From the NCBI GenBank assembly GCA_024641985.1, contig JAHEBZ010000004.1, positions 169,047 to 210,100 on the forward strand: a stretch of DNA of 41,054 bases. Reading direction: 5' to 3'. Source of the stretch: Rhodoluna sp. (GTDB lineage Bacteria > Actinomycetota > Actinomycetes > Actinomycetales > Microbacteriaceae). Shown piece by piece: positions 1-41,054 of the stretch. Each line of letters starts with the position of its first letter. Within the stretch, counting starts at the first letter, position 1. Under the pieces are notes generated by a model. It did not search any database. It had not been told where the DNA came from and saw only the letters and a program-made list of their open reading frames with translations. Both the position numbers and the translations under genes were made by a program.

Positions 1-108
1 TATAACGTTGAAGAATTTGCAGCCGAGATCGTGAAGGCGGCATCGGCACCGGTGCCAGCCAACAACACCGTTCTGATTGGCGACACCAGCTCGTTCACCC
101 AGGGCTAA
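1..108 (+). CDS. C-terminal fragment of an unidentified protein
   Basis: An open frame enters from the left edge in frame 1 and stops with TAA at 106-108, leaving 35 codons that end in GDTSSFTQG. The fragment is hydrophilic and has no recognisable motif. I cannot name the family. In related actinobacteria this position lies between the gyrA region and ppiA, but that does not identify the gene. The start lies outside the window. Confidence 0.5.
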   Translation, partial: YNVEEFAAEIVKAASAPVPANNTVLIGDTSSFTQG

Positions 109-167
109 TCGCCTCGGCGATATATTTTCAAACCGAAATCAACATCTGGGCCGAAGCCAACCTAAAG

Positions 168-173
168 TAGTCT
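168..173 (+). promoter_or_regulatory. -10 element of a leaderless promoter
   Basis: TAGTCT lies six bases before the ATG at 180. This is the spacing expected if transcription starts at the A of the start codon. The same arrangement recurs at many gene starts in this window. Confidence 0.5.
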
Positions 174-179
174 CGAAAT

Positions 180-440
180 ATGGGCGACGATCAGTATCTA
201 ATTCTGTTCACTGTGATGAGTTTCACCGTGTTGAGTGCGGGCTCTATTGTTCTCAGCCTCATGACGCGCCTGGGTCGCGGCAATAGGCTCTTTGCCCTCG
301 TGATGTCTCTGTTCAGCATCGGCACGGGCACATACATTTGGCTTGAATTTGCGTTTGAAGGGTTGTTTATTGCCCTGCTTGGGTTAGTTGCCTTGGTTAT
401 TGCGGTTTTGCCAAGCCGAAAACAAAACACCGATGAGTAA
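180..440 (+). CDS. Small two-helix membrane protein, function unknown
   Basis: This 86-residue protein has two or three hydrophobic stretches (about residues 7-27, 36-52 and 58-78) and a short charged tail, so it is probably a small integral membrane protein. No family was recognised. The ATG at 180 is six bases downstream of TAGTCT, consistent with a leaderless transcript. Its stop codon overlaps the start of the next gene by eight bases (ATGAGTAA), so the two are probably translationally coupled. Confidence 0.6.
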   Translation: MGDDQYLILFTVMSFTVLSAGSIVLSLMTRLGRGNRLFALVMSLFSIGTGTYIWLEFAFEGLFIALLGLVALVIAVLPSRKQNTDE

Positions 441-696
441 AGACAACCGCGACAAACAGGGGCGCCTAAAGCGAGCGGTGTATGAAATGCCAGCCGATGT
501 AAAGCTGGCCCTCGAGCATCGTGCACTTCGAGCCGATTATGACCACCGGCCCGCATACCAAAGAAACGACTATCTGAGCTGGATTATTAGAGCCGGCCGG
601 CCCGAGATTAGGCAGAAGCGGCTGAACCAAATGCTTGATGAACTGGAGAAGGGCGGGGTCTATATGCGTATGGATCACCCCGCTTCGAAAAAGTGA
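433..696 (+). CDS. YdeI/OmpD-associated (OmdA) family protein
   Basis: An 87-residue protein. From about residue 18 onward it follows the pattern of the OmdA/YdeI family C-terminal domain: a PADVKLAL helix, a short linker, then the signature of an aromatic residue, YLSWI, a basic residue, RPE, R and RLNQMLDEL. In that family the signature is usually written as WI..A.RPETR..RI. Members are small cytoplasmic proteins, some annotated as bacteriocin-protection proteins, and their biochemistry is poorly known. The start at 433 overlaps the upstream stop codon; a longer start at 388 would run through the upstream gene and is less likely. Confidence 0.65.
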   Translation: MSKDNRDKQGRLKRAVYEMPADVKLALEHRALRADYDHRPAYQRNDYLSWIIRAGRPEIRQKRLNQMLDELEKGGVYMRMDHPASKK

Positions 697-731
697 ACCG
701 AGTTTCGGTGCAGCCGTGAAACAATAGAAAC

Positions 732-1262
732 ATGACTGCACACACTTCAGTAGCGACCATTCACACCAACCATGGCGCCATCAAAATTAACCTATTCGGC
801 AACCACGCACCCAAGACAGTAGCTAACTTCGAGGGCCTTGCAACCGGCACAATCGAGTGGCGCGACCCTCGCACCGGCGCAACTCAAACCGGCAAGCCGC
901 TTTACAACGGCGTGATTTTTCACCGCATCATCACCCAGTTCATGCTTCAGGGTGGCGACCCAACCGGCACCGGAATGGGCGGCCCAGGCTACCAGTTCGC
1001 CGATGAAATTCACCCAGAACTAAACTTCAACGAGCCTTTCAAGCTGGCCATGGCAAACTCTGGCCCGGCAACCAATGGCTCACAGTTCTTTATCACCACC
1101 GCGCCGACCACCTGGTTGTTTGGCAAGCACACCGTTTTTGGCGAGGTTGCCGACGACGTTTCGAAGAAGGTTTGCCTTCAGATCGAAGCCGTCGACACCG
1201 ATGGCCGCGACAAGCCACTAGATGATGTAATCATCGAGTCGATCACCATCGAAAAGGCCTAA
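732..1262 (+). CDS. ppiA: Cyclophilin-type peptidyl-prolyl cis-trans isomerase
   Basis: This 176-residue single-domain cyclophilin catalyses cis-trans isomerisation of X-Pro bonds and has no signal peptide, so it should be cytoplasmic. The diagnostic core is present: the FHRII segment with the catalytic Arg, the FMLQGGDPTGTGMGGPGYQF stretch, LAMANSGP with NGSQFFIT, and the WLFGKHTVFGEV block. Its place ahead of a rhomboid gene, crgA and the pknAB cluster matches Mycobacterium ppiA (Rv0009) and relatives. A weak -10-like AACAAT sits six bases before the ATG. Confidence 0.93.
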   Translation: MTAHTSVATIHTNHGAIKINLFGNHAPKTVANFEGLATGTIEWRDPRTGATQTGKPLYNGVIFHRIITQFMLQGGDPTGTGMGGPGYQFADEIHPELNFNEPFKLAMANSGPATNGSQFFITTAPTTWLFGKHTVFGEVADDVSKKVCLQIEAVDTDGRDKPLDDVIIESITIEKA

Positions 1263-1275
1263 GACCTTAGGTCTT
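1261..1275 (+). other. Small inverted repeat after ppiA
   Basis: AAGACC-TTA-GGTCTT forms a perfect 6-bp hairpin overlapping the ppiA stop codon. No T-run follows, so it is not a canonical intrinsic terminator. It may protect the mRNA 3' end or be incidental. Confidence 0.3.
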
Positions 1276-1299
1276 AGCCAAAACTAAAGCCGGCCTGCC

Positions 1300-1935
1300 A
1301 TGGGATTTGTAAGAACCGCATTCAAGCAAACCCCGGCAACCGCTGCGCTTGTTCTAATCAATGTTGTGTTGTGGGTCGGGCAAATCTTGCCCGGCTCACA
1401 GCTAACGCAATATCTTTTCTTTGCTCCATTGCTTACGCAAAGCGAACCCTGGCGCATGATCACCGCTGGTTTCGTTCACGACCCAAGCAACCCGTTGCAC
1501 GTTTTGTTAAACATGTATTCGGTATTCATTTTTGGTCAGGTTCTTGAGCCGCTGCTAGGCCGCGCCCGCTTTGTGGCCCTCTATTTGGTAGCCATTCTTG
1601 GTGGCTCTGTGGCGGTTTTGTTCCTTGGCGATCCATTCACGCCGGTGGTTGGCGCATCTGGTGCGTTCTTTGGCTTGATGGCCGCGTATTTTGTAGTTCT
1701 AAAGTCGATCGGCCAAAACTCAAGGTCTATGGTTGGCCTAATTGCCATAAACCTATTCATTGGTTTCTTGATCCCGGGCATCAGTTGGCAGGGGCACCTC
1801 GGTGGCCTGCTTGCCGGTGGCGCTGTTGCATCTTTGTATGCCAACACCCGAGGTTCGAATCAGCAAACCGCCCAAAAAATAGGCGTGCTCGCCATTGTTG
1901 CAGTTTTTGTAGTTCTGGCCATCTTTAAGGCTTAA
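1300..1935 (+). CDS. Rhomboid-family intramembrane serine protease
   Basis: A 211-residue polytopic membrane protein with about six hydrophobic helices. It carries the rhomboid catalytic Ser in GASGAFFGL (about residues 126-134) and the catalytic His in WQGHLGGLLAGG (about residues 166-177). The HVLLNMYSVFIFG segment matches the conserved H..xN motif of helix 2. Rhomboids cleave transmembrane helices of substrate proteins within the bilayer; the substrate here is unknown. A rhomboid between ppiA and crgA is common in Actinobacteria. The gene ends at a bidirectional-looking terminator shared with crgA. Confidence 0.9.
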   Translation: MGFVRTAFKQTPATAALVLINVVLWVGQILPGSQLTQYLFFAPLLTQSEPWRMITAGFVHDPSNPLHVLLNMYSVFIFGQVLEPLLGRARFVALYLVAILGGSVAVLFLGDPFTPVVGASGAFFGLMAAYFVVLKSIGQNSRSMVGLIAINLFIGFLIPGISWQGHLGGLLAGGAVASLYANTRGSNQQTAQKIGVLAIVAVFVVLAIFKA

Positions 1936-1938
1936 ACC

Positions 1939-1969
1939 AAAACCGCCCGGCCAGAGCCGAGCGGTTTTT
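1939..1969 (+). terminator. Intrinsic terminator between rhomboid gene and crgA
   Basis: AAACCGC (1940-1946) pairs with GCGGTTT (1961-1967), with an inner CGGC/GCCG stem and a CAGA loop, followed by a T-run. A-rich sequence on the 5' side gives a T-run on the other strand, so it can serve both convergent genes. Confidence 0.85.
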
Positions 1970-1983
1970 GTAATTCTTAGCGG

Positions 1984-2265
1984 TTACTTCCAGCGGGTCG
2001 ACATCATGAAGCCGACCATTGCAATGCCGAAGCCAATCAAGATGTTCCAGTTTTCTAGGTTCCAGGGGGTGCCGGCACCCAAAGGGAACTGCGCGCTGGT
2101 GACATAGTAAGTGATGATCCAGACTAGGCCAAGAAGCATGAAGCCGAACATGAGTGGCTTAAACCAAACCGGGTTTGGCAGCTCTTCTGAGTTTTCAGAG
2201 GTTAGTTTTGGAGCCTTTGGCTTTGCGACCTTGGCTGGCTTCTTGCGACTAGTTGATTCAGGCAT
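1984..2265 (-). CDS. crgA: Cell division protein CrgA
   Basis: A 93-residue protein with a basic cytoplasmic N-terminus (about residues 1-32), a conserved NPVWFKPLMFGFML entry into helix 1 (about 34-58), a short external loop and a second helix (about 73-90) ending in STRWK. This length, topology and sequence are typical of CrgA, the actinobacterial membrane protein that helps recruit PbpB and other divisome parts to the Z ring. Its position beside trpG and pknB is canonical. A TAGAAT hexamer seven bases before the ATG suggests a leaderless transcript. Confidence 0.92.
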   Translation of the reverse strand: MPESTSRKKPAKVAKPKAPKLTSENSEELPNPVWFKPLMFGFMLLGLVWIITYYVTSAQFPLGAGTPWNLENWNILIGFGIAMVGFMMSTRWK

Positions 2266-2272
2266 AAACGTA

Positions 2273-2278
2273 ATTCTA
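2273..2278 (-). promoter_or_regulatory. -10 element of crgA
   Basis: On the minus strand TAGAAT precedes the crgA ATG by seven bases, the spacing of a leaderless promoter. Confidence 0.5.
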
Positions 2279-2290
2279 TCGGTTAGGGGT

Positions 2291-2944
2291 TTAGAACTTA
2301 ACCATTGGAGATAACGACTTGGCGCGCTCGGCAGCGCCCTTTAGCCCAATTGACTCGAGCCAGTTGCCAAGCATTTGGTAGCCGCCCTCGGTGAGAACCG
2401 ACTCGGGGTGAAATTGCACACCATAGATTGGCAGGGTTTTGTGGGCAAGGCCCATGATCACGCCACCCGCTGAGTTTTCACCAGCAACGGTTCGGCTTGT
2501 CACAATAAGGTCAGCAGGAACCGTGGATTCGACCACGGCAAGCGAGTGATAGCGAGTAGCGGTGAAGGTGTTGGGCACATCTTGGTAAACCAACGAACCA
2601 TCGTGGGCCACCTGCGATGTTTTGCCGTGCATCAGCTCTTGAGCGCTGGTTACGGTTGCGCCCATTGCCTCGGCAATTGATTGGTGCCCGAGGCAAACGC
2701 CGAAAACCGATTGCCCAGATTGAAGCGCAAGTTTAACGACCGCAATCGACAGGCCGGCCTCGGCCGGGGTGCCTGGGCCTGGGCTGATTAGCACGGCATC
2801 ATATTTGGCTAGGAGTGCTGGCAATTCGGCTTCAGAAACTATGTCGTTTCGAAGCACCTCGGTTTGCGCACCCAGCTGCTGAAGATAGCCGTTTAGCGTG
2901 TAGACAAAGCTGTCGTAGTTGTCGAGAACCAGAATATTTACCAT
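2291..2944 (-). CDS. trpG: Glutamine amidotransferase, anthranilate/aminodeoxychorismate synthase component II
   Basis: A 217-residue class I glutamine amidotransferase that hydrolyses glutamine and channels ammonia to a TrpE- or PabB-type chorismate-using subunit. The catalytic triad is visible: nucleophile Cys in GVCLGHQ (about residue 83) and His/Glu in QFHPESVLTEGG near residues 178-180. The DNYDSFVYTL and SPGPGTP motifs are typical. No component I gene is present here, and whether it serves tryptophan, folate or both cannot be told from sequence. The gene lies six bases downstream of pknB and ends just before crgA, as in other actinobacteria. Confidence 0.9.
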   Translation of the reverse strand: MVNILVLDNYDSFVYTLNGYLQQLGAQTEVLRNDIVSEAELPALLAKYDAVLISPGPGTPAEAGLSIAVVKLALQSGQSVFGVCLGHQSIAEAMGATVTSAQELMHGKTSQVAHDGSLVYQDVPNTFTATRYHSLAVVESTVPADLIVTSRTVAGENSAGGVIMGLAHKTLPIYGVQFHPESVLTEGGYQMLGNWLESIGLKGAAERAKSLSPMVKF

Positions 2945-2950
2945 GACAAC

Positions 2951-4915
2951 CTACTGGTTACAGCCAACATAAAGCACGATGGCCGAACGCTGATCGGCAA
3001 GGCCAGGCAAAATCGACTGATCGGTAACGATGGTGCCGGTGGTGCCGGCACAGACATCCTTGGTTGTAATCGACACGGTGAAACCAACCTCAACACTCGA
3101 CATGATGTCGCGAGCCTCGCTGATGCTTAGATTGCGTACGTCGGGAACGTTAACTTTGCCGTTCGAGATGACCAGGTTGACCACGGTGCCCTCGGCAATC
3201 TGGGTGTTAAACACCGGGTCGCTTGAAATAACCTTGCCGGCCTCAACGGTTGGGCTTGCCGCTTGGGTGATTGTGCCCAGGGTTAGCTTGGCAGTGGCTA
3301 AGGCCGTGGCGGCCTCGGCCTCGGTTAGGCCAGCCAAATTGGGCAGGGCCACCGTGTTTTTGCCAGACGAAACATACACCGTGATCACGGTTTTATCGGG
3401 CACCTTGGTGCCGGCAACAGGGTCGGTGCGAATAATTGTGTCGGCTGGCACGGTTTCGCTGGCCTCATAAACCTTCGAAATCAGCAAACCCTGTTGGGTG
3501 ATGGTTACATAGCCATCTTGATAGGTCGAGTTGACCACATTAGCCACCTCAACACCCGAACCGCCAGGTGTGACATTGAGGTTAAAGCTGCCCAGGCTAA
3601 AAAGCCAAACAATTAAACCAACCAGGATGACCGCCACGGCCGAACCGCCACCCCACAACAGGCGAGGTGATGGTTTGCCCGATTTGGCAAAGCTTTGCGC
3701 GGCACTTTGGGTTGCACCCGTGTGAGTTGGAAGATCTACGCCCAGAGTTGCAAATGGGTTTGTGAATGGTTCGCTGAAAATCTCGGTTGGGTTTGAGACA
3801 GCCGAAGCGGCTGGAGTAGTGGGGGCAGCCGGGGTGGGCTGAACCTGGGGCATCACACTGGTTGCATCGAGCGAAGCCGCGGCCAACAGAGCCTCAAAAT
3901 CGTCTTCGACAACCTCGGGAATCGGAGCCGCTGCGGTTGGCTCTGCCTCAGTTCGCTCGGCCTCAGGTTGCTCTGCAACTAATGCGGTGACAAAGATTGA
4001 CTCGACATCGTTCTCGGCCAGAACAGGCGCTTCAACAACTGCTGTTGGTGCGGTGAATGGCGAACCAATTGCCGCGGCAACCAGGTGCTCGCGAAATTGC
4101 TCGGCGCTCTGAAAACGCTCGTTGCGGTCTTTAGCAAGTGAGTGCAAAACCACCTGATCGAGCTCGGGTGAAATGCTCGAATCAAATTGCGACGGAACCG
4201 GAACCGCTTCTGAAACGTGCTGATAGGCAACCGAAACCGCGGTTTCACCCTTGAACGGTGGGCGACCGGTGAGCATTTCATAAATCAAAACGCCCGTTGA
4301 ATAAAGGTCGGTGCGGGCATCGACAGATTCGCCCTTGGCCTGCTCTGGCGAGAAATATTGGGCGGTGCCCATGATGCCCGTTGTGTGCGCCATGGTTGCC
4401 GATGAGTCAGAGACCGCGCGGGCGATACCGAAATCCATCACCTTTACGGCACCGGTTTCGGTGATCATGATGTTGGCCGACTTGATGTCGCGGTGAACCA
4501 CACCGGCACGGTGTGAAAATTCGAGGGCTGTCAAAACGCCGCTGGCATAATCGACTACTTCTTGGCGAGTCAGGCGACGCTCGTGCATAAGGTCACGCAG
4601 CAGCTTGCCCTTAACAAACTCCATCACTATGTATGGGTGCTTTAGCTCATTGCCGTGGGCATCGGTGCTGATGTCTTCGCCGGCGTCATAAACGCGAACG
4701 ATGGTTGGGTGAGCCATGCGAGCCGAGGCCTGGGCCTCTTGCCTAAACCGAGCCTCAAAGTTTGGGTCGTTGGCCAAATCAGATTTGAGCAACTTGATCG
4801 CAACGGTTCTGCCAAGTCGGGTGTCTACACCTTCATACACATCGGCCATGCCACCGCGACCAATGAGTTGACCCAACTCATAACGGCCTGCGATTACCCG
4901 CTGGTTTTCAGACAA
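2951..4915 (-). CDS. pknB: Transmembrane Ser/Thr protein kinase with PASTA domains
   Basis: A 654-residue PknB-type kinase that senses peptidoglycan fragments and phosphorylates division and wall-synthesis proteins. The kinase domain spans about 12-280 with Gly-rich loop GRGGMADV, VAIK Lys41, HRD (Asp143), DFG (161-163) and a Thr-rich activation loop. A juxtamembrane linker rich in Ala, Pro and Glu (about 285-415) precedes one transmembrane helix (about 419-440). Three PASTA repeats follow (about 456-518, 522-586 and 588-652); four is usual in Mycobacterium PknB. The start is TTG at 4915, with GGAG seven bases upstream. A 96-base gap separates it from pknA, the longest within this operon. Confidence 0.95.
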   Translation of the reverse strand: MSENQRVIAGRYELGQLIGRGGMADVYEGVDTRLGRTVAIKLLKSDLANDPNFEARFRQEAQASARMAHPTIVRVYDAGEDISTDAHGNELKHPYIVMEFVKGKLLRDLMHERRLTRQEVVDYASGVLTALEFSHRAGVVHRDIKSANIMITETGAVKVMDFGIARAVSDSSATMAHTTGIMGTAQYFSPEQAKGESVDARTDLYSTGVLIYEMLTGRPPFKGETAVSVAYQHVSEAVPVPSQFDSSISPELDQVVLHSLAKDRNERFQSAEQFREHLVAAAIGSPFTAPTAVVEAPVLAENDVESIFVTALVAEQPEAERTEAEPTAAAPIPEVVEDDFEALLAAASLDATSVMPQVQPTPAAPTTPAASAVSNPTEIFSEPFTNPFATLGVDLPTHTGATQSAAQSFAKSGKPSPRLLWGGGSAVAVILVGLIVWLFSLGSFNLNVTPGGSGVEVANVVNSTYQDGYVTITQQGLLISKVYEASETVPADTIIRTDPVAGTKVPDKTVITVYVSSGKNTVALPNLAGLTEAEAATALATAKLTLGTITQAASPTVEAGKVISSDPVFNTQIAEGTVVNLVISNGKVNVPDVRNLSISEARDIMSSVEVGFTVSITTKDVCAGTTGTIVTDQSILPGLADQRSAIVLYVGCNQ

Positions 4916-4951
4916 CTTTGCACTCCACTCGTGATCAAACTTCGATTTCCA

Positions 4952-4957
4952 AGTCTA
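4952..4957 (-). promoter_or_regulatory. Possible internal promoter before pknB
   Basis: TAGACT on the minus strand sits in the pknA-pknB gap about 36 bases before the TTG start. No convincing -35 is seen. It could give pknB-trpG extra expression. Confidence 0.2.
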
Positions 4958-5011
4958 CGCAAATAGCCTGAGAAATCATCGATGGCAGGGGGCTGCCCTC
5001 GCTTTGAAACC

Positions 5012-6355
5012 TTATTGTGACGGGGTCGGCGACGGTGTCTCTGAAGAAGTGTCGGCAACATAGTAGAAAATTTCGATTGTCGAGCCAGACATCAGGTTGC
5101 CCAACGGGTTTGCGTCATACACCTGCATCACCCGAGGGTCATCAACCGGCACAAGTTCGCCGGGGCTTGCCAAAACCGTGAGCCCCTTTGTGCTCAACAT
5201 GGTTTGCACATCAACCACATTTTGACCCTCGATGTCGCTCAGCAAAACCTGAACGCTGGTTGGGCTGGCCGAAGGGGTTGGCGAAGCCGAGGCGCTCGCG
5301 GTTGTCCAGCCGGGCACCGTTATTGTCTCGGTTGGTGTGGGCTGCATCGATGTGGTGATTATGGCAATCACGATTGAAAGCGAGGTAACCGCGATAACCG
5401 CAATTAGGGCTATCCACGGCCAAACCACTGGCTGCTGAATTGGAGATGGAGCGGTGGTCGTTGCTGTTTCGATTACGGCAGTTCTGTCGCTAACGGTTGG
5501 TTGTTGCAAAAGCTGTGTGGCCGCCGAATTTATTGGAGCCGTGGTCATCATAGATTCGGCACGTTTGGCTAGCGCCAATGCGCTTTCGGGCCTCTGGTTC
5601 GGCTTTTTGGCGAGGCAACTCATCACCAGATTGGCAATGCGGGGGTCGATGGTTGTCGGCAGCGCAGGCGGCGTTTCGTTGATTTGAGCCATTGCAATTG
5701 CCATCTGAGATTCGCCGGTGAAGGGCCGTTTGCCAGCGAGGGCCTCGTAGGCCACAATGCCGAGCGAATAAATATCGGTGGCTGGGCTGGCCGGTTTGCC
5801 GGTGGCTTGTTCGGGCGATAGATACTGCACGGTTCCCATCACCTGACCGGTGGCGGTTAGCCCAACCTGATCGGCCACCCTGGCAATGCCAAAGTCGGTG
5901 ATCTTTACTTGGCCGTCTGGGGTGATCAGCAGGTTTCCGGGCTTTATGTCGCGGTGCACCAGGCCGGCTTCGTGCGCCTCAAAAAGTGCTCGCCCTGTTT
6001 GAGCAATGATGTCTAGAACTTTGTCGCCCGGCAAGGTTTGTTCTTTTTCAAGGATGCGCGCGAGCGAATCGCCAGGCACCAACTCCATAACCAAGTAGGC
6101 GGTTCCGGAATCTTCGCCGTAGTCGTAAACATTGGCGATGCCCTCGTGGTTCACCATTGCCGCGTGCCTGGCCTCGGTGCGGAAGCGCTCGAGGAAACCG
6201 GGGTCACCCATGAACTCTTGCTTCAAAATTTTGATGGCCACATCGCGCAAAATTACTTCGTCTTGCGCCTGCCAAACCTCGCCCATGCCGCCAATGGCGA
6301 TTCGGCTGATTAGTTTGTATCGACCGCCATAAAGCATGCCTATTTCTGGATTCAC
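5012..6355 (-). CDS. pknA: Transmembrane Ser/Thr protein kinase, PknA-like
   Basis: A 447-residue kinase read from the GTG at 6355, which overlaps the pbpA stop codon as GTGA. The longer frame to 6502 runs inside pbpA and is rejected. Kinase motifs: IGGMGEV loop, VAIK Lys42, HRD with Asp136, DFG at 154-156, and conserved APE-like SPEQ. One transmembrane helix is at about 311-335. The outside part has a Ser/Thr/Pro linker (about 338-368) and a single PASTA-like repeat (about 370-435), then a second Ser/Pro/Thr tail. Mycobacterial PknA lacks an extracellular sensor repeat, so this is a notable difference. It is expected to act with PknB and PstP on growth control. Confidence 0.93.
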
Positions 6356-7800
6356 TTTTGCAACACCGCCCGCATAACTTTCTGGGCAATCGGTGCCGCT
6401 AGCGAATTGCCGCGACCAGATTGTCCCATACCCCCACCATCTGCAACAACGACGGCAACGGCAACCCGAGGGTTGTTTGCCGGCGCAAAACCTGTGAACC
6501 AAAGCGTGTATGGCTCGCCATCGCCGTTTTGAGCGGTTCCGGTCTTGCCGGCAACCTCGACGCCCTTAATTTGCCCGTTGCTTGAAACGCCCCTGGCAAC
6601 TGCCCCCACCATCATGGCATTCACCTTGGCGGCCGTTGCGGCCGACATTGGCTGCGAGAAAACCGAAGCAGCCGGTTGGTTCAAAATGGTCAGATTCGAA
6701 GACTGCACATTTTCGATCAGGTTTGGCTTCATAAGCACGCCCTTGTTGGCCACCGCGGCACTCACCATGGCCATCTGCATCGCGGTCACCCTCACGTCAA
6801 ATTGCCCAAAGGCCGAAAGGCCGGTCTGGGCTGCATCCATGCCAGTTGGATATTTTGATGCGCTGGCAGTCATAGGGAACTGAACTTTTTTGCCAAAGCC
6901 AAACAGCTCGGCTTGAGCGCGAATGCGATCTTGGCCCAATTCGATGCCCAACTGTGCAAACGGCACGTTGCAAGAAAAACGAAGGGCATCGGCGATAGAA
7001 ACCGTGGCTTTGCCGCCGCACTTGCCTTCGCCCGAATTCTGCACAAACGTGTTGGTGCCCGGCAGCTTGAATTTAATCGGGTTCGGGATGAGCGATTCGG
7101 GGGTGTATTTGCCACTCTCGATGGCGGCCGAAGCCACAATAATTTTGAACACCGAGCCCGGCGCATAGAGCTCGGTTGAGGCACGATCGAGCAGTGGGCC
7201 ATTCTTGTTGTTCAACAAATCTTGATAGTTGCTTTTTGATTCGGTGCCCGAGTGCACCGAAAGCGAGTTGGCATCGAAGCTTGGTTTAGAAACATAAGCC
7301 AAGATGTTGCCGTTGGTTGGATCGAGTGCGACCACGGCACCCTTTAGATCGCCGAGGGCATCCCAGGCCGCTTTTTGAACCTTGGGGTCGATGGTTAGCT
7401 CGACCGAGGCGCCCTGAACCGGGCTGCCCGAAAGCATTGCGCTGATTTGCTCAAAGAACTGCGATGAGTTTTTGCCCGATAGAAACGAGTTCATGGCCGA
7501 TTCGATGCCGGTTGCACCCTGATTGGTGCTGTAAAAACCGGTGACCGCCGAATACATCTGGCTTATATATGTGCGCTGAAAACGATAGACATCGTCGGAG
7601 CGCTTGCTGATTGCAATGGCCTTGCTATCGACCAAAATTGCACCGCGCTGCGTTTTATAGCCGTCATAAATTGAACGAACATTGCGCTGATCGGCGGTGT
7701 AAGAATCTGCACCAATAACCTGAATTCCGGTGGTTGCCACGAACAGGCTTAGAAACATTACGAAGATCAAAATGCTGATGCGCTTTAACTCGCGGTTCAT
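6352..7800 (-). CDS. pbpA: Class B penicillin-binding protein (peptidoglycan transpeptidase)
   Basis: A 482-residue protein with an N-terminal membrane anchor (about residues 8-30), a dimerisation region and a transpeptidase domain. The three active-site motifs are clear: SVFK (Ser216-Lys219), SCN (276-278) and KTGTA (419-423). It cross-links peptide stems of peptidoglycan on the outer face of the membrane and should pair with the adjacent RodA/FtsW-type polymerase. Its start overlaps the rodA stop codon by four bases (ATGA), and its stop overlaps the pknA start, which points to translational coupling and fixed stoichiometry. This matches PbpA of the actinobacterial pknAB operon. Confidence 0.95.
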
Positions 7801-9203
7801 GCTGCACCGCCTCTAGAGTTTTCGCCGGTCGAGCTGCCAAGCCGCGCGCTGTCAGAGATGCGCAACAACAATCCGATGATGATCCAGTTGGCAATTAGCG
7901 ATGAACCGCCGGCTGCGAGCAGCGGGGTGGTGAGGCCGGTTAGCGGCACAACCCGGGTGACGCCACCGATAACAATGAAGCATTGCAGTGCAATCGAAAA
8001 GGCGAGGCCGGTGGCAAGAAGTTTCGAGAAATCATCTGGGTGGCTAAAACCGATGCGAATGCCTCGAGCAACCAGCAGCAAATAAAGAGTCAAAATTGCA
8101 AACACGCCAACCAAGCCCAGCTCTTCGGCCAGCGATGCAAAAATAAAGTCGCTCTCGGCAAGTGGCACCAACTGCGGAATTCCGCCGCCGAGGCCGGTGC
8201 CCTGGATGCCGCCGTGGGCCATGCCGAAAATGCCCTGGGCCAATTGGTAGCTGCCGCCGACGGCATCGTAGTTTTGTTGCGAGAACGGGTTTAACCACGA
8301 GTCGATTCGACCCGAAACATAATCCATCAGGCGGCTGGCAACCAGCGCGCCGGTTAAGAACATGCCCATGCCCACGATCACATAGATTGACCGCCCGGTG
8401 GCCACATAGATGAGCACAATGAAGATGCCGAAATACAGCAGCGATGTTCCGAGGTCGCGCTGCAAGATGAGCACCAAGAGGCTGGCCGCCCAGATCATTA
8501 CGATTGGGCCAAGCTCGCGAGCACGCGGAATTCGAATGCCAAGAATTTTGCGCCCAACCACGGCAAGCGATTCGCGGCGATTCACCAAATAGCCAGCAAA
8601 GAAAATGGTTAGCGCAATCTTGGCCAGCTCACCCGGCTGAAAGGTGAGGCCACCAATCGAAAGCCAAAGCCTGGCGCCGTTGATGGTTTTGCCAATCACC
8701 GGCAACATGGGTGAAAGCAAAAGCACGGCACCAATCAACATTGATAGGTAAACATAGCGGCGCAAGAATAAGTGGCTTGGCACGTAAATCACAATTGCCG
8801 CGGCCGCAGCCATTGCAAGGGATGTCCAGATGACTTGCTTAAAACCAAAAAGTTCGCTGCCGCCATTAGCTATTGTGGCCAGATCGAGTCGATAAATCAT
8901 TGACAGGCCAAGCCCATTTAGCACAACCGCGATTGGCAAAATTAGCGGGTCTGCCTCGCTTGCGCGAAGCCTAAGAATGGCGTGCAGCACCAGGGCCAAG
9001 AAGCTAAGCGGCAACCAATACAAGAAGAATTCGGGGGTTAAAACCTCGATGGTCGAAAGCTGAATTTGCGCCAGTTGAAAAGCGTTTAGGCCAACTGCCA
9101 GCAGCAACAACGCACCCTCGAGGTTGCGGCTGCGAGGAACCACTCGCATGATGCGAGGCAGGTTTGCGGCGTTTGGCGCGGTGGTTCCAAACAGATTAGT
9201 CAT
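7797..9203 (-). CDS. rodA: SEDS-family peptidoglycan glycosyltransferase RodA/FtsW
   Basis: A 468-residue polytopic protein with about twelve membrane helices. SEDS signatures include the GARLWLSIGGLTFQPGELAK block, a QRDLGTSLL stretch with the conserved Asp, and the C-terminal GLTTPLLAAGGSSL motif. SEDS proteins polymerise glycan strands from lipid II together with a class B PBP, here the overlapping pbpA. Gene order favours the name rodA, although FtsW and RodA cannot be cleanly separated by eye. Overlaps with pstP (eight bases) and pbpA (four bases) show a tight operon. Confidence 0.93.
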   Translation of the reverse strand: MTNLFGTTAPNAANLPRIMRVVPRSRNLEGALLLLAVGLNAFQLAQIQLSTIEVLTPEFFLYWLPLSFLALVLHAILRLRASEADPLILPIAVVLNGLGLSMIYRLDLATIANGGSELFGFKQVIWTSLAMAAAAAIVIYVPSHLFLRRYVYLSMLIGAVLLLSPMLPVIGKTINGARLWLSIGGLTFQPGELAKIALTIFFAGYLVNRRESLAVVGRKILGIRIPRARELGPIVMIWAASLLVLILQRDLGTSLLYFGIFIVLIYVATGRSIYVIVGMGMFLTGALVASRLMDYVSGRIDSWLNPFSQQNYDAVGGSYQLAQGIFGMAHGGIQGTGLGGGIPQLVPLAESDFIFASLAEELGLVGVFAILTLYLLLVARGIRIGFSHPDDFSKLLATGLAFSIALQCFIVIGGVTRVVPLTGLTTPLLAAGGSSLIANWIIIGLLLRISDSARLGSSTGENSRGGAA

Positions 9204-10455
9204 TTGGCACCGAGAGCTTAATTTGGTTCACTATGCGCCGCGCATCTTCGAGGTCGGAGGCGATGATGGCTCGCTCGACGAGGCCCGACTGGTATTCGCC
9301 AAGGCTCGAAACATCGATGGTTGTCTCTTGATAAACCCTCGAGAACTTGATTGGCCCAAATGATTCTTTGATGCCCTTATAAATGGCCACGTGGCCGTTT
9401 AGTGAACTCACGTAATAGAGAGTTTGGGTGTAGTTGTAAATCGAGATGACACCCAAGACCAAGGCAGCGGTGATGGCTATCACGGTGGCCAGTTGGCGAA
9501 TTTTGCGCCAGAAGATTCGCGAGTGGGTTTCTTTGAGAATCTTTTCTAGGTATTCGTCAGACTCTGGAACATAGTCGGTTGGGTCTTCGGTGCGGCCAAG
9601 AATTAGGTCTGGCAAATTGAGCGGGTTTAGCACCTTCAAGAATCGGCGGCCCTTGCGCTCGTCGATCACGATTTCGTTTGCGCTTGAGCCAACAAATTTG
9701 GCACTTGGCGTGAAATCGGTCTTTAGCGAAGCATTGACAACATCTACCACAACCACGGTTACGTTGTCGGGTGCACCAAATTCGAGTGCCTCGCCAATCA
9801 ACAGTTCGGTTGCCTCTGATGCCTCGATTTTCGACAGCAAAATGCGATCACTGATGTCGGGTGGCACAAAACCGCTGAGGCCATCCGAGCACAGCAACCA
9901 GCGGTCGCCCGGCATCGTTTCTATTGTTTCTAGATCGACATCCGGAAACTCTTCAACATCGCCGAGCACGCGCATCAAAACGCTGCGGCGAGGGTGCACC
10001 AGAGCCTCGGCCTCGGTGATGCGCCCGGTGTCTACCAAGCGTTGAACAAAGGTGTGATCTTTGGTGATCTGCTTTACTTCGCCGTCGCGAGCCAAATAGA
10101 TTCGCGAATCGCCAACGTGCCCAATGGTTACTTTGTCGCCGGTGAAAATGATTCCACTAAAGGTGGTGCCCATGCCGGCTAGCTCGGGGTGCTCTTCTAC
10201 AGTGGCGGCCAAAACGCTGTTGGCCTCCCAGATGATTTCTTTTAGCGCTTTGCCAGCAGTTTCAGAATCGGCGTAGCGCTCATCGGCGCGAGCAATGCGC
10301 TGCGAGCAAAGCGCCGAGGCTATGTCGCCGCCGGCGTGGCCGCCCATGCCATCGGCAACGAAAAACAGGTTGTAGCCGGCATAACCCGAATCTTGGTTGC
10401 TCGAGCGCACGCGACCGATGTCGCTGCCCGCATAACTAAGAGTCTTGATTGCCAT
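9196..10455 (-). CDS. pstP: PP2C-family Ser/Thr protein phosphatase, membrane-anchored
   Basis: A 419-residue PstP-type phosphatase that reverses PknA/PknB phosphorylation. The PPM metal-binding motifs are present: SNQD near residue 20, VADGMGGHAGGD (about 33-44), GDSRIY, CSDGLSG and PDNVTVV. The catalytic domain ends near residue 240, followed by a cytoplasmic linker, one transmembrane helix (about 322-342) and an external tail of about 77 residues, the layout of mycobacterial PstP. It lies between fhaB and rodA in the usual order. Confidence 0.95.
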   Translation of the reverse strand: MAIKTLSYAGSDIGRVRSSNQDSGYAGYNLFFVADGMGGHAGGDIASALCSQRIARADERYADSETAGKALKEIIWEANSVLAATVEEHPELAGMGTTFSGIIFTGDKVTIGHVGDSRIYLARDGEVKQITKDHTFVQRLVDTGRITEAEALVHPRRSVLMRVLGDVEEFPDVDLETIETMPGDRWLLCSDGLSGFVPPDISDRILLSKIEASEATELLIGEALEFGAPDNVTVVVVDVVNASLKTDFTPSAKFVGSSANEIVIDERKGRRFLKVLNPLNLPDLILGRTEDPTDYVPESDEYLEKILKETHSRIFWRKIRQLATVIAITAALVLGVISIYNYTQTLYYVSSLNGHVAIYKGIKESFGPIKFSRVYQETTIDVSSLGEYQSGLVERAIIASDLEDARRIVNQIKLSVPND

Positions 10456-10463
10456 CTAAAGCC

Positions 10464-10973
10464 TTAGGCTCGCAACTCAAAAACGGTTTTGCCAACCCGC
10501 ACCGATGTGTTCAGCTTTACGACTGCCGGGGTGCCAACGCGACCCCCATCGAGGTAGGTGCCATTGGTCGAATTTAGGTCTTGAATTAGCCAATCGTTGT
10601 TGATCAAAACCAACTTGGCGTGATGGGTTGAGGCATATTCGTCGTCAACTACCAAGTCGCTGTCGTCGCTTCGGCCAATGGTTAGCTCGCGGCGATCGAG
10701 TTTGATTTGGTGGCCCGTGCGGTCGCCCTCGGTAATTACGAGTTTGGTTGCGTTGCTGCCGGTTGGCTCGCTAACCAGGGGCACCGATGGCTGGCCGGGG
10801 GCGCTCGGCGCGATGGGCGAAGAAACCACCTGGGGGGCGTTTGCCTCGGCAACCCGGGTCAAAACTTTTTGGCCAAACAGGTCGGCGCGAATCACCGAGA
10901 TGATGCTGAAGATGAAAATCCACAACACTGCCAACAGGCTCATTCTTACGATGAATAGCGCTAGTTCACTCAT
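10464..10973 (-). CDS. fhaB: FHA-domain protein FhaB/FipA-like
   Basis: A 169-residue protein with an N-terminal transmembrane helix (about residues 5-28) and a C-terminal forkhead-associated domain (about 90-165), which binds phosphothreonine. The FHA core is clear: TIGRSDDSD, the STHHAKL segment and NSTNGTYLDG. In mycobacteria the homologue links PknA/PknB signalling to FtsZ and wall synthesis. Its ATG overlaps the fhaA stop codon by one base (TAATG). Confidence 0.92.
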   Translation of the reverse strand: MSELALFIVRMSLLAVLWIFIFSIISVIRADLFGQKVLTRVAEANAPQVVSSPIAPSAPGQPSVPLVSEPTGSNATKLVITEGDRTGHQIKLDRRELTIGRSDDSDLVVDDEYASTHHAKLVLINNDWLIQDLNSTNGTYLDGGRVGTPAVVKLNTSVRVGKTVFELRA

Positions 10974-11680
10974 TAGCCGTTGGCTCCTTCGATGGCCGAA
11001 GCGCTGCCTGCCGGCACGGTTTTGGCTATCAATCTGAAGGTAAAGTCGTTGCGCCCAGCCGAGATAACGGTGTCGGCGGTGATGCCGGTTTCGCTGATTG
11101 GGCGACCCGAAACCTTGGTGCCGTTGGTGCTTCGCATATCGCGCACCGATGCGCCGCGGCCATCCCAGGCAACGGCAAAGTGCACTCGGCTAAGCCCGGT
11201 GTCATCAATTTGAATGTCGGCGGTTGCATCGCGGCCAACCGTCGTTTCGCCCTGGCGCAGAACAAAACGCTTGCCCGAAACATCTAGGCAGGGCATCCAT
11301 TCGATTTCATGCTTTTCGCTGGTTGAGCGAACCACAACTTGGCCAAGGTTTAGGCCGCCGTCTTCGATCAATCGAATTGCCAGGGCCGCACCAAATTGAA
11401 AGCCCTGCTTTGCGGCGTGCTTGGTGGTGAGGTCGGTAAGTTCGGTGATTAGCGAATCGCCAAGTGGCTGCATGCGCTTAAAGTCTGGCAGCGAAAGGCT
11501 AACCGTGTATGTGTTTGGGGCAAGCACGCGATCGCGGCTTAAAACGCTCGCTTTAGAATCCATCTCGGCACGTATCGCAGCGGCGATTTCGATTGGCTGA
11601 AGCTCCGACTTAAAGGTCTTGGTGAAGGCGCCGTTAACTATGCGCTCTAAACCCTTTTCGAAGTTTTCTAAAAAGCCCAT
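10973..11680 (-). CDS. fhaA: FHA-domain protein FhaA-like with N-terminal DUF3662 domain
   Basis: A 235-residue protein. The N-terminal part (about residues 1-115) is a DUF3662-type domain with the typical GFLENFEKGLERIVNGAF opening, and the C-terminal part (about 145-220) is an FHA domain with TVGRDATADI, LSRVHFAV and RSTNGTKVSG. FhaA interacts with the pseudokinase MviN/MurJ and PbpA in mycobacteria. Homologues there are about 530 residues because of a long low-complexity linker; here the two domains are almost directly joined. First gene of the operon; AGAGGA precedes the ATG by three bases. Confidence 0.9.
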   Translation of the reverse strand: MGFLENFEKGLERIVNGAFTKTFKSELQPIEIAAAIRAEMDSKASVLSRDRVLAPNTYTVSLSLPDFKRMQPLGDSLITELTDLTTKHAAKQGFQFGAALAIRLIEDGGLNLGQVVVRSTSEKHEIEWMPCLDVSGKRFVLRQGETTVGRDATADIQIDDTGLSRVHFAVAWDGRGASVRDMRSTNGTKVSGRPISETGITADTVISAGRNDFTFRLIAKTVPAGSASAIEGANG

Positions 11681-11704
11681 TCGTCCTCTTTTGATTAGGG
11701 CTCA

Positions 11705-11710
11705 AGTTTA
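11705..11710 (-). promoter_or_regulatory. Probable -10 of the fhaA-pknB operon
   Basis: TAAACT on the minus strand is 25 bases before the fhaA ATG. A CTCACA hexamer seventeen bases upstream is a plausible -35 and coincides with one arm of the direct repeat at 11715-11732, so a protein bound there could control this operon. Confidence 0.4.
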
Positions 11711-11714
11711 GCTT

Positions 11715-11804
11715 CGTGTGAGAAATCTGTGAGCCAGGGCGTGCCTTTCTTAGAAATCTGTCAGAGCTGGGCTCGAAAATGGACCTTGTCTGAGAAATGG
11801 CTGA
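11715..11804 (-). promoter_or_regulatory. Three tandem PhoP/OmpR-type direct-repeat sites
   Basis: Read on the minus strand, three 18-base sites each consist of two related 7-mers separated by TTTC. They are TCACAGA-TTTC-TCACACG (11732-11715), TGACAGA-TTTC-TAAGAAA (11763-11746) and TCAGCCA-TTTC-TCAGACA (11804-11787). The centres lie 31 and 41 bases apart, close to three and four helical turns. The 7+4+7 layout and the TCACAG core resemble the site described for Mycobacterium tuberculosis PhoP. They sit between divergent fhaA and the secreted-protein gene at 11891. Confidence 0.45.
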
Positions 11805-11890
11805 CAAGTGCCCCCTAGATGCCTGAAATTCGCACTCTCAACCGCAGATCTTTTTTAGATTCGTTTTGTCCTCGAGAAAGGAAGACGAAC

Positions 11891-12484
11891 ATGAAGAAGA
11901 ACCTAAAGCGCGGCGTTATGGCCGCAGCGGGTGCAGCAACACTGCTGAGCCTGATAGTTGCAACACCATCATTTGCTCACGGCTCAAAGGGCCCACAGAC
12001 AGGCACTTCAACCTCGGTTGATGCAGCCGACAAGGTGGCTAAGGCGGCTCACGCACATGCTTCACTTGCTGTCAGCATCACCGGCGTTTCGGCCGACATC
12101 ACCGATGCAACCGTTGCAGCTCGCGGCGCCAAGTTTGTTGCCTATGTGCTTGCAGCCGATGCAACCGCTATTCCGGCAACTGTTCCAACCACCGGCGGCA
12201 AGCCAGTGCGCGTTGAGGGCACCAGCCTTGCGGCCGGCGTGCTAACCGGCACCTTGCAAATTGATGCAGGCGCGGCAAGCACCACCACCAAATATGCGAT
12301 CTATAACGCAGCCGGTGTTGGCACCTTTGTAACCGTTACCGTAGATGCCGCTGGCGTTGCAACCGCAACCTCATCGGCTGCTCTAACCACCGTTTGGGCG
12401 GCACCAGCCGCCGGCGACCTTGGCATTAAGGGCGAGCACAAGGGCGAGGGCAAGAAGGCTGGCAAAAAGGGCGGCCGCCACTAA
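11891..12484 (+). CDS. Secreted Ala/Thr-rich protein, function unknown
   Basis: A 197-residue protein. The ATG at 11891 is chosen because GGAAG lies a few bases upstream and a classic Sec signal peptide follows: KKNLKR, a hydrophobic core, then a cleavage site after SFA (about residue 29). The mature part is rich in Ala, Thr and Val, has no Cys, and looks like one or two beta-rich repeats. It ends in a basic, Gly/Lys/His-rich tail (about 178-197). No lipobox, sortase signal or known domain was recognised. It is monocistronic, with a strong terminator, and lies next to the PhoP-like repeats. Confidence 0.7.
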   Translation: MKKNLKRGVMAAAGAATLLSLIVATPSFAHGSKGPQTGTSTSVDAADKVAKAAHAHASLAVSITGVSADITDATVAARGAKFVAYVLAADATAIPATVPTTGGKPVRVEGTSLAAGVLTGTLQIDAGAASTTTKYAIYNAAGVGTFVTVTVDAAGVATATSSAALTTVWAAPAAGDLGIKGEHKGEGKKAGKKGGRH

Positions 12485-12520
12485 TCTCAACAACCTTTCC
12501 ATGGGTGTCTCTCTGAGATA

Positions 12521-12562
12521 AAAATTCCCCCGCAGCTATGTGTCGGCTGCGGGGGAATTTTC
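12521..12562 (+). terminator. Strong intrinsic terminator
   Basis: A perfect 16-bp stem (12521-12536 with 12546-12561) with a nine-base loop, AT-rich at the base and with a GC-rich core, followed by T-rich sequence. It serves the secreted-protein gene and, on the other strand, the end of trhO. Confidence 0.92.
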
Positions 12563-12579
12563 TTAAATTTGAAACGAGA

Positions 12580-13491
12580 TTAGCCAACCTGATTTAGGTG
12601 GCGCTTGCCACGGGTGTGAGTTGATTTGTGCTCGGAGTGGCTTGGGTCTGCATAACAGGTGTCGCAAAGCAAAACCAAATCTTTGCAGCCAACGTTGGCG
12701 CAATTGCGGAACGAGTTGGTTGCACCACCACAGTTTTCACACTCGCCAACCACCAGGGCCTCATCGCTGAAGTCTTGAACCATGCGGTCATCAAAGATAT
12801 AAAGCGAGCCCTCCCACAGGCCCTTGTCTTTGAAGGTTTCGCCATAGCGAACAATGCCGCCATCAATTTGGTAAACCTCTTTGAAACCACGGTTGATCAT
12901 TACGGCAGACAAAATCTCGCAGCGAATGCCACCGGTGCAGTAGGTGACGATGGGCTTGTCTTTGAGGTGGTCGTATTTGCCAGATTCGAGCTCGGCAACA
13001 AAATCGTGCGAGGTTTGAACATCGGGAACAATGGCATTTTTGAACTTGCCAATTTTTGCCTCGAACGCGTTGCGGCCATCAAAGAACACAACTTCGTCGC
13101 CGCGCTTTTCGACAAGCTCGTTAACCTGGGCTGGCTTTAGGTGCTTGCCGCCATTGGTGATGCCAGACTTTTCGACGATGATTTCATCGGGCGTGGTGAA
13201 GGCCACCAACTCGGCACGGTTTTTAACCGAAAGACGCGGAAAATCGTTGCCGGTGCCATCTGACCACTTGAAATCGATCTTGCCAAAGCCCGGGTATTCG
13301 CGGGTTTGGCGCACGTATTTTTTGAGCGCCATCATGTCGCCGCCAAGGGTGCCGTTGATGCCGTGCGGCGAAACAATGATGCGACCCTTGAGGCCCAAAG
13401 ACTCGCACAGAGTCTTTTGCCAGAGCTTGAGAGCTACCGGATCTGCGACCGGCGCGAAGCCGTAGTAAAGGATGATTTTTTGTAGGTCCAC
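12580..13491 (-). CDS. trhO: tRNA uridine-34 hydroxylase TrhO (rhodanese-like, YceA family)
   Basis: A 303-residue protein: N-terminal acylphosphatase-like region (about 1-85), a rhodanese domain (about 115-220) with the active-site loop YCTGGIRCE (Cys185 and Cys191), and a C-terminal Cys-rich zinc-like region with CENCGG and CDTCY. TrhO makes 5-hydroxyuridine at tRNA position 34. GTG at 13491 is chosen over GTG at 13518 because it gives the usual family start ([11 protein letters not shown]) and because TAGAAT lies seven bases upstream, as for leaderless genes here. It is divergent from the M13 peptidase gene. Confidence 0.88.
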
Positions 13492-13498
13492 GTGCCTA

Positions 13499-13504
13499 AT
13501 TCTA
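13499..13504 (-). promoter_or_regulatory. -10 element of trhO
   Basis: TAGAAT on the minus strand, seven bases before GTG 13491, supports a leaderless transcript and the shorter start. Confidence 0.45.
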
Positions 13505-13519
13505 CCGCCGAGAGGCACT

Positions 13520-13525
13520 TAGGAT
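13520..13525 (+). promoter_or_regulatory. -10 element of the M13 peptidase gene
   Basis: TAGGAT lies six bases before ATG 13532. The spacer contains AAAGGA, which could also act as a weak ribosome site if transcription began further upstream. Confidence 0.5.
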
Positions 13526-13531
13526 AAAGGA

Positions 13532-15520
13532 ATGACCAATAGCGTTCAGCCGGTAAAGCCAGGCCTTCACACAAGCGAATTTCACCCAACCGTTAGAGTG
13601 CAGGATGACCTGTTCAGGTTTACCAATGGCACCTGGATCGACAGTTTCGAAATGCCTGCCGACCAATCGACCTATGGTTCGTTTATGTTGCTTCGTGATC
13701 TAAGCGAAGAGCGCGTGAAGGCAATCATCGAAGACGCCGCTGCAAACCCTAAATCGGGGGTTAGCCAGCAGATTGGCGACATGTATGCCTCGTTTATGAA
13801 CGAGCAGCGCGCCAACGAACTTGGTGTGGCACCCATTGCCGCAGACCTAAAAAAGATTGCCGAGCTGGGCAGCATTGCCGAAGTTAGCGAATTGCTCGGC
13901 GAGCTATCTGCCGCGGGCAGCGATGTGCTGTTTGGCATGTATATCGACAACGACCCTGGCAACCCAGAGCGCTACCTGGTGAACATTTTTCAGGGTGGCC
14001 TAGGCCTGCCAGACGAGGCCTACTATCACGAAGAAAAGCATGCCGAGGTGCGCGATGCCTATGTGCCGTTCATCGCCGAAATGCTTGAACTTGCCGGTTG
14101 GGCTGCCGCCGATGCCGATGCCGCAGCTCACCACATTTATAACTTCGAGTTGGCCCTAGCCAAGCACCACTGGAGCGTTGTTGAATCGCGCGATGCCGAG
14201 AAGGTTTACAACCTGCGCAAGTTTGATGAGTTGCAGGCGCTTTCGGGCACGTTCGACTGGAACCTATGGCTAAAGGGCACCGGCCTCGCCAAGAGCGTTC
14301 TTGAAGAATCTGTCGTCATGATGCCGAGCTTTCTTGAGGGCCTTGACTCGGTATACACCGAGGCAAACCTTGAGTCGATCAAGCTCTGGATCGCCTTTCA
14401 CCTCATCAACGACATGGCCCCGTATTTGCACGAGCCATTGATCAACGCCCGCTTTGCGTTTTATGGGCGCAAGCTAACTGGCCAGCCAGAGATGCGCGCT
14501 CGTTGGAAGCGCGGAGTGCAGGCCGTTGAGGGTGCACTAGGCGAGGCAGTGGGCGAAGTTTTTGTTGAGCGCCACTTTCCGCAGGCCGCCAAGGCTCAAA
14601 TGGATGAGTTGGTCGACTATTTGGTTAAGGCATATCGCGAAAGCATTTTGAACCTTGACTGGATGACCGAGGCAACCAAGGCCAAGGCATTGGTAAAGCT
14701 CGAAAAGTTCACCCCAAAAATCGGCTACCCGGTTAAATGGCGCGACTATTCGAGCATCGTTGTTGACCGCGATGACTTGGTTGGCAACGTGCGCCGAGTT
14801 GCCGAATTTAACTTTGCCAAAGAGTCAAAAAAGATCGGTTCGCCGATTGATCGCGACGAATGGTTTATGACCCCGCAGACAGTCAACGCCTATTACAACC
14901 CGGGCTTCAACGAAATCGTATTTCCGGCTTCGATTTTGCAACCGCCATTCTTTTCGCCAGAGTCTGATGACGCGGTGAACTTTGGTGCTATCGGTGCAGT
15001 GATTGGTCACGAAATTGGTCACGGTTTTGACGATCAGGGCAGCAAGTATGACGGCGACGGCGCACTTGCTTCGTGGTGGACAGACGAAGACCGCGAGGCT
15101 TTTGAGAAGCTAACCAAAAACCTAATTGCGCAGTATGACGAGCTTTCGCCTGCGCAGCTTGGTGACGAGCACAAGGTAAACGGCGCTTTCACAATTGGCG
15201 AAAACATCGGCGACCTTGGTGGCTTGAGCATTGCGCTCAAGGCATATCTGATTGCTTGCAACGAGCGCGGCGTTGACCCAATGGCCGTCAAAGATGGCTT
15301 CACCGGCCCTCAGCGACTATTTCTTTCTTGGGGCCAGGCATGGCGCGGCAAGGGCCGCGACGAAATGGTGATTCAGCGTTTGGCAACCGACCCGCACTCG
15401 CCAAACGAGTTTCGTTGCAACCAGATCGTGCGCAACATCGATGCCTTCTATGAGGCCTTTGATGTTCAACCTGGCGATGCCCTGTGGCTCGACCCAGCCG
15501 ACCGCGTAAAGATCTGGTAG
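13532..15520 (+). CDS. M13-family (neprilysin/PepO-like) zinc metallopeptidase
   Basis: A 662-residue endopeptidase, full length for the family. The zinc site is GHEIGHGFDDQG (His493, Glu494, His497) with the downstream ENIGDLGG motif providing the third ligand Glu557 and Asp561. The substrate-binding NAYY motif precedes the zinc site. The N-terminal half has the typical HTSEFHPTVRVQDDLFRFTNGTW opening of actinobacterial M13 peptidases. There is no signal peptide, so it is probably cytoplasmic and cleaves oligopeptides. A short gap and a ribosome site link it to the thioesterase-like gene downstream. Confidence 0.93.
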   Translation: MTNSVQPVKPGLHTSEFHPTVRVQDDLFRFTNGTWIDSFEMPADQSTYGSFMLLRDLSEERVKAIIEDAAANPKSGVSQQIGDMYASFMNEQRANELGVAPIAADLKKIAELGSIAEVSELLGELSAAGSDVLFGMYIDNDPGNPERYLVNIFQGGLGLPDEAYYHEEKHAEVRDAYVPFIAEMLELAGWAAADADAAAHHIYNFELALAKHHWSVVESRDAEKVYNLRKFDELQALSGTFDWNLWLKGTGLAKSVLEESVVMMPSFLEGLDSVYTEANLESIKLWIAFHLINDMAPYLHEPLINARFAFYGRKLTGQPEMRARWKRGVQAVEGALGEAVGEVFVERHFPQAAKAQMDELVDYLVKAYRESILNLDWMTEATKAKALVKLEKFTPKIGYPVKWRDYSSIVVDRDDLVGNVRRVAEFNFAKESKKIGSPIDRDEWFMTPQTVNAYYNPGFNEIVFPASILQPPFFSPESDDAVNFGAIGAVIGHEIGHGFDDQGSKYDGDGALASWWTDEDREAFEKLTKNLIAQYDELSPAQLGDEHKVNGAFTIGENIGDLGGLSIALKAYLIACNERGVDPMAVKDGFTGPQRLFLSWGQAWRGKGRDEMVIQRLATDPHSPNEFRCNQIVRNIDAFYEAFDVQPGDALWLDPADRVKIW

Positions 15521-15548
15521 CCCGAACCGGCTGCCGAGAGAGGCTCAA

Positions 15549-16103
15549 ATGAACCTGTGGCTGCGACTAATTTATGAGCTTGCCTCTTGGCGTTTTAGAG
15601 GGGCATTGCACTGGAGCGACGTGGGCCACCGAACCTTTAGGGTTTGGCCGAGCGACCTCGATGTGTTCAAGCACATGAACAATGGCAAGTTCTTGGCGCT
15701 GTTCGACATCAGTCGTTATGACCTTGCGCTTAGGTCTGGTTCTTGGCAGCGCTGGAAGAAACTCGGCTGGTATCCGGTGGTGGTTGCCGAAACGGTTACC
15801 TTTAGAAAATCGCTGATGCCATGGCAAACGTTTGACATGCAATCAAAGGTGATTGGTTGGGATGACCAGGCTTTCTATTTTGATCAGCGCATGGTGGTTG
15901 ATGGCGAGATTTATACGCAGGGAATGGTGCGAGTGCGTTTTTTGAAGCGGTCGCGCGGAATTTTGACCCCTGCCGAAATTTTGGCAATCGAGGGAAACGA
16001 GTGGCTGGGTGGCCAACCAACCTTGCCAGCTTGGGTGGCTCAGTGGGGCAAAGAGTCGGCGCTGCCAAAAGGCAAAGAGGCAGCACCTAGCAACTGGCAC
16101 TAA
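15549..16103 (+). CDS. Thioesterase-like (hot-dog fold, THEM6-type) protein
   Basis: A 184-residue protein with a 4HBT/THEM6-like pattern: RVWPSDLDVFKHMNNGKFLALFDISRYDL, where Asp-x-x-x-His-Met-Asn-Asn-Gly-Lys is the hot-dog core seen in acyl-CoA thioesterases, then VAETVTFRKSL and a strand-rich second half. It probably acts on an acyl thioester, but the substrate is unknown. The start at 15549 has an AGAGAGG ribosome site five bases upstream. It follows the M13 gene by 28 bases and is likely co-transcribed with it. Confidence 0.75.
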   Translation: MNLWLRLIYELASWRFRGALHWSDVGHRTFRVWPSDLDVFKHMNNGKFLALFDISRYDLALRSGSWQRWKKLGWYPVVVAETVTFRKSLMPWQTFDMQSKVIGWDDQAFYFDQRMVVDGEIYTQGMVRVRFLKRSRGILTPAEILAIEGNEWLGGQPTLPAWVAQWGKESALPKGKEAAPSNWH

Positions 16104-16120
16104 CGCTTTGACTTGGGCGG

Positions 16121-16912
16121 TTAGGGCTTGGCAAACAGTTTGATGAACCCATCGGTGGCCGCAAGATCACCGGTCTGCAACACAAACAACGCCTCAAGAT
16201 TTGGCACCGCGTTTAGCAGCGCAACACCCTGCATGCCGGCGGCAAAGGCAGCGGTTGCCCACACATCGGCCTTCACCAAATCATCGGCAACCACACTCAC
16301 CTGCAACAGGCCGGTTGGCTCGCGCTCAAGGTTGCGCGGGTTCCAAATGTGGGCACCACGCTCGGCAATTCCGCTGGTGGCCAGCGAGTTGAACTGGGTG
16401 CCAGCAAGATCAATCACTGTCAAAACTCCGGCGCTCTCGGCCGCAATTGAAACCGGTTTGTGAATGCCTAGTTTTTTCTGAATGCCCTCGGTTACACCCG
16501 GGCCAATAAACACATCGCCGCCTGCATTCAAACTGAAATCGGTTAGGCCCGCACCAAGCAAAACATCGATGCCTGCCTGCGCAGCCCAAGTCTTTACTAA
16601 TCCGCTCGGGTCAAAGGTGTGCTCGGGGGTGAATGGGCTAAACCAGCCGTCGGTGATTTTTTGCCACTGCTCACACAGGTTCCAAACCTCATCAACCACA
16701 GCGGGGCACTTTGCCACCGATGTTTCGCCGCGCGCCAATTGCGAAAGCGGCGACTCGGGTTTGTAGAGGCTAAAAACTTTATCGGCTTCGTGCAATTTGT
16801 TGACGGCCTGGCTAATCAAAGCCGCAGTTTTAGCTTGGTTCAGCGGGCTGTTGCCGGCAAACCTAAATGCCGTGCCCATGCACATCTCGATGTGCTCAAA
16901 TTGGTTGCCCAT
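16121..16912 (-). CDS. apbE: FAD:protein FMN transferase (ApbE family)
   Basis: A 263-residue ApbE-family protein, somewhat short and without a lipobox or signal peptide. Motifs seen are the FSLYKPESPLSQL start, TFDPSGLVKTWAAQ, LNAGGDVFIG, LATSGIAERGAHIW and DVWATAAFAAG, the last carrying the metal-binding Asp/Thr region. ApbE transfers FMN from FAD to a Thr in target proteins. Two FMN-binding proteins with target motifs are encoded directly upstream, so they are the likely substrates. ATG 16912 is preferred; a TTG at 16918 is also in frame. The lack of an export signal is odd if flavinylation occurs outside. Confidence 0.85.
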   Translation of the reverse strand: MGNQFEHIEMCMGTAFRFAGNSPLNQAKTAALISQAVNKLHEADKVFSLYKPESPLSQLARGETSVAKCPAVVDEVWNLCEQWQKITDGWFSPFTPEHTFDPSGLVKTWAAQAGIDVLLGAGLTDFSLNAGGDVFIGPGVTEGIQKKLGIHKPVSIAAESAGVLTVIDLAGTQFNSLATSGIAERGAHIWNPRNLEREPTGLLQVSVVADDLVKADVWATAAFAAGMQGVALLNAVPNLEALFVLQTGDLAATDGFIKLFAKP

Positions 16913-16932
16913 GTTCAAAGTTTATGAACCGG

Positions 16933-17361
16933 CTAATCCAGTTGGCTGATTGCGCTGTTCAGTGCTTGCTTGTATGCCTCTGTGGTGAATGTGGCCCCCG
17001 AAATGTTGCCGAAGCCAGAGCCCTGAGCTTGCAGAGTTGCCTGCACCAGCATGTCTGGCACCACGGCCCACTGAGACCCCGAAGTGCTAGCTTGAATTAG
17101 GTTTACGGCCGAAATTTTGCCGGCTGTGCGAACCACCTCAAGCTCGATAACGCCATATTGATATGGCACGGCATCTGAGCGAACGGTTTTGTCGGTGTTG
17201 GCCGAATTGCCATCAACCTGCGATGTTGCCAGCGCAGGGTTTAGCAGTGCATTGATGCCAAACGCGCCACCAATGCTAAGCGTGGCAAGGCTTAGTGCGC
17301 CGGCAACCCAGCGGCGCTTGCCGCCGATTTTGGCGTTTGTGTATGGGTTAGAACTTGGCAA
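16933..17361 (-). CDS. Membrane-anchored FMN-binding domain protein, short form
   Basis: A 142-residue protein starting at TTG 17361, with GGAG seven bases upstream. The longer frame to 17511 lies within the preceding gene and is rejected. It has a basic N-terminus, one membrane helix (about residues 18-40) and a PF04205-type FMN-binding domain (about 60-142). The flavinylation motif SGATF is present with Thr124 as the predicted FMN attachment site. It overlaps the end of the longer FMN-binding gene by 14 bases and precedes apbE. It is likely an external electron carrier receiving electrons from the flavocytochrome. Confidence 0.82.
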   Translation of the reverse strand: MPSSNPYTNAKIGGKRRWVAGALSLATLSIGGAFGINALLNPALATSQVDGNSANTDKTVRSDAVPYQYGVIELEVVRTAGKISAVNLIQASTSGSQWAVVPDMLVQATLQAQGSGFGNISGATFTTEAYKQALNSAISQLD

Positions 17362-17992
17362 GAGCCGACTCCAATGCAGACTTAAAGGCTTGGGTGGTGA
17401 AGGTGGCCCCCGAGATGTTGCTAAAGCCAGAACCCTGGGCGGCGATTGCCGTGGTGACCAGCATGCCTGGCACTGCAGCCCACTCGCGGCCCCTGGTAGT
17501 TGCAACCACAAGGTTCACCGCGGTGATCTTGCTGCCCGATTTAACCACTTCAAGTTGAATGGTGCCGTATTTATAGCCGATCGCCGAACCCGTTTTGGCC
17601 ACCGAACCACCGCTGCTTGCCGCGGTTTTTGTAGGCGTTGGAGTGGGAGTTGCGGTTGCGGTTGCAGTTGCGGTTGGTGTGCTGGTTTTGCTGGCCACCG
17701 GCGTCGGTGCCGCAGTTGCGGTTTTTGTTGCCGCAGCAGTTGGTGTGCTGGCAGCACCCGAACTGGTTTGAACCGGAACCGTGACTACCTGGGTGTCATC
17801 AACAACTTCGTCATCAACAACTTCATCGTCGGTTTCGATCTGGGGTGCATCAACGGTTGGGTTCGAATTGGCTGCGGTTTCAGAAACCGCGGCTGCACCA
17901 AAACCGATTTGGGCCGCGGTGCCGGCCGTGTAGCTTGCGGCAATTACGCCGAGCGACACAATTCCAATTGCCGATTTTGTTGCAGTTCTCAC
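17348..17992 (-). CDS. Membrane-anchored FMN-binding domain protein, long linker form
   Basis: A 214-residue protein starting at GTG 17992, which overlaps the upstream stop as GTGA with AGAGGAG eight bases ahead. It has an N-terminal hydrophobic segment (about residues 7-30), an acidic stretch (about 53-66, with two VVDDE repeats), a Thr/Ala/Pro-rich linker (about 75-128) that may span the cell wall, and a C-terminal FMN-binding domain (about 130-214). The SGATF motif predicts FMN on Thr197. The C-terminal domain is closely similar to that of the next gene, so they are probably paralogues. Confidence 0.85.
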   Translation of the reverse strand: MRTATKSAIGIVSLGVIAASYTAGTAAQIGFGAAAVSETAANSNPTVDAPQIETDDEVVDDEVVDDTQVVTVPVQTSSGAASTPTAAATKTATAAPTPVASKTSTPTATATATATPTPTPTKTAASSGGSVAKTGSAIGYKYGTIQLEVVKSGSKITAVNLVVATTRGREWAAVPGMLVTTAIAAQGSGFSNISGATFTTQAFKSALESALAKF

Positions 17993-19380
17993 CAGGCATA
18001 CTCCTCTGAATGGATTTGCGCTTCGGGTGTGCCTGCTCGAAGTAGCGATTTCTTGACCGAGTGGGTCCAGGTTTCTGGCCCACAAACATAAACATCCGAA
18101 TCCGAAACCCAAGGTGCCAACAGCGTCAATCTAGCTTGGTCGGGGGTCTCGGTGCCGTCGGCATTCATCCAAGAATTTGATCTGGCGCGTGGGCCGGCAA
18201 GAACGTGCAACTTAAAGTCGCGGCGGCGGCAAATCTCGCGCATTTCATCAAGCAAAGATGCGTCGTATGCGTTGCGCACTCGATAAATAACTGTCACGTC
18301 GCCGGGGCGTGCGGCCATCGATTCGGCAAGTGCGCGAACCGGTGGAATGCCGATGCCAGAGGCGATTAGAACCACCTTTTCTTGAGTGCGTCGCTCTTCG
18401 GTGAACACCCCGTATGGGCCCTCGACCATAACCTTGGTGCCAGGTTTGATGCTGAGCAGTGCACCAGAATCATCGCCGCGATCGCCGATGGTGAAGCGAA
18501 TGAACTGAGAGTTTGGTGCGGCCGAAATTGAGAACGGGTGAGCCTTGAACCAGCGTTTCTTGTTTAGAACTCGCAGCAAATAGAACTGGCCAGACTGAGC
18601 CCGAAGCTTTTCAAGACCCTTGCCGGTTATATAAATCGAAGCCGTGTCACTAGATTCTTTGACTACGGTTTGAACCTTGAGCCCAAGGCGAGCGGCCCGA
18701 ATGAGCGGCAACGCAACCCGATACCAAACAATGTTGACGGCCACGAATAAATAGAGCGAAACCCAAAAGATGGTTTGCACGGGCTTGCCAGCGATGTCGG
18801 TGCCGGCCGAGAACAGGTGCGGAACAGCTGCCAAAACCGAGGCATAGCTGAGCAGGTGAACAATGAACCAGGCTTCGTAGCTCATCTTTTTGCGAGCAAC
18901 GTTGAGCGAGGTAACCACAACAAGAATCATTAGGGCAAGCGAAATTGTGGCCAACAACATGTCTTGAACATCGGTGATGAACCACCAGGCGGTTGCCAAA
19001 ATATCTTGACCGTTAACGATGGCAAATTCGATAAGCGAAGCCAAAAAGTGGGCCACCACTAAATAGAGAATTGGCTTGCCAAGTTTTTTATGAGCCAGGG
19101 TGGCTTTGTCGTGGCCATAAAATTTGTCGATCCAGGGCACCCGCGCAATAAGCAACATCGCAATTAAAAGCAGGTCGGTGCCTATCAGCGAGGTGAGCCG
19201 GCTAATCGCGTTTAGGGCTGTTGGCAGATCGGTGATTTGTTTGATTCCGCCATCGATCAAAAAAGTTGCGGTTACAAAAACCACGGTTGCCCAGGCAATC
19301 ATTTCGATGATGTCTTGAGCGCGCTTAAGGTTTTTGAACTTCTGCTGGCCAAGGCGCAAAGTGCTCGTTTCGAAGTTCAT
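17989..19380 (-). CDS. Ferric-reductase-like transmembrane flavocytochrome
   Basis: A 463-residue protein. The N-terminal half has about six membrane helices with His residues in AHKKLGKPILYLVVAHF and WFIVHLLSYASVLAAVPHLF that could bind two haems. The C-terminal half (about 230-463) is a ferredoxin-reductase-type domain with HPFSISAAP (FAD), GIGIPPVRALAESM (NAD(P)H) and YVCGPETW. It should move electrons from cytoplasmic NAD(P)H across the membrane. ATG 19380 is preferred to 19398 because CAGATT lies six bases upstream. It is the first gene of the operon with two FMN-binding proteins and apbE. Confidence 0.87.
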   Translation of the reverse strand: MNFETSTLRLGQQKFKNLKRAQDIIEMIAWATVVFVTATFLIDGGIKQITDLPTALNAISRLTSLIGTDLLLIAMLLIARVPWIDKFYGHDKATLAHKKLGKPILYLVVAHFLASLIEFAIVNGQDILATAWWFITDVQDMLLATISLALMILVVVTSLNVARKKMSYEAWFIVHLLSYASVLAAVPHLFSAGTDIAGKPVQTIFWVSLYLFVAVNIVWYRVALPLIRAARLGLKVQTVVKESSDTASIYITGKGLEKLRAQSGQFYLLRVLNKKRWFKAHPFSISAAPNSQFIRFTIGDRGDDSGALLSIKPGTKVMVEGPYGVFTEERRTQEKVVLIASGIGIPPVRALAESMAARPGDVTVIYRVRNAYDASLLDEMREICRRRDFKLHVLAGPRARSNSWMNADGTETPDQARLTLLAPWVSDSDVYVCGPETWTHSVKKSLLRAGTPEAQIHSEEYAW

Positions 19381-19508
19381 GTTTTCAATCTGTCGCATGA
19401 ATCTGGGTGTTGTCTGTGAACGCCCTGAGTTTTCTATCTAAGTTTCTCACGAGAATAAATGTTCGATTTTCGACCCATTCTCGAAACACTCTGGCAACAA
19501 GGCGCGGC

Positions 19509-19514
19509 TAACTT
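19509..19514 (+). promoter_or_regulatory. -10 element of the ATP-grasp operon
   Basis: TAACTT lies six bases before ATG 19521, again the leaderless spacing. Confidence 0.45.
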
Positions 19515-19520
19515 CAAACC

Positions 19521-21143
19521 ATGGGAGATCTGTTCGAAAGATATCCGACAGCTTCGGGGGTCGGTGGGGCGCTGCCGGCGTTCGATGAAATGTTCGTTGA
19601 GCCGGGCAAGGCAAGGCCGAGTTATAAAAAGATTCACGAGACCCTGGCCAAAATGACTCAGGATGAACTTCGGGGTCGAACCGAAGCTCTGGCCAGCTCA
19701 TATTTGGCTCAGGGCGTTACCTTCGACTTTGCCGGCGAGGAGCGGCCGTTTCCGCTCGATGCGGTGCCACGAGTGATCGAAAAATCCGAGTGGAATGTCT
19801 TAGACGCCGGAGTGAAACAGCGCGTCAAAGTACTCGAGGCCTTCTTGGCAGATGTGTATGGCCCACAAAATGCGGTTCGAGACGGAGTAGTTCCGGCTGG
19901 CCTAATTGCATCTTCGGCACACTTTCACCGAGCCGCCCACGGCATTGACCCGGCCAACGGTGTGCGCATCCAGGTAAGCGGAATTGACCTGGTTCGAGAC
20001 GAGCGAGGCGCTTGGCGAGTTTTAGAAGACAACGTTCGTGTGCCATCGGGGGTTTCGTATGTAATTTCGAACCGTCGGGTTATGGCACAAACTCTGCCCG
20101 AGCTGTTTCAGCAAATGAGAATTCAGCCGGTTGGCGAGTATCCGAACAAATTGCTTGCGGCTCTTCGGGCTGCTGCACCAAGTGGGGTCGAAGACCCGGT
20201 TGTGGTTGTGCTTACCCCTGGTGTTTATAACAGCGCCTACTTTGAGCACACCCTGTTGGCTCGCCTGATGGGTCTCGAATTGGTTGAGGGTCGCGACCTA
20301 TTTTGTTCGGGCGGCAAAGTTTATATGCGAACCACCGCTGGTGCTCGCAGGGTTGATGTTATTTATCGCCGCGTCGATGACGAGTTCTTAGACCCGCTGG
20401 CATTCAGAGCCGATTCGGTTCTTGGGCCACCAGGCCTGCTAACGGCGGCTCGCCTTGGCAACGTTACGTTGGCCAACGCGGTGGGCAACGGTGTAGCCGA
20501 CGACAAGCTGGTTTACACATACATGCCCGACTTAACCCGCTATTACCTGGGCCAAGACCCGATCATCGAAAACGTTCAAACCTGGAGACTGGAAGAGAGA
20601 GCCAGTCTGGAGGAAGTTTTGGATCGCCTCGATGAACTGGTGGTAAAGCCGGTTGATGGTTCGGGTGGCAAGGGCTTGGTGGTTGGCCCGCGAGCCAGCC
20701 GCAAAGAGCTCGATGACCTGCGCAAGAAACTGGCAAAAGACCCACGAGGTTGGATTGCTCAGCCCGTGATTCAACTTTCAACAATTCCAACCCTGGTAGA
20801 CGCCGGTTTGCGACCACGTCACGCAGACCTCAGGCCTTTTGCCGTGAACGACGGCAAAGACATCTGGGTATTGCCCGGCGGGCTAACCCGTGTGGCTTTG
20901 CCAGAGGGCGAGTTGGTGGTGAACTCATCGCAGGGTGGCGGTTCTAAAGACACCTGGGTGGTTGGCGTTGATCGGCCATCGAGCGCGCCGCTGGCAACAA
21001 ACTCAACGGTTTCATCGATCGTGGCGGGGCAAACTGCCGCCGACTCGGGCTTTGGCCAACAGCAACACGATAACTCGGGGGTCGGGTTCAAAATTCAACA
21101 AGAGCAGCAGCAACAGCAAGCAGCCGAAGGAGGCGCTCAGTAA
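19521..21143 (+). CDS. Circularly permuted ATP-grasp family protein
   Basis: A 540-residue protein of the circularly permuted ATP-grasp type 2 family (formerly DUF404/DUF407). Diagnostic segments include ERPFPLDAVPRVI near residue 74, the HFHRAAHGIDP region, VLEDNVRVPSGVSYVI, and the nucleotide-binding VVKPVDGSGGKGLVVGP. Such enzymes are predicted ATP-dependent amide ligases, probably peptide-forming. The C-terminal 30 residues are Gln-rich low complexity. The stop codon overlaps the next start (TAATG), and the three-gene set with alpha-E and transglutaminase-like proteins is a recurrent bacterial neighbourhood described in comparative genomics of amidoligases. The product is unknown. Confidence 0.88.
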   Translation: MGDLFERYPTASGVGGALPAFDEMFVEPGKARPSYKKIHETLAKMTQDELRGRTEALASSYLAQGVTFDFAGEERPFPLDAVPRVIEKSEWNVLDAGVKQRVKVLEAFLADVYGPQNAVRDGVVPAGLIASSAHFHRAAHGIDPANGVRIQVSGIDLVRDERGAWRVLEDNVRVPSGVSYVISNRRVMAQTLPELFQQMRIQPVGEYPNKLLAALRAAAPSGVEDPVVVVLTPGVYNSAYFEHTLLARLMGLELVEGRDLFCSGGKVYMRTTAGARRVDVIYRRVDDEFLDPLAFRADSVLGPPGLLTAARLGNVTLANAVGNGVADDKLVYTYMPDLTRYYLGQDPIIENVQTWRLEERASLEEVLDRLDELVVKPVDGSGGKGLVVGPRASRKELDDLRKKLAKDPRGWIAQPVIQLSTIPTLVDAGLRPRHADLRPFAVNDGKDIWVLPGGLTRVALPEGELVVNSSQGGGSKDTWVVGVDRPSSAPLATNSTVSSIVAGQTAADSGFGQQQHDNSGVGFKIQQEQQQQQAAEGGAQ

Positions 21144-22072
21144 TGCTAAGTCGTATAGCCGAATCACTGTTCTGGATCGGCCGCTATGTAGAGCGAGCCG
21201 ACGGCACAGCACGCCTATTGGATGTGCACCTGCAACTTTTGCTCGAAGACCCGTGGGTCGACGAAGACACCGCCTGCCGTTCGCTTTTGAAGGTGATTGG
21301 CTCAGACTCTGAATACCCGCACCAGTTGACGCGCCAAGATTTGCTGAGCACGCTTTCGGTAGATCGAACCGAGCAAAGCTCGATCGCATCATCGCTAACG
21401 GCGGCTCGTGAAAACGCCCGAAGGGTGCGCGAGATTGTTTCGACAGAACTTTGGGAGTGCCTCAACACAACTCGCTCGCGCATGCCACGCAAGGTTTCTA
21501 TCGAGCGAGCGCACGACTTTTTTGGTTGGGTGCGTGAGCGAACCGCGCTCGCCGTGGGCATCGTTGAATCTTCGACTTCAAGAGATGAAGCCTGGACATT
21601 CTTTACCTTGGGCCGCTCGCTTGAGCGAGTCGACATGACGGCTCGGTTGTTGGCAACCTCCGAACTCACCGAAGCCAGTGGCCCTTCTTGGACAACAATT
21701 CTTAGAAGCTGCGGAGCCTACGAGGCCTATCTGCGCACCTATCGCGGAGTGCCATCGGCGACCAATGCGGCAGAGTTTTTGCTGCTTGACCGCATATTCC
21801 CGAGGTCGGTTATTTTTGCCCTAAGCCGAGCCGAGCGTTGCCTTAGTGACCTGGCTCCGAGTGCTGACCGGGTTGGCGTGAGCGACGTTGCTCTGCGCCA
21901 GCTCGGCCAGATTCGCACGAATCTCGAATACCGTTCGGCACCCGACATCCTGGCAAATTTGACCGCCGAGATGACGGCTCTGCAGGGTGGCATCGGCGAA
22001 GTTTCTGAATCAATTAAGGCCAGATACTTTCCGGTTAACGCAATGCCAAGTTGGATCGGTGAGGTTTCATGA
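21143..22072 (+). CDS. Alpha-E domain-containing protein
   Basis: A 309-residue, mostly helical protein. The N-terminus MLSRIAESLFWIGRYVERAD is the characteristic opening of the alpha-E (DUF403) family. Further family features are the GRSLERVDMTARLL and FPRSVIFALSRAERCL segments. Its biochemical role is unknown. It nearly always accompanies the circularly permuted ATP-grasp protein, as here, where the genes overlap by one base. The downstream transglutaminase-like gene overlaps its stop by four bases. Confidence 0.88.
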   Translation: MLSRIAESLFWIGRYVERADGTARLLDVHLQLLLEDPWVDEDTACRSLLKVIGSDSEYPHQLTRQDLLSTLSVDRTEQSSIASSLTAARENARRVREIVSTELWECLNTTRSRMPRKVSIERAHDFFGWVRERTALAVGIVESSTSRDEAWTFFTLGRSLERVDMTARLLATSELTEASGPSWTTILRSCGAYEAYLRTYRGVPSATNAAEFLLLDRIFPRSVIFALSRAERCLSDLAPSADRVGVSDVALRQLGQIRTNLEYRSAPDILANLTAEMTALQGGIGEVSESIKARYFPVNAMPSWIGEVS

Positions 22073-22911
22073 GCCGCTATCGAATCGTTCACACCACGGG
22101 CTTTAGGTATCAGGGCCAGGCGGTAGCCTCATACAACGAGGCCCGCATGTTGCCAACCCGCGACAACTCACAGCTAGTGTTTTCGACCAAACTCGAAATT
22201 GAACCGCACGGCTCGAGCCACGAATATTTTGATTATTTCAAGACTCGTGCCGTGATGTTTGAGGTGCTCGAACCGCACAGCGAGTTAACTATCACCTCAA
22301 CCTCGGTGGTCGAACTTAGACCAACAATTGGCCCCGAGCCCGGTCTCGATTGGCCCGACCTCGAGCCCGAAATTCAAAACAGTCTCGAACTAACCGATGC
22401 TGTCACCCAAACCCGGCGAACCAACCCGCCTGCCGAACTTGCCCGCTTTGCCAAAAAACTTGCCACCAAATCAACGCCGCACCAAACCGCAATTCAAATT
22501 TGTCGCAAAATATTCGCCGAAATGTCATACATGCACGGCGTAACCGGTGTGCACTCGGTGGCCACCGAGGCTTGGGCGGCAAAGATTGGCGTTTGCCAAG
22601 ATTACGCCCACCTCACATTGGGCGCTCTGCGCGCAGCGGGCATCCCGGCACGATATGTTTCGGGTTATTTGCACCCAGCCGTTGACCCAAAAATTGGCGA
22701 GAAGGCAGTTGGCGAATCGCACGCCTGGGTTGAGTGGTGGGCTGGCAGCTGGTTTGCCTTCGACCCAACCAACGATGTTTATGCGGCCGATCGGCACATT
22801 GTGGTTGGCAGGGCACGCGATTATGACGACCTTGCGCCGCTTCGGGGTGTGTTTGCCGGTGCCAAAGATAGCGAGCTCTTTGTTTCGGTCGAAATCACCA
22901 AAGAGGCTTAG
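22069..22911 (+). CDS. Transglutaminase-like cysteine protease family protein
   Basis: A 280-residue protein with an N-terminal beta-rich bacterial transglutaminase domain (about 1-110, starting RYRIVHTTGFRYQG) and a transglutaminase-like core. The catalytic triad can be seen: Cys in GVCQDYAHL (about residue 177), His in ESHAWVEWW (about 222) and Asp in FDPTND (about 237). In this gene set it is proposed to cleave or transfer the peptide or amide made by the ATP-grasp partner. ATGA overlap with the alpha-E gene supports co-translation. It has no signal peptide. Confidence 0.88.
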   Translation: MSRYRIVHTTGFRYQGQAVASYNEARMLPTRDNSQLVFSTKLEIEPHGSSHEYFDYFKTRAVMFEVLEPHSELTITSTSVVELRPTIGPEPGLDWPDLEPEIQNSLELTDAVTQTRRTNPPAELARFAKKLATKSTPHQTAIQICRKIFAEMSYMHGVTGVHSVATEAWAAKIGVCQDYAHLTLGALRAAGIPARYVSGYLHPAVDPKIGEKAVGESHAWVEWWAGSWFAFDPTNDVYAADRHIVVGRARDYDDLAPLRGVFAGAKDSELFVSVEITKEA

Positions 22912-22933
22912 GCCTATGGCCGCCATTGCTCGC

Positions 22934-22939
22934 TAAAGT
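22934..22939 (+). promoter_or_regulatory. -10 element of the alpha/beta hydrolase gene
   Basis: TAAAGT lies six bases before ATG 22946, consistent with a leaderless mRNA. Confidence 0.45.
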
Positions 22940-22945
22940 TGCCCT

Positions 22946-23812
22946 ATGACCGAATTGCCGCTAACCCGCACATTCACCGATGCCAAGGGCATCGACATCA
23001 CCTTTTATGAGTGGCCGGTGGCGCACCCAAAGGCGGTTATTCAAGTGGTTCACGGCCTTGGCGAGCACGCTCGGCGTTATGACCACTTGGCCGAGGCCCT
23101 AAACCGTGCCGGTTATTCGGTTTATGCAACCGATCACCGCGGCCATGGCCTAACCGGTTTGCGCATGCAGGCCGAGGGCAACATTAAAAAGCAAGGCAAC
23201 CTTGGGCCAGGTGGCATGGATGCCGTGTTCTCGAACGAGCGCCAGCTGAGCCACATCATCATTGAAGAAAACCCGGAGGAGCCGATCGTTTTGCTTGGCC
23301 ACAGCTGGGGTTCGATGATTGCGCAGCGCGTGATTAGCAAATTCTCTGATGACTACGACGCACTGGTGCTTAGCGGCTCGACCCTACTTTTGCCTGGCAT
23401 CATGCCAAGCTCTGGCTTCAACAAAAATTGGGCGGCCGAGGCAGCCGCCGGTGGCACTGGTTTTGAGTGGCTAAGCCGCGACCTCGAGGTTGGCGCCGAC
23501 TTTGCCGCCGACCCAAAGAACTTTCCTGAAACCGCCATCGAGGCATTTGGCATCACCAATGCCGCGAAACTTTTGGGGGCACCAAGCCGCCGCATTCGCA
23601 ACGACCTGCCGGTTCTGCTTCAAGCTGGCAGCGAAGACGCCATCGGCGGCGAAAAGGGCAATGCCTTGTTGGTAAAGGCCTTCAAGCGTGCCGGTGTGAG
23701 TGATCTCGAACTAGTGATTTATCACGGCGCTCGGCACGAGGTTTATAACGAGACCAACAAAAATGAGGTCATCGCCGACCTTGTTGAATGGCTCGACTCG
23801 CACGTTGCCTAA
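22946..23812 (+). CDS. Alpha/beta hydrolase, monoacylglycerol-lipase-like (PldB-type)
   Basis: A 288-residue cytoplasmic hydrolase. Features are the oxyanion VVHGLGEHARRYDHLAEAL segment (about 34-54), DHRGHGLTG (about 63-71), the nucleophile elbow GHSWGS with Ser120, a late Asp in AGSEDAIGG and the catalytic His in GARHEVYNE. This pattern fits the serine aminopeptidase S33/monoacylglycerol lipase group, which cleaves fatty acyl esters. The substrate cannot be told from sequence. Its stop codon overlaps the convergent acetyltransferase gene by four bases. Confidence 0.88.
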   Translation: MTELPLTRTFTDAKGIDITFYEWPVAHPKAVIQVVHGLGEHARRYDHLAEALNRAGYSVYATDHRGHGLTGLRMQAEGNIKKQGNLGPGGMDAVFSNERQLSHIIIEENPEEPIVLLGHSWGSMIAQRVISKFSDDYDALVLSGSTLLLPGIMPSSGFNKNWAAEAAAGGTGFEWLSRDLEVGADFAADPKNFPETAIEAFGITNAAKLLGAPSRRIRNDLPVLLQAGSEDAIGGEKGNALLVKAFKRAGVSDLELVIYHGARHEVYNETNKNEVIADLVEWLDSHVA

Positions 23813-24192
23813 GCGGTTGGTGGCTTTAGCCCCAGCTTTTCAGAGGCTTTAGCAACGTTCGGCACGCGGCAAGCCGCCGAGGCTTCTTCGATCGAGTTTT
23901 TCAACAGGTCATGCGTTTCTGGGTGCTTCTCCATATAACGAACCGTGTATGAACAAACCGGCACAACCTTATATTTGGCAGCCGCACGCACATCGGCAAG
24001 CGCCTCACGGGTCAAGATTGCCGCCAGGTTTTTGCCCTGGTGTTCGGGGTTAACCCCGGTGTGCACAAAGTGAATTTCATCAAGCATCAAGCTGTACTCG
24101 AGCTCACCGGCCATGTCGCTGCCAAGCCAAATTTCGTATCGGTGCTCGGCCGTGTTGTGAACTACTTTTGCTTCAGTCGAATTCTCGCTCAT
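23809..24192 (-). CDS. Small GNAT-type N-acetyltransferase (YjdJ-like)
   Basis: A 127-residue protein. The core (about residues 5-95) matches the small GCN5-related acetyltransferase group: RYEIWLGSDMAGELEYSLM, the EIHFVHTGVNPEHQGKNLAAILTREAL acetyl-CoA loop region and the C-terminal PVCSYTVRYMEKHPET motif. Such proteins are cytoplasmic and of unknown substrate. ATG 24192 is preferred over GTG 24210 because a near-consensus AATAAT lies exactly six bases upstream of it. It is divergent from the tct operon. Confidence 0.8.
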   Translation of the reverse strand: MSENSTEAKVVHNTAEHRYEIWLGSDMAGELEYSLMLDEIHFVHTGVNPEHQGKNLAAILTREALADVRAAAKYKVVPVCSYTVRYMEKHPETHDLLKNSIEEASAACRVPNVAKASEKLGLKPPTA

Positions 24193-24198
24193 GCCTTC

Positions 24199-24204
24199 AT
24201 TATT
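24199..24204 (-). promoter_or_regulatory. -10 element of the GNAT gene
   Basis: AATAAT on the minus strand is six bases before ATG 24192 and decides the start choice over the upstream GTG. Confidence 0.4.
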
Positions 24205-24261
24205 GTTCACGCGGTTATCTAAGTGTTACTAAAAACCCGCAATTTCACCCAAATGAGGGAG

Positions 24262-24267
24262 TAGTGT
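24262..24267 (+). promoter_or_regulatory. Possible -10 of the tct operon leader
   Basis: TAGTGT would place the transcription start at about 24274-24275, exactly where the first strand of the leader's closing stem begins. No good -35 was found. Confidence 0.35.
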
Positions 24268-24274
24268 CTTCCTT

Positions 24275-24364
24275 ACTAGGGGAGTATCCCACCTCAGGTG
24301 CAACGACATAACCGGCGAAAGCCCGGGGCGCTTGGTCACAGAAATGTGGCGGGAGAGACTTAGT
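24275..24364 (+). ncRNA. Structured leader RNA, riboswitch candidate upstream of tctCBA
   Basis: About 185 bases of untranslated leader precede tctC. The first 90 bases fold by eye into a closed multi-helix unit. Closing stem ACTAGG (24275-24280) pairs with CTTAGT (24359-24364). Hairpin CACC-TCA-GGTG is at 24290-24300. CCGGC-GAAA-GCCCGG (24312-24326) has one bulged C, and GTCACA-GAAA-TGTGGC (24335-24350) has a GNRA loop. Unpaired GGGGAGTA beside the 5' closing strand and GAGAGAC beside the 3' strand resemble the two conserved loops of the yybP-ykoY (Mn2+) riboswitch, but the downstream genes are not manganese exporters. It may be a variant of that class or a distinct element. Confidence 0.5.
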
Positions 24365-24394
24365 CTTCGGTTCGCTTTTGTTGGGCTCTCGAGA

Positions 24395-24454
24395 CTCCCT
24401 CAAGGCTGACCGTTGCGGATTCTCCGCCGGGGAATCGTCAAGTTTCCTTGGAGG
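24395..24454 (+). promoter_or_regulatory. Possible expression platform masking the tctC ribosome site
   Basis: CCTCAAGG (24398-24405) can pair with CCTTGGAGG (24446-24454), one bulged G, hiding the GGAGG ribosome site. A second hairpin, GATTCTCC-GCC-GGGGAATC (24418-24436), lies inside. CTCCC (24395-24399) could instead pair with GGGAG (24351-24355) in the leader's conserved 3' part, giving mutually exclusive folds. This is inference from complementarity only. Confidence 0.35.
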
Positions 24455-24459
24455 ATAAA

Positions 24460-25584
24460 TTGAAGAAAATTGCAATCGCAGCGACGGCGCTCGCGTTAGT
24501 TGCATCGAGCCTTTCAGTAGCCCCAGCAATCGCCGCCGGCGTTCCTGCTGCTAAAGCAACTGTCAGCACTCCCTGCACAAAAGTAAATGAAGTTGCTAAG
24601 GGCCGTGGTGCCGATGGCAGCGACCTAAAGTGTTTGGTGGCCAAAGTTGGTGGATACGCCGGCTCAAAGGTTTGGTCATACCCAACCACTCCTGTAGTTA
24701 GTGCCCTAGAGTTCACCATTCCAGCTTCGGCTGGTGGCGGTTTCGACTCATTTGGCCGCGCAGCCGGTGCCGCTCTCAAGGCCGAAGGCCTATTGGCCTC
24801 TGAGCCAACCTTTAACTATGTTCCAGGCGCAGGCAACAATCCTGGTCTGATCTACTTCTTGAACAACTACCGCGCTAAGGCCGGCAAGATCATGGTCACC
24901 GGCTTTGCTCAGTTCGGTGGCGTTTACACCACTAAATCAAAGTCAAAGGTTGCCGACACCGAAGGTGTTGCACGTTTGATGGCCGAATATGAAGTGTTCG
25001 TCGTAAAGGCTGACTCGCCATACAAGACCATGCAAGACCTAGTAGCCGACATCAAGTCGAAGCCAAAGTCTGTGGTTATTGCCGGTGGAACCGCCGGTGG
25101 CGTTGACACCTACACCGTTGCATCTGTTTACGATGCCGTTGGCGCAGGCGCTAAGAACATGAACTACGTTGGTTTCTCGGGCGGTGGCAAGGTTTCGGCT
25201 GCGCTTCTTTCTGACGCCAAATACTCGTTTGGTGTTTCAGGCTGGGGCGAGTTCCAGAGCTTTGTCGAGTCAGGCAAGATGCGTGTTCTTGGCATCTCAT
25301 CACCAAAGCGAATTGCCGGCATCTCGGCTCCTACCTTCACCGAAGCAGGTGTCAAGGTGGTTACCCAAAACTGGCGTGGATTGGTTCTTCCACCAAACAC
25401 CTCGGCTAAGGGCTACGCTCTAGTGCTTCGCGCCCTAGACACCATGCGTGCGTCTAAGTCATGGAAGCAGTCAATGACTGACAACAAGTGGCAAGACAAC
25501 TACATCTATGGAAACCAGTTCAAGGAATTCATCAAGATCGAGCAAAACCGAATCAGCAACCTATTTGCCGAGTTGGGCTTGTGA
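24460..25584 (+). CDS. tctC: Tripartite tricarboxylate transporter substrate-binding protein TctC
   Basis: A 374-residue exported protein starting at TTG 24460, with GGAGG (24450-24454) just upstream. A Sec signal peptide (about residues 1-27, ending AIAAG) is followed by a region with two Cys (CTKV and LKCL, about residues 40-58), then a TctC/Bug-type solute-binding domain (about 80-374). That domain includes IPASAGGGFDSFGRA, the VPGAGNNPGLIYFLN segment, and IAGGTAGGVD. TctC binds carboxylates such as citrate outside the membrane and delivers them to TctAB. The specificity here is not known. The Cys-pair module is an addition to the usual domain layout. Confidence 0.88.
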   Translation: MKKIAIAATALALVASSLSVAPAIAAGVPAAKATVSTPCTKVNEVAKGRGADGSDLKCLVAKVGGYAGSKVWSYPTTPVVSALEFTIPASAGGGFDSFGRAAGAALKAEGLLASEPTFNYVPGAGNNPGLIYFLNNYRAKAGKIMVTGFAQFGGVYTTKSKSKVADTEGVARLMAEYEVFVVKADSPYKTMQDLVADIKSKPKSVVIAGGTAGGVDTYTVASVYDAVGAGAKNMNYVGFSGGGKVSAALLSDAKYSFGVSGWGEFQSFVESGKMRVLGISSPKRIAGISAPTFTEAGVKVVTQNWRGLVLPPNTSAKGYALVLRALDTMRASKSWKQSMTDNKWQDNYIYGNQFKEFIKIEQNRISNLFAELGL

Positions 25585-26099
25585 GTTCTTTAGCAACTAA
25601 GGGTGCAAAGGGGGAGCTGGTTTTTACCAGCTTCCTCTTTGCACTATCCATCGTTATTCTTTGGGACACAACTCAGCTAACTGAGTCTGCTTTGACCGGT
25701 TCAGTAAGTCCAAAGGCTTTCGCCTTTGGCGTTGGCGGACTGCTCTTTGCACTCTCGGCCTTCCAAATTGCTCAGGTGCTTCGCGGCAAGCTGGGTGAAC
25801 CCGAAGGCATCGAAGGCGGCGAGGCCACTTCGAAGGCAAACTGGAAAGCACTCGGGCTTGTGGTTTCCGCCATTGTGCTCCACATCGTGCTGCTACCGTT
25901 TCTAGGTTTCATGATTGCCAGCACTGTGCTGTTTTTCTTAGTGGCTTTTGCATTGGGCGAAAAGCGCTGGTTAAAACTGTTGATCATCTCAGCAGCACTG
26001 TCAGCCATTGTTTACTTCGGCTTCACAGAGGCCCTACAACTTGATCTGCCGTTTGGTTTCGACTTCACTCAAACCACCCCTGTCGAAGAGGAATGGTAA
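25581..26099 (+). CDS. tctB: Tripartite tricarboxylate transporter small membrane subunit TctB
   Basis: A 172-residue membrane protein starting at GTG 25581, which overlaps the tctC stop as GTGA. The longer frame from 25488 is inside tctC and is rejected. Four hydrophobic helices are visible (about residues 14-30, 43-62, 87-118 and 126-146), with the typical [19 protein letters not shown] TctB motif after helix 1. TctB is the small, poorly conserved membrane component of the proton- or sodium-driven TctABC transporter. Confidence 0.85.
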
Positions 26100-27595
26100 T
26101 GGATTACAACGCGTTTTTAGAGGGCTTCGCTAACTCGCTAACCCTCACAAACCTTGGTTTTGGCCTGCTAGGCACAATCCTAGGAACATTGGTTGGCGTT
26201 TTGCCTGGCATTGGCCCTGCTCTCGCGATTTCACTGCTTCTGCCGATCACATTCACGGTTGAACCTCAATCAGCGCTGATCATGTTTGCCGCCATCTATT
26301 ACGGCACCATGTATGGCGGATCAACGACTTCGATTTTGCTAAACACGCCTGGCGAGAGCGGATCGATGATGACCGCACTTGAGGGCAACAAGATGGCTCG
26401 TGCTGGCCGAGCTGGTGCAGCCTTGGCTACGGCCGCAATCGGTTCGTTTGTGGCTGGCGCAATTGCAACCGGCATTTTGGCACTCGCAGCTCCGTTTATT
26501 GCAGACCTTGGTTTGCGTCTTACCCCAGCCGATTTCTTCGCTCTCATGGTTTTGGCCTTCGGCACAGTTGGCTCGGTCATGGGTTCATCGCCAGTTCGCG
26601 GCCTCATTTCTATGTCGGTCGGTTTAGGAATCGGACTCATCGGAATGGATCCACAATCCGGCGCACAGCGGCTAACTTTTGACGCGGTTCAGGCCATGGA
26701 TGGCATTCCCACTGTGATCATCATCGTGTCGCTGTTTGCGCTGGGCGAAGCTTTGTATGTGGCGATGCGAGGCCAAATGGGACTCAGCAAAATCAATAGC
26801 TTTGCCGGCCGCGCGTCTATGACCCGCGAAGACTGGCGGCGCTCGTGGAAACCTTGGCTTCGTGGAACCGCAATTGGTTTTCCGGCCGGAGTTTTGCCTG
26901 CGGGCGGTTCAGAGTTGCCAACATTTTTGAGTTACACACTTGAAAAGAAACTTTCAAAAAACAAGAGCGAATTTGGCCACGGAGCCATCGAAGGCGTTGC
27001 CGGCCCCGAGGCTGCAAACAACGCAAACGCCGCTGGCGCACTTGTGCCTTTGTTAGCGCTGGGTTTGCCAACGTCGGCAACAGCCGCAGTAATTCTGGTG
27101 GCATTCCAACAATTCAAAATTCAACCTGGCCCGCTACTTTTCACCGAGCAACCGGTTCTCGTCTGGACACTGATTGCGTCACTCTTCCTTGGCAACCTGT
27201 TGCTTTTGGTCGTCAACCTGCCTCTAATCAAGGTGTGGGTTAAGCTGCTTCAGATTCCAGTGCCTTACCTCTACGCAGGCATCATGGTATTTGCCATGGT
27301 TGGTGCCTATGCGCTAAAAAACTCAACCTTCGACCTTTGGTCTGCTCTAGTTATTGGTGTTTTGGGTCTTCTGTTCAGACGCTATGGTTACCCAATCACG
27401 CCACTTATTTTGGGTGCAATTCTTGGCCCAATGGCCGAGGTTGAGTTCAGGCGTGCACTTCAAATCAGCCAGGGTGACTATTTAACGCTGGTTAGCACTC
27501 CCTTCTCGATCGTTTTGTACAGCGCTTTGGCTTTGGCGCTCATTGGGCCACCGCTTTGGCGCAAAACTAGGGGTTTGCGCCAAAACACCAACTAG
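26099..27595 (+). CDS. tctA: Tripartite tricarboxylate transporter large permease TctA
   Basis: A 498-residue permease with about twelve helices. Family hallmarks are [21 protein letters not shown] near residue 30, [20 protein letters not shown] near 66-85, the central [16 protein letters not shown] and the related second-half sequence with [16 protein letters not shown]. TctA forms the transport path for the carboxylate supplied by TctC. ATG 26099 overlaps the tctB stop (TAATG) and has GAGGA at a good distance; ATG 26093 is an alternative. It is followed after 12 bases by an MFS gene. Confidence 0.93.
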
Positions 27596-27607
27596 ATTCG
27601 AGCAAGA

Positions 27608-28795
27608 ATGGCAATGAGTATCTTCAATCAACGTTGGTTGCTCATGGTGCTTCTGAACTCGGGGCTGGTTCAAGCCGCGGTTTATGTGGTGCGGCCGATG
27701 GTTACCTATAGAGCAGCAGACCTTGGCGCAGATGCCACGCTAATTGGTGCAATTGGTGCAACATTTGCGCTGGCCCCACTTTTCTTTTCGATCCAAATCG
27801 GTCGAGTTGTCGACAAAGGCCGAGCTGGTTTGGCAATGTTCATTGGTGCAGTGTTGTTGTCAATTTCATCAACCGCATTGATTTTTGCAGACCAAATTTA
27901 CCTATTGGTTTTGGCCATGCCTTTTTTGGGCATCGGCCACCTGCTCACCATGGTTGGTGGGCAAACGATGATTGCGAACCGATCGAACGACGGCAAGCTA
28001 GAAAAACACTTTGGTCTGCTTACCTTTTATGCTTCGATGGGGCATGGAGTCGGCCCATTCATCGGGGGAATTTTGGCCGATGACGGCGGGCCACGAATCA
28101 ATACCGAGGCGGCCATCACGTTTGCAGTTGCATTGATGATTTTGGCCATCTTCACGACTCTTCCGCTCTTTGGTGGCTTGATTAAAAAGGCAGAAAAAAC
28201 TCAACACACTGGCAAGGTCACCGTTCGCCAAGTTATGGCTGTGCCTCAGTTCAAGTCGGCTATTTTCGTGGCTTCCGCGATAACGGCTGTGGTCGACGTG
28301 CTTCTCATCTTCCTACCGTTGCTCGGTCGCGAGCTTGGGTTTTCGACTACCGAAATCGGGGTGCTTTTGGCCGTTAGGGCGTTCTCATCGATGGCCGTTC
28401 GGGTTATTTTGCAATCACTCACTAAAGCCCTCGGAATGAAAAATCTGCTTCTCGGGGGCTCGCTCGTAACTATGCTTTCTTGTCTGGCATTGGTGCAATT
28501 TCAAGACTTCTGGGGCATCGCGGTGATCATGTTGATCAGTGGCTTCGCAATGGGAATAGGGCAGCCAGCAACAATGGCTTGGGTATCTCGAATCTCATCT
28601 AGCGACACCAAAGGCCTAGCAATTGCAATTCGATTGACTGCGAATCGTTTTGGGCAAGTTACTATGCCTGCAATGGCCGGGTTGGTTGCTGGAGCCGGGC
28701 TTAGCGGTGTCTTTGTGATGTTGGCAGCCCTGCAAGCCGTTTCGATCGCGGTAACAACCAGCGCGCTTAAAAAATCTGGGCCCGAGGGCGATTAA
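27608..28795 (+). CDS. Major facilitator superfamily transporter, substrate unknown
   Basis: A 395-residue, about twelve-helix MFS permease. The typical helix 2-3 motif is present in reduced form as IGRVVDKGRAG, and the second half has a LLLGG segment after ALGMKN. The sequence is most like drug- or metabolite-exporter MFS groups, but no specific subfamily is clear. It lies 12 bases after tctA and is likely co-transcribed with it, so it may act on a related carboxylate. ATG 27608 or 27614 could be the start; neither has a strong ribosome site. Confidence 0.8.
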   Translation: MAMSIFNQRWLLMVLLNSGLVQAAVYVVRPMVTYRAADLGADATLIGAIGATFALAPLFFSIQIGRVVDKGRAGLAMFIGAVLLSISSTALIFADQIYLLVLAMPFLGIGHLLTMVGGQTMIANRSNDGKLEKHFGLLTFYASMGHGVGPFIGGILADDGGPRINTEAAITFAVALMILAIFTTLPLFGGLIKKAEKTQHTGKVTVRQVMAVPQFKSAIFVASAITAVVDVLLIFLPLLGRELGFSTTEIGVLLAVRAFSSMAVRVILQSLTKALGMKNLLLGGSLVTMLSCLALVQFQDFWGIAVIMLISGFAMGIGQPATMAWVSRISSSDTKGLAIAIRLTANRFGQVTMPAMAGLVAGAGLSGVFVMLAALQAVSIAVTTSALKKSGPEGD

Positions 28796-28798
28796 ACT
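28793..28798 (+). promoter_or_regulatory. -10 element of the methyltransferase gene
   Basis: TAAACT overlaps the MFS stop codon and lies seven bases before ATG 28806, giving the methyltransferase its own possible leaderless promoter. Confidence 0.4.
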
Positions 28799-28805
28799 CG
28801 CAGCT

Positions 28806-29702
28806 ATGCCCAAAGCCACAGCAATTGCCAAGAACACCGTATTCTTTGGCGACAACCTTGCTTCGTTGGCTGCGCTGCCCGACGAATCGGTTCAGCTCAT
28901 TTACATCGATCCACCTTTCAACACCGGGCGCACTCAAAAGCGCGGCACGGCAACAACCAAACGGGTTACCGAGGGCGGCCGAGTTGGCTTTAAGGGCCAC
29001 CAATATGAAACCGTGCGGCAAACCGTGCTTAGTTATGACGACGAGTTTGCCGACTATTGGGCATTCTTAGAGCCGCGACTCGAGCAGGCTTGGCGGTTGT
29101 TAAATCAAACCGGCACTCTCTATTTGCACCTCGACTATCGCGAATCGCACTATGCCAAGGTGCTTTTAGATGCGCTCTTTGGTCGCGATTGCTTTTTGAA
29201 CGAAATCATTTGGGCCTACGACTATGGTGGCAAGAGCAAGAACCGATGGCCAGCCAAGCACGACACCATTTTGGTTTATGTCAAAGATCCCGCCAAATAT
29301 TTCTTCAACTCAACCGAGGTAGATCGCGAGCCATACATGGCGCCTGGTTTGGTGACCCCCGAGAAGGTTGCGCTTGGCAAACTGCCAACCGATGTTTGGT
29401 GGCACACAATTGTTTCGCCAACCGGCAAAGAAAAAACCGGTTACCCAACTCAAAAACCGCTAGGCATTTTGCGCCGAATCATTCAGGCATCTTCTAGCGC
29501 CGGCGACACCGTGCTCGACTTTTTTGGTGGTTCTGGCACCACGGGGGCTGCCGCCGCCCAACTTGGCCGCCACTTTATTTTGTGCGATCAAAACCCAGAA
29601 TCAATCGCGGTTATGAAACAGCGTTTTGCGAAGGCCGGTGTTGAGGTTTCTTTCGAAAACTCACCGCGCTCACCAAAACGAAAGTCATCGAAATCAAAAT
29701 AG
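28806..29702 (+). CDS. Orphan site-specific DNA methyltransferase (N4/N6 type)
   Basis: A 298-residue enzyme of the PF01555 N6-adenine/N4-cytosine group. Motif IV, DPPFNTG (Asp35-Phe38), comes first and motif I, DFFGGSGTTG (about 238-247), comes late, the beta-class order. GYPTQKPLGILRRII supplies the TQKP segment before motif I. No restriction enzyme or specificity subunit lies nearby, so it appears to be an orphan, perhaps a regulatory methylase. The C-terminus is a basic Ser/Lys tail. Its last 92 bases overlap the 3' end of thiP on the opposite strand. Confidence 0.9.
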   Translation: MPKATAIAKNTVFFGDNLASLAALPDESVQLIYIDPPFNTGRTQKRGTATTKRVTEGGRVGFKGHQYETVRQTVLSYDDEFADYWAFLEPRLEQAWRLLNQTGTLYLHLDYRESHYAKVLLDALFGRDCFLNEIIWAYDYGGKSKNRWPAKHDTILVYVKDPAKYFFNSTEVDREPYMAPGLVTPEKVALGKLPTDVWWHTIVSPTGKEKTGYPTQKPLGILRRIIQASSSAGDTVLDFFGGSGTTGAAAAQLGRHFILCDQNPESIAVMKQRFAKAGVEVSFENSPRSPKRKSSKSK

Positions 29703-31215
29703 CCGTCACAGCCATCGCCATTCCATAGTTGGTTGAACCCGGCCTCGAAATCAGCGCATACAAAACCGTTGGCAAAGTGGCCTGATCGCCATAGGCAAGC
29801 AAGCTGGCGGCACCAAACTCGCCGATCGAAACCACCAGGGCATAGCCAATTGCAGTCACAATCACGGTTCGAATCATGCGCGATTCGATGTGCCACCAGG
29901 TTTGCCCGGCATTTGCTCCGGCAGTTGATGCCGCCTCGCGGTGGTCGTTGCCAATCGAAATCAGTGCCGGGTAAACAAGCCGAATCACCAGCGGCAAAGC
30001 CATCAGGGCCTGAACCAGCGGCACAATCAGCCAGCTTGACCTAAGTGGCAATGGGCCGCCGCCAAAGGTGATTAAGAAACCAAAGCCAAGAACCACCGAT
30101 GAAATGCCCATGGGTAAAAGCAAACCGATGTCGAGAACCCGATTCACAAATTTTTGGGCAAAAACTCGTTTGCCCCTAATTGGCCGCGAAAGCAGGTAGG
30201 CCGAAAAGGTGCCCAGCGTGATCGAAATTGTGGTCGAGATGCTCACGTTGCGAAGCGTGTTTAGGGCCGCCTGCCCAACGCTGATGTTTAACAAATCGCG
30301 ATCGCCGCGACCGGCCAGGTTCACAAAATTTGCTAACCCCAAACCGCCATCGGCATGCACAAAGGCTCGCACCAAAACAACAAGAATCGGCATCAGCGTC
30401 AGAAGCGCAATGGTCGTGAAGGTTACAGCCGTTGCCAGCCAATCGCGTTTGTCTAGCTGGGGGCGAGGGCCGCCTTCATCAACCTGTTCAATGCCGATGG
30501 CCCCCTTTGTGATACTTTCGCTAAAGGCAAAAGCCGCAATCGTGAGCAACGTTTGCAAAATAGCCAATGCGGCCGCCTTTGGCAGATCTAAAAACAGAGT
30601 TGCCGCCGAGGCAATTTCGGTTTCGACCGAATTCACCAAGCCACCGCCCAAAATCAAAATGATGCCGTAGCTGGTGGCACAAAACAAAAAGATCAATGCA
30701 CCAGCCGAAACCACCGCGGTTTTTAGCTGGGGCAGCGTGATCGAAATCAGGGTTCGAAAACGGCCAGCGCCGGCCAGCTCGGCGGCCTCTTCGGTTTCGT
30801 TGTCGATGGTTGCCCAAACCCCACCGATGGTTCTAACCGCAATCGAATAGTTCACAAAAACGTGGGCCACAATAATTAACAGAATTGGCGGCAACCCTCG
30901 AAACGACGAGAAACTGATTGCCACCACAATGGTTGGCAAAACCAAGGGAACCGTGATGATTGCCCGCAACAGTTTTTGGCCGCTAAACCGTTTGCGATAA
31001 AGCACATATGCGCCCGGAATGCCAAGCACTATGCAAATAGCGGTAGACAGTGCGGCCTGCCAAAGCGTGAACCAAATAGCCGACGAAACTTGGGGTGCAA
31101 CCAGGGTTTGCAACCAATCGCCGCTTAGCCCAACCCCGATGATCGACCCGAGTGGCCAATAGAACAGAACCGCTACAAAAAGTAGCGGCCCTGCCCAAAG
31201 CGCCAAGCGTTTCAT
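29611..31215 (-). CDS. thiP: Thiamine ABC transporter permease ThiP
   Basis: A 534-residue permease made of two fused binding-protein-dependent transport domains of about six helices each. Both halves have an EAA-type cytoplasmic loop: EEAAELAGAGRFRTLISITLPQ in the first and EAASTAGANAGQTWWHIESRM in the second. It follows thiB by five bases under the TPP riboswitch and should import thiamine or phosphates. There is no thiQ ATPase gene after it; instead the methyltransferase gene runs into it from the other side, covering the last 30 codons. Confidence 0.88.
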   Translation of the reverse strand: MKRLALWAGPLLFVAVLFYWPLGSIIGVGLSGDWLQTLVAPQVSSAIWFTLWQAALSTAICIVLGIPGAYVLYRKRFSGQKLLRAIITVPLVLPTIVVAISFSSFRGLPPILLIIVAHVFVNYSIAVRTIGGVWATIDNETEEAAELAGAGRFRTLISITLPQLKTAVVSAGALIFLFCATSYGIILILGGGLVNSVETEIASAATLFLDLPKAAALAILQTLLTIAAFAFSESITKGAIGIEQVDEGGPRPQLDKRDWLATAVTFTTIALLTLMPILVVLVRAFVHADGGLGLANFVNLAGRGDRDLLNISVGQAALNTLRNVSISTTISITLGTFSAYLLSRPIRGKRVFAQKFVNRVLDIGLLLPMGISSVVLGFGFLITFGGGPLPLRSSWLIVPLVQALMALPLVIRLVYPALISIGNDHREAASTAGANAGQTWWHIESRMIRTVIVTAIGYALVVSIGEFGAASLLAYGDQATLPTVLYALISRPGSTNYGMAMAVTAILISMTFVLVSAVSFRKKPQHRPSQNAVS

Positions 31216-31220
31216 GGTTA

Positions 31221-32204
31221 CTAGTTTGCGCTAAATATTGCCGACCATTGTTCGAGCCAGGTCTTGCGGTTTGCGCTGATCGATAGCTCTTCGCCAACCG
31301 GCTTGGTTGCCGCTGGCGCCCACTTGGCCCAAGCCTCTGGCAATGCAACCGAGGTGTCTACCGGATACACATACATGGAATCTGGCAACGACTTTTGGAA
31401 GGTCTTTTCGGTTAGAAATTTCACCAGCTTTTCGGCGGCTGATTTGTTCTTGGCGTTCTTTAGAACTCCCGCATACTCGATCTGTCTGAAGCAACCGTCG
31501 TTGATCGATGCGGTTTGGCTAATGCCATCTTCGCGAACCTCGAATGCCGGTGATGAAGAGTAGCTGAGCACGATTGGGTAGGCGCCCTTGCCAGATGAGC
31601 CCGAAAAATCTGTGAAATAGGCGTCTTCCCAGCCGGCTGCCACCTTCACGCCGTTGTTCTTTAGGTCTTGCCAATACTGTTCAAAGCCGTTCTGGCCATA
31701 AACCGAAACCGTGGCTGCCAAAAATGCCAAGCCTGGCGAAGAGCTGGTGGGGTTGCTAACCACGGTTAGGCCCTTGTATGCCGGCTTAATTAGGTCGGCA
31801 ATCGTTGTTGGTGCAGCCAGGGCCTTGGCAGCAAACCAATTTTTGTCATAGTTCAGGCACACGTCGCCAAAGTCGACAGCGGTTAGCTCACCATCGATGA
31901 TCTGGTTGTCGAGGGCAACCCCGCCAAAGGTGTTGTCGATGCCAAAGAATGCATCGCCGATAGGGGCATCCTTGGTGAGCACCAACTTATTGGTCATGGC
32001 ACCGGCATCGCCGGCTTTGATTTGTTTGATTGTGATGCCGGTTTCGGCCTTGAATGCCGCAATTACCTCGTCGGTGAAAACCGCCGAATCATGAGTGACA
32101 ACGGTTACTTCGGTTGGTGTTGCATCGCCGGTTGAACATGCTGTTAGCGATGATGCCGCCATTAGCGCTGCGGCGGCGATTGTGATGATGCGTTTGATTT
32201 GCAC
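31221..32204 (-). CDS. thiB: Thiamine ABC transporter substrate-binding lipoprotein ThiB
   Basis: A 327-residue lipoprotein from GTG 32204, chosen because GAGGAGG lies nine bases upstream and a clean signal peptide follows with lipobox LTAC (Cys about residue 23). The GTG at 32234 lies inside the RNA hairpin and is rejected. The mature protein matches the TbpA/ThiB family: VTVVTHDSAVFTDEVIAAFKAETGI, the DAFFGIDNT segment and SYSSSPAFEV, all part of the thiamine-binding cleft. The TPP riboswitch directly upstream supports thiamine as ligand. Confidence 0.92.
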   Translation of the reverse strand: MQIKRIITIAAAALMAASSLTACSTGDATPTEVTVVTHDSAVFTDEVIAAFKAETGITIKQIKAGDAGAMTNKLVLTKDAPIGDAFFGIDNTFGGVALDNQIIDGELTAVDFGDVCLNYDKNWFAAKALAAPTTIADLIKPAYKGLTVVSNPTSSSPGLAFLAATVSVYGQNGFEQYWQDLKNNGVKVAAGWEDAYFTDFSGSSGKGAYPIVLSYSSSPAFEVREDGISQTASINDGCFRQIEYAGVLKNAKNKSAAEKLVKFLTEKTFQKSLPDSMYVYPVDTSVALPEAWAKWAPAATKPVGEELSISANRKTWLEQWSAIFSAN

Positions 32205-32209
32205 TTTTC

Positions 32210-32234
32210 GTGCCCTCCTCAATAGATAGGGCAC
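32210..32234 (-). promoter_or_regulatory. Hairpin masking the thiB ribosome site
   Basis: On the minus strand GTGCCCT (32234-32228) pairs perfectly with AGGGCAC (32216-32210). The GAGGAGG ribosome site (32220-32214) lies in the loop and right arm. It is probably the TPP-controlled translation-blocking stem. Confidence 0.65.
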
Positions 32235-32335
32235 GGGTTAGAGGTCCTCCCTGCGCTGGCATTATCCAGATCAGGTTTGACGGTCGAAGACTACGGAGTC
32301 TTCCTCTCAGTCCGGTTCACCGAACTCCCGTGTAG
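32235..32335 (-). ncRNA. TPP riboswitch (THI element)
   Basis: Read on the minus strand, the element contains the universal thi-box segments in order: CGGGAG near the 5' end, CTGAGAGG, then ACCTGATCTGGATAATGCC and AGCGCAGGGAG. CACGGG (32334-32329) and CCCGTG (32237-32232) can form an outer stem. It controls thiBP: thiamine pyrophosphate binding should favour the downstream hairpin that hides the ribosome site. Recognition rests on strongly conserved bases, so confidence is high. Confidence 0.96.
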
Positions 32336-32339
32336 TTCA

Positions 32340-32345
32340 ACCATA
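32340..32345 (-). promoter_or_regulatory. -10 element of the thiBP operon
   Basis: TATGGT on the minus strand would start transcription about seven bases later, immediately before the 5' strand of the TPP riboswitch. Confidence 0.5.
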
Positions 32346-32369
32346 AACGAAAACGCGGGTTAAATGACA

Positions 32370-32397
32370 GGTGGCCCCCGACTATGTCAGAGCCACC
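32370..32397 (-). terminator. Possible terminator of the emrB-like gene
   Basis: GGTGGC and GCCACC form a 6-bp stem with a long loop downstream of the exporter stop codon. No proper T-run follows, so this is a weak candidate. Confidence 0.35.
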
Positions 32398-32413
32398 CAC
32401 ATTTGATTCAGGT

Positions 32414-34111
32414 TTAGTGCATTGCAGCTAATCTGGCCGCTTCTTCGTCGGCCTTTTCTTGCACAGCCGATTTGGTGCGAAGCGGTGGCGCCTTCAAGAA
32501 GAACGAAAGCGCAAACGCGATGGCCACAACCGCGGCTGCCGAACCGAATACCAAAACCGAAGAGTCGGCAAAGCCCATCAAGAATGGTCGCGCAAGGCGC
32601 GGGTCAAGTTGGCTCAAGAACGAAGAGTCGGTGCTTAGGCGGTCGGCAAAAGATCCCATGTTGCCCGACTTAAGCGCCTTCACAAATTCAAGGTTATTCG
32701 GGTCTGCCAACACCGCTGGGTCTTGTGAGGCCTCAGCAATTCCGGCCAGCACATCCTTGTTTTTGAATGCGTTGGCAATTGTGTCGGCAAGGCTGTTGAA
32801 CAAAATCGAGATGAAAATTGCAACACCCATGGTGCCACCCATTTGCCTAAAGAAGGTTGCCGATGAAGTGGCAACACCGATCTCAGATGCCGGCACAGAG
32901 TTTTGGGCTGCCAAGGTTAGGGTTTGCATTAGCTGGCCAAGGCCAAGACCCATCATCACCATGCCAATCGAAACCTGCCAATATTCCATGTCGGCGTTGT
33001 AGCTGGTTAGGTATAGGTAGCCCAGCGCCAAAATGCCGCTGCCGGTGACCATAAAGATTTTGTACTTTCCGGTTTTGCTAGTTACCTGACCCGAAATAAG
33101 CGTGGCGGTCATCATGCCAGCAACCATCGGCAACATCATGAAGCCGGCCTCGGTTGGGGTTGCACCGGTCACAATCTGAAGCACCAGTGGCAGGGTCATC
33201 ATGCCACCAAACATGCCAACACCAATGATGACACCGAGCACGGTTGACATCGAGAAGGTGCGCGATTTGAACAGGCTAAGCGGCAACAGCGCTTCGTGCT
33301 TGGCAGCGCGTTCGGCCAAGATGAAGGCCACGATGCCAACCACGCCAAGGGCGATCATGCCAATCGAAAGAGTGCTGCCCCAGCCCCAGTCGCGGCCGTT
33401 CTCGGCAACCAACAAAAGTGGAACAACGGCGATCACGATGGTGACAGCACCCCACCAGTCGATGCGGTGCTTTTTAGCGATGTGCGGAACGTGCAAAAAC
33501 GAGACCACGAGGCTCAACGCGATAAGGCCGATCGGCAGGTTGATCAAGAACACCCAGCGCCAGCCGTCGATCCACAGAATTGCTGGAACCCCGGCGAACA
33601 AACCGCCAACCAATGGGCCAAGCACCGAAGAGCTGCCGAATACGGCTAAGAATGCGCCCTGGTATTTGGCGCGTTCGCGCGGCGGAACCATGTCGGCAAG
33701 AACAGTCATAGCCAGCGAGAACAAACCGCCGGCGCCGATTCCTTGAACCGCCCTAAACGCAGCCAACTGCATCATGTCGGCGGCGGTGCCACAGAGCAGC
33801 GAGCCAACGATGAACACGGTGATTGCAACGATGAACATACGGCGGCGCCCGAAGATGTCGCCGAGCTTGCCATAAATAGGTGTCGAAATAGTTGAGGTGA
33901 TGAGGTAGGCGGTGGTTACCCAGGCCTGAAGCTCGAGACCTTTGAGGTCATCGGCGATGGTGCGCATTGCGGCGCCAACCACGCTTTGGTCGAGCGCCGA
34001 TAAAAACATGCCAGCCATAAGACCAACAAGCACCAGTTTGATCTGGCGAGGGGTCATGATTCCGGTTTTAGCCGATTCGGCTGCCGCCGCTTTGCGTTCT
34101 GCACGTGCCAA
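32414..34111 (-). CDS. DHA2-family (EmrB/QacA) MFS drug exporter
   Basis: A 565-residue, about fourteen-helix MFS protein. Hallmarks are LDQSVVGAAMRTIADDL in helix 1, GKLGDIFGRRRMF (motif A), and GPLVGGLFAG following SSVLGP (motif C of drug-proton antiporters). It probably exports toxic amphiphiles in exchange for protons; actual substrates are unknown. The start is TTG 34111 with GGAG seven bases upstream. It is divergent from the VanY-like gene, the two starts lying only 31 bases apart. No TetR or MarR regulator gene, which often accompanies such pumps, is adjacent. Confidence 0.9.
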   Translation of the reverse strand: MARAERKAAAAESAKTGIMTPRQIKLVLVGLMAGMFLSALDQSVVGAAMRTIADDLKGLELQAWVTTAYLITSTISTPIYGKLGDIFGRRRMFIVAITVFIVGSLLCGTAADMMQLAAFRAVQGIGAGGLFSLAMTVLADMVPPRERAKYQGAFLAVFGSSSVLGPLVGGLFAGVPAILWIDGWRWVFLINLPIGLIALSLVVSFLHVPHIAKKHRIDWWGAVTIVIAVVPLLLVAENGRDWGWGSTLSIGMIALGVVGIVAFILAERAAKHEALLPLSLFKSRTFSMSTVLGVIIGVGMFGGMMTLPLVLQIVTGATPTEAGFMMLPMVAGMMTATLISGQVTSKTGKYKIFMVTGSGILALGYLYLTSYNADMEYWQVSIGMVMMGLGLGQLMQTLTLAAQNSVPASEIGVATSSATFFRQMGGTMGVAIFISILFNSLADTIANAFKNKDVLAGIAEASQDPAVLADPNNLEFVKALKSGNMGSFADRLSTDSSFLSQLDPRLARPFLMGFADSSVLVFGSAAAVVAIAFALSFFLKAPPLRTKSAVQEKADEEAARLAAMH

Positions 34112-34130
34112 GATAAGGCTCCGATTCTTT

Positions 34131-34136
34131 TAGGGT
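34131..34136 (+). promoter_or_regulatory. -10 element of the VanY-like gene
   Basis: TAGGGT is six bases before ATG 34143, a leaderless arrangement. Confidence 0.45.
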
Positions 34137-34142
34137 TGAACT

Positions 34143-34991
34143 ATGTTCCAGCCTAAACGCGAATTAAGTTCTAGATGGCCTCTGCCGCTATCGGCGATTT
34201 CAATGGTTTGTGTTTTGGCAGCCATGGTTGGGCTAACTTCTAGCGTTGCGGCAAGTGCTTCAGATGATGTTCCGCCGGTCGAACCAACCCCTAGCCTGAG
34301 CGCCAGCCCTTCGCCGAGCGTGAGCCCGAGCCCGTCACCTAGCCTGAGCGCCAGCCCAACTCCGTCAGCAACACCAACCCCTCCGGTGGTCTGCGAATTT
34401 TGCTTCAACCCAAACCAGTTTTCACTCACCAGGGCTGCATCGCAGTGGGTGGTGGCCAACAAGCTTCGGCCGCTATCGCCTTTGGCATACAGGCCAGTTT
34501 TGGCATCAAAAATTAATCTGGCTGCAGTGGCCGCAAAGCCCTATGACCAAATGAAAGCCGCCATGAAAAAGGCTGGCGCTGGCACGCTAATTTTGAACAG
34601 TGGCTATCGCAGCTATCAAACCCAGGTGATCGTGCATGCCAATCAGGTTGCCCGATTGGGCTTAAAGGCAGGCGAGGCGCTGGCGGCGAGGCCCGGGCAC
34701 TCTGAGCACCAAACCGGTTTGGCTGCCGATGTTTCGGCCTCGGGCCAAGGTTGCGTAATTCAGGTTTGCTTCGCCAAAACCAAGGCCGGCAAATGGCTGG
34801 CGGCAAACGCCTGGCAATACGGTTTTGTGCTTCGCTACCCCGATGGCCAAACCAAAATCACCGGCTATCAGTTTGAGCCGTGGCACTTTAGATATGTTGG
34901 TGTCGAGTTGGCAACCGAGATGAAGTCGCTAAACGTGACCGTTCTCGAAAAGTTTTTCAACTTGCCTGCAGCGCCGAATTACAAATACTGA
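34143..34991 (+). CDS. M15-family D-alanyl-D-alanine carboxypeptidase (VanY-like)
   Basis: A 282-residue exported protein: basic N-terminus and hydrophobic helix (about residues 15-38), a Ser/Pro repeat linker (about 43-80) and a VanY-type zinc peptidase domain (about 95-270). Zinc-site motifs are SEHQTGLAADVS, which fits SxHxxGxAxD, and EPWHFRYVG with the catalytic Glu and third ligand His. Two Cys (about 84 and 87) just before the domain and two later could form disulfides. It likely trims terminal D-Ala from wall peptides. Convergent with pgm, stops four bases apart. Confidence 0.9.
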   Translation: MFQPKRELSSRWPLPLSAISMVCVLAAMVGLTSSVAASASDDVPPVEPTPSLSASPSPSVSPSPSPSLSASPTPSATPTPPVVCEFCFNPNQFSLTRAASQWVVANKLRPLSPLAYRPVLASKINLAAVAAKPYDQMKAAMKKAGAGTLILNSGYRSYQTQVIVHANQVARLGLKAGEALAARPGHSEHQTGLAADVSASGQGCVIQVCFAKTKAGKWLAANAWQYGFVLRYPDGQTKITGYQFEPWHFRYVGVELATEMKSLNVTVLEKFFNLPAAPNYKY

Positions 34992-34995
34992 AGGT

Positions 34996-36618
34996 TTAGC
35001 CAAGCACTCCATCGACCAATTTTTTGGCCTCGACCTGAACTTCGCGAAGGTGTTGTTCGCCTTTAAAGCTTTCGCCATAAATCTTGTAAACGTTCTCGGT
35101 TCCCGATGGGCGAGCCGCAAACCAGGCGTTTTCGGTTTCAACTTTTAGGCCGCCAAGGGCAGCGCCGTTGCCGGGGGCGTGGGTCAAAATGCCGGTGATT
35201 TTTTCGCCAGCCAACTCGGTTGCCGTTACATCGTTTGCCGAAAGCTTGCCAAGCTTTGCCTTTTGCTCGAGGGTGGCTGGGGCATCGATGCGCTCATATG
35301 CCGGATTGCCATATTTGGCAGTTAGATCGCCGTAGTGCTGGGTTGGGGTTTTGCCGGTTACGGCCGTAATTTCGGCTGCCAGCAAAGCAAGAATCAAGCC
35401 ATCTTTATCGGTCGACCAAGCCTTGCCGTCGAGGCGCAAGAAAGAAGCGCCCGCAGATTCTTCGCCACCAAAACCAACCGAGCCATCAATTAGGCCGGGC
35501 ACGAACCACTTAAAACCAACCGGCACCTCGATTAGCTTGCGGCCAAGGTTGGCAACCACTCGGTTGATGATCGAGCTCGACACCATGGTTTTGCCAACCG
35601 CGGCATCGCTTGCCCAACCTGGTCGGTGGCTAAACAAATAGTCGATGCCCACGGCCAAGAAGTGGTTTGGGTTCATCAGCCCGCCATCGCGAGTCACAAT
35701 TCCGTGGCGGTCGGCATCGGCATCGTTGCCGGTCGAAATATCAAAGCGGGCGCGGTTCTCAATCAGCGATGCCATGGCGTGCGGGCTCGAGCAATCCATG
35801 CGAATCTTGCCATCCCAGTCGAGGTTCATAAAGCCGAACTGAAAATCAACGGTTGGGTTAACCACGGTCAGGTTTAGCGCATAGCGCTCGCCGATCGCAC
35901 CCCAATAATCAACCGATGCTCCGCCCATTGGGTCGGCACCAATCGAAACACCTGAGTCGCGAATTGCATCGAGGTTTAAAACATCGGCCAACTGCGAAAC
36001 GTAGTTGTCGCGAAAGTGAAACTTGGTTGGTGCTGCTGCCGCGCGCTTAACCTCGCGCAGGCCGCCCAAAATAATTTCGTTGGCCCTAGCGGCTATCCAG
36101 TTGGTGGCATCAGAATCGGCTGGGCCACCGTGAGGCGGGTTGTATTTGAAGCCGCCATCTGCTGGCGGGTTGTGGCTTGGGGTAATCACAAGGCCGTCGG
36201 CAAGTGTGCGATCGCCCGGGTGTTTGCCTTCGTTGTGGTTGATGATGGCCACCGAAACCGCCGGGGTTGGCACATAGCCACCTTCGGCATCAACCATGGT
36301 GATCACATCGTTGCCGGCCAAAACCTCGAGTGCGGTTTGTTCGGCTGGCCCCGAAAGCGCGTGGGTGTCTTTGCCAACATAAATTGGGCCGTGAATGTTT
36401 TCGCGCTGGCGATATTCAACGATCGCCTGTGTGATTGCCGCGATGTGGTCTTCGTTAAAACTGCCGTTCAGCGAAGAGCCTCGGTGGCCGCTAGTTCCGA
36501 AGGCTACTTTTTGTTCGGCGGTGGTCACATCCGGGTGAATTTCAAAATAGGCGTCGATCAGTTTATTGATGTCGACAAGGTCGATTTGTTGTGCCTTTTG
36601 GCCCGCGCGTTCACTCAT
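34996..36618 (-). CDS. pgm: Phosphoglucomutase (alpha-D-glucose phosphate-specific)
   Basis: A 540-residue phosphohexomutase interconverting glucose 1-phosphate and glucose 6-phosphate. Features are AFGTSGHRGSSLNGSFNEDHI near residue 41, the phosphoserine loop TPSHNPPADGGFKYNPP (about 147-163), the metal-binding DADADRHG and the sugar-binding GFGGEESAG. The C-terminal RPSGTENVYKIYGESF is the phosphate-binding loop. Length and motifs match the bacterial Pgm subfamily rather than GlmM or ManB. It is divergent from pheA. Confidence 0.95.
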   Translation of the reverse strand: MSERAGQKAQQIDLVDINKLIDAYFEIHPDVTTAEQKVAFGTSGHRGSSLNGSFNEDHIAAITQAIVEYRQRENIHGPIYVGKDTHALSGPAEQTALEVLAGNDVITMVDAEGGYVPTPAVSVAIINHNEGKHPGDRTLADGLVITPSHNPPADGGFKYNPPHGGPADSDATNWIAARANEIILGGLREVKRAAAAPTKFHFRDNYVSQLADVLNLDAIRDSGVSIGADPMGGASVDYWGAIGERYALNLTVVNPTVDFQFGFMNLDWDGKIRMDCSSPHAMASLIENRARFDISTGNDADADRHGIVTRDGGLMNPNHFLAVGIDYLFSHRPGWASDAAVGKTMVSSSIINRVVANLGRKLIEVPVGFKWFVPGLIDGSVGFGGEESAGASFLRLDGKAWSTDKDGLILALLAAEITAVTGKTPTQHYGDLTAKYGNPAYERIDAPATLEQKAKLGKLSANDVTATELAGEKITGILTHAPGNGAALGGLKVETENAWFAARPSGTENVYKIYGESFKGEQHLREVQVEAKKLVDGVLG

Positions 36619-36634
36619 CTTTCTATTTTCGCCT

Positions 36635-36640
36635 TAACCT
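36635..36640 (+). promoter_or_regulatory. -10 element of pheA
   Basis: TAACCT is six bases before ATG 36647, consistent with a leaderless pheA transcript. Confidence 0.4.
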
Positions 36641-36646
36641 TTATCT

Positions 36647-37609
36647 ATGTCACCTGCATCTCATAACAGTTCTGCAAAAAAGACCTATTCGTTCCTAGGG
36701 CCGGTCGGCACTTTTACCGAACTCGCGCTTGCCCAGGTTGCCGAGGCCAAAGGGGCAATTTGGCATGCAGCTGCCAGCGTGCAAGATGTAATCGATGATG
36801 TGGTTGCGGGCCGAGCGGTTCGCGGTGTGATTCCGGTCGAAAACTCGGTTGAGGGTGGGGTTTCGGCAACTCTCGATGCGCTAGCGGCAACCGAAAACAT
36901 CCGCATTTTCGGCGAATACCTGGTGCCGATCACCTTCGATTTGGTCGCTCCGGCCGGTGTTTCAATCAACGATGTTCAAACCATCGCAACGCATCCGGTG
37001 GCCTATGCCCAAACCAGCAAGTGGGTTGCCCAAAATATTGGCGCGCACGCATATTTGCCAACCCCTTCAACGGCCGCGGCAGCTGCCAGCCTGTTGGTTG
37101 AGGGTGGCTCGGTTGCCGATGCAGCCATTGCCGCCTCAACAATCACCAAGCACTACAAACTCAAAGTGCTCGCCAAAAACATTGGCGATAACAAGCACGC
37201 TCAAACCCGTTTTATTCAGATTGGTCTGGCCGGCTCTGTGGTTGCAAAATCGGGCAACCCGGCTGCCACCGGCCGCGACAAAACCTCGGTAATTGTTGAA
37301 CTGCCTAGCGATCGCCCAGGTGCGCTGCTTGAGCTTCTTGAGCAATTTGCTACCCGCGGCGTCAACCTATCTCGCATCGAATCGCGACCAATTGGTGATC
37401 GCCTTGGCCGCTATCGGTTCAACATCGATGCCCAGGGTCACATAGCCGATGCCGCGGTGGCCGAGGCCCTCAAAGGCCTGCATCGATTTAGCCCAAATGT
37501 TTTGTTCTTGGGTTCATACCCTCGCGCCGACAAGCAAAAGTCGGTTCACGAGGGCAACAACTCGAACCCCGAGTTTGGCGCTGCCGAGGCCTGGTTCAAA
37601 AACCTATAG
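36647..37609 (+). CDS. pheA: Prephenate dehydratase
   Basis: A 320-residue monofunctional prephenate dehydratase that converts prephenate to phenylpyruvate in phenylalanine synthesis. The catalytic domain (about 10-195) begins YSFLGPVGTFTELAL and has GVIPVENSVEGGV, THPVAYAQ and the TRF motif (KHAQTRFIQI). A C-terminal ACT domain (about 215-295) contains DRPGALLELLEQF and ESRPIGDRLGRYRF, the expected phenylalanine-binding regulatory region. No chorismate mutase domain is fused. Confidence 0.94.
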   Translation: MSPASHNSSAKKTYSFLGPVGTFTELALAQVAEAKGAIWHAAASVQDVIDDVVAGRAVRGVIPVENSVEGGVSATLDALAATENIRIFGEYLVPITFDLVAPAGVSINDVQTIATHPVAYAQTSKWVAQNIGAHAYLPTPSTAAAAASLLVEGGSVADAAIAASTITKHYKLKVLAKNIGDNKHAQTRFIQIGLAGSVVAKSGNPAATGRDKTSVIVELPSDRPGALLELLEQFATRGVNLSRIESRPIGDRLGRYRFNIDAQGHIADAAVAEALKGLHRFSPNVLFLGSYPRADKQKSVHEGNNSNPEFGAAEAWFKNL

Positions 37610-37639
37610 CCGTTGTGGCCAATTGGCGTTGCCAGCCAG

Positions 37640-38635
37640 TTAGCTGCGAATTGTCACGGCGCGCGGTTGCACTTCAAACTCAACCTCAAGCACCTTGCCC
37701 ATTGGGTCGCCGTCGAGCTGAATATAAACCGGTTGCTCGGGCGTGATTCGAATCTTTTTGCCGCTCAGGTTTTCGAGGGTTTTCACGTTTGCGGTTGCAT
37801 CCATCAGATGCCTAATTTGGCGGTTTTCGCGTGCCGATTGCAAAAAGGTCACCCGACCCCAAAAATCAATCCAATTCCAAAATCGGCGTGGGCCAACCGC
37901 GGCCACATCCAAGATGCCGTCATCAAGGCTGGCCGTTGGCATGAGGGTTATGTTGCCTGGCAACCAACCAACGTTGCCAACGATTATGGTTACAACCTTT
38001 AGCCTTCGCGCCTCGCGGCTGTCGACCGAGATCGACATGCGTTCGAAAATGGTTGGCAGTGCCTTAATGCCGCCATCGATGTAGGCAACCCAACCGAAGG
38101 CACGCTTTAGCTTGGGGTCTGTTTTTTGCATGATCTTGGCATCGAGGCCCATGCCAGCCATCACCGAAAAAATCTTTTCGGCGCGGCTGCCATCGTGGTA
38201 AATGATTTTTGCAAGACCAAGGTCGATAGGGTGGCGATTGCCGGTTAGTGCTCGCTTCACCGCGGTGCGAAGATCGTAGAGATCAATTTTTAGGTGGCGA
38301 GCCAACACATTGCCGGTGCCACTGGGAATGATGCCAAAGGTAACTAAATCGGCCAGGCCGGCTTGAACCACCGACTCAAAAACCTCGCGGGCAGTGCCAT
38401 CGCCGCCGGCAATCAGCAGGTGCGTTGCCTTTTGTGCGATTGCACGCAAGGCTTGCTGGCCACCCGGTTCTTCGGCCGAGGTAGGCAGCCAAAGGGTTGG
38501 CTCAAAATCGTGGTTTACCGTGGCCAGATCGATTGCCGCAGCCAACTTTTTGCGGTCAACTCGCCCCGGGTAATAAATAACTGCCACGCGCTTGGCAACA
38601 GACCGTGTTGACCTTTTGCCTGCCCCAGTGTTCAT
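37640..38635 (-). CDS. Diacylglycerol kinase-family lipid kinase (YegS/DagK-like)
   Basis: A 331-residue protein. The N-terminal domain has the GGDGT nucleotide-binding motif (77-81) and IIPSGTGNVLARHL, and the C-terminal domain is the beta-rich lid with GMGLDAKIM and DGILDVAAVGP. Such enzymes phosphorylate diacylglycerol or other lipid alcohols at the inner membrane face. The exact lipid is unknown. ATG 38635 has TAGGCT six bases upstream. It is divergent from serS. Confidence 0.9.
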   Translation of the reverse strand: MNTGAGKRSTRSVAKRVAVIYYPGRVDRKKLAAAIDLATVNHDFEPTLWLPTSAEEPGGQQALRAIAQKATHLLIAGGDGTAREVFESVVQAGLADLVTFGIIPSGTGNVLARHLKIDLYDLRTAVKRALTGNRHPIDLGLAKIIYHDGSRAEKIFSVMAGMGLDAKIMQKTDPKLKRAFGWVAYIDGGIKALPTIFERMSISVDSREARRLKVVTIIVGNVGWLPGNITLMPTASLDDGILDVAAVGPRRFWNWIDFWGRVTFLQSARENRQIRHLMDATANVKTLENLSGKKIRITPEQPVYIQLDGDPMGKVLEVEFEVQPRAVTIRS

Positions 38636-38641
38636 GAGTTG

Positions 38642-38647
38642 AGCCTA
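38642..38647 (-). promoter_or_regulatory. -10 element of the lipid kinase gene
   Basis: TAGGCT on the minus strand, six bases before ATG 38635. The same hexamer serves serS on the other strand 21 bases away. Confidence 0.45.
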
Positions 38648-38667
38648 GTTTGAATCGAGTGCTCAGG

Positions 38668-38673
38668 TAGGCT
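38668..38673 (+). promoter_or_regulatory. -10 element of serS
   Basis: TAGGCT lies six bases before GTG 38680, suggesting a leaderless mRNA beginning with GUG. Confidence 0.45.
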
Positions 38674-38679
38674 TAAGCC

Positions 38680-39951
38680 GTGATTGACAGCAACCTTCTT
38701 AGAGACAACCCAGATGCCATCAAGGCTTCGCAGCGCGCTCGCGGCAACGATGAGTCGACTGTTGATGATGCGGTTGAGGCCGACGCAACTTGGCGCAAGG
38801 CCTTGCAAACTTATGAGTCACTGCGTGCCGAGCAAAACGCCGCGGCCAAGCTGGTTGGCGGTGCTTCAAAAGAAGATCGCCCAGCGCTAATTGCCGCTGG
38901 CCAAGTGCTTGCCGAAAAGGTGAAGGCTGCGCTAAAGGTGGCCAACGCGGCCGAAGTTCGCGTTAACGAACTGATCTGGAAGATCGAAAACGTAGTCATC
39001 GAAGGAATTCCTTCGGGCGGCGAAGAGAACTTTAACGTTTTGCGCGAGGTTGGCACTAAAGCCAAGTTTGATTTTGAGCCACGCGATCACGTTGCTTTGG
39101 GCGAACTGCTCGACATCATCGACATCGAACGTGGTGTTAAGGTTTCGGGTTCACGCTTCTATTTCTTAAAGGGTTGGGGCGCACGCCTCGAGCTGGCTCT
39201 AATGAATCTGGCGCTCGATTTGGCCAGCAAGCACAATTTCACGGCATTGGTCACGCCAACCCTGGTTCGCCCCGAGGTAATGGCCGGCACCGGTTTCTTG
39301 GGTGAACACTCCGACGAAATCTATTACCTGCCTGCCGATGATCTTTATCTAACGGGCACCTCAGAGGTAGCGCTCGCCGGTTATCACAGCGACGAAATCA
39401 TCGACCTCTCGAATGGCCCGCTGCGCTATGCCGGTTGGTCAACTTGCTATCGCCGCGAGGCCGGTTCGGCTGGCCGCGACACCCGTGGCATTTTGCGCGT
39501 GCACCAGTTCAACAAGCTCGAAATGTTTAGCTACATCAACCCGGCCGATGCCGAGGCCGAACACCTAAAACTTTTGGCACTCGAAGAAGACATGCTTCAG
39601 GCTTGCGGCCTTGCCTATCGTGTGATCGACACCGCGGCTGGCGATCTTGGTTCATCGGCGGCTCGCAAATATGACTCTGAGGCCTGGGTTCCATCGCAGC
39701 AGACTTATCGCGAGCTCACCAGTTCTTCGAACTGCACCACATATCAGGCTCGCCGCTTGAACGTGCGTTTCAGAGACGAAAACGGCAAAACTCAAACCGC
39801 GGCAACTTTGAACGGCACTTTGGCCACCACCAGATGGCTGGTTGCAATTCTCGAAACCCACCAGCAAGAAGACGGTTCGGTTTTGATTCCCGAGGCGCTT
39901 CGCCCATACCTTGGCGGCCAGCAGATCATTCACCCAAAGGCCGGCAAATAA
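38680..39951 (+). CDS. serS: Serine--tRNA ligase
   Basis: A 423-residue class II aminoacyl-tRNA synthetase that charges tRNA-Ser. The N-terminal coiled-coil arm (about 1-105) contacts the long variable arm of tRNA-Ser. The catalytic core has [13 protein letters not shown], motif 2 in [24 protein letters not shown] and motif 3 as [16 protein letters not shown], the actinobacterial version. GTG 38680 is the only sensible start. A tRNA-Ser gene lies about 890 bases downstream, after the HAD gene. Confidence 0.96.
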
Positions 39952-39957
39952 CCGCAC

Positions 39958-40818
39958 ATGAACTCTGTGCCAAATAAACCTGTTCAGGGCGATGATCGCT
40001 GGCTGATTGCCATCGACATTGATGGCACCCTGGTTCACGATGATGGCTATCTTTCGGCCAAGGTTGTCGACGAGGTTGAGCGGGTTCGCCAGCTTGGCCA
40101 CGAGGTCATCATTGCCACCGGGCGAAGCGCGGCTAACGCAATTCCCATAGTGCGCGAGGTTGGCATTCGCCACGGTTTTAGCGTTTGTTCAAACGGTGCC
40201 GTCACCATCGAAATCGATCACGAGCACCCGCGTGGCTATAAGCCTCACGAGGTGATCACCTTCGACCCCCGCGATGTTCTTGGCCAACTGGTTAAGGCGC
40301 TGCCCGATGCGCATTTTGCAGTCGAAGACATCGATGGTTCTTACCGGTTTCACCGCGCCTTTCCTACCTATGCCCTCGGCGATCAAAACATCGAAACCCC
40401 GCTCGAAGAGCTTATGAACCAACCGGTTAGCCGCGTGGTTGTGCTTTCGCCAGAGCACGATGTTGAAGAGTTTTTGGGTCTCATTTCTAAGGTTGGCCTG
40501 CACTCGGTTTCTTATGCCATCGGCTACACGGCTTGGCTCGATATTTCGCCGCAAGGGGTTAGCAAGGCCTCGGCCCTCGAAAAGCAGCGGGTCGAGCTTG
40601 GCATTGCCGCCAATCAGGTCATTTCGATTGGTGATGGCCGCAACGATATTCAGATGTTTGAATGGGCTCGTGCCGGTGGCGGCCTTGCCTTTGCGATGGG
40701 TCAGGCACCCGATGAGGTGAAGGCTGCGGCAACTGCAATCACTGCCGCGGTCGACGAGGATGGCGTGGCACGCGTGCTTGCCGGCTTCGAAGGAATATTG
40801 TTCAGTCGACAAGCCTAG
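39958..40818 (+). CDS. HAD-superfamily Cof-type phosphatase
   Basis: A 286-residue cytoplasmic hydrolase. HAD motif I is IDIDGTLVHDDG (about 19-30) with the nucleophile Asp, motif II is ATGRS, and motif IV is GDGRNDIQMF near residue 223. A type IIB cap lies in the middle, as in Cof-like sugar-phosphate phosphatases. Substrate unknown. It starts six bases after serS and is probably co-transcribed with it. Confidence 0.9.
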   Translation: MNSVPNKPVQGDDRWLIAIDIDGTLVHDDGYLSAKVVDEVERVRQLGHEVIIATGRSAANAIPIVREVGIRHGFSVCSNGAVTIEIDHEHPRGYKPHEVITFDPRDVLGQLVKALPDAHFAVEDIDGSYRFHRAFPTYALGDQNIETPLEELMNQPVSRVVVLSPEHDVEEFLGLISKVGLHSVSYAIGYTAWLDISPQGVSKASALEKQRVELGIAANQVISIGDGRNDIQMFEWARAGGGLAFAMGQAPDEVKAAATAITAAVDEDGVARVLAGFEGILFSRQA

Positions 40819-40823
40819 GTTTT

Positions 40824-40829
40824 TAGGAT
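40824..40829 (+). promoter_or_regulatory. -10 element of tRNA-Ser
   Basis: TAGGAT about fourteen bases before the mature tRNA 5' end. The hexamer is identical to that of the M13 peptidase gene, supporting the -10 consensus used here. Confidence 0.5.
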
Positions 40830-40843
40830 AAAGTTGGTCTCAC

Positions 40844-40932
40844 GGAAGCGTGCCGGAGCGGCCGAACGGAACAGTCTTGAAAACTGTCGTAGTTAATAGC
40901 TACCGTGGGTTCAAATCCCACCGCTTCCTCCA
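40844..40932 (+). tRNA. tRNA-Ser (anticodon UGA)
   Basis: Acceptor GGAAGCG (40844-40850) pairs with CGCTTCC (40922-40928). The anticodon stem ACAGT/ACTGT encloses loop CTTGAAA with anticodon TGA. A long variable arm (CGTAG/CTAC type) and T arm GTGGG-TTCAAAT-CCCAC follow. CCA is encoded at 40930-40932. The discriminator base is T, whereas bacterial tRNA-Ser usually has G. The type II shape and anticodon make the identity secure. Confidence 0.95.
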
Positions 40933-40962
40933 TTGTGATGAATCAAGACATGGTTCCCACCG

Positions 40963-41000
40963 AACCCCCAGCAGACCCTAAAAAGTCTGGTGGGGGTTTT
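40963..41000 (+). terminator. Intrinsic terminator after tRNA-Ser
   Basis: AACCCCCA pairs with TGGGGGTT, with an inner AGAC/GTCT stem and an A-rich loop, followed by a T-run. The remaining 54 bases to the window end show nothing recognisable. Confidence 0.88.
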
Positions 41001-41054
41001 GCATTTTCTTCCAATATTTTTTATCTGGCTCGATGAGATATTCACCCAAAATTT

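Follow-up and report, generated by a model that had tools for sequence, protein, structure and literature searches.

Why should an operon that appears to import organic acids be preceded by an RNA that looks like a manganese sensor? The question arises at the genes tctCBA in a window of 41,054 nucleotides, the whole stretch of Rhodoluna sp. DNA that we analyzed, in which all features described here lie on the plus strand unless stated otherwise. The yybP-ykoY class of riboswitches senses Mn2+ and normally switches on Mn2+ exporters. A sequence-only reading of the locus had noticed a riboswitch-like leader before tctC that resembles this class, and had left three options: a known class on an unexpected gene, a variant with an altered ligand, or a new class. 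Covariance models identify the leader at 24273-24460 as a genuine structured RNA that is homologous to the yybP-ykoY (Mn2+) riboswitch, with a conserved structured core at 24275-24364 followed by a 95-nt platform to the TTG start codon at 24460. Judged by homology, the first of the three options appears to be the best: a yybP-ykoY-class riboswitch whose fold is ordinary, whose target is unusual and whose platform is longer. A metal sensor thus appears to have been relocated onto a nutrient importer in a freshwater actinobacterium. We consider it likely that the class assignment, Mn2+ as the ligand and the switch between helix P1.1 and hairpin B described below hold together.

Pfam identifies the downstream operon as tctC, which encodes a solute-binding protein (24460-25584; TctC PF03401, 67.3 bits when translated from 24448), tctB (25575-26099; TctB PF07331, 73.9 bits) and tctA (26093-27595; TctA PF01970, 492.2 bits). 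An MFS transporter gene follows at 27608-28795 (MFS_1) and is found after tctA in G006, G078 and G053 as well, the three relatives whose DNA reaches that far (59-60% identity); it is probably the fourth gene of the operon and may belong to the regulated unit. The ribosome-binding site GGAGG proposed by the sequence-only reading was borne out at 24450-24454 by alignments with relatives, in which the start codon at 24460 is GTG or TTG. The in-frame TTG upstream, at 24448, is a less likely start for tctC. The PDB matches of TctC are binding proteins of tripartite transporters, including Bug27 and terephthalate-binding proteins, and tctCBA is a predicted organic-acid uptake operon. One further protein, L053:1641-2627, had no family match and was set aside as a likely wrong frame.

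Folding energy does not single out this leader. The stretch 24262-24462 has a z-score of -1.15, with 25 of 200 shuffles folding equally well or better, and 24268-24372 has a z-score of -1.61 (14 of 200). Since these values are unremarkable, the case for a structured RNA rests on homology and covariation. A search of 198 genomes with the leader gives matches in the window's own genome and in five others, the latter 72-84% identical over stretches of 37-100 nt; in G031, one of these five, a contig end interrupts the copy. TctC itself is 48-53% identical in the four relatives with a whole TctC, and the leaders are more conserved than the protein. A covariance model built from the tctC leaders of three relatives, with the window excluded (R1), scores the window at 74.4 bits, with an E-value of 3.6e-17 in a search of its genome. 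R1 also matches the leaders of 29 TerC genes from further Microbacteriaceae (15.7-34.6 bits), at loci that came from a plain pattern search in which 39 of 398 family genomes were hit; the reversed-pattern control gave none among the matches listed. The alx leader of E. coli, which we take to be a studied member of the yybP-ykoY class, was not found by R1. A second model (R2), built from 22 copies that include the first five tctC leaders and with E. coli alx outside the training set, has matches at E <= 0.01 in 202 of the 297 genomes searched from the order and finds the alx leader at 27.6 bits (E 6e-5); E. coli Alx is annotated as a Mn2+ exporter. Because the leader is homologous to exporter-linked copies and to alx and has kept the metal-site loops L1 and L3, we read it as a yybP-ykoY relative, in agreement with the resemblance first noticed.

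The Rfam model of the class, RF00080, was a check proposed by the sequence-only reading, and it gives no match in the window at the gathering score, nor at E <= 10 in 24150-24560. At 18 loci that carry exporter or tctC leaders it has no match at E <= 1, an exporter leader and the tctC leader of G238 have none at E <= 10, and a search of six genomes gives none at the tctC leaders, with one sub-threshold match elsewhere (7.5 bits, E 4.4). Since RF00080 gives no match at E <= 10 on E. coli alx either, a missing Rfam match is weak evidence, and we rejected the scan as a negative test of membership. The E. coli mntP leader, which Rfam puts in the class, scores 41.6 bits with RF00080, below the cut-off of 45, and is not found by R2. 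As R2 misses mntP and RF00080 misses alx, the parts of the class covered by the two models differ. The absence of RF00080 matches in the exporter loci examined, set against R2 matches in 202 of the 297 genomes, suggests that RF00080 overlooks many actinobacterial copies. From its failure at alx and its sub-threshold score at mntP, it follows that yybP-ykoY copies, and the compact actinobacterial ones in particular, probably escape annotation pipelines. A search of a phage collection gave no match. Elsewhere in the window, on the minus strand at 32231-32341, a TPP riboswitch scores 55.8 bits against a gathering score of 54.3.

The architecture of the core is supported by compensatory change. 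The closing stem described by the sequence-only reading, here P1.1, pairs ACTA(GG) at 24275-24280 with CTTAGT at 24359-24364; it is paired in all nine tctC leaders and shows two-sided changes at two of its six pairs. P1.2 (TCCC at 24287-24290 with GGGA at 24351-24354) has one pair, of three counted, that occurs as C-G, U-G and U-A in the nine leaders, and P3.1 (CAGGTGC at 24295-24301 with 24328-24334) has two-sided changes at six of seven pairs. Across P1.1, P1.2, P3.1 and the inner stem of hairpin B, 99.0% of cells are paired and 11 of 22 pairs are changed on both sides in a MAFFT alignment of the nine leaders, which is not fitted to any model. The corresponding covariation score was reached by none of 500 shuffles, and sliding the partner strands by 1-3 columns lowered pairing to 26-47%. 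In an alignment of 95 copies, whose pairing counts lean towards structure because it is fitted to the model, 93.5% of cells are paired and 24 of 27 pairs are changed on both sides. Within the same fitted alignment, the P3.2 stem-loop (CCGGC GAAA GCCCGG with a bulged C, 24312-24326) has 88.1% of cells paired and the P4 hairpin (GTCAC..GTGGC, 24335-24350) has two-sided changes at all six pairs. Some details of the initial description are peculiar to the window on inspection: its small hairpin, which we take to be ACCTCAGGT at 24291-24299, exists there and is not kept in relatives, and the same is true of its two GNRA caps, as relatives retain P3.1 and P4 as helices with other loop sequences. Conservation is confined to P1, P3 and P4, no P2 being visible after P1.2 and before P3.1, and a three-way instead of a four-way junction is therefore predicted. 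About 4-6 nt occupy the expected position of P2 in the tctC leaders, and since most exporter-linked copies in the alignment look alike in this respect, P2 may be dispensable.

The loops that form the metal site in this class are preserved in the element. The internal loop L1 (GGAGUA opposite GAGA) lies between P1.1 and P1.2 in the window and in all nine tctC leaders. Its 5' side (24281-24286) is identical in all 95 aligned copies; on its 3' side (GAGA, 24355-24358) AGA is identical in all 95, with a first base of G in 87 and A in 8. The conserved loops picked out at the start, GGGGAGTA (24279-24286) and GAGAGAC (24353-24359), are confirmed. Unnamed at that stage was the key metal-site loop of the class, L3, which spans 24302-24311 and carries the motif CGACATAAC at 24304-24312. 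Its adenosine, A24308 in the window, is present in 95 of 95 aligned copies and in four later copies from the neighboring genus g13. In the available part of PMC6754395, an invariant L3 adenosine contacts Mn2+ in the members from X. oryzae (ACA48UACU) and L. lactis (UCA41AUUC), and it is from that text that we draw the correspondence of A24308 with A48 and A41. The Rhodoluna L3 differs in one or two bases from CGUCAnnAC, the common form: the third base is A or C in place of the usual U, and the eighth is C in G062 and G053.

The sequence-only reading had placed the 5' end of the RNA at the closing stem on the basis of a probable -10 element. That element, TAGTGT at 24262-24267, gains support from the relatives, as a TAnnnT hexamer starts in register 12-14 nt before P1.1 in 10 of 10 tctC leaders (one of them the contig-edge copy); the chance of such a hexamer is about 0.075 per 10-nt stretch at even composition and higher in AT-rich DNA. 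It predicts an RNA 5' end at about 24274-24275. A generic sigma-70 promoter scan returned no promoter-like site. Further upstream, a GTTATCAAACCGTTACC-like sequence lies at 24213-24230 and likewise upstream of the -10 element in G006, G062 and G031, and three g13 copies have AATTGGTATACC or AATTGGTATATC in its place. These sequences are possibly operators for protein regulators that act alongside the RNA.

Between P1.1 and the start codon, the tctC leaders have a platform of about 95-110 nt, compared with typically about 30-55 nt in exporter copies. The leader can form two mutually exclusive structures, in which either P1.1 is closed or hairpin B forms at 24362-24396, with outer arms AGTCTT (24362-24367) and GAGACT (24391-24396); the 3' strand of P1.1, CTTAGT, is common to both. 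The best outer helix of hairpin B has 4-8 bp in all nine tctC leaders. Summed over the leaders these helices reach 57 bp, compared with a mean of 34.7 and a maximum of 44 when the 3' flank is shuffled, and none of 2000 shuffles attains the observed value. The helices were counted per sequence because MAFFT misaligns the outer arms between the two genera. The shared strand CAGT has C in place of its final T in G429 and G348, and both of its alternative partners are changed to match: the 5' strand of P1.1 from ACTG to GCTG, and the arm of hairpin B from AAGACTG to AAGGCTG. This matched double-partner change is the strongest indication that the two states are both of importance, although G429 and G348 may have inherited it from a common ancestor. 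Counted by column in five leaders, hairpins B and PC together are 88.7% paired, compared with 85.6% in shuffles (9 of 500), and outer hairpin B is 79.4% paired with no double change, a weaker result in part because the arms are misaligned. Hairpin PC itself (GATTCTCC GCC GGGGAATC, 24418-24436) has 93.0% of cells paired and two-sided changes at four of nine pairs in the five leaders. A 'PA' helix (CTTCGGT/ACYGAAG) was considered as a partner of P1.1 in the ON state and rejected, with 80% of cells paired and no excess over shuffles (113 of 500).

The two platform pairings proposed by the sequence-only reading fared less well than this competition between P1.1 and hairpin B, which has the better support. 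The pairing of 24398-24405 with 24446-24454, which would hide the GGAGG site, is possible in the window (-11.5 kcal/mol) and is not kept as such in relatives; the window also offers a stronger pairing against GGAGG (-16.2 kcal/mol). The rival pairing of GGGAG with CTCCC was not seen in relatives on inspection.

How would such a leader act? In solved members, Mn2+ docks L3 on L1 and stabilizes P1.1, as described in the part of PMC6754395 that is available. By analogy, at high Mn2+ L3 would dock on L1 and hold P1.1 closed in the tctC leader, and at low Mn2+ hairpin B would take the 3' strand of P1.1. A scan for intrinsic terminators found none. Control is most likely exerted at the level of translation, with the switch acting on the translation start at GGAGG. 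Mn2+ itself is most likely the ligand, and it would most likely turn the tctCBA-MFS operon ON. The sign of the response comes from computed structures. When the nine leaders are folded domain by domain, the accessibility of GGAGG is low throughout (at most 0.45) and shifts with the length folded. Closing P1.1 makes the site clearly more accessible in five of the nine leaders (G006, G062, G078, G238 and G429), leaves it about equal in three (the window, at 0.19 closed and 0.18 open, G732 and G348) and makes it less accessible in one (G053). Forced folding of whole leaders was tried for the same purpose and did not discriminate; domain-wise folding tilts weakly to ON. These predictions make ON with Mn2+ more likely than OFF, and if the class, the ligand and the P1.1/hairpin B switch are granted, we would give the ON sign a modest preference.

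The genomic distribution of the element frames the question of its target. Among the 95 aligned copies, 79 stand before TerC genes, 7 before GDT1/UPF0016, 5 before TctC and 4 before another family, the partner being the best tblastn match on the same strand within 1.3 kb. The 95 rows come from 94 sources (pattern-chosen loci, best R2 loci and picked copies) and are a non-random sample in which one genomic copy occurs twice, leaving 94 distinct copies, and in which E. coli alx is one of the 79 TerC rows. The fourth partner family gave no Pfam match for the two members tested. This family, with proteins of 278-294 aa of which one starts MSKLNRLFDLASKALDK, lies downstream of the four copies in genus g131 (loci L121, L128, L129 and L130); by its position behind the element, this small-protein family appears to be a second non-exporter target of the riboswitch. 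At L131 (358-463 and 1521-1625) and L158 (351-456 and 1507-1612), paired copies occur about 1.2 kb apart, and a TerC-family reading frame follows each of them.

The nine full tctC-linked copies found are restricted to Rhodoluna, with four among 67 genomes in addition to the contig-edge copy in G031, and to genus g13, with five among 22. Over 398 genomes of the family, R1 matches 11 at E <= 1e-4, eight of them tctC-linked and three TerC-linked. The search of the 67 Rhodoluna genomes also listed three weak matches (E 0.43-0.83), which were treated as chance or unresolved. All four Rhodoluna genomes with a TctC match carry the element there, none of the six terC genes over the Pfam cut-off in the four tctC-bearing genomes has it, and eight terC loci from elsewhere in the genus also lack it. 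Across the genomes of Rhodoluna examined, it is therefore the importer and not the exporter that has the switch. Genus g13 has no strong R2 copy other than at tctC. A marginal second R2 match in G238 (C1:1536856-1536963, locus L167; 22.3 bits, E 0.012) has no TerC, GDT1 or TctC relative in the fetched DNA around it. Other actinobacterial tctC-like loci lack the element in 46 of 46 cases (25 at L007-L031 and 21 at L177-L197, with 18 further places listed outside this count), the best chance matches reaching 14.5 and 12.2 bits. A TctC search of the genome contigs gave 36 pattern stretches, with no relative among them.

Different accounts could be given of a manganese-type leader on an importer. 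The target gene is one reason to ask whether the fold has been kept and the ligand retuned, so that the tctC copies respond to a different divalent metal or to a complex of metal and carboxylate in keeping with what the transporter carries. The drift of the Rhodoluna L3 from CGUCAnnAC points the same way, as does a review which, in the part available, places the yybP class on diverse and partly unexplained genes and expects variants with other metal specificities that would help to explain the genes that do not fit Mn2+ (PMC7266159). However, all five tctC-linked copies of genus g13 combine the same gene with a canonical L3 (CGTCATCAC), an A at the third L3 position also occurs in 7 of 90 copies without a tctC link, and the solved Mn2+ binder from X. 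oryzae has ACA at the corresponding place (available text of PMC6754395). We consider a retuned ligand improbable. If the ligand is Mn2+, the output might instead be inverted, with Mn2+ turning the importer OFF, for example because the importer brings in metal-carboxylates. Such a response would be physiologically sensible for an importer; the long platform sets these leaders apart from most exporter copies, and the folding predicts no difference for three of the nine leaders and a lean to OFF for one. Against it stands the weak tilt of the folding to ON in five of nine. We regard inversion as unlikely; it has the class and the ligand in common with the preferred explanation, so that the odds of the two overlap.

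Two further accounts would remove the regulatory question altogether. An exporter leader could have been left before tctC by rearrangement and have lost its function, and the minority presence of the element (4 of 67 Rhodoluna genomes besides the contig-edge copy, and 5 of 22 in g13, many genomes being incomplete) would suit such a relict. The compensatory changes that P1.1, P1.2 and P3.1 show across the two genera, the retention of hairpin B and the greater conservation of the leaders than of TctC all argue against it, and we think it very improbable. Still harder to believe is a new RNA class that is unrelated to yybP-ykoY and resembles it by chance. The missing Rfam match is what speaks for it, yet RF00080 misses alx as well, and both models tie the leader to exporter leaders, R2 to alx in addition, so that the 'new class' option goes unsupported. 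A yybP-ykoY riboswitch that responds to Mn2+ through P1.1 and hairpin B thus remains our preferred reading of the tctC leader.

What such an arrangement means for the cell is a separate matter. It is conceivable, though we would not put it at even odds, that a metal riboswitch of exporters has been re-deployed in small-genome freshwater actinobacteria to switch an organic-acid importer, with real import of carboxylates and a control that matters to the cell. The reason could be a gating of carbon uptake by Mn2+ or by a retuned metal; alternatively, the transporter may move metal-carboxylate complexes. If true, this would be a regulatory link from metal to carbon. No title or abstract start among the open-literature matches listed dealt with the yybP-ykoY class at tctCBA. 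With nine orthologous copies before a single importer operon, and close copies linked to exporters to serve as controls, in genera with small genomes, the choice between 'same ligand, new gene' and 'new ligand' becomes directly testable at the tctC leader.

Among known metal-sensing RNAs, the NiCo riboswitch has a four-way junction, without an analogous docking interface as far as the available part of PMC6754395 describes it, and the window has no Rfam match to it. The yybP-ykoY members (RF00080; E. coli alx and mntP, X. oryzae, L. lactis) share with the tctC leader the P1.1-L1-P1.2 leg with GGGGAGUA and GAGA, the L3 with the invariant Mn2+-contacting adenosine, and P1.1 as the switch helix (PMC6754395, in the part available). 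The tctC leader differs from them in its target, tctCBA, in having no visible P2, in the L3 variants of Rhodoluna and in lacking an Rfam match. In Corynebacterium glutamicum, the leader of cg2157 (terC) has been assigned to RF00080 (PMC3890552, as far as the available text goes). Leaders of terC genes in Microbacteriaceae and in further families of the order have the same compact aptamer as the tctC copies; those leaders stand before genes of the Mn2+ exporter type and mostly have short platforms, whereas the tctC copies carry about 95-110 nt with hairpins B and PC.
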